NCBI GenBank assembly: GCA_030272785.1
Contig: JARXKM010000001.1
Span: 17,451-70,555, forward strand
Source: Pseudomonadota bacterium
Lineage (GTDB): Bacteria; Pseudomonadota; Gammaproteobacteria; Burkholderiales; Burkholderiaceae_D
DNA: 53,105 bases
Direction of reading: 5' to 3'
Shown here piece by piece: positions 1-53,105 of the stretch. The stretch's first letter is position 1; every line of letters begins with the position of its first letter. The notes under the pieces were generated by a model, which saw only the letters and a list, made by a program, of their open reading frames with translations, was not told where the DNA came from and ran no database searches. The translations under genes and the position numbers were made by a program.

Positions 1-2
1 CG

Positions 3-47
3 CAGGTCGCCAGCTTTCCCGCCTTCGTCGCCGCCCACACGGGCTGA
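3..47 (+). CDS. possible 3' end of an unidentified gene (partial)
   Basis: Reading from base 3 gives QVASFPAFVAAHTG followed by TGA, with the rest of the gene lying before the window. The alternating hydrophobic and alanine-rich tail is plausible as a protein C-terminus, loosely like the tail of glutathione S-transferase-type proteins. Fourteen codons are too few to assign a family. The repeat copy that begins at base 76 would lie just downstream of this stop, between it and the convergent HD-GYP gene, which fits the placement of the other repeat copies in the window. Confidence 0.3.
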   Translation, partial: QVASFPAFVAAHTG

Positions 48-75
48 CCGCGGGTGTCGCCGCGGGCCTAGACCC

Positions 76-105
76 GGGGGTCAGTGCCGGCATTCGTACA
101 CGGGC
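76..105 (+). repeat. single GGGGTCAG-type intergenic repeat (subfamily A)
   Basis: The sequence GGGGGTCAGTGCCGGC followed by ATTCGTACACGGGC matches the repeats at 14.8-15.0 kb except for one base (CATTCG instead of CAATCG) near the middle. It lies 3' of the minus-strand HD-GYP gene. A GACCCGGGGGTC palindrome overlaps its head. Confidence 0.75.
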
Positions 106-141
106 TGAGCAGTAGGCCCTTCGATCGTCACCGACACGCCG

Positions 142-1077
142 CTACAACGCCGCTACGGCCCCCCACACCGCCGTCATGCTGAAACGCAACTGCGCCTCAT
201 CCTCGTGCAGCGCCGTCTCGATCGCGAAATCAGCCTGGTCGATACGGCGCAGCTGTGACAGCTTCGCACCATCGGCGCCGCGCAGCGCATGCACCAGCAG
301 CACGCGGTCGGCGCTGCGCCCGGCCACCGCGCCGATATCGCCATTGGCCAGCCGTACCAGCGTGCCCGGCGGGAAGGGGCCGAGCTGCTGCGCGAACAAC
401 TTGGTCAGCACCGGATCGTTGCCGGCGTCCGCGTCCAGCGTGCCCAGCGCCAGCGGCGGCAGCATCGAGCGGCGGTAATTGCGCGCCGACACGCAGGCGC
501 AGTAGCGGTCGGCCATCCGGATCAGCTTGGCGTTGAAGGCGATGTCGCCTTCGCGCCGGCCGTCGGGATAGCCGCTGCCGTCATCGTTCTCGTGGTGCTG
601 CAACACGTAGGACAGCCATTCCTCATCGCCCACACCGGCGCTGCGCAGCAACTGCGCGCTTTCGCTCGGATGGCGGTGCACCAGCGCGCGCTCGTCGCCG
701 CTCAAGGTCGCCTTGTTCTGCAGCGTCTCGATCTGCCGCATCATGCCCACGTTCATCGTCAGCGCGGCCGCCGCCACTGTCAGCACCGCGGCCGGCGCCT
801 CGCCCATCGCGCGCGCCAGCACGCAGGCGAGGATGGCGGTGTCGACGCAGTGGCGCACCGAGTAGCGCCCGCCGATCTGGTTGAGCAGGATGCAGGCGAT
901 GGCCACGTCGGGCGCGCGCGCGACCGCCTCGGCCAGTGTCTGCGCGACCCGGCGCAAGGCGCCGTCCGATTCGCTATACGGGCGCAGGCCCGCCAACAGC
1001 GCGTCAAGCTCGCTGCTGACCCGGTTCAGGCTGTGCAGCACCGAGGCCGGTGCGGCGGAAGGGAAAGTGGTTGTCAT
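142..1077 (-). CDS. degenerate HD-GYP domain protein
   Basis: The 311-residue protein has the layout of an HD-GYP domain, the family of cyclic-di-GMP phosphodiesterases. The C-terminal half of the signature is intact: HHENDDGSGYP at about 161-171, preceded by an RHPSESAQLL segment. The canonical HDIGK metal-binding motif reads MNVGM at about 108-112, so both the His and Asp that give the domain its name are absent. I infer that the protein is catalytically impaired and may act as a binding or scaffold protein. There is no receiver or membrane segment. Its start codon directly abuts the stop of the upstream aminotransferase gene, so the two are probably co-transcribed. Domain family is fairly certain; activity is not. 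Confidence 0.8.
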   Translation of the reverse strand: MTTTFPSAAPASVLHSLNRVSSELDALLAGLRPYSESDGALRRVAQTLAEAVARAPDVAIACILLNQIGGRYSVRHCVDTAILACVLARAMGEAPAAVLTVAAAALTMNVGMMRQIETLQNKATLSGDERALVHRHPSESAQLLRSAGVGDEEWLSYVLQHHENDDGSGYPDGRREGDIAFNAKLIRMADRYCACVSARNYRRSMLPPLALGTLDADAGNDPVLTKLFAQQLGPFPPGTLVRLANGDIGAVAGRSADRVLLVHALRGADGAKLSQLRRIDQADFAIETALHEDEAQLRFSMTAVWGAVAAL

Positions 1078-2238
1078 TCAAATTCGGGCCAGCCGATCGA
1101 GCGCCAGCCGCAAAGTGGCGTCTTGTTTCGCGAAGCAGAATCGCACGACGCCGGACTCCGTGCCCCGGCTGTAGAACGCCGACACGGGAATCGCGGCAAC
1201 CTTGATTTCGCCCGTCAGCCATTCGGCGAAATCTGCTTCCAGTATAGATGAAATCGCGGCGTATTTGACGCATTGAAAATAGGTGCCGTCGGCCGGCAAC
1301 AGGGTGAAGCGACTGCTTTTGAGGCCGTCGCGGAACAGGTCGCGCTTGCGCTGGTAGAACGCCGGCAGGCCGCGGTAGGGCGCCGGGTCGGCCAGGTAGC
1401 GCGCCACGCCGTGCTGCATCGGCGTGTTCACGGTGAACACGTTGTACTGGTGCACCTTGCGGAACTCGGTCGACAGCGCCGGCGGCGCCGCCACGTAGCC
1501 GATTTTCCAGCCCGTCACGTGGTACGTCTTGCCGAAGCTCGACACCACGAAGGCGCGCTCGGCCAGTTCCGGGTAGCGGCACATCGACTCGTGCGGCGCG
1601 CCGTCGTAGACCATGTGTTCGTAGACCTCGTCGGCCAGCAGCAGGATGTCGCTGCCGCGCACGATGTCGGTGAGCGCATCGATGTCGGCACGCCGCAGCA
1701 CCGAGCCGGTCGGGTTGTGCGGCGAATTGATGATGATCAGGCGCGTGCGCGGGCCGACCGCAGCGGCGACCTGCTGCCACGGGATGCTGTAGCCGCGCTC
1801 GTCGTCGACCTGCATCGCCACCGGCACCATCACGCCGCCGGCCAGCGCGATGGCCGGCGCGTAGCTGTCGTAGGCTGGCTCGATGACGATCACCTCGTCG
1901 TCCGGATGCACGCAGCACAGGATCGCCGTGGTCAAGGCCTGGGTGGCGCCGGCGGTGACGGTGATTTCCAGCGCGGCGTCGTAGTGGCGCCCGTAGATGG
2001 CGCCGATCTTGGCGGCGATCGCCTCGCGCAGCGGCGCCACGCCGGTCATCATCGGATACTGGTTGTGGCCGTCGCGCATGGCGTCGGCGACCAGTTCCGG
2101 CAGCGCCGGGTCGCAGGCGAAATCAGGAAAGCCCTGGCCGAGGTTGACGGCGCCGTGTTCGGCGGCCAAGGTCGACATCCGGGTGAAAACCGTGGTGCCG
2201 ACCGCGGGCAGCCTGGTGCGAAGGACGGGTGTCGTCAT
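1078..2238 (-). CDS. pyridoxal-phosphate aminotransferase, methionine aminotransferase (YbdL) type
   Basis: A fold-type I aminotransferase of 386 residues, the usual length for class I/II enzymes. Visible motifs are NSPHNPTG (about 171-178), LADEVYEHM (about 201-209) and SFGKTYHVTGWKIGY, whose Lys at about 237 should form the Schiff base with pyridoxal phosphate. The N-terminal VNLGQGFPDF is typical of the YbdL/kynurenine aminotransferase-like group, which transaminates methionine, glutamine or aromatic amino acids with 2-oxo acids in the cytoplasm. The exact substrate cannot be read from the sequence. The ATG start lies 27 bp from the end of the upstream PIN gene on the same strand, and the HD-GYP gene follows without a gap. 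Confidence 0.85.
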   Translation of the reverse strand: MTTPVLRTRLPAVGTTVFTRMSTLAAEHGAVNLGQGFPDFACDPALPELVADAMRDGHNQYPMMTGVAPLREAIAAKIGAIYGRHYDAALEITVTAGATQALTTAILCCVHPDDEVIVIEPAYDSYAPAIALAGGVMVPVAMQVDDERGYSIPWQQVAAAVGPRTRLIIINSPHNPTGSVLRRADIDALTDIVRGSDILLLADEVYEHMVYDGAPHESMCRYPELAERAFVVSSFGKTYHVTGWKIGYVAAPPALSTEFRKVHQYNVFTVNTPMQHGVARYLADPAPYRGLPAFYQRKRDLFRDGLKSSRFTLLPADGTYFQCVKYAAISSILEADFAEWLTGEIKVAAIPVSAFYSRGTESGVVRFCFAKQDATLRLALDRLARI

Positions 2239-2265
2239 GAGAAGAAAAGCGAAGTGATCGGGAGC

Positions 2266-2721
2266 CTATTCTAGCGCAGAGTCGGCACGCGCCTTGAGCC
2301 ACGCTTCGGGCAGCATGATGCGAAACAGGCCGGCCTGGGCGGTCTTGCGGGCCAGCTTGAGCAGCGCCTTGTCCTTGGTGATGAGCACGGCGGCGCGGGC
2401 GTCGCGGGCGATCTCGAGAAATTTCTGGTCGTCGCGGTCGGTGCACACCGGCAAACGCACCTGGCTGGCGGCCGGCGCCACCACGCTGATCAGCGCATCG
2501 AAGCGGCGCGCCGCCAGCGGCCGGCTGGCCTCGTCGAGCGGCAGGTGCTTGTAATGGAGCACGACGTTGTATTCGTCGCGGCAGTCGGCGCGCGTGACCG
2601 CTTCGACTGCGCCGCTTTCGAGGGCGGCCAGCAGGCTGGCCCAGCGCGGGTCGTGGAACACCAGCAGGTCGAGGCAAACATTGGTGTCGATGACGATGCG
2701 TTCGGCTGGTACGGGTATCAT
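2266..2721 (-). CDS. PIN-domain protein (COG1569-like putative toxin component)
   Basis: A PIN-fold ribonuclease-like protein of 151 residues. The acidic cluster is visible: RIVIDTNVCLDLL at the N-terminus, a central RADCRDEYNVVL segment, CTDRDDQKFLEIA, and ITKDKALLKLA near the C-terminus. The ORF track extends 36 codons upstream into yaaA. I chose the ATG at 2721 because the PIN core begins about ten residues later and the extension overlaps yaaA. Proteins of this class are often annotated as toxin components, but no small antitoxin ORF is adjacent: yaaA is divergent and an aminotransferase lies downstream. It is therefore an orphan or a housekeeping PIN protein. Confidence 0.75.
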   Translation of the reverse strand: MIPVPAERIVIDTNVCLDLLVFHDPRWASLLAALESGAVEAVTRADCRDEYNVVLHYKHLPLDEASRPLAARRFDALISVVAPAASQVRLPVCTDRDDQKFLEIARDARAAVLITKDKALLKLARKTAQAGLFRIMLPEAWLKARADSALE

Positions 2722-2758
2722 GTCGGCAATTCTATGTTGTTGGATGTGATTGAAATTT

Positions 2759-3529
2759 ATGTTGATTGTACTGTCGCCCGCAAAATCGCTCGACTTCGCC
2801 ACCCGCCCGACCACCAAGCTGAGCACCACGCCCGATCACCTGGCGCGCTCGAGCGCGCTGATCGCGGTGCTGCGCGGCTATTCGCCGGCCCAGCTGGCCG
2901 AGCTGATGGACCTGTCGGACCCGCTCGCCGCCCTCAACGTGGCGCGCTACGCCAGCTGGAGCACTGACCCGCACGAGGCGCGCCAGGCCATCATGGCCTT
3001 CAACGGCGACGTCTACGCCGGCTTCGACGCGCGCTCGCTCAAACCGAAGGCGCTCGGCTACGCGCAGCAGCACGTGCGCATCCTGTCCGGGCTGTACGGC
3101 GTGCTGCGCCCGTTCGACCTGATCCACCCGCACCGGCTCGAGATGGGCTCGCGCCTGGCCACGCCGGAGGCGAAGGACTTGTATGGGTTCTGGGGCGACA
3201 GCGTCACCGAGACGATCAACGCGGCGATCACCGCCAACGGCGCCGAAGTGCTGGTCAACCTGGCGTCGGAAGAGTATTTCAAGTCGGTGCGGCCTAAGCT
3301 GCTGGCCGTGCCGGTGATCAGCCCGGTGTTCGAGGACTGGAAGAACGGCAAGTACAAGATCATCTCGTTCTTCGCCAAGCGCGCCCGCGGCATGATGGCG
3401 CGCTACGCGGCGGAGAAGGGCATCACGGACGCCGACAAGCTGAAGAAGTTCAAGGTCGACGGCTACGCCTTCAGCAAGCGCGATTCGACCGACACCCGCT
3501 GGGTGTTCCGCCGCCAGCTCGAAGCGTAA
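2759..3529 (+). CDS. yaaA: YaaA family peroxide-stress protein (DUF328)
   Basis: The 256-residue protein matches YaaA along its length. It begins [13 protein letters not shown], contains [11 protein letters not shown] and [19 protein letters not shown], then [11 protein letters not shown] and [17 protein letters not shown]. In E. coli, YaaA limits oxidative DNA damage by lowering free intracellular iron under peroxide stress, and the fold binds DNA. The track uses a TTG three codons upstream (2750), but family proteins start at MLI, so I chose the ATG at 2759. It is divergent from the PIN gene, with 37 bp between starts, and convergent with bamD. Its stop codon lies inside a 12-bp tandem repeat. 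Confidence 0.92.
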
Positions 3530-3578
3530 GTCGAAGCGTAAGTCGAAGCGTAAGTCGAAGCGCAAATCGAGCAGTAAG
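3519..3578 (+). repeat. 12-bp tandem repeat spanning the yaaA stop codon
   Basis: The unit TCGAAGCGTAAG occurs three times exactly at 3519-3554. A fourth copy has two changes (TCGAAGCGCAAA), and a fifth, decayed copy reads TCGAGCAGTAAG. The first copy encodes the last residues of YaaA and its TAA. The 12-bp unit keeps frame, so readthrough would meet the same stop again every four codons. Confidence 0.9.
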
Positions 3579-3641
3579 CTGAGCAGGCCGTCCCCGCCGC
3601 CGGCGGGCACGACCTGCATCGTGCCGCATCGTCCTGAGAGC

Positions 3642-4451
3642 TTAGTCGGTCTTCTTCGACCAGAAGTTGAACCAGCTGCGTTCCTTCGCATTCGGATTGA
3701 GGAACTTGCTGTTCGGGTAGTTCTTGACGAACACGCGCTGCGCATCGTCGCGCAGTTCGAGGTTGCCCATCTTGTCGTGGCAGCGAATCATCAGGAACAG
3801 CGCTTCCTCGATGGCCGGGGCGTCGCCGTAGTCGGTCACCGCGCCTTGGGCGCGGTTGAAGGCGGCCAGGTAGGCGCCGCGCCGATAGTAGTAATTGGCC
3901 ACGTGCACTTCGTACTGCGCCATCGCGTTGATCAGGTACTTCATGCGCGAGATCGCGTCCGGCGTGTATTTGCTGTCCGGGAATTTGTCGACCAGCGCCT
4001 TGAAGGCGGCGAACGATTCGCGCGTCGCTTTCGGGTCGCGCTCGGTCGGATCCTGCGAGTAGATCACCGACAGAAAACCGATCTGGTCATTGAAGCTGAT
4101 CAGGCCGCGCAGATAGTACATATAGTCGGCCTGCGGATGATTCGGGTGCAGCTTGATGAAGCGCTCGACCGCCGCCAGCGCCTGGGCCTGGTCCTGCGTC
4201 TTGTAGTAGGCGTAGGCGATCTCCATCTGCGCCTGGGTCGCGTAGGTGCCGAACGGATAGCTCGACTCGAGCCGCTCGAACAGCTTGATGGCCGCCTCGT
4301 AGTGGCCGCCGTTCATCTCATCGCGCGCCTCAGCGTATAATTTCGTCACCGACCAGTTTTTGGTCTCGTCGGCTTTTTCCGGAAACAAGCTGCAAGCGGA
4401 CAAACCTAGCAGAACACATGAAGCAACAAACAGAGATAATTTTTTTTGCAT
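3642..4451 (-). CDS. bamD: outer membrane assembly lipoprotein BamD
   Basis: BamD is the essential lipoprotein of the beta-barrel assembly machinery, tethered to the inner leaflet of the outer membrane, where it works with BamA. The protein (269 residues from this ATG) has a short lipoprotein signal ending in the lipobox LSAC. Tetratricopeptide-like helices follow, including YEAAIKLFERLESSYPFGTYATQAQ, AYAYYKTQDQ and RFIKLHPNHPQADYMYYLRGL, which are typical of BamD/ComL. Length fits the family. The track starts at a TTG four codons upstream; the ATG at 4451 gives a normal signal peptide (MQKKLSLFVASCVLLGLSAC). The gene is divergent from rluD, with 65 bp between the two starts. Confidence 0.95.
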   Translation of the reverse strand: MQKKLSLFVASCVLLGLSACSLFPEKADETKNWSVTKLYAEARDEMNGGHYEAAIKLFERLESSYPFGTYATQAQMEIAYAYYKTQDQAQALAAVERFIKLHPNHPQADYMYYLRGLISFNDQIGFLSVIYSQDPTERDPKATRESFAAFKALVDKFPDSKYTPDAISRMKYLINAMAQYEVHVANYYYRRGAYLAAFNRAQGAVTDYGDAPAIEEALFLMIRCHDKMGNLELRDDAQRVFVKNYPNSKFLNPNAKERSWFNFWSKKTD

Positions 4452-4516
4452 GACTTTTTGCAAGAGAGTATTTACCGAGATTCAACGAAAGGCTGATTAT
4501 AGCCGATGGGACTGCT

Positions 4517-5572
4517 GTGATATTAACTCCAACGCCGAATTCGGCGGATTTACCGTTAGACCCTGATTTTGACGACGAGATCGACGCCGAGTTTGCGTCG
4601 CTCGAACGCGGCATCGACCTGTCGCCGATTACCCTTGAACTGACGCCCGAGGCATGCGGCCAGCGCCTCGACAAAGTCATCGCCGGCCTGGTGCCGCAAT
4701 TTTCGCGCAGCCGCCTGCAACTGTGGTTCGACGCCGGCCATGTGATGGTCGACGGCAAGCCGGCGCGCGGCAAGGATACCGCATATGGCGACGAAACGGT
4801 CGTTATCGCGCCGCAGAGCGCGCCCGAAGACGCCGCCTACACCCCCGAAGAGATCGCGCTCAACATCGTCTACGAAGACGAACACATCATGGTGATCAAC
4901 AAGCCGGCCGGGCTGGTGGTCCACCCGGGCGCCGGCAACTGGTCGGGCACCTTGCTCAACGGCCTGCTGTTTCACGCGCCGCAGCTGGCCGGCGTGCCGC
5001 GCGCCGGCATCGTCCACCGGCTCGACAAGGACACCAGCGGCCTGATGGTGGTCGGCAAGACGCTCGCCGCGCAGACCGACCTGGTGCGCCAGCTGGCCGC
5101 GCGCAGCGTCAAGCGCGAGTATTTCGCGCTGGTGTGGGGCACGCCGCGCGTCAGCGGCACCATCGACGCCTCGATGGGGCGGCACCCGAAGGACCGCGTC
5201 AAGATGGCGGTGTCGACCAATTTTTCCGCCAAGCCGGCCATCACCCACTTCCAGCTGATCGCCTCCGGCCTGCTCGACCGGCGCCCGGTCAGCCTGGTGC
5301 AGTGCCAGCTCGAAACCGGCCGCACCCACCAGATCCGCGTGCACATGCAGCACCTCGGCTTCGCGCTGGTGGGCGACTCGGTGTACGGCAAGCAGCACCT
5401 GGCGCCGGTGTTTCCGCGCCAGGCGCTGCAGGCGCGCCGGCTCGGCCTGGTGCATCCGGCCACCGGCGAGGACTGCGAATGGATCGTGCCGCTGGCCGAC
5501 GATTTCGCCGAGCTGATCGGCCAAGCGGGCATCGCCGAACCGGACCTGGTGGCATGGCAAGCGCCGAGCTGA
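4517..5572 (+). CDS. rluD: 23S rRNA pseudouridine synthase RluD
   Basis: The enzyme makes the pseudouridines of helix 69 in 23S rRNA (E. coli positions 1911, 1915 and 1917). The 351-residue protein has an S4 RNA-binding domain near its N-terminus (QRLDKVIAGLVPQFSRSRLQ). The RluA-type catalytic core contains GIVHRLDKDTSGLMVV, with the catalytic Asp at about residue 170, and a QLETGRTHQIRVHM motif nearer the C-terminus. Translation begins at a GTG. The bamD gene diverges from it, and rluD-bamD-pgeF is a common arrangement in Gammaproteobacteria and Betaproteobacteria. Its 3' end overlaps pgeF by 19 bp, implying co-transcription and coupled translation. Confidence 0.94.
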   Translation: MILTPTPNSADLPLDPDFDDEIDAEFASLERGIDLSPITLELTPEACGQRLDKVIAGLVPQFSRSRLQLWFDAGHVMVDGKPARGKDTAYGDETVVIAPQSAPEDAAYTPEEIALNIVYEDEHIMVINKPAGLVVHPGAGNWSGTLLNGLLFHAPQLAGVPRAGIVHRLDKDTSGLMVVGKTLAAQTDLVRQLAARSVKREYFALVWGTPRVSGTIDASMGRHPKDRVKMAVSTNFSAKPAITHFQLIASGLLDRRPVSLVQCQLETGRTHQIRVHMQHLGFALVGDSVYGKQHLAPVFPRQALQARRLGLVHPATGEDCEWIVPLADDFAELIGQAGIAEPDLVAWQAPS

Positions 5573-6345
5573 TCACGCCGGACTGGCCCGATGCCCCGGC
5601 CAACGTCGGCGCGCTGGCCAGCACGCGCCGCGGCGGCGCCAGCGCCGGCCCCTACGACGACGGCGCCGGCGGCGGCGGCCTGAACCTCGGCCTGCACGTC
5701 GGCGACGACGCCGACACGGTGCGGTGCAACCGCGCCGCCGTGCGCGCGCTGCTGCCCGGCGCGCCGGCCTGGATTTCGCAGGTGCACGGCGTCGCCGTGG
5801 TCGACGCCGCCAGCGTCGGGCCGGACCAGCCGGTGCGGGTGGCCGACGCCAGCATTGCCAGCGCGCCCGGGGTGGTGTGCGCGGTGCTCACCGCCGACTG
5901 CCTGCCGGTGCTGTTCGCCGACCTGGCCGGCACGGTGGTGGGCGCGGCCCACGCCGGCTGGCGCGGCCTGGCCGCCGGCGTGCTGAGCGCAACGGTGGCG
6001 GCGATGCGCGCCGCCGGCGCCGGCGAGCTGACCGCCTGGCTGGGGCCGGCGATCGGCCCGGCCAGGTTCGAAGTGGGCGCCGAGGTGCGCGATGAATTCC
6101 TGGCGGGCGCGCGCGGCGCGGTCGAAGCTGCGCAGGTGAGGGCGGCGTTCGCGCCGTTCGCCGGGCGGCCCGGCAAATACCTGGCAGACATGAATGCGCT
6201 GGCGCGCTGCCTGCTGGCGCGCGACGGCGTGACGCGGGTGTGGGGCGGGGCGCACTGCACGGCGAGCGATAGTGCGCGCTTCTATTCGTACCGGCGCGAC
6301 GGCGTCACCGGTCGGCAGGCCAGCATGATCTGGCTGACCGCCTAG
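5554..6345 (+). CDS. pgeF: PgeF/YfiH purine nucleosidase-type multicopper-oxidase-like protein (DUF152)
   Basis: The ORF track runs this frame upstream through rluD, but homology begins at MASAELITPDWP (ATG 5554), giving 263 residues, the normal family length. Motifs include GLNLGLHVGDD, QVHGVAVV, VLTADCLPVLFAD with the conserved Cys, and GAAHAGWRGLAAGV with the conserved His. Older annotations call the family polyphenol oxidase or laccase. E. coli PgeF removes wrongly incorporated L-serine from UDP-MurNAc during peptidoglycan synthesis, and related proteins have purine nucleoside phosphorylase activity. The start codon lies inside rluD. The stop overlaps by two bases the stop of the convergent small membrane protein gene. 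Confidence 0.92.
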   Translation: MASAELITPDWPDAPANVGALASTRRGGASAGPYDDGAGGGGLNLGLHVGDDADTVRCNRAAVRALLPGAPAWISQVHGVAVVDAASVGPDQPVRVADASIASAPGVVCAVLTADCLPVLFADLAGTVVGAAHAGWRGLAAGVLSATVAAMRAAGAGELTAWLGPAIGPARFEVGAEVRDEFLAGARGAVEAAQVRAAFAPFAGRPGKYLADMNALARCLLARDGVTRVWGGAHCTASDSARFYSYRRDGVTGRQASMIWLTA

Positions 6346-6575
6346 CCTTCGCTGTCGCTGTCGCTGGCGTCGGCTGCGGCGGCGAGCTGGCTGGCGCGCA
6401 GGCGGGCGGCGGCCTCGTTACGCAGGCGCCTGCGCTTGGTACCCGAGACGTAGTAAAGTAACGACAATGGCAACACACAATAGACCAGAAAGGTCATAAT
6501 TCCAGCGACGACGGAAGGTTCGGTCAGCGCCATCAGGCCAACCACGTAGATCCAGGCAACGGCGACAATCCACAT
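6342..6575 (-). CDS. small two-helix membrane protein, unknown function
   Basis: From the ATG at 6575 this gives 77 residues. Two hydrophobic segments, MWIVAVAWIYVVGLMAL and GIMTFLVYCVLPLSLLYYV, are followed by a basic stretch (GTKRRRLRNEAAARL) and an acidic Ser-Asp tail, so the C-terminus is probably cytoplasmic. The upstream ATG in the track adds a Cys-rich leader without a ribosome site, whereas GAGGA sits about eight bases before the chosen ATG. It diverges from phaC and converges with pgeF. I do not recognise a named family. Confidence 0.7.
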   Translation of the reverse strand: MWIVAVAWIYVVGLMALTEPSVVAGIMTFLVYCVLPLSLLYYVSGTKRRRLRNEAAARLRASQLAAAADASDSDSEG

Positions 6576-6596
6576 ACATTTTCCTCGGTAGAAACC

Positions 6597-6614
6597 GCAA
6601 TTGTAGCAATTGTA
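6597..6614. promoter_or_regulatory. tandem GCAATTGTA motif just upstream of phaC
   Basis: Two head-to-tail copies of GCAATTGTA end four bases before the first possible phaC ATG, in the 43-bp gap shared with the divergent membrane-protein gene. PhaR-type regulators bind sites built from TGC/GCA half-sites in other bacteria, so this could be an operator, but the match is only suggestive. Confidence 0.3.
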
Positions 6615-6618
6615 ACCA

Positions 6619-8361
6619 ATGGACTCACACATGAATAAGCCTGATCCTCAAGCCATGGCCAGTGCCTGGGCGTCCCAATTTGCCGATCCTGCCAGCTGGC
6701 AGCCGTGGATGCAGCTGCAGCAGCCCGTCGGCAATCCGCTGGACGGCATCCTCAAGGAGGCCGGCGCCCACATCAGTCCGACGGCGCTCGACGCGATCAA
6801 GAACGACTACCTGCAAAAGGCCGCCGCATTATGGCAGGACATGGCGGCGATGAAAACGCCCGAGCTCAAGGATCGCCGCTTTGCCGCGCCGGAGTGGCAT
6901 GCCAATCCCTTGTCCGCCTTCAGCGCCGCGTCCTACCTGCTGAATGCGCATTTCCTCACGGCGATGGCCGAAGCGGTCGAGGCGGCGCCGCGCGAGAAGC
7001 AGAAGATCTGCTTCGCGGTGCAGCAAGTGGTCGACGCGATGTCGCCGGCAAACTTCCTCGCCACCAATCCCGAGGCGCAGCAGACGCTGCTCGACACCAA
7101 GGGCGAGAGCCTGACCAGGGGCCTCACCAACATGCTGGCCGACATGCAGAAAGGCCGCATCTCGCTGTCGGACGAATCGGCCTTCGAAGTGGGCCGCAAC
7201 GTCGCCACCACGGCCGGCGAAGTGGTGTACGAGAACGACCTGTTCCAGCTGATCCAGTACTCCCCGACCAGCGCCACGGTGCACGCCGTGCCGCTGCTGA
7301 TGGTGCCGCCGTGCATCAACAAGTTCTACATCCTCGACCTGCAGCCGGAAAATTCGGTGGTGCGCTACGCCGTCGAGCAGGGCAACACGGTGTTCCTGGT
7401 GTCGTGGCGCAATCCTGACGAGTCGCTCGCCTTCGTCACCTGGGACGACTATGTCGAGCAGGGCGCGATCGAGGCGATCCGGGTGGCGCGCGCCATTTCC
7501 GGCAGCGAAAAAATCAACGCCTTCGGTTTCTGCGTCGGCGGCACCATCGTCACCACCGCGCTGGCGGTGCTGGCCGCGCGCGGCGAACAGCCGGCCGCCA
7601 GCCTGACCTTGCTGACCACCTTGCTCGATTTCGAAGACACCGGCGTGCTCGACGTGTTCATCGACGAAGACCAGGTAGCGCAGCGCGAACAGAGCCTGGC
7701 CAAGGGCGGCCTGATGCCGGGGCGCGACCTGGCGACGACGTTCTCGGCGCTGCGTCCAAACGACCTGGTGTGGAACTACGTGCAGTCGAACTACCTGAAG
7801 GGCAAGGAGCCGCCGCCGTTCGACCTGCTGTACTGGAACTCGGACAGCACCAACCTGCCGGGACCGATGTTCTGTTTTTACCTGCGCAATATGTACCTCG
7901 AGAACAAGCTGCGCGAACCTGGTGTGCTGACCACCGCCGGCGCCCAGGTCGACATCGGCGCGATCGACGCGCCGGTATTCCTTTACGGTTCGCGCGAAGA
8001 CCACATCGTGCCGTGGCACGCCGCCTTCAAGTCGCTGGCGCTGCTCAATCCGGGCAAGCCGAAGCAGAACCGCTTCGTGCTGGGCGCTTCCGGCCACATC
8101 GCCGGTGTCATCAACCCGGCCTCGAAAGGCAAGCGCAGCTACTGGACCCACGACGTCAAGGGCCGCGCCAAGGCGCCGGCCGACCCGGACAGCTGGTTCG
8201 CCGGCGCGACCGAGCACAAGGGCAGCTGGTGGAGCGAGTGGGCCGCCTTCCTGGCCGAGCACGGTGGCAAGGATGTCAAGCCGCGTAGCAAGCTTGGCAA
8301 CAAGCAGTTTCCACCGATCGAGGCTGCGCCGGGCCGCTACGTCAAGGTGCGGGCCGACTGA
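6619..8361 (+). CDS. phaC: class I poly(R)-hydroxyalkanoic acid synthase
   Basis: PhaC polymerises (R)-3-hydroxyacyl-CoA into polyhydroxyalkanoate on the surface of the storage granule. The 580-residue length and single-subunit layout fit class I (Ralstonia type). The lipase-like box reads GFCVGG with the catalytic Cys at about 305. The catalytic Asp is in GSREDHIVPW (about 461) and the His in GASGHIAGVINP (about 493), so the triad is complete. The N-terminal 200 residues carry the variable PhaC_N domain. Translation may instead start at the ATG four codons downstream (MNKPDPQ), which has a weak GGA upstream. The regulator phaR follows; phaA and phaB are not in this window. Confidence 0.96.
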   Translation: MDSHMNKPDPQAMASAWASQFADPASWQPWMQLQQPVGNPLDGILKEAGAHISPTALDAIKNDYLQKAAALWQDMAAMKTPELKDRRFAAPEWHANPLSAFSAASYLLNAHFLTAMAEAVEAAPREKQKICFAVQQVVDAMSPANFLATNPEAQQTLLDTKGESLTRGLTNMLADMQKGRISLSDESAFEVGRNVATTAGEVVYENDLFQLIQYSPTSATVHAVPLLMVPPCINKFYILDLQPENSVVRYAVEQGNTVFLVSWRNPDESLAFVTWDDYVEQGAIEAIRVARAISGSEKINAFGFCVGGTIVTTALAVLAARGEQPAASLTLLTTLLDFEDTGVLDVFIDEDQVAQREQSLAKGGLMPGRDLATTFSALRPNDLVWNYVQSNYLKGKEPPPFDLLYWNSDSTNLPGPMFCFYLRNMYLENKLREPGVLTTAGAQVDIGAIDAPVFLYGSREDHIVPWHAAFKSLALLNPGKPKQNRFVLGASGHIAGVINPASKGKRSYWTHDVKGRAKAPADPDSWFAGATEHKGSWWSEWAAFLAEHGGKDVKPRSKLGNKQFPPIEAAPGRYVKVRAD

Positions 8362-8400
8362 GGGGGGACTGACCGGCTTCGCCGACGGCGCCTGGTGAAG

Positions 8401-8422
8401 CATGGCAATCCTTGTTGCCATG
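8401..8422 (+). terminator. perfect 8-bp hairpin after phaC
   Basis: CATGGCAA and TTGCCATG form a perfect inverted repeat around a six-base loop, 40 bp after the phaC stop, followed by TATTTACTTT. The stem is modest and the tail is not a pure T run. It could be a weak terminator for phaC, or an operator. Confidence 0.4.
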
Positions 8423-8435
8423 TATTTACTTTAAG

Positions 8436-8446
8436 TTGCACCGCAA
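8436..8446. promoter_or_regulatory. candidate PhaR operator (TTGC-N3-GCAA)
   Basis: TTGCACCGCAA is a perfect dyad of TTGC half-sites, followed at once by more TGC-rich sequence (TGCTGCACGTGC). It lies upstream of phaR. PhaR proteins are known to repress their own gene through TGC-rich dyads, so autoregulation is the likely reading. Binding is inferred, not shown. Confidence 0.4.
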
Positions 8447-8496
8447 TAAATGCTGCACGTGCGCGCGCAACATGGTATTTTGGCGAATATCCATCC

Positions 8497-8502
8497 TATA
8501 AT
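8497..8502 (+). promoter_or_regulatory. candidate -10 box (TATAAT) for phaR
   Basis: A perfect TATAAT lies about 80 bp before the phaR ATG and about 50 bp after the putative operator. No good -35 hexamer is visible at 16-18 bp, so the promoter is weak by consensus or needs help. Transcription would start a few bases before the hairpin at 8525. Confidence 0.35.
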
Positions 8503-8524
8503 GCAAAACGTAGGCTTGACATGG

Positions 8525-8547
8525 AGCGGACAGTGGTCCGCTTTTTA
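8525..8547 (+). terminator. intrinsic terminator or attenuator between phaC and phaR
   Basis: AGCGGAC and GTCCGCT form a perfect 7-bp stem with loop AGTG, immediately followed by a run of T (TTTTATT). This is a textbook Rho-independent terminator. It ends about 37 bp before the phaR start and lies downstream of the TATAAT. It therefore either ends phaC transcription or attenuates the phaR leader. Confidence 0.65.
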
Positions 8548-8583
8548 TTCGAATGCGCTGCGGCGCAATAAGTGGAATCAGAG

Positions 8584-9135
8584 ATGAGTAGCGCAAAAAA
8601 AAGTACTGAACGCCTGATCAAGAAGTACCCGAACCGGCGCCTGTACGATACGCAGACCAGCTCGTACATCACGCTGACCGACGTCAAGCAGCTGGTGCTC
8701 GATGCCGACGAGTTCACCGTCATCGATGCCAAGTCCAGCGAAGACCTGACGCGCAGCATCCTGCTGCAGATCATCCTTGAAGAAGAAGCGAACGGCGCGC
8801 CGATGTTTACCAGCGTGGTGTTGTCGCAGATCATCCGTTACTACGGCCATGCGATGCAGGGCATGATGGGATCCTACCTCGAAAAAAATGTCCAGGCGTT
8901 CACCGACATCCAGAACAAGTTCACCACCGGCGCGACCGGCAGCTTCGAGGGCAAGCCATTCAGTCCTGAGATGTGGACCCAGTTCATGAACGTACAAGGG
9001 CCGATGATGCAAGGGATGATGAACAACTACATCGACCAGAGCAAGAACCTGTTCGTGCAGATGCAAGAGCAGATGCAAAGCCAGAGCAAGAACATCTTCG
9101 GCGGCTTCCCGTTCCCGCCCGTCGACAAGAAATAA
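8584..9135 (+). CDS. phaR: polyhydroxyalkanoate synthesis repressor PhaR
   Basis: A 183-residue regulator with the PHA accumulation regulator DNA-binding domain at the N-terminus: RLIKKYPNRRLYDTQTSSYITLTDVKQLV. A repeat domain follows (EDLTRSILLQIILEEE). The C-terminal half is Met- and Gln-rich (MMQGMMNNYIDQSKNLFVQMQEQMQ), as in proteins that associate with PHA granules. PhaR represses phasin genes and its own gene and is released when it binds polymer. The track begins at a GTG four codons upstream. I chose the ATG at 8584 because AGTGGAATCAG provides a ribosome site and the family starts near it. Confidence 0.94.
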   Translation: MSSAKKSTERLIKKYPNRRLYDTQTSSYITLTDVKQLVLDADEFTVIDAKSSEDLTRSILLQIILEEEANGAPMFTSVVLSQIIRYYGHAMQGMMGSYLEKNVQAFTDIQNKFTTGATGSFEGKPFSPEMWTQFMNVQGPMMQGMMNNYIDQSKNLFVQMQEQMQSQSKNIFGGFPFPPVDKK

Positions 9136-9145
9136 ACGTTTCCCC

Positions 9146-9297
9146 AAAACCGGGACAGACCCGGTTTTGCGCCATTTTGGAACGGGGTAGAGCTGGCTCG
9201 GACCCCTTTTCGTTGCGGAATGTTTCCAATAAACCGGGACAGACCCGGTTTTTACGCAGGTGCTGCGTTCCCAAAAAACCGGGTCTGTCCCGGTTTT
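9146..9297. terminator. array of three identical-stem terminators, the last inverted
   Basis: Three 22-23-bp hairpins of sequence AAAACCGGG-ACAGA-CCCGGTTTT lie at 9146-9168, 9231-9252 (one terminal base shorter on the left) and 9275-9297. The third is the reverse complement of the first, with loop TCTGT. Each has a GC stem flanked by A and T runs, so each could terminate in both directions. A fourth hairpin of different sequence, GGGGTAGAGCTGGCTC then GGACCCCTTTT, lies between the first two at 9184-9210. They separate phaR from rimO, which run in the same direction. Repetition of the same stem implies duplication of one element. Confidence 0.8.
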
Positions 9298-9359
9298 GCG
9301 TTGCCGGCGGCCGGCGCGGTACAATGGAGGATTAGCCTGCCTGCGTCCCTGCCCATACC

Positions 9360-10772
9360 ATGTCCGAAATTCGCCGTCTCCCCATCACTCCCGCCGCCGC
9401 CACCGCACCGATGACCGCGCCCGTCGCCGCGCCCAAAGTCGGCTTCGTCTCGCTCGGCTGTCCGAAAGCGCTGGTCGATTCGGAGCAAATCCTGACCCAG
9501 CTGCGCGCCGAGGGCTATGAAACGGCCAAGTCGTACGCCGGCGCCGATCTCGTCATCGTCAACACCTGCGGCTTCATCGACGCCGCGGTGCAGGAGTCGC
9601 TCGACGCCATCGGCGAGGCGCTGGCCGAAAACGGCCGCGTGATCGTCACCGGCTGCCTGGGCGCGAAGAAGGATGCGGCCGGCGATGACATCATCATGAA
9701 GATCCATCCGAAGGTGCTGGCGGTGACCGGTCCGCACGCGCTCGGCGAGGTGATGGACTCGGTCCACCTTCACCTGCCCAAGCCGCACGAGCCGTTCTTC
9801 GACCTGGTGCCGGCGCAGGGCATCCGGCTGACACCGAAACACTACGCCTACCTGAAGATCTCGGAAGGCTGCAACCACCGCTGCAGCTTCTGCATCATCC
9901 CGTCGATGCGCGGCGACCTGGTGTCGCGCCCGATCGCCGACCTGATGCTGGAAGCGGAAAACCTGTTCAAGGCCGGCGTCAAGGAATTGCTGGTGATCTC
10001 GCAGGACACCAGTGCCTACGGCGTCGACGTCAAGTTCCGCTCCGGCTTCTGGAACGGTCGCCCGGTCAAGACCCACATGACGCAGCTGGTCGAGGCGCTC
10101 GGCCAACTGGCCGCGCAGTACGGCGCGTGGGTGCGCCTGCACTACGTGTATCCGTACCCGCACGTCGACCAGGTGATCCCGATGATGAGCGGCGGCCACG
10201 TGCTGCCTTACCTCGACATCCCGATGCAGCACGCCCATCCCGATGTCCTTAAGCGCATGAAGCGCCCGGCCAGCGGCGAGAAGAACCTCGACCGCATCCA
10301 GGCCTGGCGCGCAATGAACCCGGACCTGACGATCCGCTCGACCTTCATCGCCGGTTTCCCCGGCGAGACCGAGGCCGAATTCGAGTACCTGCTCGACTTC
10401 CTGAAAGAGGCGCAGATCGACCGCCTCGGCTGCTTCGCCTATTCGCCGGTCGAAGGCGCCACCGCCAACCTGCTCGACAATCCGGTGCCGGAAGAAGTGC
10501 GCGAAGAGCGGCGCGGCCGCGTCATGCTGCTGCAGGAGGAAATCTCGGCGCAGCGCCTCAAGGCGAAGGTCGGCAAGACCGTGCGCGTGCTGGTCGATGA
10601 AGTCAACCGTACCGAATCGGTCGGCCGCTCGTCGGCCGACGCGCCGGAAATCGACGGCGTGGTGCACATCAAGCGCTCGCTGGTGCCGGGCAAGCTGCTC
10701 AAGGTGGGCGAGTTCGCCGACGTCGTCGTCACCGGCTCCGACGCGCACGACCTGTGGGCGTCGGTGGTCTGA
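9360..10772 (+). CDS. rimO: ribosomal protein S12 (aspartate) methylthiotransferase RimO
   Basis: RimO adds a methylthio group to the conserved Asp of ribosomal protein S12 using two iron-sulfur clusters and S-adenosylmethionine. The 470-residue protein has the N-terminal MTTase domain ([37 protein letters not shown]), each with a cluster-binding Cys. The radical-SAM motif [12 protein letters not shown] has cysteines at about 171, 175 and 178. A C-terminal TRAM domain follows. The first 25 residues are an Ala/Pro-rich extension relative to the core; the ATG at 9411 ([12 protein letters not shown]) is an alternative start. The beta-lyase gene follows after 8 bp and is probably co-transcribed. 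Confidence 0.95.
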
Positions 10773-10780
10773 GGCCGGGC

Positions 10781-11941
10781 ATGAAAAAATCCGCGCAGAC
10801 CACGCTGATCCATAGCGACTACGCCGCGCCGGAGGGCTTCGCCGCCTATCCGACCGCGATCCACCATGCCTCGACGGTGCTGTTCAAGGACGTCGCGGCG
10901 ATGCGCTCGGGCCAGTGGAAAGAGAAGAGCGCCTATACCTACGGGCTGCACGGCACGCCGACCACGTTCACCCTGGAAGCGCGGCTGGCCGAAATCGAGG
11001 GCGGCAGCTTCTGCCTGCTGGCGCCGAGCGGGCTGGCGGCGATCGCCATGGTCGACTTCGCGCTGCTCAAGACCGGCGACGACGTGCTCTTGCCCGACAA
11101 CGTCTACAACCCGAACCGCGAGCTGGGCAACTGGCTCACGCGCGACTTCGGCATCAGCGCGCGCTACTACGATCCGCTGGCCGGCGCCGCCATCGCCGAG
11201 CTGATTTTGCCCAACACGAAGCTGATCTGGACCGAGGCGCCCGGCTCGGTGTCGATGGAAGTGCCGGACCTGCCGGCGATCTGCAAGGCGGCCCACGACA
11301 GGGGCGTGCTGGTCGCGCTCGACAACACCTGGTCGGGCGGACTGGCGCTGCGCGGCTTCGATCTGGGCGTCGACATCATCATGCAGGCGCTCACCAAGTA
11401 CCAGTCGGGCGGCTCGGACGTGCTGATGGGCGCCCTGATCACGCGCGAGCGCGCGCTCAACGACCGCCTGGCGCTGGCGCATATGCGCCTCGGCATGGGT
11501 GTCAGTCCCGACGATGCCTACCTGGTGATGCGCGGCCTGCCGAGCATGAAGCTGCGCCTCGAGGCGCACGACGCCAGCGCGCGCCAGGTGGCCGCGTGGC
11601 TCAAGGGGCGCGCCGAAATCAGCAAGGTGCTGCACCCGGCGTTCACCGACTGCCCCGGCCACGACATCTGGAAGCGCGATTTCCGCGGCGCCGGCGGCTT
11701 GTTCTCGGTGCTGTTCGATGCCCGCTACAGCGAAGCGCAGACCGACCGCTTCGTCGACCAGCTCGCATTGTTCGGCCTCGGTTACAGCTGGGGCGGCGCC
11801 AACAGCCTGGTGATGCCGTACCGGATCCAGGCGATGCGGCGCGGCTGGAGCGACGCCGGCATGCTGGTGCGCTTTAACATCGGCCTGGAAGACACGGCCG
11901 ACCTGATCGCCGACATCGAACAGGCGCTCGGCGTCCTGTAA
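10781..11941 (+). CDS. metC: cystathionine beta-lyase (Cys/Met metabolism PLP enzyme)
   Basis: The enzyme cleaves cystathionine to homocysteine, pyruvate and ammonia in methionine synthesis. It has 386 residues, normal for the Cys/Met metabolism PLP family. The cofactor-binding segment reads DNTWSGGLALRGFDLGVDI, then ALTKYQSGGSDVLMG, where the Lys should bind pyridoxal phosphate. EKSAYTYGLHGTPTTFTLE and FSVLF segments are also typical. The TWSGG and TKYQSGGSD forms point to MetC rather than cystathionine gamma-synthase. The track's GTG start lies inside rimO; the ATG at 10781 is the better start. It converges with cheV, leaving a 30-bp gap that carries a GGTCAGACCCC fragment. Confidence 0.88.
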   Translation: MKKSAQTTLIHSDYAAPEGFAAYPTAIHHASTVLFKDVAAMRSGQWKEKSAYTYGLHGTPTTFTLEARLAEIEGGSFCLLAPSGLAAIAMVDFALLKTGDDVLLPDNVYNPNRELGNWLTRDFGISARYYDPLAGAAIAELILPNTKLIWTEAPGSVSMEVPDLPAICKAAHDRGVLVALDNTWSGGLALRGFDLGVDIIMQALTKYQSGGSDVLMGALITRERALNDRLALAHMRLGMGVSPDDAYLVMRGLPSMKLRLEAHDASARQVAAWLKGRAEISKVLHPAFTDCPGHDIWKRDFRGAGGLFSVLFDARYSEAQTDRFVDQLALFGLGYSWGGANSLVMPYRIQAMRRGWSDAGMLVRFNIGLEDTADLIADIEQALGVL

Positions 11942-11943
11942 TC

Positions 11944-11957
11944 GGTCAGACCCCGGC
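11944..11957. repeat. GGTCAGACCCC fragment between convergent metC and cheV
   Basis: The 30-bp gap between these convergent genes holds GGTCAGACCCCGGC, the reverse complement of GCCGGGGTCTGACC. It resembles the heads of the larger repeats near 14.8 and 46.3 kb and could be a decayed copy. It is too short to be sure. Confidence 0.4.
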
Positions 11958-11971
11958 CCGGTTCGCCGCCA

Positions 11972-12931
11972 TCAGCCGCGCAGCACGCTCCTGATCGCGC
12001 TGGCCAGGTCGTCGGCAGAAAACTTCGCCACGTACGCGTCCGCCCCCGCGCTCTTGACGTGCTGCTCGTTGGTGGTGCCCGACAGCGAGGAGTGGATCAC
12101 CACCGGCAGGTGGTGGAAGCGCGTGCTTTTCTTGATGCTGCGGGTGAGCGTGAAGCCGTCCATTTCCGGCATCTCGATGTCGGTCAACACCATCGCCACC
12201 TTGTCGTAGACGCTCTTGCCCTCGGCCTCGGCCTGCTCGGCGATGCTGTGCAGCTGGTCCCACGCTTCCTTGCCGGTCTTGGTCATGATGAACGGCAGGC
12301 CGACCGCGTCGAAGCCGCGTTCGATCAGCGCGCGCGCCACCACCGAATCGTCGGCCGCCAGGATGACCGCGCCCGGCTTGAGGCGGATGGCCGGGCCGAT
12401 GGTGCCCGGGTTGACGTCGGGCCGATCGGTCGGCGTCAGGTTGCGCAGGATGGTTTCGAGGTCGAGCACCTGGGCCAGGCGCGCGCCGCCGCCGTCGTCC
12501 TCGAGCCGCGCGATGCTGGTGACCAGGCCGCCGTTGCCGGCGCTGCGCTCGGCCGACATCACGCAGTTCCAGTCGAGGCGGACGATTTCCTCGACCGATT
12601 CGACCGCGAACGCCTGGGTGGTGCGGGCGAATTCGGTGACCAGCATGATGTTCAGGCCGCTCTCGGGGACGCAGCCGGCGATGGCCGGCAGGTCGAGCAC
12701 CTGGATGATCGCGCCGCGCAGGTTGACCACGCCGAGCACGTGCGGCATCGCGCCGGCGATCGCGGTCACCGCCGGCATCGCGACGATCTCGCGGATCTTG
12801 AAGATGTTGATGCCGAACAGCTCGCTGCGCGCGCCGTTCTGGTCGGTGCCGAGCCGGAACAGCAGCAGCTCGAACTTGTTGGAACCTGTCAAGGTGCTGC
12901 GTTCGTCCACTTCCTGCTGAACCGTTTTCAT
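11972..12931 (-). CDS. cheV: chemotaxis coupling protein CheV
   Basis: CheV is a fusion of a CheW-like coupling domain and a receiver domain, linking chemoreceptors to CheA with adaptation through phosphorylation. The 319-residue protein shows FELLLFRLGTDQ, ELFGINIFKIREIV and VLGVVNLRGAIIQVLDL in the CheW domain (about 20-150). The receiver follows (about 170-319), with ILAADDSVVARALIE, the phosphoacceptor Asp in MVLTDIEMPEMDG, and the Lys in YVAKFSADDL. The track begins 84 codons too early; I chose the ATG at 12931, preceded by AGGGGCGC. No other che gene is nearby, so this is a stand-alone cheV. Confidence 0.92.
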   Translation of the reverse strand: MKTVQQEVDERSTLTGSNKFELLLFRLGTDQNGARSELFGINIFKIREIVAMPAVTAIAGAMPHVLGVVNLRGAIIQVLDLPAIAGCVPESGLNIMLVTEFARTTQAFAVESVEEIVRLDWNCVMSAERSAGNGGLVTSIARLEDDGGGARLAQVLDLETILRNLTPTDRPDVNPGTIGPAIRLKPGAVILAADDSVVARALIERGFDAVGLPFIMTKTGKEAWDQLHSIAEQAEAEGKSVYDKVAMVLTDIEMPEMDGFTLTRSIKKSTRFHHLPVVIHSSLSGTTNEQHVKSAGADAYVAKFSADDLASAIRSVLRG

Positions 12932-13035
12932 CTGCGCGCCCCTGGCTGTGGTGAATGTCGAATCCGACAGTACTCCAGCGCAGCGGGGCGCGCCTTGCTG
13001 AAAATCATCAGCAGGCGTCGCCGGGACGACGGTAG

Positions 13036-13398
13036 CTACACCGGCATCGGGCGGTTGTTGTTCAGGTCGACGAAGCCCTTGATCAGGCGATAGGCCTTCC
13101 ACACCCAGGCGACGATGCCGATCAGCCAGGCCAGCGGGATGCCGATGATGGTCACCCACAGCACCGCCGCCACCACCAGCCACAGGATGTAGAACCAGAA
13201 CGAGCGGATCATCCAGGTGTGATGGCTGTACACCAGCGTGCCTTCGGTGTACGGCCGCTTGACGTAGTTGATGATGACCGGAATGAACGACAGCATGCCG
13301 AACGAGAAAAAGAAGGTGATCGCATGCACCACATACATGATGCGGGCAAATTGCTTCGCTTCTTCGAGGCTGCTGTCTAACACCAGTTGCTGGGACAT
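13036..13398 (-). CDS. DUF4870-like (Tic20-type) small membrane protein
   Basis: The 120-residue protein has three or four hydrophobic segments: ARIMYVVHAITFFFSFGML, FIPVIINYVKRP, SFWFYILWLVVAAVLWVTII and IPLAWLIGIVAWVWKAYRLI. This is the layout of DUF4870/Tic20-like membrane proteins of unknown role. The ATG at 13398 is preceded by a strong AAGGAGCAACC ribosome site, which settles the start against the longer track ORF. It lies between trxC and cheV on the same strand, with about 100 bp on each side, so cotranscription is uncertain. Confidence 0.75.
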   Translation of the reverse strand: MSQQLVLDSSLEEAKQFARIMYVVHAITFFFSFGMLSFIPVIINYVKRPYTEGTLVYSHHTWMIRSFWFYILWLVVAAVLWVTIIGIPLAWLIGIVAWVWKAYRLIKGFVDLNNNRPMPV

Positions 13399-13483
13399 GG
13401 TTGCTCCTTGGGTGGGTATGCCCGGATTGTAGCAGGCGGCGTTGGCATTTCGATCACTGTAGCGTGCGCGGCGCGCAGCACCA

Positions 13484-13503
13484 CCGCAGCACCACGCTAG
13501 CGT
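13484..13503. repeat. stop-codon-spanning 20-bp motif, copy 1 (trxC end)
   Basis: CCGCAGCACCACGCTAGCGT covers the trxC stop codon (TAG on minus) and its immediate 3' flank. It matches 18 of 20 bases of the sequence at the end of the unrelated EamA gene (21608-21627), with the stop codon at the same place in the motif. Confidence 0.5.
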
Positions 13504-13946
13504 CCGGCCGCCTGCGCCTGCGCGCTGGCCCAGGCGACGATGCTGCCGGCATCCATCGCGCCGGCCTGGCGCGCCACTTCGCGGCCGTGGCGAAACAGCG
13601 CCAGGGTCGGGATGCTGCGGATGTTGTAGCGCGCCGCCAGCTCCTGCGCCTGTTCGGTGTCGACCTTCAGCAGGCGCATGCCCGGCTCGAGCTGTTGCGC
13701 CGCCAGATGGAACGCCGGCGCCATCGTCTTGCACGGGCCGCACCAGGGCGCCCAGAAGTCGACCAGTACCGGGATGTCGTTGCGGCCGATGTGTTTGGCG
13801 AAGCGGGCGCTGTCGACGTCAAGCGGCTTGGCGGCGAACAGCCCGAGCGCGCATTTGCCGCAGATCGGCTGGTCGGCCAGGCGCTCGGCGGCCAGCCGGT
13901 TGACGGCGTCGCAGTGCGGGCAGACGATGTGTACGGGGTCGGTCAT
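13497..13946 (-). CDS. trxC: thioredoxin TrxC with N-terminal zinc-binding domain
   Basis: Thioredoxin 2 type, 149 residues. An N-terminal zinc ribbon with CPHC (9-12) and CGKC (29-32) is followed by a thioredoxin fold with the active site FWAPWCGPCKTMAP (redox cysteines at 69 and 72). SIPTLALFRHG contains the cis-Pro loop. It reduces protein disulfides in the cytoplasm, and the zinc domain is linked to redox sensing in E. coli TrxC. The track adds 28 codons upstream; the ATG at 13946 places the zinc ribbon at the N-terminus as in the family. It diverges from the DUF72 gene. Confidence 0.93.
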   Translation of the reverse strand: MTDPVHIVCPHCDAVNRLAAERLADQPICGKCALGLFAAKPLDVDSARFAKHIGRNDIPVLVDFWAPWCGPCKTMAPAFHLAAQQLEPGMRLLKVDTEQAQELAARYNIRSIPTLALFRHGREVARQAGAMDAGSIVAWASAQAQAAGR

Positions 13947-14071
13947 CGCAAAGTCTCCATCGGGCGGGTGGTTGATGGCCGTATTGTAAGACCTGGCGGT
14001 TTCAAGTACCAGGCGCACCGCAGGTTTCAAGCGTGCCGCGGTGGCGCGCGGGCCTGACGTAGAATCGTCCC

Positions 14072-14812
14072 ATGAGCGAACCCATCCATTTATCCGGCCG
14101 GGCGCTGGTCGGCTGCGCCGGCTGGACCATTCCGCGCGCCGACGCGCCGGCGTTTCCCGTCGACGGCAGCCACCTGGAGCGCTATGCGGCGCGCTTTCCC
14201 GTCGTCGAGATCAACTCGAGCTTTCATCGTCCGCACCGGCCGGCGACCTATGTGCGCTGGGCTGCCAGCGTGCCGGCCGGGTTCCGCTTCGCGGTCAAGC
14301 TGCCGCGCACCATCACGCATGATCGGCGGCTGGCCGGCATCGATGCGCCGCTGCACCAGTTCGCCGCCGAGGCCGGCGCACTGGGCGACAAGCTCGGCTG
14401 CGTCCTGGTGCAACTGCCGCCGTCGCTGCCATTCGCGCCGGCGCTGGCGGCCGACTTCTTCGCGCGGCTGCGGCAATCGTTCGGCTGCATGATCGCCTGC
14501 GAAGCGCGCCATCCCAGCTGGTTCGGTGTAGCGGCCAGTGCCCTGCTGCGCGCGGGTGCCATCACCCGGGTGATCGCCGACCCCGCCAAGGGCCAGCCTG
14601 GCGCACACGAGCCGACCACGGCCGAGCTGTACGTCCGCCTGCACGGTACGCCACGCGTGTACTACTCGGCGTACCGGCCCGACTACCTGGCGCAGCTGGC
14701 GCGCGACATGGCCGTGCACACCGGCGCCGGCCGCACCGTCTGGTGCATCTTCGACAACACCGCCGCCGGTGCCGCAACGCCGAACGCGCTCGCCGTGCTG
14801 GCGCAGCTCTGA
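14072..14812 (+). CDS. DUF72 (YecE-like) protein
   Basis: A 246-residue member of DUF72, a TIM-barrel-like family of unknown function. Typical segments are VGCAGWTIP at the N-terminus, FPVVEINSSFHRPHRPATYVRWAASVPAGFRFAVKLPRTITH, LGCVLVQLPPSLPF and ELYVRLHGTPRVYYSAY. Translation starts at the ATG at 14072. It diverges from trxC and converges on the signalling operon. Repeat array A begins six bases after its stop. Confidence 0.85.
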   Translation: MSEPIHLSGRALVGCAGWTIPRADAPAFPVDGSHLERYAARFPVVEINSSFHRPHRPATYVRWAASVPAGFRFAVKLPRTITHDRRLAGIDAPLHQFAAEAGALGDKLGCVLVQLPPSLPFAPALAADFFARLRQSFGCMIACEARHPSWFGVAASALLRAGAITRVIADPAKGQPGAHEPTTAELYVRLHGTPRVYYSAYRPDYLAQLARDMAVHTGAGRTVWCIFDNTAAGAATPNALAVLAQL

Positions 14813-14818
14813 ACCCCT

Positions 14819-14965
14819 GGGGTCAGTGCCGGCAATCGTACACGAGCCCATCCGTAGCGCCGTCCACCCAGGGGTCAGTGCCGGCAATCGTACACGAGCC
14901 CATCCGCAGCGCCGGTGTGTCCTGGATAGTGATGAGGCCGTGTACGATTGCCGGCACTGACCCCC
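14819..14965. repeat. repeat array A: two direct copies and one inverted copy
   Basis: Copies at 14819-14862 and 14871-14914 share 43 of 44 bases (GGGGTCAGTGCCGGCAATCG, then TACACGAGCCCATCCG, and so on; the one change is GTAGC/GCAGC) with a 52-bp period. An inverted copy of the first 26 or so bases lies at 14937-14965. The array fills the gap between the convergent DUF72 and GGDEF-EAL genes. Each copy contains the 8-bp palindrome TGCCGGCA. Copies facing each other could fold into a long stem in either transcript. No ORF or transposase is associated. Confidence 0.9.
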
Positions 14966-15000
14966 GGGTGCCGGTTATGCCCCTCCGGGATGGTTGGCGC

Positions 15001-17553
15001 TCAGTCGCTCAGCGCCATCGAAACGGTGCCGTGCACGCGCGCGTGCTGACGGAAGGCGTCGCGCACGCTGGTGCGCAAGGTGACGTCGTGCCACGGCTTG
15101 GTGTAGAAGCGGTCGACCGCGCCGCGGTTGACAGCGGCCATGATCGTCGCCAGGTCGCTCTGGCCCGATACAACGATGCGGTAGGTGTCCGGGTACATAT
15201 CCTTGACGCAGTCGCACAAGGCGGTGCCGCTGATGCCCGCCGTCAGCTGTTCGCAGACGATCACCTGCACCTGGTGCAGCGCCAGCAGCTCGAACGCTTC
15301 ACTGGCCGAGCCGGCCACCAGGATCCGGTAGCCGTCCGGCCGCAGCAGCGCCGTCAAGGCGACCCGCACGCCGTCGTCTTCGTCGACCAACAACACCGTC
15401 TTGTAGTCGGCCAGCAGTTCGCTGTCGAGCGCGCACATGCGCTTGTTGTCGCGCAGCAGCAGGTCGAGCTCGGCCGCCGGCAGCGCCTCACTGAAGAAGT
15501 GGCCCTGGATATGGTCGCAGCGCTGGCGCCGCAGGTAGGCCAGCTGCGCCGCCGTTTCCACCCCTTCGGCGACGACGTCGAGCCGCAGGTGGTGCGCCAT
15601 GCCGATGATCGCGCAGGTGATCGCCGCATCGTCCGGATTGGAAGTCACCTCGCGGATGAAGGCGATGTCAATCTTCAGCGTGTCGATCGGGAAGCTGCGC
15701 AGGTAGGCCAGGCTCGAATAGCCGGTGCCGAAGTCGTCGATCGACACCTGCACGCCGAGCTTCTTGAGGTTGCGCAGCGTGTCGATGGTGCGGTCGGTAT
15801 TGTCCATCAGCGAGCCTTCGGTCAGCTCCAGGTCGAGCAGGCCGGCGGCGATGCGGTGCTCGCTGAGCGCGGCGATCACGTCCGCTTCCAGGTTGCCTTC
15901 GATGAACTGGCGACGCGACACGTTCACCGACATCTGCACCGGCACGATCGCCGCGGCGATCCAGGCGCCGATCTGGCGGCACGCGGTGGCGATCACCCAG
16001 GCGCCGACCGGCACGATCAGGCCGATCTCCTCGAGCACGCCGACAAAGCTGTGCGGCATCACCAGCCCGTGGCCGGGACGGTTCCAGCGCAGCAGCGCTT
16101 CGACGCCGGTGATGCGCCCGCTGTCGAGCGCAACCTTGGGCTGGTAGTGCAGCACGAATTCCTCGCGCTCGACGGCGTCGCGCAGCGCCCGTTCCAGCTC
16201 CAGCCGGGCCAGCACGTCGGTGTTCATCTGGGCGGTGAAAAAGCAGAACGTGTCGCGCCCGGCGTGCTTGGCCCGGTACATCGCCGTGTCGGCGTACCTG
16301 ATCAGGGTGTCCGGATCGGAGGCGTCGTCGGGGTGGATGGTGATGCCGATGCTGGCGCTCACGCTCAGCTTGTGGCCGTGCACCAGGAACGGCGCGCGCA
16401 GCGCCTCGCCGACCTTGGCGGCGACCATGCCGGCGCCTTGCTGGATGCCGTGGGCGACCATGATCAGCGCGAATTCGTCGCCGCCCAGGCGCCCGACGGT
16501 GTCGCGCACCCGCACGCACTGCAGCAGCCGGTCGCCCACTTCGACCAGCAGGGCGTCGCCGACCGCGTGGCCGAGCGTGTCGTTGACATCCTTGAAGCGG
16601 TCCAGGTCGATGAACATCACCGCCACCTGCCAGCTGCTGTCGGCGTCGCTGGCCATCGCCAGGGTCTTCTTGAGCGTCTCGTAGAACAGCAGCCGGTTCG
16701 GCAGGCTGGTGAGGGCGTCGTAGTGCGCCATGTGGTGCAGGCGCTGCTCGGCCTGCTTGCGTTCGCTGATGTCGCGCAGCACGCCGACGATGATCCACTC
16801 ATCGTCGAAAAAGTGGGCCTGGCGGTGCACCTCGACCGCCAGCTGACTGCCGTCCTTTCGCTCGACCTGGATCTCGGTGATCTTCTTGGCGCGCGGCCCT
16901 TCCTGCGTCGGGTCGTCGATGCTGGCGATGTCCTCGGCCGACAGCATGCCGATCTGGCGCGGCCCGATGCGCAGCAATTCCTCGCGCGTGTAGCCGAGCA
17001 TCTCGCAGGCGGTGGTGTTGACCTCGACGAACAGCATGCTGCTGCGCTGGACCAGGAAGATCGCCTCGGCGGTGGCGTCCATCGCGCTGCGAAAACGCTG
17101 CAGTTCGGCGGTGCGGGCGCGCACTTTCTGCTCGAGGATGTCGCCCTGGCGCTGCAGCAGGTCGCCGTAGGCCTTCAGGCGCAGCAGGTTGCGCACCCGC
17201 AGCCACAACTCGGTGCGGTCGACCGGCTTGGTGAGAAACTCCTCGGCGCCGGCGCGCAAGCCTTCCATGCGCGCGCCGCGGTCGACCAGCGCGGTGAGCA
17301 TGATGATGGGGATGTTGGCGGTGAGCGCATTGGCCTTGAGCGCGGTGGCCACCTGGTAGCCGTTCATGCCCGGCATCATGATGTCGAGCAGGATCAGGTC
17401 CGGCTTGCGCTCGGCCACCATCGCCAGCGCCTGTTCGCCGCTGGCGGCGCAGCTGGTGCGGTAGCCTTCCGGCTTGAGCAGCGCTTCCATCAGGCGCAGG
17501 TTGACCGCCTCGTCGTCGACGATCAGGATGGCGGGCGCGCCGGCCTCGCTCAT
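15001..17553 (-). CDS. REC-PAS-GGDEF-EAL-REC cyclic-di-GMP signalling protein
   Basis: An 850-residue cytoplasmic protein. Domain order: receiver (about 8-125, phosphoacceptor D57 in DLILLDIMMPGMNG), coiled linker, PAS (about 150-270), GGDEF (about 275-440), EAL (about 450-700) and a second receiver-like domain (about 718-840). The GGDEF site is canonical (GRLGGDEF, 357-361), with an intact RxxD inhibitory I-site (RVRD, 348-351). EAL residues look complete (VEALLRW, SVNVSRRQF, LELTEGSLM, SIDDFGTGYSSL, KIDI, AEGVET), so both synthesis and hydrolysis of c-di-GMP are possible. The last receiver has Glu768 where the phosphoacceptor Asp should be. The ATG overlaps the stop of the upstream receiver gene by four bases; the longer track start is a shadow. 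Confidence 0.93.
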   Translation of the reverse strand: MSEAGAPAILIVDDEAVNLRLMEALLKPEGYRTSCAASGEQALAMVAERKPDLILLDIMMPGMNGYQVATALKANALTANIPIIMLTALVDRGARMEGLRAGAEEFLTKPVDRTELWLRVRNLLRLKAYGDLLQRQGDILEQKVRARTAELQRFRSAMDATAEAIFLVQRSSMLFVEVNTTACEMLGYTREELLRIGPRQIGMLSAEDIASIDDPTQEGPRAKKITEIQVERKDGSQLAVEVHRQAHFFDDEWIIVGVLRDISERKQAEQRLHHMAHYDALTSLPNRLLFYETLKKTLAMASDADSSWQVAVMFIDLDRFKDVNDTLGHAVGDALLVEVGDRLLQCVRVRDTVGRLGGDEFALIMVAHGIQQGAGMVAAKVGEALRAPFLVHGHKLSVSASIGITIHPDDASDPDTLIRYADTAMYRAKHAGRDTFCFFTAQMNTDVLARLELERALRDAVEREEFVLHYQPKVALDSGRITGVEALLRWNRPGHGLVMPHSFVGVLEEIGLIVPVGAWVIATACRQIGAWIAAAIVPVQMSVNVSRRQFIEGNLEADVIAALSEHRIAAGLLDLELTEGSLMDNTDRTIDTLRNLKKLGVQVSIDDFGTGYSSLAYLRSFPIDTLKIDIAFIREVTSNPDDAAITCAIIGMAHHLRLDVVAEGVETAAQLAYLRRQRCDHIQGHFFSEALPAAELDLLLRDNKRMCALDSELLADYKTVLLVDEDDGVRVALTALLRPDGYRILVAGSASEAFELLALHQVQVIVCEQLTAGISGTALCDCVKDMYPDTYRIVVSGQSDLATIMAAVNRGAVDRFYTKPWHDVTLRTSVRDAFRQHARVHGTVSMALSD

Positions 17554-17927
17554 GCCGGTCCCGCCGGCGGCAGCAGGCTGTCGATCAGGTCGTACAGCTG
17601 GCGGTAGCGCAGCGGCTTGGCGATGTAGGCGTCGCAGCCGGCCTGCAGGCTCCTGACATGGTCGGCCTTCATCGCCAGCGCGGTCAGCGCGATCACCGGG
17701 ATGTTGGCGGTGGCCGGATCGTGCTTGAGCAGCACCGTCGCGTCCAGTCCGTCCATGCCGGGCAGCTGGATGTCCATCAGGATCAGGTCTGGCCGCGCCG
17801 TGCGCGCCAGTGCCACGCCGCATTCGGCGTCGGCCGCGCACAGCGCGTGGTGGCCGGCCTTTTCCAGCAACAGCACCGCCAGGCGCATGTTGGCCGAGTT
17901 GTCTTCGACGACCAGGATCGATGCCAT
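17550..17927 (-). CDS. single-domain response regulator (DivK/CheY-like)
   Basis: A 125-residue stand-alone receiver. It shows SILVVEDNSANMRLAV (acidic pocket), DLILMDIQLPGMDG (phosphoacceptor Asp), IPVIALTALAMK (conserved Thr/Ala switch position) and AYIAKPLRYRQL (conserved Lys). With no output domain it probably relays phosphate between the upstream hybrid kinase and the downstream c-di-GMP protein, whose start overlaps its stop (ATGA). Its Shine-Dalgarno (AGAGG) directly abuts three copies of a decamer repeat. Confidence 0.92.
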   Translation of the reverse strand: MASILVVEDNSANMRLAVLLLEKAGHHALCAADAECGVALARTARPDLILMDIQLPGMDGLDATVLLKHDPATANIPVIALTALAMKADHVRSLQAGCDAYIAKPLRYRQLYDLIDSLLPPAGPA

Positions 17928-17936
17928 CTTGCCTCT

Positions 17937-17966
17937 CTGTCTGTCTCTGTCTGTCTCTGTCTGTCT
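17937..17966 (-). repeat. decamer tandem repeat (3 copies) adjoining a ribosome-binding site
   Basis: On the plus strand CTGTCTGTCT occurs three times in a row, so the minus-strand message reads (AGACAGACAG)3 followed by AGAGGCAAG and the receiver-gene ATG. A decayed fourth unit (TTGTTTGTGC) extends towards the kinase stop codon. The repeat fills most of the 48-bp gap between these two operon genes. Confidence 0.85.
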
Positions 17967-17975
17967 TTGTTTGTG

Positions 17976-20504
<2,529 letters not shown>

Positions 20505-20697
20505 GCCAACTCCCTGGCGATCTTGTCGGACAAGTCAGGCGGGCAAGGCAGGCAGGCAAGCAATCGACCGCGCCGGACAGCGCTGCCGCAAGGTGCCGCG
20601 TGGCCGCTGACATCTTCGACAACGGCGCGGGGCAAGCAAGGGACAGAGCGGTTCATGATAACCACTATCGCCGCGCTTCACACCTTAATTATCTGTC

Positions 20698-20714
20698 GGT
20701 CAAATTAATTGACC
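20698..20714. other. weak GGTCAA/TTGACC dyad
   Basis: GGTCAA and TTGACC flank ATTAA in the 218-bp gap between the hypothetical gene and the hybrid kinase. It could be a weak terminator of the hypothetical gene or an operator upstream of the kinase. The rest of that gap shows nothing I can name. Confidence 0.25.
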
Positions 20715-20722
20715 AACTCTGC

Positions 20723-21382
20723 TCAGCAGGCCAGGCTGGCCTGCGCGGCCATCCGCGGATAGCCGATCGCCGCCGCCGCCGCCTGCGCCTCGGCCAGGGT
20801 CAGGTGCGGATTGAGCGACTTGACGATGGCGGCGGTGAGCGGCGCCAGCGCGTAAATGTGTTCGATGCTCGCCAGCGGCGGCTCGCATTCGAAATAGTCG
20901 GTGGCGTATTCGTAGTAGCAGTCGGCCGGCGCCAGCAGGATCGACAGGTAGTCGGCCGAACGGTCGCTCCAGTGCGCCAGGCCGGCGTCCGGATGGACCA
21001 CCTTGCTCCACGCGGCGTCGCCGCTGCGCCGCCAGTAGCAGTAGCTGACGGCGTCCATCTCGAACGACGGCTCGCGCAGGAAGCCGGCGAATTCGCCCGG
21101 CAGGGCGCGTTGCACCCGCTGCGCCATCGCGCCCGCCGCGCCGCGCGGCAGGTCCTGTACATAGCCCTTGATGGCGGCGCCGTGCTCGCCCACGTGCAGG
21201 AACCAGTGGTCGCCATCGCCGTTGTGCATCGAGGCCATCTGCTCGTCGTCGCCCCACGCGCCGTCGTAATTGAAATAACGGTACTCGAACTCGGGACAGA
21301 TGATCGCGTCCAGCATGGCCAGTGCCATGGCCCGGTTGCCCAGGCTGCGCGGGTCGGGAAAACACTGTGGGTCGAGCTGCAT
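20723..21382 (-). CDS. conserved-looking hypothetical protein
   Basis: The 219-residue protein starts MQLDPQCFPDPRSLGNRAMALAMLDAIICPEFEYRYFNYD. It is rich in aromatic and acidic residues in the middle (YFNYDGAWGDDEQMASMHNGDGDHWF) and ends in an Ala-rich helix. No signal peptide, membrane segment or family motif is evident. Codon use matches its neighbours, and overlapping frames carry longer but compositionally odd shadows, which supports this frame. It lies on the same strand as the signalling operon but 218 bp away. Function unknown. Confidence 0.65.
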   Translation of the reverse strand: MQLDPQCFPDPRSLGNRAMALAMLDAIICPEFEYRYFNYDGAWGDDEQMASMHNGDGDHWFLHVGEHGAAIKGYVQDLPRGAAGAMAQRVQRALPGEFAGFLREPSFEMDAVSYCYWRRSGDAAWSKVVHPDAGLAHWSDRSADYLSILLAPADCYYEYATDYFECEPPLASIEHIYALAPLTAAIVKSLNPHLTLAEAQAAAAAIGYPRMAAQASLAC

Positions 21383-21607
21383 GGCGGCCTTGTAGACTGA
21401 GACTGGCCCGGGTGGCTGCGCGCGGCCGAGGGCCGATGCACTTTTAGCCGAGCTGAGGAGTGAAACAACAAGCGGCTATACTCCCATGAAAAACATTTCT
21501 GCTGCAATCACTAAGTGGGACCGGCCGCGCGGAATGGCCGGGTCAGTTGTGCGCCCACAACGCAGTTGACGAGACGACAAGCATGCCGCAGCGCGCCAAG
21601 CAGCACG

Positions 21608-21627
21608 CCGCAGCACCGCACTAGCGT
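21608..21627. repeat. stop-codon-spanning 20-bp motif, copy 2 (EamA end)
   Basis: CCGCAGCACCGCACTAGCGT spans the stop codon of the EamA gene and matches the trxC 3' end in 18 of 20 bases. On the minus strand both continue into further GTGCTGC units, so the similarity is not limited to the 20 bases. Confidence 0.5.
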
Positions 21628-22532
21628 TGCCGCAGCCAGCGCGCGCCGAACATCACCGTCGCCAGCGCGGCCACCACCAGCGCGATGCCGGCCCATTGCC
21701 AGGCGCTGATGACGTCGCCGAGCACCAGCATGCCCGAGCTGATGCCCACCACCGGCACGGCCAGGCTGAACGGCGCCACCCGGTTCAGCGCGTGCCGCTT
21801 GAGCAGGCCGGTCCACAGCGCGTAGGCGAGGATGGTGGCGAACCAGCCGAGGTAGGCCAGCGACACCCAGGTGCTCCATGGCGCCGCCGTCCAGCGCCAG
21901 CGTGTGGCCGGCGCATCGAACGCCAGCGACAGCAGCGCAAACGGCACGATCGGCACCAGCGAACTCCACACCATGAACGGCACCACGTCGAACTGCGGCG
22001 TCGCTTGCTGGGCGCGCCGCACGACGATGTTCGAGGCGGCCCACATCGCCGCCGAGCCGAGCACCAGCAGGAAGCCGGCCACCGTGGTGCCGCCCGCGTC
22101 CGCCCCGGGCGAGAGGTAGTTCATGGCGAAGCAGGCGATGCCGAGAGCGGCCAGCGCCAGCCCGGCCAGCAGCGCGCGGCTGGCGTGCTCGCCGAGCAGC
22201 ACGAAGCCGAACAGCGCGGTGAAGAACACCTGGGTCTGCATCAGCACCGAGCCGAGCGCGGCCGACATGCCCACCTTCAGCGCCAGGAACAGGCAGCCGA
22301 ATTGGCCGACGCCCTGGAACAGGCCGTACAGCGCCACCCACCGCCACGCCAGCCGCGGCGGCCTGACGAAGAACAGCAGCGGCAGCACGGCGAACAGGTA
22401 GCGCCCGGCGCCCAGCTGGAACGGCGTCAAGTCGTGCAGGGCGAACTTCATGGCGATGAAGTTGGTGCCCCAGATCAGCACCACGCCGAGTGCGCCGAGG
22501 TAGTCGCGCGCGCCGAACGGAGCGTGGGTCAC
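21621..22532 (-). CDS. EamA/DMT-family transporter
   Basis: A 303-residue inner-membrane protein with two EamA repeats and about ten hydrophobic segments. LGALGVVLIWGTNFIAMKFALHDLTPFQLGAGRYLFAVLPLLFF is the typical first repeat; GTTVAGFLLVLGSAAMWAASNIVVRRA opens the second. Members export metabolites or amino acids (E. coli EamA exports O-acetylserine and cysteine), but the substrate here cannot be deduced. The start is a GTG at 22532 without a clear ribosome site. It follows livF by 22 bp, so it may be read from the liv operon. Confidence 0.82.
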   Translation of the reverse strand: MTHAPFGARDYLGALGVVLIWGTNFIAMKFALHDLTPFQLGAGRYLFAVLPLLFFVRPPRLAWRWVALYGLFQGVGQFGCLFLALKVGMSAALGSVLMQTQVFFTALFGFVLLGEHASRALLAGLALAALGIACFAMNYLSPGADAGGTTVAGFLLVLGSAAMWAASNIVVRRAQQATPQFDVVPFMVWSSLVPIVPFALLSLAFDAPATRWRWTAAPWSTWVSLAYLGWFATILAYALWTGLLKRHALNRVAPFSLAVPVVGISSGMLVLGDVISAWQWAGIALVVAALATVMFGARWLRQR

Positions 22533-22554
22533 GGTGCTGGCGCCGCCGTCGCCA

Positions 22555-23283
22555 CTAATGGGCCTGGCCGCCGCCCAGGTAGGCGGCGATCACCTTCGGG
22601 TCGTGCTTGAGGCTCGCGGCCGGGCCGTGCACCGAGATGCTGCCGTTTTCCAGCACGTAGCCGTAGTCGGCGACGTTGAGCGCGGCGGCGGCGAACTGCT
22701 CGACCAGCAGCATCGTCACGCCTTCCGACTTCAGGCGCGTGATGATGCGGAACACTTCCTCGACCAGGATCGGCGCCAGCCCCATCGACGGCTCGTCGAG
22801 CAGGATCACCTCCGGATTGAGCATCACCGCGCGCGCCATCGCCAGCATCTGCTGCTCGCCGCCGGACAGGGTGCCGGCCAGCTGGTGGCGCCGCTCCTTC
22901 AGGCGCGGGAACAGGTCGAGCGCCTTGTCCAGGTCATGGTCGATGTCGCCCTTCGGCCGCGCGCGCGTGAAGCGCGCGAACGCGCCCAGCAGCAGGTTGT
23001 CGGTCACGCTCATGGTCGAAAACACGCGCCGGCCTTCGGGCGAGTGGGCCAGCCCGGCGCGCGCGATCTTGTGCGATTCGAGCCCGGTGATGTCGATGCC
23101 GCCCAGGGTGACGCTGCCGCCCTTCGGCTTGAGCATGCCCGAGATGGCGCGCATGGTGGTGGTCTTGCCGGCGCCGTTCGAGCCGATCAGGGTCACCAGT
23201 TTCCCCTTCGGCACCTCGAGCGAGATGCCGTGCAGGACTTCGACTTTGCCGTAGGCGGCTTGCAGGTTCTGTATCTTTAACAT
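22555..23283 (-). CDS. livF: branched-chain amino-acid ABC transporter ATP-binding protein LivF
   Basis: From the ATG at 23283 it has 242 residues. Motifs: Walker A LIGSNGAGKTTTMRAI, signature TLSGGEQQMLAMARAVM, Walker B ILLDEPSMGLAPIL, and a switch His region (MLLVEQFAAAAL). The short NGAGKTTT form and length match LivF of the hydrophobic amino-acid uptake (HAAT) family. It pairs with the LivG half fused to LivM upstream, 11 bp away. The 814-aa line in the track is a frame extension into the upstream gene. Confidence 0.94.
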   Translation of the reverse strand: MLKIQNLQAAYGKVEVLHGISLEVPKGKLVTLIGSNGAGKTTTMRAISGMLKPKGGSVTLGGIDITGLESHKIARAGLAHSPEGRRVFSTMSVTDNLLLGAFARFTRARPKGDIDHDLDKALDLFPRLKERRHQLAGTLSGGEQQMLAMARAVMLNPEVILLDEPSMGLAPILVEEVFRIITRLKSEGVTMLLVEQFAAAALNVADYGYVLENGSISVHGPAASLKHDPKVIAAYLGGGQAH

Positions 23284-23294
23284 GGCGGTCCTTG

Positions 23295-25238
23295 TCAGTG
23301 CGCGGGGATGGCCAGCGCGGTGTCGTCGCTGCCGCCCAGGTAGGCTTCGATCACCTTCGGATCGCTCTGCACCGCCGCCGGCGTGCCTTCGGCGATCTTC
23401 TGGCCGAAGTCGAGCACCGTGACGGTGTCCGAGATCGCCATCACGACGTCCATGTGGTGCTCGATCAGGATGATCGTGATGCCGTGGTCGCGGATCTTGC
23501 GGATGATCGCCATCAGATCCTTGATGTCGGGCGCGGTCAGGCCGGCGGCCGGCTCGTCGAGCAGCAGCAGGCGCGGGTTCAGCCCCAGCGCGCGGCCGAT
23601 TTCGAGCAGCCGCTGCTTGCCGTACGGCAGGTTGCGCGCCTCCTCGTTGGCCAGCGCCGCCAGCCCGACGAATTCGAGGATGCCGGCGGCGCGTTCGCGC
23701 GCGGCGCGTTCCTCGCGCCGGTAGCGCGGCGTCTGCAGCATCACGTCGAGCACGTTCGAGCGGAAGGTGTGGTGCAGGCCGACCAGCACGTTCTCGGTGG
23801 CCGTCATCTCGCCGAACAGCTGCACGTTCTGGAACGTGCGGGCGACGCCGCCGAGCGCGATCTGCGACGGCGTGCGGCCGGTGATGACGACGCCGTCGAA
23901 TTCGACCTTGCCGGCGGTCGGCTGGTAGATCCCGGTGAGCACGTTCATCATGGTGCTCTTGCCCGAACCGTTCGGCCCGATCAGGCCGTGCACCGAGCGT
24001 TCGGCCACGTTCAGGTCGACCCGGTTGAGCGCCTTCAGGCCGCCGAACTGCATCAGCACCTGGTCGACCTTGAGCAGCGTGGCACCGGCCGCGCCGCTCT
24101 TGGCGCCGGCGAACGGATCGGTCGCCACGCTCGTCACCAGAGCGCTGTCGTGGACGGCGCCGCGGCCCATCAGCGAGCGCAGGAAGCCGACGATGCCGTC
24201 CTGCAGGTAGTAGACGACGAACAGCGTCATCAGGCCGAAGATGGTCAGGCGCCAGTCGGTCATGCTCTCGAGCCGGTAGGAAAACCAGGCCATGCCGACG
24301 GTGGCCACCAGCGGCACCAGCACGGCGCGCACGTCGGTGCGCTTCTTCGCCAGCAGGAACGCCGAGCCGAGCACCGCCAGCACGGCGGCGCCGACGGCGA
24401 TCTTGCGGAACAGTTCGATGTCGGCCAGCAGGCTTGGCAGCATGACGACGATCAGCGCGCCGATCAGCGCGCCCGAGCGCGTCTTGCGGCCGCCCATGAT
24501 CACCGCCAGCAGGAACAGGATGGTCAGCTCGAAGTTGTAGGTGTTGGGCGAAATGTACTCTTCCGAATACGCATACAGGCTGCCGGCCAGGCCGGCAAAA
24601 CCGGCGCTGATGACGAACGCGTAGACCTTGTAGCGGTACACCGACACGCCCATGCAGTCGGAGGCGATCGGGCTGTCGCGCAGCGCTTCGAAGGCGCGCC
24701 CGAGGTTCGACTTGAGGATGCGGTGCACCACGATGAGCGAAATCACCATCAGCGCGGCGACCAGGTAGAAGTAGCCCACTTCCGACAGCTTGGCGCCGAA
24801 CAGCACCGGCTTGGTGATCTTGATGCCCATCGGCCCTTCGGTCAGGAAGGTCATCTCGTTGATCAGGATCTGGATGATGGTGCCGAACGCCAGCGTGACC
24901 ATCGCCAGGTACGGGCCGGTCACGCGCAGCGCCGGCAGCGCGAGGATGGCGCCGAACAGCGCCGCGCCGCCGATGCTGGCCAAAATCGCCAGATACCACG
25001 GCAGCCCCAGCTTGAACACCAGCACGCCGGTGATGTACGAACCGATGCCGAACAGGCCGGCGTGGCCGAGCGACACCTGGCCGGTGTAGCCGACCACGAT
25101 GTCGAGCCCGAACAGCAGGATCGCGTAGATCAGGATGGTTTCGGCCAGGTGGATGTAGTACGGATTCGGGAACAGCATCGGGAACGCGGCCAGCGCGGCG
25201 ATGCCGATGACGCCGATGGCGAAAATTTTCTTGTCCAT
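23295..25238 (-). CDS. LivM-LivG fusion: branched-chain amino-acid ABC permease plus ATPase
   Basis: A single 647-residue ORF carries a LivM-type permease (about 1-365) followed by a LivG-type ATPase (about 390-640). The permease shows VVGYTGQVSLGHAGLFGIGSYI and RAFEALRDSPIASDCMGV. The ATPase has Walker A LIGPNGSGKSTMMNVL (about 419-434), signature NLPYGKQRLLEIGRAL and Walker B LLLDEPAAGL, then the LIEHHMDVVM switch. Between the usual last permease helices there are about 50 extra residues with two more hydrophobic stretches (VGAAVLAVLGSAFLLA and AVLVPLVATVGMAWFS). Fusion of these two subunits is known in Proteobacteria. livH ends one base before its start, and livF follows. Confidence 0.93.
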   Translation of the reverse strand: MDKKIFAIGVIGIAALAAFPMLFPNPYYIHLAETILIYAILLFGLDIVVGYTGQVSLGHAGLFGIGSYITGVLVFKLGLPWYLAILASIGGAALFGAILALPALRVTGPYLAMVTLAFGTIIQILINEMTFLTEGPMGIKITKPVLFGAKLSEVGYFYLVAALMVISLIVVHRILKSNLGRAFEALRDSPIASDCMGVSVYRYKVYAFVISAGFAGLAGSLYAYSEEYISPNTYNFELTILFLLAVIMGGRKTRSGALIGALIVVMLPSLLADIELFRKIAVGAAVLAVLGSAFLLAKKRTDVRAVLVPLVATVGMAWFSYRLESMTDWRLTIFGLMTLFVVYYLQDGIVGFLRSLMGRGAVHDSALVTSVATDPFAGAKSGAAGATLLKVDQVLMQFGGLKALNRVDLNVAERSVHGLIGPNGSGKSTMMNVLTGIYQPTAGKVEFDGVVITGRTPSQIALGGVARTFQNVQLFGEMTATENVLVGLHHTFRSNVLDVMLQTPRYRREERAARERAAGILEFVGLAALANEEARNLPYGKQRLLEIGRALGLNPRLLLLDEPAAGLTAPDIKDLMAIIRKIRDHGITIILIEHHMDVVMAISDTVTVLDFGQKIAEGTPAAVQSDPKVIEAYLGGSDDTALAIPAH

Positions 25239-25239
25239 G

Positions 25240-26130
25240 TCAGACCTTCTTGATCGCGGTTTTGCCGAACAGGCCGGCCGGTTTGATGGCCAGCACCAGC
25301 AGCAGCAGCAGCAGGCCGGGCACTTCCTTGTAGCCGGTCGAGATGTAGTAGCCGGTGGCGGTTTCGGCGATCCCCAGTATCAGCCCGCCGACGATCGCTC
25401 CCATGCCCGAGGTCAGGCCGCCGATGATCGCCACGGCGAACGCTTTCAGGCCGAGCGAGGCGCCCATGGTGGCGCCGGTCAGGGTCAGCGGCGCCACCAG
25501 CACGCCGGCGAACGCCGCGGTGGCCGACGACAGCGCATACGAGAACGTGATCACCATGCTGGTGTTGATGCCCATCAGGCCGGCCGCGTCGCGATCGTTC
25601 GCGGTCGCCACCACCGCCTTGCCGTAGATCGATTTGCGGTTGAACAGTTCGACCGCCAGCATGATCGCCAGCGCGCCGACGATCACCGCCACCTGCATCG
25701 GCTGCACGTTGGCGCCGAATACCTGGAACGGCGTCGACGAGAGCGGGGAAGGGAAGGTCAGGTCGTCCTTGCCCCAGATATTTTCGGCGACGTTCTTGAA
25801 GATGATCGCCAGCGCGATGGTCGACATGATCCAGCCGAATTCGGACTTGATCTTGATCGCCGGGCGCACCCCGATCCATTCGACGAACATGCCCTGCAGC
25901 GCGCCGAACACCAGCACGATCGGGATCATCAGCAGGTAGCTCACGTACGGGCCGCCGTGGATCGTGCCCACCAGCGACAGGCCGACCAGCGCGCCGAGCA
26001 TGAGCGACTCGCCCTGGCCGAAATTGAGCGTGCCGGAAGTGGCGAAGGTCAGTTGATAACCGAACGCGATGACGGCATAGATCATGCCGAGCGCGATGCC
26101 GGAGAAAACGAGCTGTAAGAGGATTTCCAT
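25240..26130 (-). CDS. livH: branched-chain amino-acid ABC transporter permease LivH
   Basis: The 296-residue inner-membrane permease starts MEILLQLVFSGIALGMIYAVIAFGYQLTFATSGTLNFGQGESLMLGAL, the hallmark LivH N-terminus. Around eight hydrophobic helices and the EAA-like loop ANDRDAAGLMGINTSMVI follow. I chose the ATG at 26130, preceded by GGGTG, over the track start 11 codons upstream. It forms the translocation channel with the LivM half of the next gene, for leucine, isoleucine, valine or related substrates. Confidence 0.94.
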   Translation of the reverse strand: MEILLQLVFSGIALGMIYAVIAFGYQLTFATSGTLNFGQGESLMLGALVGLSLVGTIHGGPYVSYLLMIPIVLVFGALQGMFVEWIGVRPAIKIKSEFGWIMSTIALAIIFKNVAENIWGKDDLTFPSPLSSTPFQVFGANVQPMQVAVIVGALAIMLAVELFNRKSIYGKAVVATANDRDAAGLMGINTSMVITFSYALSSATAAFAGVLVAPLTLTGATMGASLGLKAFAVAIIGGLTSGMGAIVGGLILGIAETATGYYISTGYKEVPGLLLLLLVLAIKPAGLFGKTAIKKV

Positions 26131-26177
26131 GATTTCACCCAATGGATGGCGCGCGGGCGCCACCGGTCAACAAGAAA

Positions 26178-26210
26178 ATGGCCAGGCTTGAATCGTCAAG
26201 GCCTGGCCAT
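26178..26210 (-). terminator. intercistronic hairpin after the solute-binding gene
   Basis: ATGGCCAGGC and GCCTGGCCAT form a 10-bp stem extended by TTGA/TCAA pairing in the interior. On the minus strand it is followed by TTTTCTTG. It lies between livJ and livH in the same operon, so it probably ends most transcripts after the binding-protein gene and lets a minority read on into the permease genes. Confidence 0.65.
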
Positions 26211-26231
26211 CGCACGGCATGAAACCGACGC

Positions 26232-27389
26232 TTACTTGGCCAGCACGACGTGGCCGCCCTTGACTTCGCCGAACACGGTGTTGTTGAAGTCGATCGCCTC
26301 GTGGTCGTCCTTGCTGTAAGGCTTGCTGTAGGTGGTGACGACGCCTTCGACTTTCTCGCTCAGGTTTTCCAGCGCGGCCTTCACTTTCGGGCCGTCCGTG
26401 CTGCCGGCCTGCTTGATCGCGGCGGCCAGCAAATAGATCGAGTCGTAGCCCTGCGCTGCCGACACCGGCGACGGCATGCGCCCGTTCGGCGGGTTGTACG
26501 CCTTGACGTAGGCGTCGATGAAGGCCTTGCGTTTCGGCGTGGTGGCATCCTGGATGAAGGTCTGCGGCATGCGGGTGCCGTCGCCGTTCTTGCCGGCGTT
26601 ATCGATGAAGTTACCCATCGACAGCGTCCAGCTGCCGATCAGCGGCACTTTCCAGCCCAGTTTCTCCATGCCGTTGGCGATCTGCGCCAGTTCCGGGCCG
26701 ATGCCGTAGGTCAGCACGGCTTCGGCGCCGGCCTGCTTGGCCTTGAGCAGCTGCGACGTCATGTCGACGTCCTTCAGGTTGTATTTTTCGGTGGCGACGG
26801 CCTTGATGCCCTTTTTCTCGAGCGCCTTTTCCAGGTCCTCACGGCCGAGCTGGCCGTAGTTGGTCGAGTCGGCCAGGATCGCCACCTTCTTGAACTTGCG
26901 GCGCGTGATGGCTTCCTCGACGATCATCGCCGACTGGATCGAGTCGTTGGCCGAGTTGCGGAAGATGTAGTTCTCCGGCTCCTTGGCGAACTGCTGGGTG
27001 ATGATGGAGCCGGTGGCGACGTTGTTCATGACAGGAATCTTCGCTTCCTGGTAGAAGCGCTGCGACGCCAGCGCCACGCCGGTGTTGATGTAGCCGACCG
27101 TGGCGGCCACTTTTTCCTTGTTGATCAGTTCCTGGGCGATCTGCACGCCGCGTTCGTTTTTCGCTTCATCGTCGCGTTCGACGATCTGCAGCTGGCGGCC
27201 GAGCACGCCGCCCTTGGCGTTGATTTCAGCCACCGCCAGCTTGACGCCGTCGCGCATCGACACGCCCATCGGCGCCGAGCCGCCGGTGAAGGGCCCGGCC
27301 ACGCCGATCTTGATCGGTTCGGCCGCCATGCCGGCCATCGAAAAACCCAGTGCCACGCCCGCAACGATTGCTTTCAACTTGAAATTCAT
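26232..27389 (-). CDS. livJ: branched-chain amino-acid ABC transporter substrate-binding protein
   Basis: A periplasmic binding protein of the LivJ/HAAT type, 385 residues. The signal peptide MNFKLKAIVAGVALGFSMAGMAA precedes EPIKIGVAGPFTGGSAPMGVSMRDGVKLAVAEINAKGG, the standard opening of the family. The start ATG at 27389 has GGAGACAGCAC as ribosome site; the track start 29 codons upstream is not needed. It is the first gene of livJ-livH-livMG-livF. Substrate specificity is only inferred, because family members also bind urea, amides or aromatic compounds. Confidence 0.92.
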   Translation of the reverse strand: MNFKLKAIVAGVALGFSMAGMAAEPIKIGVAGPFTGGSAPMGVSMRDGVKLAVAEINAKGGVLGRQLQIVERDDEAKNERGVQIAQELINKEKVAATVGYINTGVALASQRFYQEAKIPVMNNVATGSIITQQFAKEPENYIFRNSANDSIQSAMIVEEAITRRKFKKVAILADSTNYGQLGREDLEKALEKKGIKAVATEKYNLKDVDMTSQLLKAKQAGAEAVLTYGIGPELAQIANGMEKLGWKVPLIGSWTLSMGNFIDNAGKNGDGTRMPQTFIQDATTPKRKAFIDAYVKAYNPPNGRMPSPVSAAQGYDSIYLLAAAIKQAGSTDGPKVKAALENLSEKVEGVVTTYSKPYSKDDHEAIDFNNTVFGEVKGGHVVLAK

Positions 27390-27408
27390 GTGCTGTCTCC
27401 ATTGTGTT

Positions 27409-27490
27409 TTTATAGTGCCGTACGCTGGAAAGATTGCCCCCATCGATGGGTCATTGTATGGGAGCATTTTGATCACAGCAATCGATTGCT
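27409..27490 (-). promoter_or_regulatory. livJ promoter region with two ATCGAT-centred palindromes
   Basis: On the minus strand a TATAAA -10-like box (plus 27409-27414) lies about 20 bp before the livJ start. Two perfect palindromes lie further upstream: CCCATCGATGGG (27439-27450) and AGCAATCGATTGCT (27477-27490), both centred on ATCGAT and 39 bp apart. No good -35 box is seen, which suits an activated promoter. The regulator is unknown. Confidence 0.35.
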
Positions 27491-27553
27491 ATGACGCATT
27501 GCACCACGCAACCATGTAAGGAAATGGTAAGCAATTACTAGTAGGAGAAACAA

Positions 27554-27607
27554 GGCAATGGTGGCAATGGTAGCAATGGTGGCAATGGTGGCAATGGTGG
27601 CGACGGG
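27554..27607 (+). repeat. 9-bp tandem repeat GGCAATGGT (5 copies plus one decayed)
   Basis: GGCAATGGT repeats from 27554 to 27598 (third copy AGCAATGGT), followed by the degenerate GGCGACGGG. It is intergenic, downstream of the lipoprotein gene and upstream of livJ. In-register repeats of this type vary in number between strains by slippage. Confidence 0.9.
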
Positions 27608-27673
27608 GAGACAGGCCGCAGCGACGTGCGGCCTCCCCAAGATGGTGCGGTTGACGACCGGATGTGCGGCGGA

Positions 27674-28090
27674 TCAGCGGTGCCAGCGGCTGCCGATGCC
27701 AACCCCGCCCCAGTTGCGGCCATGACCGCCCCAGCTGCGGCCGAACACGAAATCGAGGCCGATCGAAACGGGCGGATAATAGTAGGGCGCCGGCGCATAA
27801 TACATCGGCTGGGCGACGTACACCGGCTGCTGCACGTACACCGGCTGCTGCACGTAGACCGGCGCGCTAGTGGCGATCGGCGCGGAACTGTACTGGACAG
27901 CACTGCCGTTGCCGGACGTCGCCGCCAGCCGCTCGCCGGTGCCCGGCGCCACCGGCGTCACCGACACCACGTGCCACTGGCTGGGGTCGGCCGACGCCGG
28001 GTAGCGCGCGCCGTAGGCGGGCGGGGCGGGCGGAGCGTAGGCGCAGCCTGCCAGCGCCGCGACGGTAAACATCGTGATCAGGGTTTTCAT
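27674..28090 (-). CDS. small putative lipoprotein with Tyr/Val/Gln/Pro repeats
   Basis: 138 residues from the ATG at 28090. The N-terminus MKTLITMFTVAALAGCAY has a lipoprotein signal with lipobox LAGC. The middle has three near-identical PVYVQQ units (VYVQQPVYVQQPVYVAQP), then a Tyr/Pro-rich stretch (YYAPAPYYYPP). The C-terminus is Gly/Arg/Trp-rich (GRSWGGHGRNWGGVGIGSRWHR). It is probably an outer-membrane-anchored low-complexity protein of unknown function. The track start 13 codons upstream lacks a signal peptide. It diverges from the GNAT gene. Confidence 0.75.
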   Translation of the reverse strand: MKTLITMFTVAALAGCAYAPPAPPAYGARYPASADPSQWHVVSVTPVAPGTGERLAATSGNGSAVQYSSAPIATSAPVYVQQPVYVQQPVYVAQPMYYAPAPYYYPPVSIGLDFVFGRSWGGHGRNWGGVGIGSRWHR

Positions 28091-28113
28091 GGAGTCCTCG
28101 CGCAAGTGTTGCA

Positions 28114-28129
28114 ATGATATGCGTATCAT
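28114..28129. promoter_or_regulatory. dyad ATGATA-TGCG-TATCAT between divergent genes
   Basis: A perfect 6-bp dyad around TGCG lies between the divergent lipoprotein and GNAT-eutBC genes. It is loosely like a Fur-type box but with the wrong spacing, so I call it only a possible operator. Confidence 0.3.
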
Positions 28130-28198
28130 AAGAACTTTTCGCTTATCGTGGCAGGCAATTACAGCTTGTTACATTCACCAAATTTCGGGAAACACGCG

Positions 28199-28738
28199 AT
28201 GCCACAGACATTCACGCTCAGGGCGGCCGTGGCCGGCGACTTCGCCGCCCTGAACGCCCTGATCGCGCGCTCGGCGCTGGCCCTGAGCGACGGCTTCTAC
28301 ACGCCGCGCCAGACCGCCGCGGTCACCCGCGACGTGTTCGGCGTCGACAGCCAGCTGGTGGCCGACGGCACCTACTTCGCCATCGAGGCCGGCGCCGTCA
28401 TCGTCGCCTGCGGCGGCTGGGGGCGCCGGTCGACCGGCTGCGGCGGCGACCAGGCCAAGCGCGCGCCCGAACGCCTGCTCGACCCGGCCACCGAAGCGGC
28501 CAAGATCCGCGCCTTCTTCGTCGACCCGGCATGGGCCCGCCGCGGCCTCGGCTCGATGCTGATGACCCACTGCGCCGCGCAGGCCGCCGCCGCCGGCTTC
28601 GGCATGCTCGAGCTGATCGCCACCATGCCCGGCGTGCCGCTCTACCTGGCGCGCGGCTTTACCGAGGTCGAACGCTACGACCTCGAACTGTCGGGCGGCA
28701 TGCGCGTGCCGGTGGCGCGCATGCGGCGCGCCGTCTAA
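28199..28738 (+). CDS. GNAT-family N-acetyltransferase
   Basis: From the ATG at 28199 (MPQTFTLRAAVAGDFAALNAL) it has 179 residues. The acetyl-CoA-binding motif A is visible in IRAFFVDPAWARRGLGSMLM (R-R-G-L-G loop), and motif B in YLARGFTEVERYDLEL. The ribosome site GGGAA lies upstream of this ATG, while the track start 17 codons earlier has none. Only 15 bp separate it from eutB, so it is probably the first gene of an operon with eutBC. The substrate is unknown. Confidence 0.85.
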   Translation: MPQTFTLRAAVAGDFAALNALIARSALALSDGFYTPRQTAAVTRDVFGVDSQLVADGTYFAIEAGAVIVACGGWGRRSTGCGGDQAKRAPERLLDPATEAAKIRAFFVDPAWARRGLGSMLMTHCAAQAAAAGFGMLELIATMPGVPLYLARGFTEVERYDLELSGGMRVPVARMRRAV

Positions 28739-28753
28739 GCGCCAGGATTGGCC

Positions 28754-30139
28754 ATGGCCCGCTACTCCCACGTCGTCGGCAGCCGCACCCACCAGTTTGC
28801 CGACCTGCGCGCCTTGCTCGCCTGCGCCACACCGGCCCGTTCGGGCGACGCGCTGGCCGGCCTGGCCGCCGCCAGTGCCGAGCAGCGCGTCGCCGCGCAG
28901 ATGGCGCTGGCCGATCTGCCGCTGGCGACTTTTCTCGGCGACGTCGTGGTGCCGTACGAAAGCGACGAAGTCACGCGCCTGATCATCGACAGCCACGACC
29001 GCGCCGCCTTCGCGCCGCTCAGCCACCTCACGGTCGGCGATTTTCGCAACTGGCTGCTCGGCGAGGCCGCCGGTACCGCCATGCTGGCCGCCGTCGCCGC
29101 TGGCATCACGCCCGAGATGGCGGCGGCGGTGTCGAAGATCATGCGCCTGCAGGACCTGATCCTGGTGGCCGCCAAGTGCCGCCCGGTGACGGCGTTTCGC
29201 AACACCATCGGCTTGCCGGGGCGCTTCTCCACCCGACTGCAGCCGAACCACCCGACCGACGACATGCGCGGCATCGCCGCCAGCGTGCTCGATGGCCTGC
29301 TGTACGGCAGCGGCGACGCCGTCATCGGCATCAACCCGGCCACCGACAGCGTGGCCCAGCAGGTCCGCCTGCTTACCATGCTCGACCAGGTGATCGCGCG
29401 CTACGCCATCCCCACCCAGTCCTGCGTGCTCACCCACGTCACCAATACGCTCGCCGCCATCGAGGCCGGCGCCCCGGTCGACCTGGTGTTCCAGTCGATC
29501 GCCGGCACCGAGGCGGCCAACCGCAGCTTCGGCATCGACCTGGCGCTGCTGGCCGAAGCGCGCGCCGCCGCCTTGTCGCTCGGACGCGGCACGGTCGGGC
29601 GCAACGTGATGTATTTCGAGACCGGGCAGGGCAGCGCCTTGTCGGCCAGCGCCCACCACGGCGTCGACCAGCAGACCTGCGAGGCGCGCGCCTACGCGGT
29701 GGCGCGCGCCTTCGAGCCGCTGCTGGTGAATTCGGTGGTCGGCTTCATCGGCCCGGAGTACCTGTACGACGGCAAGCAGATCATCCGCGCCGGCCTCGAA
29801 GACCACTTCTGCGCCAAGCTGATGGGACTGCCGATGGGCTGCGACTGCTGCTACACCAACCACGCCGAAGCCGACCAGGACGATATGGACAACCTGCTGA
29901 CGCTGTTGGCGGCGGCCGGCTGCACCTTCGTCATGGGCGTGGCGGGCGCCGACGACATCATGCTCAACTACCAGAGCACCTCGTTCCACGATGCGCTGTA
30001 TGCGCGCCGCCTGCTCGGCCTCAGGCCGGCGCCCGAATTCGAAGCCTGGTTGCAGGCGATGGGCATCTTCGACGATACCGGCCGCCTCGGCCTGGCGCTG
30101 CCGGCGCCGTTTCAGCGCGCGTTGGACCTGCTGCCATGA
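28754..30139 (+). CDS. eutB: ethanolamine ammonia-lyase large subunit EutB
   Basis: EutB is the catalytic TIM-barrel subunit of adenosylcobalamin-dependent ethanolamine ammonia-lyase, which converts ethanolamine to acetaldehyde and ammonia. The 461-residue protein matches the family along its length: FRNTIGLPGRFSTRLQPNHPTDD, GDAVIGINPATDSVAQ, TNTLAAIEAGAPVDLVFQSIAGTE, MYFETGQGSALSA and CDCCYTNHAEADQDDM. The ATG at 28754 is preceded by AGGA; the track's TTG two codons earlier is less likely. It overlaps eutC in ATGA. No microcompartment, reactivase (eutA) or permease gene is in this stretch, so this is the short non-compartmented eut arrangement. Confidence 0.95.
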   Translation: MARYSHVVGSRTHQFADLRALLACATPARSGDALAGLAAASAEQRVAAQMALADLPLATFLGDVVVPYESDEVTRLIIDSHDRAAFAPLSHLTVGDFRNWLLGEAAGTAMLAAVAAGITPEMAAAVSKIMRLQDLILVAAKCRPVTAFRNTIGLPGRFSTRLQPNHPTDDMRGIAASVLDGLLYGSGDAVIGINPATDSVAQQVRLLTMLDQVIARYAIPTQSCVLTHVTNTLAAIEAGAPVDLVFQSIAGTEAANRSFGIDLALLAEARAAALSLGRGTVGRNVMYFETGQGSALSASAHHGVDQQTCEARAYAVARAFEPLLVNSVVGFIGPEYLYDGKQIIRAGLEDHFCAKLMGLPMGCDCCYTNHAEADQDDMDNLLTLLAAAGCTFVMGVAGADDIMLNYQSTSFHDALYARRLLGLRPAPEFEAWLQAMGIFDDTGRLGLALPAPFQRALDLLP

Positions 30140-30960
30140 ACGACGACGCCAACGTCATCGGCAACCCGTGGGACCGGCTGCGCCAGTTCACCGCGGCGCG
30201 CATCGCGCTCGGACGCGCCGGCATCAGCATGCCGACCGCGCCGCAGCTGGCGTTCCAGCTCGCCCACGCACGGGCGCGCGACGCGGTGCACATGGAACTC
30301 GATGCCGAGCGGCTGGCCGGCGCTTTGAGCGTTGAGTTGAATCTGCCATGCATCGTCGTGCACAGCGCCGCCGACGACCGTGCGACGTATCTGCGCCGGC
30401 CCGACCTCGGGCGCATGCTCGATCCGGCCGGGCGCGCGGCGCTGGCGGCGCTGGCGCCACCGGCGGCGCCGTACGACATCGGCTTCGTCATCGCCGATGG
30501 CCTGTCGGCGCTGGCGATCGAGCAGCACGCGCTGCCGTTCCTGCGCAGCTGGTCGGGCGCGGCCACTGCGATGTCGGTGGCGCCGCTGGTGATCGCGCGT
30601 CAGGGCCGCGTCGCGATCGGCGACGACGTCGCGCAGCTGCTCGGCGTGCCGCTGGTGGTGGTGTTGATCGGCGAGCGTCCCGGCCTCAGTTCGCCCGACA
30701 GCATGGGCCTGTACCTGACCTGGCAGCCGCAGGTCGGCCTGACCGACGAGCGGCGCAACTGCATCTCGAATGTGCGCCCGGCCGGCCTCGATGTCGATGC
30801 CGCCGCCCGCAAGCTGCACTACCTGGTGGCCGAAGCGCGCCGGCGCGGTCTGTCCGGCGTGGCGCTGAAGGACGACAGCGACACCGCCCCGGTGCCGATA
30901 GACGAAACCGCGAACTTTCTGCTTCCGGTGTGGTCTGACACTAGTGTCAGACCTGTTTAA
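30136..30960 (+). CDS. eutC: ethanolamine ammonia-lyase small subunit EutC
   Basis: EutC (274 residues) completes the coenzyme-B12 binding site with EutB. Matches include NPWDRLRQFTAARIALGRAGIS, TYLRRPDLGRMLD, DIGFVIADGLSALAIEQHALPFLR, LVVVLIGERPGLSSPDSMGLYLTW and TDERRNCISNVRPAGLDVDAA. These are typical for the whole length up to the FLLP of the usual C-terminus. The start overlaps eutB by four bases, so translation is coupled. The last ten codons (VWSDTSVRPV and stop) are built on a perfect 22-bp palindrome that looks like an inserted repeat, so the final residues are probably not ancestral. It converges with serB, 14 bp away. Confidence 0.94.
   Translation: MNDDANVIGNPWDRLRQFTAARIALGRAGISMPTAPQLAFQLAHARARDAVHMELDAERLAGALSVELNLPCIVVHSAADDRATYLRRPDLGRMLDPAGRAALAALAPPAAPYDIGFVIADGLSALAIEQHALPFLRSWSGAATAMSVAPLVIARQGRVAIGDDVAQLLGVPLVVVLIGERPGLSSPDSMGLYLTWQPQVGLTDERRNCISNVRPAGLDVDAAARKLHYLVAEARRRGLSGVALKDDSDTAPVPIDETANFLLPVWSDTSVRPV
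30932..30953. repeat. perfect 22-bp palindrome in the last codons of eutC
   Basis: The half-site GGTCTGACACT is followed immediately by its reverse complement AGTGTCAGACC, with no loop. It encodes part of the EutC tail and is followed by TGTTTAA. GGTCTGACA is also the core of repeat array C at 46.2-46.4 kb. Its position between convergent genes suggests a transcription-ending role. Confidence 0.9.
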
Positions 30961-30974
30961 CACCGAGGCTTAGT

Positions 30975-31832
30975 TCAGGATGGTGACCCCAGGATGGTGA
31001 CCAAACCATCGAGGCCGGAAAAATTGAGCGCCACGTCCGCTTGCGCGCGCACCACCGGCTTGGCGCGGAACGCCACCGACAGGCCGGCGACCGACATCAT
31101 CCGCAGGTCGTTGGCACCATCGCCCATGACGATGGCCTGTTGCGCAGCGATGCCCGTTTGCGCGCACACGCGCTGCACGGTCCGCATCTTTTCTTCCGCG
31201 TCGACGATGCCGCCGACTACCCGTCCGGTCAGCTTGCCGCCATCGATTTCGAGCACGTTGGCGTGCGCGAAGTCCAGTCCGAGGCGCTGCTGCAGCCGTT
31301 CGGTAAAAAAGGTAAAGCCACCCGATACCAGCAGCGTCTTCAGACCGGCCGCCTTGACCGCGGCAAGCATCGCCTCGCCGCCCATCGACATGCGCAAGCG
31401 TTCGTCGTAGACGCGCTGCAGGGCGCCGGCGTCGAGGCCCTTGAGCAGCGCCACGCGACGCGTCAGGCTCTCGGAGAAATCGAGTTCGCCGCGCATGGCC
31501 GCCTCGGTGATCTCCGACACCTGCGGTTTGAGGCCCTGCATGTCGGCGATTTCATCGATGCACTCGATGGTGATCAGGGTCGAATCCATGTCCATCGCCA
31601 CCAGCCGGAAGTCGGCCAGGCGGCGCGTCGCATCGATGAAGGTGGCGTCGATGCGCGCTGCGGCGGCGGCGATATCGACCGCCTGGCGCGTCGACAGCGC
31701 GTCGTCGACCTGCTCGCAGCGCAGCGCGTGCGGGCCGAGTTCGACGATGCGTGCCGGCTGCGCCAGCGCAGCGACAAGATGGAGGGCCGGCAGGTTCGCG
31801 CCGGGGCCTTGCAATACCAGGTTCATCGTCAT
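30975..31832 (-). CDS. serB: phosphoserine phosphatase SerB
   Basis: SerB removes phosphate from O-phosphoserine, the last step of serine synthesis. The 285-residue HAD-superfamily protein has the nucleophile motif DMDSTLITIE (Asp at 81 and 83), followed by ECIDEIADMQG, then LVSGGFTFFTERLQQRLG (motif II) and IVMGDGANDLRMM (motif IV). An N-terminal domain of about 75 residues precedes the catalytic part. The start may be this ATG or the one two codons later. Its last codons lie in a 14-bp duplication that changes the tail to GSPS. The gene follows mfd with a 6-bp gap. Confidence 0.95.
   Translation of the reverse strand: MTMNLVLQGPGANLPALHLVAALAQPARIVELGPHALRCEQVDDALSTRQAVDIAAAAARIDATFIDATRRLADFRLVAMDMDSTLITIECIDEIADMQGLKPQVSEITEAAMRGELDFSESLTRRVALLKGLDAGALQRVYDERLRMSMGGEAMLAAVKAAGLKTLLVSGGFTFFTERLQQRLGLDFAHANVLEIDGGKLTGRVVGGIVDAEEKMRTVQRVCAQTGIAAQQAIVMGDGANDLRMMSVAGLSVAFRAKPVVRAQADVALNFSGLDGLVTILGSPS
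30976..31003. repeat. 14-bp tandem duplication at the serB stop codon
   Basis: CAGGATGGTGACCC is followed by CAGGATGGTGACCA (13 of 14 identical). Without the second unit the serB frame would read ...VTILN and stop at the TAA that is still present; with it the frame reads ...VTILGSPS and stops at TGA. The duplication therefore changed frame at the very end of the gene. Confidence 0.9.
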
Positions 31833-31838
31833 GGGTGC

Positions 31839-34800
31839 TTACGCTAACAGTTGTTTGATCGTTTGCTTGACCTGCGTCACGCGGGCGGCCAGGTCGGGCA
31901 TGCTGATGGTGATCTTCAGCTTGTCCTGGCCGGCCAGCTTGATGTGGCGGTTCTTCTGGATCAGCGCGATGATGCGCATCGAGTCGATCGGCGGGTTGAC
32001 CATGAACTGCAGGTTGGCCGCCTCGCCGTGCGCATCGATCTTGACGATGCCGACCGCCTTGGCGGCGATGCGCAGGCGGTGGGTCTCGATCAGCGCCTTG
32101 ACCGGATCGGGCAGCTTGCCGAAGCGGTCGATCAGCTCTTCCTGCATGTCGTCGACCTTGTCGGCGGATGCGCAATTGGCCAGCCGCTTGTAGATCGACA
32201 GCCGTTCGTGGACGTCGCCGCAGAAGCCCGACGGCAGCAGTGCCGGCACGTGCAGGTTGATTTCGGTGGTGGTCGCCAGCGGCGCCGCCAGGTCCGGCTC
32301 CTTGCCGGCCTTGAGCGCCTTGACTGCCTCGTGCAGCATGTCGGAATACAGCTGGAAGCCGATTTCGAGCATCTCGCCGGACTGGTTCTCGCCCAGCACT
32401 TCGCCGGCGCCGCGGATTTCCAGGTCGTGCATGGCCAGGAAGAAGCCGCTGCCCAGTTCCTCCATCTGCTGAATGGCGTCGAGGCGGCGCTGCGCCTGCT
32501 TGGTGAGCGACATCACGTCGTGCACCAGCAGGTAGGCGTAGGCCTGGTGGTGCGAACGGCCGACCCGGCCGCGCAGCTGGTGCAGCTGGGCCAGGCCGAA
32601 CTTGTCGGCGCGGTGCATGATGATGGTGTTCGCGGTCGGCACGTCGATGCCGGTCTCGATGATGGTGGTGCACAGCAGGATGTTGAAGCGCTGGGCGACG
32701 AAATCGCGCATCACTTTTTCGAGGTCGCGTTCGTGCATTTGGCCGTGGGCGACGCCGATGCGCGCCTCCGGCAGCAGTTCGGTCAGCATTGCCATGCGGT
32801 TCTGGATCGTCTCGACCTCGTTGTGGAGGAAGTAGATCTGGCCGCCGCGTTTGAGTTCGCGCAGGCAGGCCTCGCGGATCACCGAGCTGTCCTCGCTGCG
32901 GACAAAGGTTTTGATGGCGAGCCGCTTTTGCGGCGCGGTGGCGATGATCGAGAAGTCGCGCAGGCCCTCGAGCGCCATGCCGAGCGTGCGCGGGATCGGC
33001 GTGGCGGTCAGGGTCAGCACGTCGACCTCCGCGCGCAAGGACTTGAGCGCCTCCTTCTGGCGCACGCCGAAGCGGTGTTCCTCGTCGATGATGACAAGGC
33101 CGAGGCGGGTGAACTGGACGTCCGGCGAGAGCAGCTTGTGGGTGCCGATGACGATGTCGAGCGTGCCGTCGGCCATGCCCTTGATGGCGTTGTTGATCTC
33201 TTTGCCGGTGCGAAAGCGCGACAGCTCGGCGATGCGCACCGGCCAGTCGGCGAAGCGGTCGGCGAAGGTCTGCGCATGCTGTTCGGCCAGCAAGGTGGTC
33301 GGCGCCAGGATCGCCACCTGCTTGCCGCCCATGACGGCGATGAAGGCGGCGCGCAGCGCCACCTCGGTCTTGCCGAAGCCGACGTCGCCGCAGACCAGCC
33401 GGTCCATCGGTTTGCCGCCGGTCATATCCTTGATGACGTTGCGGATCGCCTCGGCCTGGTCGGGGGTCTCCTCGAAGCCGAAGCTGTCGGCGAAATTCTG
33501 GTAGTCGTGCGCCGAATACTCGAACGAGTGGCCCTTGCGCAGCGCGCGCCGGGCGTACAGGTTGAGCAGTTCGGCGGCGGTGTCGCGCACCTGTTCGGCG
33601 GCCTTGCGCTTGGCTTTTTCCCATTGGCCGGAACCGAGCGAATGGAGCGGCGCGTCTTCCGGCGAGGCGCCCGAATAGCGCGAAATGACGTGCAGCTGCG
33701 ATACCGGCACGTACAGCTTGGTGTCCTTGGCGTATTCGAGGTGCAGGAACTCGGTCTCGCCTTCGCCCAGGTCCATGCTGGTCAGGCCCATGTAGCGGCC
33801 GATGCCGTGGTTGATGTGCACCACCGGGTCGCCGATTTTCAGTTCGGACAGGTCGCGCACCATCGATTCGACCTGGGTGACGGTTTCCTGCTTCTTGCTG
33901 CCGACGCGGCGCCCGGAGCCGGCATACAGCTCGGTCTCGGTGATGAAGATCAGGTGGCCGGCCTGCTGCTCGAACAGTTCGAAGCCGGCCTGCAGCGGCG
34001 CCACGCCGAGCGTGAGCTTGGCGTCGCTGGCGCGAAAGCCGTCGAAGCCTTCGACCGGCGCCAGCGCCAGGCTGTATTCGTTGAAGTACTGCTGCAGCGT
34101 TTCGCGGCGGCCGTTCGATTCGGCGCAGATCATCACGCGGCCGTCGTTTTGCAGCAGGAAGGCGCGCAGGCTGGCGAGCGGGTCGTCGATGCGGCGGTTG
34201 ACGGCGATGTTGGGGATCGGCGCCGACAGTTCGGAGGCGGCCGCGTCGGCGTCCTTGGTGATGACCCAGCGCGGCAGCGGCTTGGCCAGGGTGAAGAACG
34301 CTTCGTCGCTGAGGAACAGTTCGTCCGGCGGCAGGATCGGGCGGTCGCGGTCGGCCTTCAGGAAGCGGTAGCGCGACTGCGTGTCGAGCCAGAAGCGCTT
34401 GATGGCGCCGTCGATGTCGCCCACCAGCGCCACGCTGGTGTCGGCCGGCAGGTAGTCGAACAGGGTGGCGGTCTGCTCGAAGAACAGCGGCAGGTAGTAT
34501 TCGATGCCGGCCGAGGCGATGCCGCTGCCGATGTCCTTGTACACCACCGAGCGCGAAGGATCGCCCTCGAAGCGCTCGCGCCAGCGGCTGCGAAAGCTGG
34601 TGCGCGACGGTTCGTCCATCGGGAATTCGCGGCCAGGCAGCAGGCGCACTTCGCGCACCGGATAGAGCGAACGCTGGGTGTCGGCGTCGAAGGTGCGGAT
34701 GGTTTCGATCTCGTCGCCGAACAGGTCGAGGCGGTACGGCAGCGCCGAACCCATTGGGAACAGGTCGATCAGGCCGCCGCGCACCGAGTATTCGCCGGGC

Positions 34801-35285
34801 GACATCACCTGCGAGACGTGGGTGTAGCCGGCCAGGGTCAGCTGCGCCTTGAGGCGTACTTCGTCGAGCTTTTCGCCCTGCTTGAAGAAGAAGGTGTAGG
34901 CGGCCAGGAAGGACGGCGGCGCCAGCCGCACCAGTGCCGTGGTGGCCGGCACGATCAGCACGTCGCATTGGCCGTTGCGGATTTCGTGCAGTGTCGCCAG
35001 GCGTTCGGAGACCAGGTCCTGGTGCGGCGAGAAGGCGTCGTAGGGCAGCGTTTCCCAGTCCGGCAGCAGGTGGCAGGCCAGCTTGTCGCCGGCGAACCAG
35101 GGGATTTCGCCGAGCAGTCGCTGGCCGTCGCTGGCGTTGGCGACGACGACGGTGAGCATCTGCCGCTGCGATTTGAGGGCGAGGCCGGCCTGCGCCAGCG
35201 CATACGCGTCGGACGACCCGTACAGTGCCGGCAGCGCGAAGCGGGTGCCGGATTTGGGGAGGGATTTCTTTAAATCGAAGGGCAT
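31839..35285 (-). CDS. mfd: transcription-repair coupling factor Mfd
   Basis: Mfd displaces RNA polymerase stalled at DNA lesions and recruits UvrA. The 1148-residue size is normal. The N-terminal UvrB-like part contains LPDWETLPYDAFSPHQDLVSERL and MSPGEYSVRGGLIDLFP. The RNA-polymerase-interacting region lies around residues 470-540 (DPVVHINHGIGRYMGLTSM). The helicase has Walker A GDVGFGKTEVALRAA (about 635), DEEHRFGVRQKE (about 735), LTATPIPRTL and the RVGRSHHQAYAYL motif. A TRCF C-terminal domain follows. The ATG at 35285 follows a 69-bp gap after the 5'-nucleotidase gene; serB lies downstream. Confidence 0.96.
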   Translation of the reverse strand: MPFDLKKSLPKSGTRFALPALYGSSDAYALAQAGLALKSQRQMLTVVVANASDGQRLLGEIPWFAGDKLACHLLPDWETLPYDAFSPHQDLVSERLATLHEIRNGQCDVLIVPATTALVRLAPPSFLAAYTFFFKQGEKLDEVRLKAQLTLAGYTHVSQVMSPGEYSVRGGLIDLFPMGSALPYRLDLFGDEIETIRTFDADTQRSLYPVREVRLLPGREFPMDEPSRTSFRSRWRERFEGDPSRSVVYKDIGSGIASAGIEYYLPLFFEQTATLFDYLPADTSVALVGDIDGAIKRFWLDTQSRYRFLKADRDRPILPPDELFLSDEAFFTLAKPLPRWVITKDADAAASELSAPIPNIAVNRRIDDPLASLRAFLLQNDGRVMICAESNGRRETLQQYFNEYSLALAPVEGFDGFRASDAKLTLGVAPLQAGFELFEQQAGHLIFITETELYAGSGRRVGSKKQETVTQVESMVRDLSELKIGDPVVHINHGIGRYMGLTSMDLGEGETEFLHLEYAKDTKLYVPVSQLHVISRYSGASPEDAPLHSLGSGQWEKAKRKAAEQVRDTAAELLNLYARRALRKGHSFEYSAHDYQNFADSFGFEETPDQAEAIRNVIKDMTGGKPMDRLVCGDVGFGKTEVALRAAFIAVMGGKQVAILAPTTLLAEQHAQTFADRFADWPVRIAELSRFRTGKEINNAIKGMADGTLDIVIGTHKLLSPDVQFTRLGLVIIDEEHRFGVRQKEALKSLRAEVDVLTLTATPIPRTLGMALEGLRDFSIIATAPQKRLAIKTFVRSEDSSVIREACLRELKRGGQIYFLHNEVETIQNRMAMLTELLPEARIGVAHGQMHERDLEKVMRDFVAQRFNILLCTTIIETGIDVPTANTIIMHRADKFGLAQLHQLRGRVGRSHHQAYAYLLVHDVMSLTKQAQRRLDAIQQMEELGSGFFLAMHDLEIRGAGEVLGENQSGEMLEIGFQLYSDMLHEAVKALKAGKEPDLAAPLATTTEINLHVPALLPSGFCGDVHERLSIYKRLANCASADKVDDMQEELIDRFGKLPDPVKALIETHRLRIAAKAVGIVKIDAHGEAANLQFMVNPPIDSMRIIALIQKNRHIKLAGQDKLKITISMPDLAARVTQVKQTIKQLLA

Positions 35286-35316
35286 TGAGGCGCGAAACGA
35301 TGGGCTTTAATGACTA

Positions 35317-35322
35317 ATTATA
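35317..35322 (-). promoter_or_regulatory. candidate -10 box (TATAAT) for mfd
   Basis: The minus strand reads GACTATAATTAGTC about 30 bp before the mfd start, giving a perfect TATAAT. No convincing -35 hexamer is present at the usual distance. The box lies inside the dyad GACTA-TAAT-TAGTC. Confidence 0.35.
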
Positions 35323-35354
35323 GTCGCATTCGCCATGCGGGCGCGCCGGCTACC

Positions 35355-36296
35355 TCAGGGCGACGGTCGGCGATTGGCGATCCCGAACGGCACGTGCACC
35401 ATCGGGATGGTGCCGCCGGGCGACGATTTCAGGTGCGTCAGCTGGTCATCGAAAAAGATGTGCGGCTTGAATACCGACAGCACGCGCGCCTTGTCCATCC
35501 CGCCGAGGAAGAACGTCTCGTTGGCCGACACGCCCCAGCTCTTGAGCGTGGTGACGACGCGCTCGTGCGAGGGCGCGCTGCGGGCGGTGATGATGGCGAT
35601 GCGCAGCACCTTGCGGTAGGCCGGGTCGCGCCGCTGCATGCGTTCCTCCATGCGCTGCATCAGCGCCAGCTTCTGGAACATGTCAGCCAGCGGGCCGGGC
35701 TGGTGCGGGCGGTCCACGTGCATCGCTTCGTGGGCGTGGAATTCGGCGAGGTCGTTGTTCTTCTTGAAGACGGTTTCCGATTCGTCGTCGGCGATGACGC
35801 CGTCGAAGTCGAAGGCGACGCGCAGTTCGACGTCCTCGTCGTCGTCGTCGATCTTCGACGGCAGCACCAGGCCGGCCGGATAGTTCGCCGCGATCGCGCT
35901 CTTGACGTCTTCCTCGTTCGCGCTCAGGAACAGCGAGGTGTTGAAGGCGGGCAGATACGGGTAGGGCGATTTGCCGGTCATGAAGGCGGCGCGCGAGATA
36001 TCGAGGCCGTAGTGGGCGATCGAGCGCATCACGCGCAAGCCGGTTTCGGGCGAATTGCGCGAGAACAGCACCACCTCGACCGGATGCTGGCGCGGGAAGC
36101 ACTGGTTGATGTTGAGGAAGCGCCGGATGAACGGAAAGGCGACGCCTTTGCCGAGGATGACGTCGAGATTGCGTTGCTGGTAGTTGCGGTACTCGTCAGG
36201 GCCGCTGTCGAGGTAGACCTGGTTCGAGTCGGTCAGGTCGAACAGGGCGCTCGAGGCGACCCCGATCACCAGCTTGTGCTCAATCTGAAACGCCAT
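35355..36296 (-). CDS. cytosolic 5'-nucleotidase (NT5C1-like, PF06189)
   Basis: The 313-residue protein begins MAFQIEHKLVIGVASSALFDL. It contains VEVVLFSRNSPETGLRVMRSIAHYGLDISRAAFMTG, FNTSLFLSANEEDV and RVAFDFDGVIADDESETVF, where DFDGVIADDE is a HAD-like nucleophile motif. ITARSAPSHERVVTTL and FFDDQLTHL follow. This order matches the bacterial relatives of the animal AMP-specific 5'-nucleotidase cN-I, which release phosphate from nucleoside monophosphates. The track starts 148 codons too early; the true ATG overlaps the HDOD gene stop by one base (TGATG), so translation is coupled. mfd lies downstream. Confidence 0.9.
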   Translation of the reverse strand: MAFQIEHKLVIGVASSALFDLTDSNQVYLDSGPDEYRNYQQRNLDVILGKGVAFPFIRRFLNINQCFPRQHPVEVVLFSRNSPETGLRVMRSIAHYGLDISRAAFMTGKSPYPYLPAFNTSLFLSANEEDVKSAIAANYPAGLVLPSKIDDDDEDVELRVAFDFDGVIADDESETVFKKNNDLAEFHAHEAMHVDRPHQPGPLADMFQKLALMQRMEERMQRRDPAYRKVLRIAIITARSAPSHERVVTTLKSWGVSANETFFLGGMDKARVLSVFKPHIFFDDQLTHLKSSPGGTIPMVHVPFGIANRRPSP

Positions 36297-37264
36297 CAGT
36301 GTTCCTCGGTGCGGAGTTTGTCGAAGCATGCCGCGCCGGCCGGGTCGAGCCCGTGCAGCACGCGTGGATCGTCGGCGGCCAGCGCGCCTGCGTCGACCAG
36401 GATGCGCAGCGTGGCGACGCGGTCGGCCAGCGCCAGCAGCTGCGCCAGCGGCGGCGCGCCCGGCAGGTCGGCCTGTTCGATCGCGAACGATACTGTAACA
36501 GGGAATTCCCACAGCGCGGCGATGCGCGCCGACAGCAGGCGGGCGTTCGGCAGCAGCGCGGCGCAAAACTGGTCGGAGCGCGGCAGCGTGTCGCCGGTGT
36601 GCAGCTGGTCGATCAGGCGCAAGGCGACGATCAGGCCGACGTGGTGCAGCAGGCCGGCCAGGTAGGCCTCGAACGGATTGGCGCGCATGGAAGGGGCGAG
36701 CAGGCTGGCGGCCAGTGCGCAGGCCTCGGACTGGCGCCACAGGTGCGGGGCGACCAGCAGCGCGAAGCGGCCCGACTGGCTGCTGATGATGGGGCGGAAA
36801 GCGACGCGCGCGAGCAGCATGCGCACGCCATTCTGGCCAAGCAGCATGACCGCGCCTTCGATGGTGCGGATCGGCGCGGACGGCCGGTAATAGGGGCTGT
36901 TCGCTTCGCGGATCACTGCCGCCACCAGCACCACGTCCTGGGCCAGCTGGCGCGCGAACTGGGCGCCCGAGACGCTGTCGTCGCGCAGGCTGCGCAGCAG
37001 TTGCGGGATCACCGCCGGCACGCGCGGCACCAGGTCGGCGCCCAGTTGCGGCGTCTCGACCAGGCGGGTGAATTCATCGATGATCAGTTTTTCGGCAGCG
37101 GCGGCGGCATCGTCGCCGCCGGCGCCGGCGAGCCAGCGGTAAAACAGGACAGCGATGTCGTCGGACTGCTGCGCCGACGCGGCGTCAGCGGCGCAGTGCG
37201 GCGGCGCCGCAACCGGCTGCGCGGTGGCGGGTCGGTCGAACCATCGCGCAATCCAGTTGATCAT
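36296..37264 (-). CDS. HDOD-domain signalling protein
   Basis: A 322-residue protein with an HDOD domain over about 75-270: VPAVIPQLLRSLRDDSVSGAQFARQLAQDVVLVAAVIREANSP is typical, followed by IEGAVMLLGQNGVRMLL and FEAYLAGLLHHVGLIVALRLI. HDOD domains resemble HD hydrolases but usually lack metal ligands and act in signalling; here the HD pair reads HH. The N-terminal 70 residues are Ala-rich with no clear domain. It is translationally coupled to the downstream 5'-nucleotidase gene. Confidence 0.88.
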   Translation of the reverse strand: MINWIARWFDRPATAQPVAAPPHCAADAASAQQSDDIAVLFYRWLAGAGGDDAAAAAEKLIIDEFTRLVETPQLGADLVPRVPAVIPQLLRSLRDDSVSGAQFARQLAQDVVLVAAVIREANSPYYRPSAPIRTIEGAVMLLGQNGVRMLLARVAFRPIISSQSGRFALLVAPHLWRQSEACALAASLLAPSMRANPFEAYLAGLLHHVGLIVALRLIDQLHTGDTLPRSDQFCAALLPNARLLSARIAALWEFPVTVSFAIEQADLPGAPPLAQLLALADRVATLRILVDAGALAADDPRVLHGLDPAGAACFDKLRTEEH

Positions 37265-37339
37265 CTTCAGTGAGCCGGCGGGCGGAGCAGGGATGGCTCA
37301 TTCTACACCGCGCCGCGCATGCCACGGCGGCGCGCCGGA

Positions 37340-39322
37340 TCAGGCTTGGACGCGCTGCGCGTTGGCCGCCGCCCACCGGTACAGGCCGGACACCAGGGCC
37401 GCACCGAGCACCGTCGCGATGATCATGGTCTGCGCCTCGCTCAGGCCATTGACGATGGCCAGCGGCTCGCCCTTGCCGGTCGAGACGATCAGTCCGGCCA
37501 GCGCGACGTTGAACAGGCTTTCGCCGACGATGAAGCCGGACATGATCAGCACGCCCATGCGCTTGGCCGGTTCGCCCCAACTGCGCTTGCTCACCGAGCG
37601 TTCGAACAGGTAGCCGGCCACCGCGCCCACCACCACCGGTGCGGTGACCGCGCTTGGCAGGTAGATGGCCAGGCCGACGCCGAGCGGCGGCAGGCTGTAT
37701 TTGCCGGCGCTGCCCTTCTTGAGCGCAAAGTCGATCACCACCAGCACGAGGCCGAGCAGGGCGCCGTAGCCGATCAGGCTCCACGGCAGGTCGCCGCCGA
37801 TGACCCCTTTCGCCAGGGTCGAGATCAGGGTCGCTTGCGGCGCCGCCAGCGGGGTCGAGGAAATCGCCTGCAGGTTCGGCGCGCCGGCGAAGCCGTTGGC
37901 ATGATTGAGCAGTTCGAGCACCGGCGGCACCACGGCCGAACCGGCGGCCACGCCGATCAGCAGGCCGACCTGCTGCTTCCACGGCGTCGCGTCGACCAGC
38001 TGGCCGGTCTTCAGATCCTGCAGGTTGTCGTTGCCGATGACGGCGACGGCCAGTACCACGGTGGTGACGAACAGCGCGAAGGCGACCAGCGCCTGCGCCA
38101 CTTCCGGGCCCATCACGGCGCGGCCGACCATGCCGACGCTGAGCGAGGCGCCCAGGATGGTGAGGATGGCGATGCCCGACACCGGCGAATTGGACGAACC
38201 GATCAGGCCGGCCATGTAGCCGCACACCGCGGCGGCGAAGGCGCCGGCGATCATGATGTAGGCGACGCCGACCACCACCAGCGGCAGCGACAGGCTGGCC
38301 AGCGGGCCGCCCTGCAGAAAGCTGTACAGCAGCCAGCCGGCCGGCACCATGGCGATCAGGGTGACCAGGCCGACGATGAAGATCGGCAGATCCTGTTCCG
38401 AGCGGGCGATGACGGCGCCGTCGGTCTTGGCGTGGCGCGCGGCCGCCATCGCCGACTGCAGGCCGCCGATGACCGGTTTGGCCAGGCTGGCCAGGGTGAC
38501 GATGGCGGCGGCGCCGATGGTGCCGGCGCCCATCATGCGCACCTGCTTGCTCCATACGCCGAGCGCCTGGTCGGCCGCCGACAGGTCGGGCAGCGGGTGC
38601 ATCGACGTCATCACCGGCACCAGCACGCCCCAGGCGATGGCCAGGCCGGCCAGCATCGCGATGCCGACCGTGATGCCCATCAGGTGGCCGGCGCCGATCA
38701 GCGCCAGCGAGCTCGAAGCGCCGATGCCGGTGGCGCCCGAGCCGGTGCGGAAGTAAACTGCCACTTCGGCCGCCATCAGCTTGGCGGCGGCGAAGGCGGC
38801 GAACAGCGCCGAGGCGACGCTGCCCCAGATCACCGCCCACAGGCCGGCCTTGCCTTCGGCGGCGCCGCTGCGCGAGGCCATGCCGACCTTGAGCACTTCG
38901 GCCGCGGCCACGCCTTCCGGATACGGCAGGTCCGACTGCGACACCAGGGCGCGCCGCAGCGGCATGGTGTACATCACGCCGAGCACGCCGCCGATGGCGC
39001 AGGCGCCGAAGGTTGGCCAGAACGGCACGTGAACCCACCAGCCGATCATCAGCAGGCCAGGCAGCACGAAGATCACCGAGGCGAGCGTACCGGCCGCCGA
39101 AGCGATGGTCTGGACGATGTTGTTTTCCTGGATGGTGGCGTCCTTGAAGGCGCTCAGCAGCGCCATCGAGATCACCGCCGCCGGGATCGAGGTGGCGAAG
39201 GTGAGGCCAACCTTGAGCCCGAGATAGACCTGGGCCGCCGTAAAGATCAGGGTAATGATCACGCCGAGGACGATGCCCCGTACGGTGATCTCTTTAGGTT
39301 CAGCCATCGATACCGTCGTCAT
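37340..39322 (-). CDS. OPT-family oligopeptide transporter (paralogue 1)
   Basis: A 660-residue inner-membrane protein of the oligopeptide transporter (OPT/YSL) family with about 14-16 hydrophobic segments. The opening ITVRGIVLGVIITLIFTAAQVYLGLKVGLTFATSIPAAVISMALL matches the family. Further motifs are NNIVQTIASAAGTLASVIFVLPGLLMIGWW, LPYPEGVAAAEVLKVG and a central GNDNLQDLKTGQLVDATPWKQQV. Bacterial members probably take up short peptides or metal chelates. I chose the ATG at 39322 because TTGGAG lies eight bases before it; the track's GTG three codons upstream abuts that site. PBP1a lies upstream on the same strand and a second OPT gene beyond it. Confidence 0.9.
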   Translation of the reverse strand: MTTVSMAEPKEITVRGIVLGVIITLIFTAAQVYLGLKVGLTFATSIPAAVISMALLSAFKDATIQENNIVQTIASAAGTLASVIFVLPGLLMIGWWVHVPFWPTFGACAIGGVLGVMYTMPLRRALVSQSDLPYPEGVAAAEVLKVGMASRSGAAEGKAGLWAVIWGSVASALFAAFAAAKLMAAEVAVYFRTGSGATGIGASSSLALIGAGHLMGITVGIAMLAGLAIAWGVLVPVMTSMHPLPDLSAADQALGVWSKQVRMMGAGTIGAAAIVTLASLAKPVIGGLQSAMAAARHAKTDGAVIARSEQDLPIFIVGLVTLIAMVPAGWLLYSFLQGGPLASLSLPLVVVGVAYIMIAGAFAAAVCGYMAGLIGSSNSPVSGIAILTILGASLSVGMVGRAVMGPEVAQALVAFALFVTTVVLAVAVIGNDNLQDLKTGQLVDATPWKQQVGLLIGVAAGSAVVPPVLELLNHANGFAGAPNLQAISSTPLAAPQATLISTLAKGVIGGDLPWSLIGYGALLGLVLVVIDFALKKGSAGKYSLPPLGVGLAIYLPSAVTAPVVVGAVAGYLFERSVSKRSWGEPAKRMGVLIMSGFIVGESLFNVALAGLIVSTGKGEPLAIVNGLSEAQTMIIATVLGAALVSGLYRWAAANAQRVQA

Positions 39323-39419
39323 CCGCAGCACTCCAAGTTGAGAAATTGATTGTCAAAACGCGTCCCATGATAACCGTGACGCGGCAAAATCCCAAGTGCC
39401 AATGGCTGGCCTGGCCCGG

Positions 39420-41801
39420 CTAGTTGGCCGGCTCGGGCGGCGGCGCTGGTGCCGGTGCTGGTGCTGGTGCTGGTGCGGGCGCCGGCGGCGGCTCGGCCGG
39501 TTCGCCCGGTTCGGCCGGCGTCACCGGCGCCGCCTCCACATCGATGGTCTTGAACTCGGTGCTGCCGACGTATTCCGAATAGATCCAGTCGTCGTCCTGG
39601 CGCACCACGCCTTCGGGCGCCTTGCGTTCCTGCTCCGGGCGTTTGGCCAGCGCCACGCGCATATAGTCGATCCAGATCGGCATCGCCAGGGTGGCGCCGA
39701 ATTCGCGGCCGCCGAGCGACTTCGGATCGTCGTAGCCCATCCACGCCACGCCGACCAGGTTGGCGCCGTAGCCGGCGAACCAGCCGTCCATCGAATCGCT
39801 GGTGGTGCCGGTCTTGCCGGCGATGTCGCGGCGCGCCAGTTTCTTGGTCGCCTCGGCGCCGGTGCCGTAGCGGGTGACGTCGCGCAGCATGCTGTCGGTG
39901 ACGAAGGCGTTGCGCGCGTCGAGCACGCGGTTCGCCTCGACGCCGGCGGCCGGTTTCTTGGCCTCGGAAATGACGACGCCGCGCGCATCTTCGATCTTGC
40001 TGATCAAATAGGGCTGGACCGAGAAGCCGCCATTGGCGAACACCGCGTAGGCGCCGGCCATCTGCAGCGGCGTGACCGCGCCGGTGCCGAGCGCCATCGT
40101 CAGGTTGCTCGGATGGCGCGCGACGTCGAAGCCGAACTTGGCCAGGTAATTGTGCGCGTACGGCACCGTCACCGCGCGCAGCAGGCGCACCGAGGCGACG
40201 TTCTTCGACTGCGCCAGCGCGCGCCGCATGGTGATCGGGCCGTCGAACACGCCGTCGTCGTTCTGCGGCGACCAGGTCTTGCCGGCGTCTTCGCCCGGCA
40301 TGTCGAGCGGCGCATCGAGGATCAGGGTGGCTGGCGAGTAGCCTTTTTCGAGCGAGGACGAATACAGGAAGGGCTTGAGCGCGGAGCCGGGCTGGCGCCA
40401 GGCCTGGGTCACGTGGTTGAACTTCTGCAGGTTGAAGTCGAAGCCGCCGACCAGCGCGTGATAGGCGCCGGTATCGGCGTCGATCGACACGAACGCGGCC
40501 GACACCTGCGGCAGCTGCACGATGGTCCAGTCCTTCTTGCCTTCGAGGCTGACGCGCACGATCGCGCCGGGCGACAGCCTGATCGCGTCCTTCGCCTTCA
40601 CGGTCAGTCCCGGTGCGGCAAATTTCAGGCCGGCGCCGCTGATCTCGAGCGTTTCGCCGTCGACCGTTTCGACTTTCACCATCCTGGGCGACGCTTCCAG
40701 CACCACCGCCGGCAGCAGACCGTCGCTGGAGCGGCGCTTTTGCAGCGCCTCGTCGATCGCATCGGCGCGTTCGTCGGCGTCGTCGGGCAGCTCGATCAGC
40801 GCTTCCGGCCCGCGGTAGCCGTGGCGCTGGTCGTAGGCGAGCACATTGCGGCGCAGCGACTGGTAGGCCGCGTCCTGGTCGGCCTTGAGGATGGTGGTGG
40901 TGACCACGATGCCCTTGGTATAGGCGTCTTCCTTGAACTGCGCGTACACCACCTGGCGCGCCAGTTCGGCGACGTATTCGGCGTGGGTGTCGTACTCCTG
41001 GCCTTTTGGATTGACGTGCAGCGTTTCGGCCAGCGCCTGCCGGTACTGCTCCTCGCTGATGGCGTTCAGGTCGCGCATGCTCTTGAGGACGACGTGCTGG
41101 CGCGCCCGCGCGCCCTTCGGATTGACCACCGGATTGTGGCGCGCCGGGTTTTGCGGCAGGCCGGCCAGCATCGCCATCTCCGCCACCGACAGCTTGTCGA
41201 GCGGCTTGCCGAAGTAGATATTGGCGGCGCTGCCGAAGCCGTAGGCGCGCTGGCCGAGGTAGATCTGGTTCATGTACAGTTCGAGGATCTCGTCCTTCGA
41301 CAGCGCCGCTTCGATTTTGTAGGCCAGCGCGACTTCATTGAGCTTGCGGCCGATCAGCTTGTCGCGCGAGAGGAAGAAATTGCGCGCCACCTGCATCGTG
41401 ATGGTCGAGCCGCCCTGGCGAAAGCCGCCGCGCAGGTTCGATTTGGCGGCGCCCATGGCGCGGATCCAGTCGATGCCGCCATGTTCGTAGAAACGCTTGT
41501 CCTCGATCGCCAGCACCGCCTTCTTCATCAGCGCCGGCACCTGCGCGATCGGCACGAAGTCGCGGTGCTCCTCGCCGAATTCGCCGATCAGCACATGGTC
41601 GGCAGTGTAAATACGCAGCGGGATCTTCGGCTGGTAGTCGGTGACCGCGCCGATCGGGGGCACGTTCGGCACGATCACCGCCAGCGCGTACAAGACGGCG
41701 CCGAGGATCAGGATGAGGGCGAGGGCGGCGGCGATGAACAGCCCGCGGACCAGCGGAGGGCGTTGCGCCCAGAAGTGCGACAGCGTGCTCGATAGTGTCA
41801 A
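39420..41801 (-). CDS. mrcA: penicillin-binding protein 1A (bifunctional transglycosylase/transpeptidase)
   Basis: PBP1a polymerises and cross-links peptidoglycan. It has 793 residues, with one N-terminal membrane helix (VRGLFIAAALALILILGAVLYAL). The GT51 glycosyltransferase has AIEDKRFYEHGGID and RQGGSTITMQVARNFF. An OB-like insert precedes the transpeptidase, which has the SxxK serine in GSALKPFLYSS, SKN in AQSKNVASVRLL and KTGTT. The C-terminal tail is a run of Ala-Pro pairs. The only in-frame start is a TTG at 41801, since a TGA lies four codons upstream; GAGAG is the possible ribosome site. An ATG at 41814 is in another frame. Confidence 0.93.
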   Translation of the reverse strand: MTLSSTLSHFWAQRPPLVRGLFIAAALALILILGAVLYALAVIVPNVPPIGAVTDYQPKIPLRIYTADHVLIGEFGEEHRDFVPIAQVPALMKKAVLAIEDKRFYEHGGIDWIRAMGAAKSNLRGGFRQGGSTITMQVARNFFLSRDKLIGRKLNEVALAYKIEAALSKDEILELYMNQIYLGQRAYGFGSAANIYFGKPLDKLSVAEMAMLAGLPQNPARHNPVVNPKGARARQHVVLKSMRDLNAISEEQYRQALAETLHVNPKGQEYDTHAEYVAELARQVVYAQFKEDAYTKGIVVTTTILKADQDAAYQSLRRNVLAYDQRHGYRGPEALIELPDDADERADAIDEALQKRRSSDGLLPAVVLEASPRMVKVETVDGETLEISGAGLKFAAPGLTVKAKDAIRLSPGAIVRVSLEGKKDWTIVQLPQVSAAFVSIDADTGAYHALVGGFDFNLQKFNHVTQAWRQPGSALKPFLYSSSLEKGYSPATLILDAPLDMPGEDAGKTWSPQNDDGVFDGPITMRRALAQSKNVASVRLLRAVTVPYAHNYLAKFGFDVARHPSNLTMALGTGAVTPLQMAGAYAVFANGGFSVQPYLISKIEDARGVVISEAKKPAAGVEANRVLDARNAFVTDSMLRDVTRYGTGAEATKKLARRDIAGKTGTTSDSMDGWFAGYGANLVGVAWMGYDDPKSLGGREFGATLAMPIWIDYMRVALAKRPEQERKAPEGVVRQDDDWIYSEYVGSTEFKTIDVEAAPVTPAEPGEPAEPPPAPAPAPAPAPAPAPPPEPAN
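39440..39486 (-). repeat. hexamer repeats encoding the Ala-Pro tail of PBP1a
   Basis: The plus strand shows repeated GGTGCT/GGTGCC/GGTGCG hexamers, which translate on minus to consecutive Ala-Pro pairs. Slippage would change tail length by two residues at a time without breaking the frame. Confidence 0.75.
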
Positions 41802-41964
41802 AAGATACTCTCATGGTGAGGCCGTTCTGGTTGCGACGGCCGGTTGCGCCAAATTATAATCCCGCTTTCGGTTGGCACGACCTTATGCGATAGTCTCGGC
41901 TGCGCCAAGCGCCGCTTCGCAAGGCGCGCCTGCCGATACCAACGAGCCACTCCAGGAAGACCAG

Positions 41965-44220
41965 ATGCCCTACGATCCGACGCCGACAGCATTCAAGCCC
42001 TACATCCCGGCCGAGGCCGAGTTGCCCGAGATGACGTTGCGCGCGCTGCTGATGGGGGTGGTGCTGGGGATGGTGTTCGGCGCCTCGTCGCTGTACCTGG
42101 TGCTCAAGGTCGGGCTGACGGTGAGCGCGTCGATCCCGGTGGCGGTGATCGCGATCACCCTGTTCGGGCTGGCCAAGAAGGCCGGCGGCAAGGACTCCTC
42201 CATCCTCGAAAACAGCATCACGCAAACCGCCGGTTCGGCCGGCGAATCGCTCGCCTTCGGCCTTGGCGTGACGATGCCGGCGATTATGATCCTCGGCTTC
42301 GACCTGGAGATCTCGCGCGTGATGCTGGTCGGGATACTGGGCGGCCTGCTCGGCATCCTGATGATGATCCCGATGCGGCGCACCATGATCGTCGACCAGC
42401 ACAAGGAACTGAAGTACCCGGAAGGCACCGCCTGCGCGGAAGTGCTCAAGGCGGCGGCGAGCGCATCGTCGCGCGCGGCCGCCGGCGAGGCGCGCGAGGA
42501 AGGTTCGCTGGCGGCGCGCGCCGCCAGCCGGCGCGCCGCCATCATCTTCGGCGGCTTCGGCCTGGGCCTGCTGTACAAGGTCGCCAGCATCTCGTTCAAG
42601 CTGTGGAAGGACACGTCGAACTTCATTTTCGGCGCGCCGCTCAAGGCCGGCTCGATCGGGGCCGAGATCTCGCCCGAGCTGCTCGGCGTCGGCTACATCA
42701 TCGGCCCGCGCATCGCTTTCACCATGGCCGGCGGCGGCGTGCTGTCGTACCTGCTCCTGATCCCGATGATCAAATTTTTCGGCGAGCTGCTGACGGTGCC
42801 GCTGTCGCCTGGCACCATGCTGATCAAGGACATGGGGCCGGACGACATCCGCAGCGCGTACGTGCTGTACATCGGCGCCGGCGCGGTGGCGGCGGGAGGC
42901 TTGATCAGCCTGGCGCGCTCGCTGCCGACCATCTTGAAGGGCCTGAAAGGCGGCGTCAAAGGCATCGGCAAGGGCGGCAAGATGGACAAGTCGCTGCGCA
43001 CCGATCAGGACATCCCGCTCAAGTGGGTGGTGATCGGCTGCCTGGCGATCATCGCCGTCATCACGCTGGCCACGCCGCTGCACATGAATCTGCTCGGTGC
43101 GCTGCTGATCCTGGTGTTCGGCTTCCTGTTCTCAACGGTGTCGTCGCAGCTGACGGGCGAAGTGGGATCGTCGTCGAATCCGATTTCTGGGATGGCGGTG
43201 GCGACGCTGCTGTTTACCTGCCTGATCTTCCTGATCATGGGCTGGACCGGCGGCCAGTACTACGTCACCGCGCTGTCGGTCGGCGCGATCGTCTGCATCG
43301 CCGCCAGCAACGCCGGCACCACCTCGCAGGACCTCAAGACCGGCTACCTGGTCGGCTCGACGCCGCGCCTGCAGCAGTACGCGATCCTGTGGGGCGCGCT
43401 GGCGTCGGCGCTGATTCTCGGCCCAATTCTGCTCAAGCTGAACGACGCCAGCACTGTGTACGTGCCGGCCGCGCAAGTGGCTCCGGGAGTCGTCGTCGAC
43501 GCCTCGAAGCTGACCGCGACGGCGCAGCTGCAAGGGCCGCAGGCGGCGGCCGACCATGCCACGTACATGGTATGGCACAAGACCGACACGGTGGGCGGTC
43601 CGGCCGGCAAATACCTGGTCGCAGCCGACGGCAAGCTCGCCTACCTGGTCGACCCGGGCATCAACGGCACCCATCACACGCGGCCGGACGGCTCGGAAGT
43701 GAAGAAGTACGATGCGCCGAAGGCGGTGCTGATGTCCTACATTATCAAGGGCATCCTTGACCGGCAGCTGCCATGGACGCTGGTGCTGCTGGGGGTGATG
43801 ATCTCGATCGTGCTGGAGATGGCGGGCGTGCAATCGCTGGCGTTTTCGGTCGGCGTGTACCTGCCGCTGGTGTCGACCCTGCCGATCGCGGTGGGCGGCT
43901 TTATCCGCTGGCTGGTCGACCGCCGCAATGGCGCGCTGTCGCACAACGCCGGCCTGAACGAAGAAGAACAGCAGGCGGCGGGCGACCGCAGTGACGGCAC
44001 CTTGCTGGCCTCGGGCTACATCGCCGGCGGCGCGCTGGCCGGCATCGTGATCGCCATCACCGCCGGCGTGATGACCGATTTCGACAGCGCGCTGAGCGCG
44101 TGGGCCGACAAGGCCAATCCGTTTTTCGGCGGCGCCGCGTCCGACCTGCTCTCGCTCATTCCGTACGCCGGCATCGCCTTCCTGCTGTACTGGATAGGGC
44201 GCGAGAAGGAGCAGTCGTAG
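41965..44220 (+). CDS. OPT-family oligopeptide transporter (paralogue 2)
   Basis: The 751-residue protein starts at the ATG at 41965 (MPYDPTPTAFKPYIPAEAELPEMTLRALLMG), preceded by AGGAAGACC; the track start is 31 codons too early. It shares the family pattern with the OPT gene at 37.3 kb: LYLVLKVGLTVSASIPVAVIAI, NSITQTAGSAGESLAFGLGVTMPAIMILGF, KYPEGTACAEVLKAA and NAGTTSQDLKTGYLVGSTP. A soluble insert of about 100 residues (about 525-620), with VYVPAAQVAPGVVVDASKL and YLVAADGKLAYLVDPGINGTHH, is absent from paralogue 1. It diverges from PBP1a and converges with the epimerase gene, 4 bp between stops. Confidence 0.9.
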   Translation: MPYDPTPTAFKPYIPAEAELPEMTLRALLMGVVLGMVFGASSLYLVLKVGLTVSASIPVAVIAITLFGLAKKAGGKDSSILENSITQTAGSAGESLAFGLGVTMPAIMILGFDLEISRVMLVGILGGLLGILMMIPMRRTMIVDQHKELKYPEGTACAEVLKAAASASSRAAAGEAREEGSLAARAASRRAAIIFGGFGLGLLYKVASISFKLWKDTSNFIFGAPLKAGSIGAEISPELLGVGYIIGPRIAFTMAGGGVLSYLLLIPMIKFFGELLTVPLSPGTMLIKDMGPDDIRSAYVLYIGAGAVAAGGLISLARSLPTILKGLKGGVKGIGKGGKMDKSLRTDQDIPLKWVVIGCLAIIAVITLATPLHMNLLGALLILVFGFLFSTVSSQLTGEVGSSSNPISGMAVATLLFTCLIFLIMGWTGGQYYVTALSVGAIVCIAASNAGTTSQDLKTGYLVGSTPRLQQYAILWGALASALILGPILLKLNDASTVYVPAAQVAPGVVVDASKLTATAQLQGPQAAADHATYMVWHKTDTVGGPAGKYLVAADGKLAYLVDPGINGTHHTRPDGSEVKKYDAPKAVLMSYIIKGILDRQLPWTLVLLGVMISIVLEMAGVQSLAFSVGVYLPLVSTLPIAVGGFIRWLVDRRNGALSHNAGLNEEEQQAAGDRSDGTLLASGYIAGGALAGIVIAITAGVMTDFDSALSAWADKANPFFGGAASDLLSLIPYAGIAFLLYWIGREKEQS

Positions 44221-44224
44221 ATGG

Positions 44225-45154
44225 CTAGACGAACGCCAGGTCGTGCTGGCGGATCAAGGTATCGAGCCACTCGTCGCTGTGGCCGAAGCGGTAGCCAAGT
44301 TGCGCTGCGCGGCTGGTATCGGCGATCATCGGCGAGGGCAGGTCGAAGGGACTCAGTTCGCCGGCCGGCGCCGTCTGCGCCATCGGCAGCGCCTTGACCG
44401 GCTCGTCGAGCGCCATGCCGACGCGGTGATAGATGTCGAAGGCGGACAAGGCGCCGTCGCAGGCGGCGTTGACCGGGCCCGTGAACTCCTGCGCGCCGCA
44501 CCATACCAGGAAATCGGCGACGGTCTGGATCGACATGAACGAACTGGCCGCGGCCGCGTTCGAATAACGCAGCGGCGCATGCTGGCGTACCAGGTCGACG
44601 TAGTGGGCCAGGCGGCCGGTGAAATCCTCGGCGCCGGCCAGCACGTGGCCGATCCGCACCGTCACCACCGGCAGCGAACCCTCGCGGTAGAAATAGGCCT
44701 CGGCTTGCAGCTTGCCTGTGACGTAGCTTTCGCACGCCAGGCGCGGATCGTGCCACGGATAGCGGGTGTCGATCGGCTGCGCCATGACGTTGACGGCCGT
44801 TTCGGCGAACGGCGCTTCCTCGCTGCCCAGCAGCGGACGGTAGACGTCGATGGTCGAGGCCATGATGTAGCGTCCGACCTTGCCGGCGAAAACGCGCGCC
44901 GAGATGGCCGCGTCGATCGGGTTGTAGCACATCTGGTCATAGACGATGTCGTAGCCAGGCGGGTTGGCGAAGGCGGCGCGCATGGCCGGCTCGTTGCGGC
45001 GGTCGACCCGGATGCGTTCGATGCGGGCGCCGAACGGATCGGACGCCAGGCCGCGGGTGGCGATGGTGACGCGATGGCCGGCCTGCAGCAGGCGCTGGAC
45101 CAGCAGTTTGCCGAAGTAGCGGGTGCCACCGATAACCAATATATTCTTGCGCAT
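44225..45154 (-). CDS. NAD(P)-dependent epimerase/reductase, atypical SDR
   Basis: A 309-residue extended short-chain dehydrogenase-like protein. The dinucleotide-binding loop reads ILVIGGTRYFGKLLVQRLLQAG at the N-terminus. GRYIMASTIDVYRPL and a Tyr about 45 residues later (CESYVTGKLQAEAYF, YxxxK) form the active-site pattern. GGTRYFG-type proteins resemble the atypical SDR group that includes RNA-binding plastid proteins, but the substrate is unknown. The ATG is preceded by AAGGAAACGCC. It diverges from the LysR gene over a 116-bp gap, which makes it the likeliest target of that regulator. Confidence 0.87.
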   Translation of the reverse strand: MRKNILVIGGTRYFGKLLVQRLLQAGHRVTIATRGLASDPFGARIERIRVDRRNEPAMRAAFANPPGYDIVYDQMCYNPIDAAISARVFAGKVGRYIMASTIDVYRPLLGSEEAPFAETAVNVMAQPIDTRYPWHDPRLACESYVTGKLQAEAYFYREGSLPVVTVRIGHVLAGAEDFTGRLAHYVDLVRQHAPLRYSNAAAASSFMSIQTVADFLVWCGAQEFTGPVNAACDGALSAFDIYHRVGMALDEPVKALPMAQTAPAGELSPFDLPSPMIADTSRAAQLGYRFGHSDEWLDTLIRQHDLAFV

Positions 45155-45270
45155 GGCGTTTCCTTATCGAATCGGTTATATTTTCTCCCCGCAGGCGCGA
45201 ACCATCAAACGAGAAAAATTAAGGCTATGAGCAAGAAAAACTTATGCTCGAATGTGAGCGGGGAGGAGGC

Positions 45271-46173
45271 ATGAAGCCGCTGCGCAGCCTGTCCGGGCTG
45301 ATCGACTTCGATTGCGCGGCGCGCTGGGGCAGTTTCAAGCTGGCCGCGCAGGAGCTGCACAAGACGCCGGCGGCGATCAGCCAGCAGGTCAAGCATCTGG
45401 AGGAAGGGGTCGGCTTCGCGCTGTTCATCCGCCATCCGCGTCATATCACGCTGACGGCCAAGGGGCAGGAGCTGGCGATCACGGTGCGGCGCCTGCTGGG
45501 CGATTTGCGCGGCAAGATCGGCGCGCTTCAAGGTGGCGACGAAGAGGCGATCCTACGCATCTCGACGACCCATTCGTTCGCCATCAAGTGGCTGGTGCCG
45601 CGCATGCACCGGTTCACCAAGCTGTATCCCGAGCTTGACATCCGGATCGACTCGAACGATGCGCCGGTCGACCTGGAGGACGACAGCATGGACGTCGCGG
45701 TGCGTTATGGACCGGTGATGGACAGCGATCCGGCGTTGTTGTTCCGCGAGCGCCTGATCGCCGTGTACAGCCCGGATTTGCTGGCCGAGGGGCAGCTCGA
45801 GCTGACGCTGGCCGACCTGCCGAATTTCCCGCTGCTGTATGAAAAGACGCCCGAATCGTGGCTGCAGCTGCTCAATGAAAACAAGGCGCTCAAGGGGAAA
45901 TACGATTTCTCGCGCGGCTACAGTCACTGGGGTGTGCTGGCGCAGGCGGCGGTGGCGGGGCAGGGGATTGCGCTGGTGGCGTACGGGATCGCGTTCCAGG
46001 ACATCCTCAAGGGATCGCTGCGGCAGATCAACTGTCGCAGCGCGCCGTTTGGCAGCGGCTACCGCTTCCTGGTCAACCGCAGCAAGGAAAGCATGCCCAA
46101 GGTGCAGCGCTTTCGCGCCTGGCTGGTGGCCGAAATGGACGACATGCGCCGCGCGCTCGCGCCTTCCCCCTAA
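45271..46173 (+). CDS. LysR-family transcriptional regulator (GcvA-like)
   Basis: A 300-residue LTTR with an N-terminal winged helix: LRSLSGLIDFDCAARWGSFKLAAQELHKTPAAISQQVKHLEEGVGFALFIRHPRHITLTAKGQ. An effector-binding domain follows with ILRISTTHSFAIKWLVPRMHRFTKLYPELDIRID and AVAGQGIALVAYGI. KTPAAISQQVKHLEE and DVAVRYG place it near the GcvA group. The start at 45271 follows the strong site GGGGAGGAGGC. LysR proteins usually regulate the divergent gene, here the epimerase-like gene. Repeat array C begins eight bases after its stop. Confidence 0.9.
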   Translation: MKPLRSLSGLIDFDCAARWGSFKLAAQELHKTPAAISQQVKHLEEGVGFALFIRHPRHITLTAKGQELAITVRRLLGDLRGKIGALQGGDEEAILRISTTHSFAIKWLVPRMHRFTKLYPELDIRIDSNDAPVDLEDDSMDVAVRYGPVMDSDPALLFRERLIAVYSPDLLAEGQLELTLADLPNFPLLYEKTPESWLQLLNENKALKGKYDFSRGYSHWGVLAQAAVAGQGIALVAYGIAFQDILKGSLRQINCRSAPFGSGYRFLVNRSKESMPKVQRFRAWLVAEMDDMRRALAPSP

Positions 46174-46181
46174 GCAATGCT

Positions 46182-46442
46182 GGGGTCAGGTCTGACATTC
46201 GGACAAAAAACCGGGGTCAGGTCTGACATTCGGACAAAAAACTGGGGTCAGGTCTGACATTCGGACAAATTTGACGGTTTCGGCGGCTGATCAGGTCGGT
46301 TGCCTGCCCCGGATGGGTGAGAAACCGCTGATCTGGCACGCCTGAGTCCGCGGAAATGTCCGATTGTCAGACCTGACCCCGGCAAAATGTCCGATTGTCA
46401 GACCTGACCCCGGCAAAAAGTCCGATTGTCAGACCTGACCCC
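46182..46442. repeat. repeat array C: three direct and three inverted 31-bp units
   Basis: Direct copies of GGGGTCAGGTCTGACATTCG plus GACAAAAAAC start at 46182, 46213 and 46244, an exact 31-bp period. Inverted copies end at 46380, 46411 and 46442, again 31 bp apart, and carry CAATCG where the left arm has CATTCG. About 85 bp of unique sequence separates the arms. The structure fills the gap between the convergent LysR and POT genes and could fold into a very long stem. Each unit contains the small dyad GTCAG-GT-CTGAC. The period leaves no room for CRISPR-type spacers. Confidence 0.95.
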
Positions 46443-46452
46443 ACTTGGTGGG

Positions 46453-47958
46453 TTACTTGACGCCGTGCATCAGTTTCTGGATCAACGGGGCGAGCAGCAG
46501 CAACAGGACGCCGCCTGCCATCAGCGACCAGAAGCCGAAGGTGTAGCCGCTCAGCGCCGAGGGCACCGACATGCCGGTCTCGCCGCTGACATAGCTGGCG
46601 AAGATGCCCGACAGGTTGTTGCCGATCCCCGTCGAGAGGAACCAGCCGCCCATGCCCAGACCCACCAGCCGGGTCGGCGCCAGCTTGGTGACCATCGACA
46701 GGCCGATCGGCGAGAGGCACAGCTCGCCTATCGATTGGATGCAGTACACCGCGAACAGCGTCCAGAACGGGATCTTGTTGTCGACGCCGACCAGGTGCGA
46801 CAGCGCATACATCAGCAGGCCGAAGGCGACTGCGTTGAAGATGATGCCTAGGCCGAATTTGCGCGGAATCGAGGGATTGACGTTGCGCTTGGCCAGCACC
46901 ACCCAGATCCAGGCGACAATCGGTGCGCAGACAATGATGGCGATCGAGTTGACGCTCTGGAACCAGGCGGTCGGGAATTCGAAGCTGCCCAGCCGGCGGT
47001 TGACGATGTTATCGGCCAGGAAGGTAAACGAACTGCCGGCCTGTTCGAAAAACATCCAGAACAGAATATTGAAGGCGAAGATGATCATCATGGCGATGGT
47101 CTTGTCGCGCGCGACTTTGCCTTCGCGGATACCTTCGATCATCAGCATGGCCGCCAGGATGACGAACAGGATCGTTAATACGACCTGCAGGTTATTGGCG
47201 CCGGCCTTGAGCAGGAAGTAGACGACCGGGATGACGAACAGCGCGCCGACCGCCACGAATACCATCCGCATCGGGCTTTGCGCGTCTGCTGCCGGCGCGC
47301 CGATGCCCTTGAGTGCCTTGCGGCCGATGGCAAACCAGACCAGGCTGATCAGCATGCCGACGCCGGAGGCGAAGAACACCACTTTATACGCCGGCGTGTC
47401 GCCGGTGTTGAATACCTGCTGCGCCAGGATCTGGGTCAGGATCGGGGCGATGAACGCGCCGGTATTGATGCCCATGTAGAAAATCGTGAAGCCGGAATCG
47501 CGGCGCGGGTCGCTGACCGAATACAGCTTGCCGACCATGGTCGAAATGTTCGGCTTGAACATGCCATTGCCGACGATGATGGTGGCCAGGCCGAGCTTGA
47601 AAACGTTCGGATCGGGGATGGTGATGGCGAACAGGCCGGCGGCCATGAAGGCGGCGCCGATCAGGATCGAACGCTGATAACCAATCACGCGGTCGGCGAC
47701 GTAACCGCCGAATACCGCGCCGGCATACACCAGCGCGAGGTAGGAGCCGTAGGTGAGGTTGGCATCGGCCTGTCCGGCAGCGGCGCCGGCGTAGAATTGG
47801 GTGACGATGTAGAGCACCAGTGCCCAGCGGATGCCGTAAAACGCGAAGCGTTCCCAGAATTCGGTCATGAACAACATCCACAGCGGACTTGGATGACCCA
47901 GGATCTGCTTGAATTCAGGTATGGCGACCGACTGGCCAGGTGTAACTGCACCGCTCAT
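46453..47958 (-). CDS. POT-family proton-dependent oligopeptide transporter
   Basis: A 501-residue peptide:proton symporter of the major facilitator superfamily with about 14 hydrophobic segments. The proton-coupling motif ExxER is visible in MTEFWERFAFYGIRW. GGYVADRVIGYQRSI (MFS loop) and GNGMFKPNISTMVGKLY followed by GFTIFYMGINTGAFIAPI are POT (PTR2) signatures. From the ATG at 47958, with GGGAGAACCC upstream, the length matches DtpA-type proteins. The track extends 37 codons too far. It diverges from ppnN and, like the two OPT genes, suggests strong capacity for peptide uptake. Confidence 0.92.
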   Translation of the reverse strand: MSGAVTPGQSVAIPEFKQILGHPSPLWMLFMTEFWERFAFYGIRWALVLYIVTQFYAGAAAGQADANLTYGSYLALVYAGAVFGGYVADRVIGYQRSILIGAAFMAAGLFAITIPDPNVFKLGLATIIVGNGMFKPNISTMVGKLYSVSDPRRDSGFTIFYMGINTGAFIAPILTQILAQQVFNTGDTPAYKVVFFASGVGMLISLVWFAIGRKALKGIGAPAADAQSPMRMVFVAVGALFVIPVVYFLLKAGANNLQVVLTILFVILAAMLMIEGIREGKVARDKTIAMMIIFAFNILFWMFFEQAGSSFTFLADNIVNRRLGSFEFPTAWFQSVNSIAIIVCAPIVAWIWVVLAKRNVNPSIPRKFGLGIIFNAVAFGLLMYALSHLVGVDNKIPFWTLFAVYCIQSIGELCLSPIGLSMVTKLAPTRLVGLGMGGWFLSTGIGNNLSGIFASYVSGETGMSVPSALSGYTFGFWSLMAGGVLLLLLAPLIQKLMHGVK

Positions 47959-48237
47959 GCGGGTTCTCCCGATTGTAGTAATGAATGGATAAATCATTTG
48001 GCGCTGTCGCGACCCCGAACCGTCGCAGGTTGTGCTGTTTGCCCGGGCCCTCGATGCCATTGGGCGCATTTTAATGTAAATCGGTCAGCGCCAGCGAACT
48101 TTTGCCATATGTGCTATTTACAGCGCGCCTGGCCTTGCGCACCGCCGCCGCAATCTGCAACCCAAAGTGCCGCCAGTTGTCGTATATTGGCATTGCAGGC
48201 TCGTTCGTTTTATAGAAACAGAAAAGGAATTCGCACC

Positions 48238-49608
48238 ATGGACCACGACGTCGTCGATACCCTGATTTCCCCGGAAGGCCATCTCGAAGTGCTGTCGAAG
48301 GCGGAAGTCGCCAAGCTGCTCGATACCAGCCAGGGCGGCTTGTATCAGATCTTCCGTAATTGCGCGCTGGCGGTACTGAACTGCGGCAGCTCGATCGACG
48401 ATGGCAAGGAACTGCTGGAGCGCTACAAGTCCTTTGACATCAGCATCGTGCAGCGCGAGCGCGGCATCAAGCTCGATATCAAGGGCGCGCCGGCGATCGC
48501 TTTCGTCGACGGCAAAATGATCAAGGGGATCCACGAGCACCTGTTCGCGGTGCTGCGCGATATCGTCTTCGTCAGCAACGAGGTGACCGATAATCCGAAA
48601 TTCGACATGTCGCGCTCGGAAGGCATCACCGATTCGGTATTCCACATCCTGCGCAACGCCAACGTGCTGCGCCCGCAGCGCAATCCGAACCTGGTGGTGT
48701 GCTGGGGCGGCCATTCGATCAACCGGATCGAATACAATTATTCGAAAGAGGTCGGCTACCAGATGGGCCTGCGCGACCTCGATATCTGCACCGGCTGCGG
48801 CCCGGGCGCGATGAAGGGGCCGATGAAGGGCGCCACCATCGGCCACGCCAAGCAGCGCCTGACCGGCGGCCGCTATCTCGGTATTTCGGAGCCTGGCATT
48901 ATCGCCGCTGAATCGCCGAACCCGATCGTCAACGACCTGGTCATCATGCCCGATATCGAAAAACGGCTCGAGGCATTTGTCCGCACCGGCCACGGGATCA
49001 TAGTGTTCCCGGGCGGCGCCGGCACCGCCGAGGAAATCCTCTACATCCTCGGCATCCTGCTGCATCCGGATAACGTCGACATTCCCTATCCGCTCATTTT
49101 CACGGGGCCCGAATCGGCGCGCGATTACTTCAGGCAGATCAACGAATTCATCGGCGCGACCCTGGGCGAAGCGGCGCAACAGCGCTACAAGATCATCGTC
49201 GACGATCCCGAAATGGTGGCGCGCGAAATGCAGCTGGCGATCAAGGAAGTGCGCGAATTCCGCAAGTCGCGCAGCGACGCCTATTACTTCAACTGGCTGC
49301 TGAAAATCGACGAGGAATTCCAGCGGCCGTTCAAGCCGACCCACGAGAATATGCGCGGCCTGAGCCTGCACAAGAACCAGGAAACGCACCTGCTGGCGGC
49401 CAATCTGCGGCGCGCGTTTTCCGGCGTGGTGGCGGGTAACGTCAAGGATGAGGGGATCCGCGCGATCGAGAAATTCGGCCATTTCGAGATCCACGGCGAC
49501 GCCGCCATCATGGGACCGATGGATGCGCTGTTATCGTCATTCGTCGCGCAAAGCCGCATGAAACTTCCCGGGAAGACGTATGTTCCCTGCTACCGCGTCA
49601 TTCAGTAG
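48238..49608 (+). CDS. ppnN: nucleotide 5'-monophosphate nucleosidase PpnN (LOG family)
   Basis: PpnN hydrolyses purine and pyrimidine nucleoside monophosphates to base and ribose 5-phosphate and is activated by (p)ppGpp in E. coli. The 456-residue protein fits. The central LOG domain has CTGCGPGAMKGPMKGATIGHA and GHGIIVFPGGAGTAEEILYILGIL, the PGGxGTxxE signature. It is flanked by the N-terminal (MDHDVVDTLISPEGHLEVLS) and C-terminal regulatory parts typical of PpnN but not of short LOG proteins. The ATG at 48238 follows AAAGGAATTC. The track's 776-aa line runs in from upstream non-coding sequence. It diverges from the POT gene over a 279-bp gap in which I see no other gene. Confidence 0.94.
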   Translation: MDHDVVDTLISPEGHLEVLSKAEVAKLLDTSQGGLYQIFRNCALAVLNCGSSIDDGKELLERYKSFDISIVQRERGIKLDIKGAPAIAFVDGKMIKGIHEHLFAVLRDIVFVSNEVTDNPKFDMSRSEGITDSVFHILRNANVLRPQRNPNLVVCWGGHSINRIEYNYSKEVGYQMGLRDLDICTGCGPGAMKGPMKGATIGHAKQRLTGGRYLGISEPGIIAAESPNPIVNDLVIMPDIEKRLEAFVRTGHGIIVFPGGAGTAEEILYILGILLHPDNVDIPYPLIFTGPESARDYFRQINEFIGATLGEAAQQRYKIIVDDPEMVAREMQLAIKEVREFRKSRSDAYYFNWLLKIDEEFQRPFKPTHENMRGLSLHKNQETHLLAANLRRAFSGVVAGNVKDEGIRAIEKFGHFEIHGDAAIMGPMDALLSSFVAQSRMKLPGKTYVPCYRVIQ

Positions 49609-49623
49609 CGCTTACTGAGGCGG

Positions 49624-49661
49624 GTCAACGGCCGCGCCGATGCTATCGTGCGGCCGTTGAC
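49624..49661 (+). terminator. perfect 12-bp hairpin after ppnN
   Basis: GTCAACGGCCGC and GCGGCCGTTGAC form a perfect 12-bp stem with a 14-base loop, 15 bp after the ppnN stop. No T run follows, so it may act with other factors or as an RNA-stabilising 3' hairpin. Confidence 0.55.
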
Positions 49662-49664
49662 GCC

Positions 49665-49683
49665 GATCCCGCGTAGCGGGATC
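49665..49683 (+). promoter_or_regulatory. second hairpin overlapping the leader of the coiled-coil gene
   Basis: GATCCCGC-GTA-GCGGGATC is a perfect 8-bp stem that ends eight bases before the next start codon. Its right arm contains GGGA, the only purine-rich candidate ribosome site, so folding would hide it. Confidence 0.45.
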
Positions 49684-49691
49684 ATGGACGT

Positions 49692-50192
49692 ATGAATCAT
49701 GATTCGCGCTCCTTCGAAGATGACTTGTCCTCGCTAAAAGCGGACGTGGCGGTCATTCGGTCGAATTATGCGACTCAGGCCGATCTACAGGAAGTGAGAC
49801 TCGAAATTCAACAAGTTCGCGTCGAACTCAAGGCAGAAATTCAGGGTGTCAGGCTCGATATGAAATCGATAGATGCCAACGCTGTTAGCCGCCTGGACAA
49901 TGTCAAGATGGATATGCAATCGATCGACGCCAACGCGATTAGCCGCCTGGACAATGTCAAGATGGATATGCAATCGATCGACGCCAACGCTACTGGCCGC
50001 CTGCACAATGTCAAGATTGAACTGAAGGAAGATATCAGCAAGCTGCGGGTCGACAATGAAAAGCTGCGGGCCGAAATGCATGGGTTAATGGCTCAGGTTC
50101 AAACGAGCTTGAACGCCCAAACCTGGCGAATTATCGGGGCGATCTCGTCGTTAGTCGTCGCGGTGTACTTCATCGCGCGCGCTGGACACTAA
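49692..50192 (+). CDS. coiled-coil protein with C-terminal membrane anchor and internal repeats
   Basis: The 166-residue protein has long heptad-like stretches (DLQEVRLEIQQVRVELKAEIQ, DISKLRVDNEKLRAEMHGLMAQ). Three tandem copies of an 18-residue unit, MDMQSIDANAISRLDNVK, lie at about 55-108. A single C-terminal hydrophobic helix (IIGAISSLVVAVYFIARA) follows. The pattern resembles small bacterial tail-anchored coiled-coil proteins of the DUF1640/CCDC90 kind, but I cannot assign a family. It sits between ppnN and the convergent lysS and has its own hairpin leader. Codons are less GC-rich than in neighbours, which may hint at different origin. Confidence 0.75.
   Translation: MNHDSRSFEDDLSSLKADVAVIRSNYATQADLQEVRLEIQQVRVELKAEIQGVRLDMKSIDANAVSRLDNVKMDMQSIDANAISRLDNVKMDMQSIDANATGRLHNVKIELKEDISKLRVDNEKLRAEMHGLMAQVQTSLNAQTWRIIGAISSLVVAVYFIARAGH
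49854..50015 (+). repeat. 54-bp tandem repeat within the coiled-coil gene (3 copies)
   Basis: Three 54-bp units encode LDMKSIDANAVSRLDNVK, MDMQSIDANAISRLDNVK and MDMQSIDANATGRLHNVK. The second and third are nearly identical over most of the DNA unit, while the first has diverged a little, so expansion looks recent. The unit is a multiple of three and keeps frame. Confidence 0.9.
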
Positions 50193-50193
50193 A

Positions 50194-50215
50194 CGGGGGC
50201 TCATCCGAGCCCCCG
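50194..50215. terminator. bidirectional terminator between coiled-coil gene and lysS
   Basis: CGGGGGCTC and GAGCCCCCG form a perfect 9-bp GC stem with loop ATCC. It starts one base after the coiled-coil gene stop and lies 20 bp beyond the lysS stop. Read on minus it is followed by TTTAG, on plus by CATCG, so it is a better terminator for lysS. Confidence 0.65.
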
Positions 50216-50234
50216 CATCGCCACCACCAAGCAG

Positions 50235-51767
50235 TTACTCTTCCCGACGCAGGTGCGGGAACAGGATCACGTCGCGGATGTTCGGCGAATCGGTGATCAG
50301 CATCATCAGGCGATCGATGCCGATGCCGCAACCGCCGGCCGGCGGCATGCCGTATTCGAGCGCGCGGATGTAGTCGGCGTCGTAGAACATCGCCTCTTCA
50401 TCGCCGGCGTCCTTGGCCGCGACCTGCGCCAGGAAGCGCGCCGCCTGGTCTTCGGCGTCGTTCAGCTCCGAGAAGCCGTTGGCGATTTCGCGCCCGACGA
50501 TGAACAGCTCGAAGCGCTCGGTGATGCCGGACTGGGTGTCGGACGCGCGCGCCAGCGGCGACACTTCGGCCGGGTAGTCGACGATGAAGGTCGGCTCCCA
50601 CAGCTGCGCTTCGGCGGTTTCCTCAAACAGCGACAACTGCAGCGCGCCGATGCCCGACGTCGAGAACGGCTTGACGCCGAATTTGAGCAGCTCCGCCTTC
50701 AGGAAGTCCATGTCGTGCAGCTGCTCGTTGCTGTAGCCAGGCGCGAATTTGTTGATCGCTTCGACGATGGTCATGCGGTGGAACGGCTTGGACAGGTCCA
50801 GCTCGCGCCCGCCGTAGGTCAGCAGCGCAGTACCGTGCGCGTCGACCGCGGCCTTGCGGATCACCGCTTCGGTGAAGTTCATGATCCACTGATAGTCGGT
50901 GTAGGCCGCGTAAAATTCCATCATGGTGAATTCTGGATTGTGACGCGGCGAGACGCCTTCGTTGCGGAAGTTGCGGTTCACCTCGAACACGCGGTCGAAG
51001 CCGCCGACCACCAGGCGCTTCAGGTACAGCTCGGGCGCGATGCGCAGGAACATCTGCATGTCGAGCGCATTGTGGTGCGTGATGAACGGCTTGGCCGCGG
51101 CGCCGCCGGGGATCGTGTGGAGCATCGGCGTCTCCACTTCCATGAAGTCGTTGTCTTCCATGAAGCGGCGGATCGACGACATCGCGGCGGTGCGCGCCTT
51201 GAAGGTGCGGCGCGTCTCCTCGCTCATGATCAGGTCGACGTAGCGCTGGCGGTACTTGGTTTCCTGGTCGGCCAGGCCGTGGAATTTGTCCGGCAGCGGG
51301 CGCAGCGACTTGGTGATCAGGCGCAGAGTCGTCACCTTGACGGTCAGTTCGTCGGTCTTGGTCTTGAACAGCGTGCCCTCGACGCCGAGGATGTCGCCCA
51401 GGTCGTAGTGGTGCAGCGCTTCCATCGCGGCCGCGCCGGTCAGGTCGAGCGTGGCGTAGATCTGGATGCGGCCGTCGGCGCGCGCGCCCGACGCATCCTG
51501 CAAGGTGGCGAAGGCGGCCTTCTTGCCGGCTTCGCGCTTGAGCATCATGCGCCCGGCAAGCACCACCGGCACCGGGTTCGCTTCGAGTTCTTCCCGCGTC
51601 TTCGTGCCGAATTCGGCGTGCAGCGCGGCCGCCTTGTGCTCTGGGCGGAAGTCGTTGGGGAAGGCGACGCCCTTGTCGCGCAGCGCGGCCAGCTTGACGC
51701 GGCGCTCGGCGATGATCTTGTTTTCGTCAGCCGGCTGGGCGGCTTGGTCCTGGATATCGGTGGTCAT
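50235..51767 (-). CDS. lysS: lysyl-tRNA synthetase (class II) LysS
   Basis: LysS charges tRNA-Lys. The 510-residue length fits. The N-terminal OB-fold anticodon domain ([32 protein letters not shown]) is followed by the class II catalytic core: motif 1 region around [21 protein letters not shown], motif 2 in [23 protein letters not shown], and motif 3 in [16 protein letters not shown]. The start ATG lies at 51767. The order prfB-HAD-lysS on one strand, with 37 bp before lysS, suggests one transcript. prfB next to lysS is a common arrangement in Proteobacteria. Confidence 0.96.
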
Positions 51768-51804
51768 GGTGGTCTTGGGTCGTGTCTATTTTGGGTTGAT
51801 CAGG

Positions 51805-52482
51805 TCACGCGGCGAACAATGCGGCGAACAGCGCGTCGAAGTCGAGGGCGGAGAAATCGCGCGCAATCTGGATGACGTTGTCGAAGCCGGCGAATGCCTC
51901 GGCCGGCAGGGTGGTGGTGAGCACCACGCAGCGCATGCCGGCGCGGCGTGCCGCTTCGACGCCGAGCGGCGCGTCTTCGAACACGATGCAGCGATCCGGC
52001 GCCACGCCGCAGCGCTCGGCGGCGAGCAGGAAACCGTCCGGATCGGGCTTGCCGCGGGCGACATCGCCGGCGCCGACGACGGCGTCGAAATGGCGCCGCA
52101 GGTCGAGGCCGTCGAGCGTGAAGTCGATGTTGGCGTTGGGCGCGGCGGTGGCCACGGCGAGGGCGACGCCGTCCGCCTTGGCGCGCGCGATCAGCGCATC
52201 GAAGCCGGCGACGGTCTTGCGGTGCGGTGCGTACAGCGCGCGGTAGACCGATTCCTTCTCGTGGTTCAGCGCCAGCACGGCGGCGTCGTCGAGCTGCTCG
52301 CCCATGTGCGCGCGGATGATCTCCTTGCCCTGGCGGCCGGCGGTGGTGCGGAAGAATTCGTCCGCATCGATCGCCATGCCGCGCTGCTCGAAGAAGGCGA
52401 TCCACGACTGCGTGTGGAAGGCCATGTTGTCGACGATGGTGCCGTCCATGTCGAAGATGAATGCGCTTTTTTCCAGGGCCAT
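51805..52482 (-). CDS. HAD-superfamily phosphatase (beta-phosphoglucomutase-like)
   Basis: A 225-residue HAD subfamily IA protein. The nucleophile motif is FIFDMDGTIVDNMAFH, with an alpha-helical cap after it (EFFRTTAGRQGKEIIRAHMG). Motif II is AVATAAPNANI, the Lys motif GAGDVARGKPDPDGFLLAAE, and motif IV IVFEDAPLGVEAARRAGM. The AGRQGKEI cap segment resembles beta-phosphoglucomutase and sugar-phosphate phosphatases, so a phosphorylated sugar is a likely substrate. It starts three bases after the prfB stop and precedes lysS, so it is embedded in a translation-related operon without an obvious functional link. Confidence 0.88.
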   Translation of the reverse strand: MALEKSAFIFDMDGTIVDNMAFHTQSWIAFFEQRGMAIDADEFFRTTAGRQGKEIIRAHMGEQLDDAAVLALNHEKESVYRALYAPHRKTVAGFDALIARAKADGVALAVATAAPNANIDFTLDGLDLRRHFDAVVGAGDVARGKPDPDGFLLAAERCGVAPDRCIVFEDAPLGVEAARRAGMRCVVLTTTLPAEAFAGFDNVIQIARDFSALDFDALFAALFAA

Positions 52483-52485
52483 CGC

Positions 52486-53105
52486 TTACACGCCTTGCTT
52501 GAGCGAGGCGGCGATGAACTCGTCGAGGTCGCCGTCGAGCACGCCCTTGGTGTTACCGGTTTCGAAGCCGGTGCGCAAGTCCTTGATGCGCGACTGGTCC
52601 AGCACGTACGAGCGGATCTGGTGGCCCCAGCCGACGTCGGTCTTGGAGTCTTCGAGCTTCTGCTGCTCGCTCATGCGCTTGCGCATTTCGTGCTCGTACA
52701 GCTTCGCCTTGAGCATTTCCATCGCCTCGGCGCGGTTGCGGTGCTGGCTGCGGTCGTTCTGGCACTGCACCACGATGCCGGTCGGGCCGTGCGTCATGCG
52801 CACCGCGGAGTCGGTCTTGTTGATGTGCTGACCGCCGGCGCCGGAGGCGCGGTAGGTGTCGACCCGGATGTCGGCCGGGTTGACGTCGATTTGGATCGAA
52901 TCGTCCACTTCCGGGTACACGAACAGGCTCGTAAACGACGTGTGGCGGCCGTTGGCCGAGTCGAACGGCGACTTGCGCACCAGCCGGTGCACGCCCGTTT
53001 CGGTGCGCAGGTGGCCGTAGGCGTATTCGCCCTCGACCTTCAAGGTGGCCGTCTTGATGCCGGCCACCTCGCCGTCGGACTGCTCGAGGATCTCGACCTT
53101 GAAAC
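52486..53105 (-). CDS. prfB: peptide chain release factor 2 (partial, N-terminus beyond window)
   Basis: RF2 reads stop codons UGA and UAA and triggers peptide release. The frame stays open to the window edge ([17 protein letters not shown]...), so the true start lies beyond 53105 and the track's Met is internal. The stop-recognition tripeptide SPF is present in [15 protein letters not shown]. The catalytic GGQ occurs in [21 protein letters not shown]. The C-terminal helix region ([42 protein letters not shown]) is canonical. The programmed frameshift site of prfB would be outside this window. Confidence 0.96.

Follow-up and report, generated by a model that had tools for sequence, protein, structure and literature searches.

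The closest described counterparts of the repeats analyzed here accompany the TIRYT transposases and their TIRtrons (Di Nocera et al. 2013; PMC3733652) and subclass 2.1 of the TnpAREP proteins (Quentin et al. 2018; PMC6006769). In both groups, a Y1 HuH transposase of nearly 300 amino acids carries a C-terminal HTH (HTH_28/HTH_23) and is flanked by inverted repeats of the form GGGG[AT][CG]A[CG] (GGGGWSAS). Some TIR families occur in dimers and clusters, and two TIRYTs of S. maltophilia are matched to two TIR families (PMC3733652). The HTH extension in subclass 2.1 is HTH_28, HTH_23, or DnaA-C; the 2018 survey reported this subclass to be without REP-like sequences and suggested that the HTH may not recognize the repeat, or else has evolved toward a new target (PMC6006769).

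Transposases of IS200/IS605 elements (IS608, ISDra2) have the same HuH-Y1 fold, but the proteins described below have an extra C-terminal HTH and are encoded by very few genes alongside hundreds of non-autonomous repeat copies. The known IS200/IS605 transposases read subterminal hairpins.

REPIN and REP-RAYT systems (Bertels and Rainey 2011, PMC3116915; Nunvar et al. 2013, PMC3686654) resemble the present case in having a RAYT gene flanked by a genome-dispersed repeat, one cognate RAYT per repeat family, inverted doublets at fixed spacing (70–71 nt for family A here), and several families per genome, with related RAYTs beside different repeats. The present repeats differ from them in lacking the 5' GTAG/GTGG tag, which is GGGG instead, and in single units that are not conserved palindromes. 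Bertels and Rainey also reported compensatory changes in the doublet hairpin (PMC3116915), which were undetected here.

We examined two repeat arrays, A and C, in a 53-kb stretch of DNA (the window) from a Massilia-like bacterium with a 5.4-Mb draft genome in 520 contigs. Very probably, A and C represent two related REPIN-like non-autonomous mobile repeat families, each spread by its own TIRYT/subclass 2.1 RAYT. In predicted domains and flanking repeats the two RAYTs match that group, and the head of the units, GGGGTCAG, conforms to GGGGWSAS. Unlike the 2018 account of subclass 2.1, the genome has hundreds of dispersed copies, and unlike the TIRYT and subclass 2.1 accounts, it has regular 3+3 tandem arrays with a 31-bp period. 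High-copy REPIN-like families are thereby added to a RAYT subclass reported in 2018 without REP-like repeats. Literature searches on the head sequence and on RAYTs in Massilia yielded nothing useful. The kind of element is known; what is new is evidence on how such families stay apart.

Repeat arrays A and C

The two arrays and their neighbors in the window are as follows.

77..100, + strand, A-type singleton unit, CATTCG form
14072..14812, + strand, DUF72 gene, upstream of array A and convergent partner
14819..14842, + strand, A-type unit 1, GGGGTCAGTGCCGGCAATCGTACA
14867..14968, no strand, A-type REPIN-like doublet, predicted as ssDNA to form a long hairpin (-43.6 kcal/mol, z -11.7)
14871..14894, + strand, A-type unit 2, pairing with unit 3 as a tail-to-tail doublet
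14941..14964, - strand, A-type unit 3, inverted (start 14964)
15001..18087, - strand, response regulator/PAS/GGDEF/EAL gene, other side of array A
45244..46173, + strand, LysR-type regulator gene, before array C
46182..46205, + strand, C-type unit 1, GGGGTCAGGTCTGACATTCGGACA
46213..46236, + strand, C-type unit 2 (31-bp period)
46244..46267, + strand, C-type unit 3
46268..46356, no strand, inner spacer of array C, 89 nt
46357..46380, - strand, C-type unit 4, inverted (start 46380)
46388..46411, - strand, C-type unit 5, inverted (start 46411)
46419..46442, - strand, C-type unit 6, inverted (start 46442)
46453..48069, - strand, POT-family transporter gene, other side of array C

The two arrays of related units first reported in a preliminary description are confirmed. 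Realignment of the A and C 25-mers again gave a match at 19 of 25 positions. Both arrays contain direct and inverted copies, and both lie between convergent genes, as described (DUF72 and EAL-GGDEF around A, LysR and POT transporter around C). The A/T variation noted at the same base, unit position 17, is true of both families, although array A itself is uniform, with CAATCG in three of three copies; the A-type CATTCG form is that of the singleton at position 77 and of further copies across the genome. Units 2 and 3 of array A are 70 nt apart, start to start, within the 70–71 nt usual for A doublets. The head GGGGTCAG occurs 10 times in the window, as compared with 1.5 expected, a count reached by no shuffle.

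Genome-wide distribution

Exact core copies number 192 for A and 227 for C across the genome, and 494 matches to GGGGTCAGNNCNGNCAWTCGNACA were counted when up to 2 mismatches were allowed (reversed control, 0). A census of clusters covered 0.95 of the 5.4 Mb, in a sample where contigs with matches were partly favored, and grouped 207 units into 72 clusters, 26 of them situated at contig ends. None of the 56 multi-unit clusters mixes A and C units (shuffled mean 38.8, minimum 28).

The layout of array C is that of a standard element, in which three direct units with a 31-bp period are followed by an inner spacer and three inverted units. Several intact copies of this 3+3 element occur, with highly diverged inner sequence and spacers of 79–101 nt. 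Family C also occurs in a second form, as short doublets with a spacing of 38–40 nt and a tail that is often GCACA or GAACA. Among longer A arrays, A+A+A-A- is the most frequent, and array A has this form without the final unit. Inverted doublets of A prefer a spacing of 70–71 nt (10 of 17), and those of C prefer 38–40 and 103–125. For direct copies the preferred spacings are 31, 41, and 52 bp (C) and 41–44, 52–54, and 61–64 bp (A), giving an impression of near-whole helical turns. A match between doublet arms in the A/T choice at position 17 was considered and dropped, since the left copy differs from the right one in 6 of 17 doublets for A and 8 of 25 for C.

Five A-type pairs in this genome (L117:3893, L124:9726, L156:3494, L158:13397, and L169:5385) are arranged head to head, the opposite of the usual doublet, with exactly one base between the heads, and form near-perfect palindromes of 49 nt.

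Cognate RAYT genes

A profile search with PF01797 identified four IS200-like Y1 transposase genes in the genome. One, encoding RAYT-C (L002, contig 223), has inverted C units on both sides, and another, encoding RAYT-A (L003, contig 229), has inverted A units on both sides; GGGGTCAG is present on either side of each gene. This arrangement, a Y1 gene between its own inverted units, is that of a RAYT gene and the repeats cognate to it. RAYT-A and RAYT-C are 57% identical, and both have a Y1 HuH domain (PF01797 scores 43.4 and 40.8 bits, cut-off 23). Their scores with the NCBIfam RAYT model, 70.3 and 79, fall just below its cut-off of 80. RAYT-C matches HTH_28 and HTH_23, both under the curated cut-offs; RAYT-A has no Pfam HTH match of its own and aligns with RAYT-C over the C-terminal HTH region. 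A structure model of the C-type RAYT of M. eurypsychrophila has a TnpAREP fold, with 4ER8 (a RAYT bound to a REP hairpin) as best PDB match. Its C-terminal helices span residues 240–249, 255–261, and 266–284, with block pLDDT values of 84–94.

The reading frame of RAYT-C enters the downstream C units (L002:1023-1084), such that the repeat encodes the last residues and the stop codon. The other two Y1/RAYT-like genes (L001:1174-1902 and L004:1450-2160; 242 and 236 amino acids) have no GGGGTCAG repeats alongside.

Relatives and intermediate cores

A search of bacterial genomes provided 80 RAYT loci, or 82 with the two from this genome. Inverted matching units with GGGGTCAG or a close-variant head flank the RAYT at 61 of the 82, and at 49 of 60 loci in a second, partly overlapping set. 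All 83 non-redundant loci have GTCA at unit positions 4–7, and the 5' arm is nearly invariant.

The preliminary description had proposed that A and C are kin and had made intermediate subfamilies in related genomes a test of this. These exist: the ladder of one-base changes from the C to the A core is complete, with every step flanking an actual RAYT.

GTCTGACA, starting from the C core, 11 loci
GTCCGACA, L321
TTCCGACA, L090
TGCCGACA, 6 loci
TGCCGGCA, the A end, this genome's own A

The A palindrome, TGCCGGCA, arises at the last single change, from the nonpalindromic TGCCGACA. Comparison of the cores and of the homologous RAYTs, each beside its own repeat type, supports the assignment of A and C to one superfamily.

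RAYT-A groups with the protein of Massilia psychrophila (L090) and RAYT-C with that of M. eurypsychrophila (L035). In the midpoint-rooted RAYT tree, A and C are located on opposite sides of the deepest split and are not nearest sisters. With this root the C-type core is found on either side of that split, and a C-like core is therefore probably ancestral. Among 97 family genomes sampled, just one other, that of the congener M. eurypsychrophila (G045), contains both repeats in number (106 and 148), together with both RAYT types. Its RAYT-A is flanked by TGCCGACA, while the genome holds 106 copies of TGCCGGCA and only 11 of TGCCGACA, so the cognate match is inexact there. M. psychrophila (G003) has a 71% identical RAYT-A homologue with TTCCGACA flanks and no copy of TGCCGGCA.

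M. eurypsychrophila has two C-type RAYTs (C1:91022 and C7:57577; L251 and L250), one with GGGG-headed and the other with GGTG-headed units; the head itself may have split here. Another repeat family, GGGGTCTGACCC...GGGTCAGACCCC, with a middle unlike those of A and C, is present in a few dozen copies at many places in G045 and G003. In the window, GGGGTCTGACCG (11935-11954, - strand) lies right past the end of a gene and is perhaps a remnant of the GGGGTCTGACCC family.

The LysR-POT junction

The LysR and POT genes are 279 nt apart here, as compared with 44 nt in the congener G070, which lacks array C at this junction and has there a degenerate copy of its own palindromic unit. G045 has another, minimal C-type doublet, with GGTG heads, at this place after its LysR gene. 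Three congeners thus have three different superfamily repeats behind the same LysR gene. This comparison fits mobile families in which the repeat next to related RAYTs changes, a pattern reported for Pseudomonas (PMC3686654). No clean empty site was found for array A, as the DUF72 and EAL genes are non-adjacent in congeners.

Tandem half-sites and the C-terminal HTH

The segment behind the GGGGTCAG head contains two tandem direct half-sites (GACAATC-GGACAT in C and GGCAATC-GTACAC in A). Their period is 8 nt for the majority of families and 7 nt for many from gammaproteobacteria (TTGCCTTTTGCC, TTTGATTTATGAT). These half-sites covary, the halves of one unit resembling each other more than halves taken from separate loci. 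In the ACA..ACA class, with a period of 8, the halves match at positions 13–14 with a frequency of 0.571 vs 0.435 (0 of 5000 shuffles as high), and in the other units, with a period of 7, 0.680 vs 0.499 shuffled (no shuffle as high); these shuffles leave some relatedness in. The covariation persists within clades (P 0.002–0.026).

Across 83 RAYTs, half-site divergence correlates best with divergence of the C-terminal HTH (r=0.68), followed by the linker (0.50) and HuH (0.27), and head divergence has the reverse order (HTH 0.03, linker 0.08, HuH 0.23). Half-sites favor the HTH over HuH in discordant triplets (0.74; bootstrap 0.61–0.85) and side with it in nearest-neighbor conflicts by 26 to 13 (39 decided); where HTH and HuH conflict, the head sides with HuH. 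For the first 58 loci, the HTH signal was present separately in the A clade and the gamma clade, and the nearest-neighbor test was tied, 13 to 14. Half-site divergence in 40 close, disjoint pairs is predicted alike by all three regions (HuH 0.55, linker 0.57, HTH 0.57), so shared time could account for the link between half-sites and HTH there. In the triplet test the linker comes close to the HTH (HTH correct in 0.57, CI 0.47–0.67). Residues best associated with the half-sites include 264, 267, 268, and 272, at the turn of the HTH and where its last helix begins.

These correlations suggest a two-part recognition, with sister pairs alone leaving the domains unseparated. The nearly fixed head common to all families would be the guide or cleavage tag of the catalytic HuH domain, and the two variable half-sites would be read by the C-terminal HTH, for which the chances range from about even to likely. 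The RAYT would mobilize the units of its own repeat family, and joint change of half-sites and HTH would split one family into non-mixing repeat/RAYT pairs. Of the suggestions made in 2018, the half-site data favor an HTH that evolved to recognize a new target. For subclass 2.1 at large, we consider it evenly balanced whether family identity resides in half-sites read by the HTH on duplex DNA, with HuH handling a universal GGGGTCA tag and new exclusive families arising through joint HTH and half-site change rather than hairpin-arm change. If this is true, the C direct-copy spacings of 31, 41, and 52 bp would be compatible with binding to duplex DNA along a single helix face. With two non-mixing families and their homologous RAYTs in one genome, a ladder of intermediates in relatives, and a candidate domain for the reading, domain swaps can test how a RAYT picks out its own repeats in a cell that also contains a sister family.

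Alternative explanations

A match at only 19 of 25 positions, with differing middles, could be taken for coincidence or convergence; the probability of this is negligible given that the cognate RAYTs are homologous, and the complete one-base ladder refutes it. Nor is it at all probable that the repeats are selected regulatory elements between convergent genes, such as bidirectional terminators or 3' mRNA-stabilizing hairpins, rather than mobile repeats. Both arrays do lie between convergent genes, as do 15 of 39 placeable clusters vs 16% of neighboring ORF pairs (by approximate gene calls), and the array-level hairpins are strong. However, 20 of the 39 clusters lie between tandem genes, scans of arrays A and C for terminators and promoters found none, and the exact RAYT pairing and the absence of array C from a congener fit mobile repeats. 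Rfam returned six matches (E up to 1), all far under gathering scores and mostly to microRNA models, whose fit reflects no more than a long hairpin. A secondary regulatory role may have followed insertion.

Closer to the preliminary description is an explanation by one family whose hairpin or dyad is selected, the middle segment changing with compensating palindromy and the RAYT recognizing units as folded ssDNA, in the manner of canonical REPs. In its favor, family A has a middle that forms a perfect 8-bp palindrome, and folding exceeds that of shuffles for the A unit (z -2.9) and is strong for entire doublets and arrays; G070 also has true palindromes. Against it, single C and gammaproteobacterial units fold with z of -0.7 and +0.7, respectively, and a search for left/right compensation between doublet arms found none. 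Among the 81 unique units that flank RAYTs, shuffling the 3' arms leaves the pairing of the GTCAG/CTGAC dyad unchanged (0.741 vs 0.741, P=1.0), and no covariation was evident for the A-type TGCC/GGCA dyad (0.336 vs 0.325 shuffled, P=0.18) or an alternative hairpin, 9–14/18–23 (0.584 vs 0.589, P=0.71). The compensating palindromy is thus not borne out, and the covariation sought across the middle dyad is found between the tandem direct half-sites instead. We regard this explanation as unlikely and its single-unit hairpin version as disfavored; the preliminary interpretation as a whole is partly supported, and two mobile families, each with its own RAYT, is the reading we prefer. A bulged hairpin gave P=0.02 for covariation over all units in one test, a signal that vanished within clades, and was rejected.

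The genome of G070 contains ~560 palindromic units, nearly all 27 nt in a sample and mostly GGGGTCAGGTCCGCAGGACCAGACCCC (z -4.7), with the superfamily head at one end and its complement at the other. One palindromic unit, with a compensated pair, GGTTC/GAACC, is beside a partial RAYT frame. The folded form thus occurs in the superfamily, yet it does not describe A and C. The RAYT match in G070 extends over only ~185 residues, and some of its palindromic units are paired 41–58 nt apart (L272-L291, L255).
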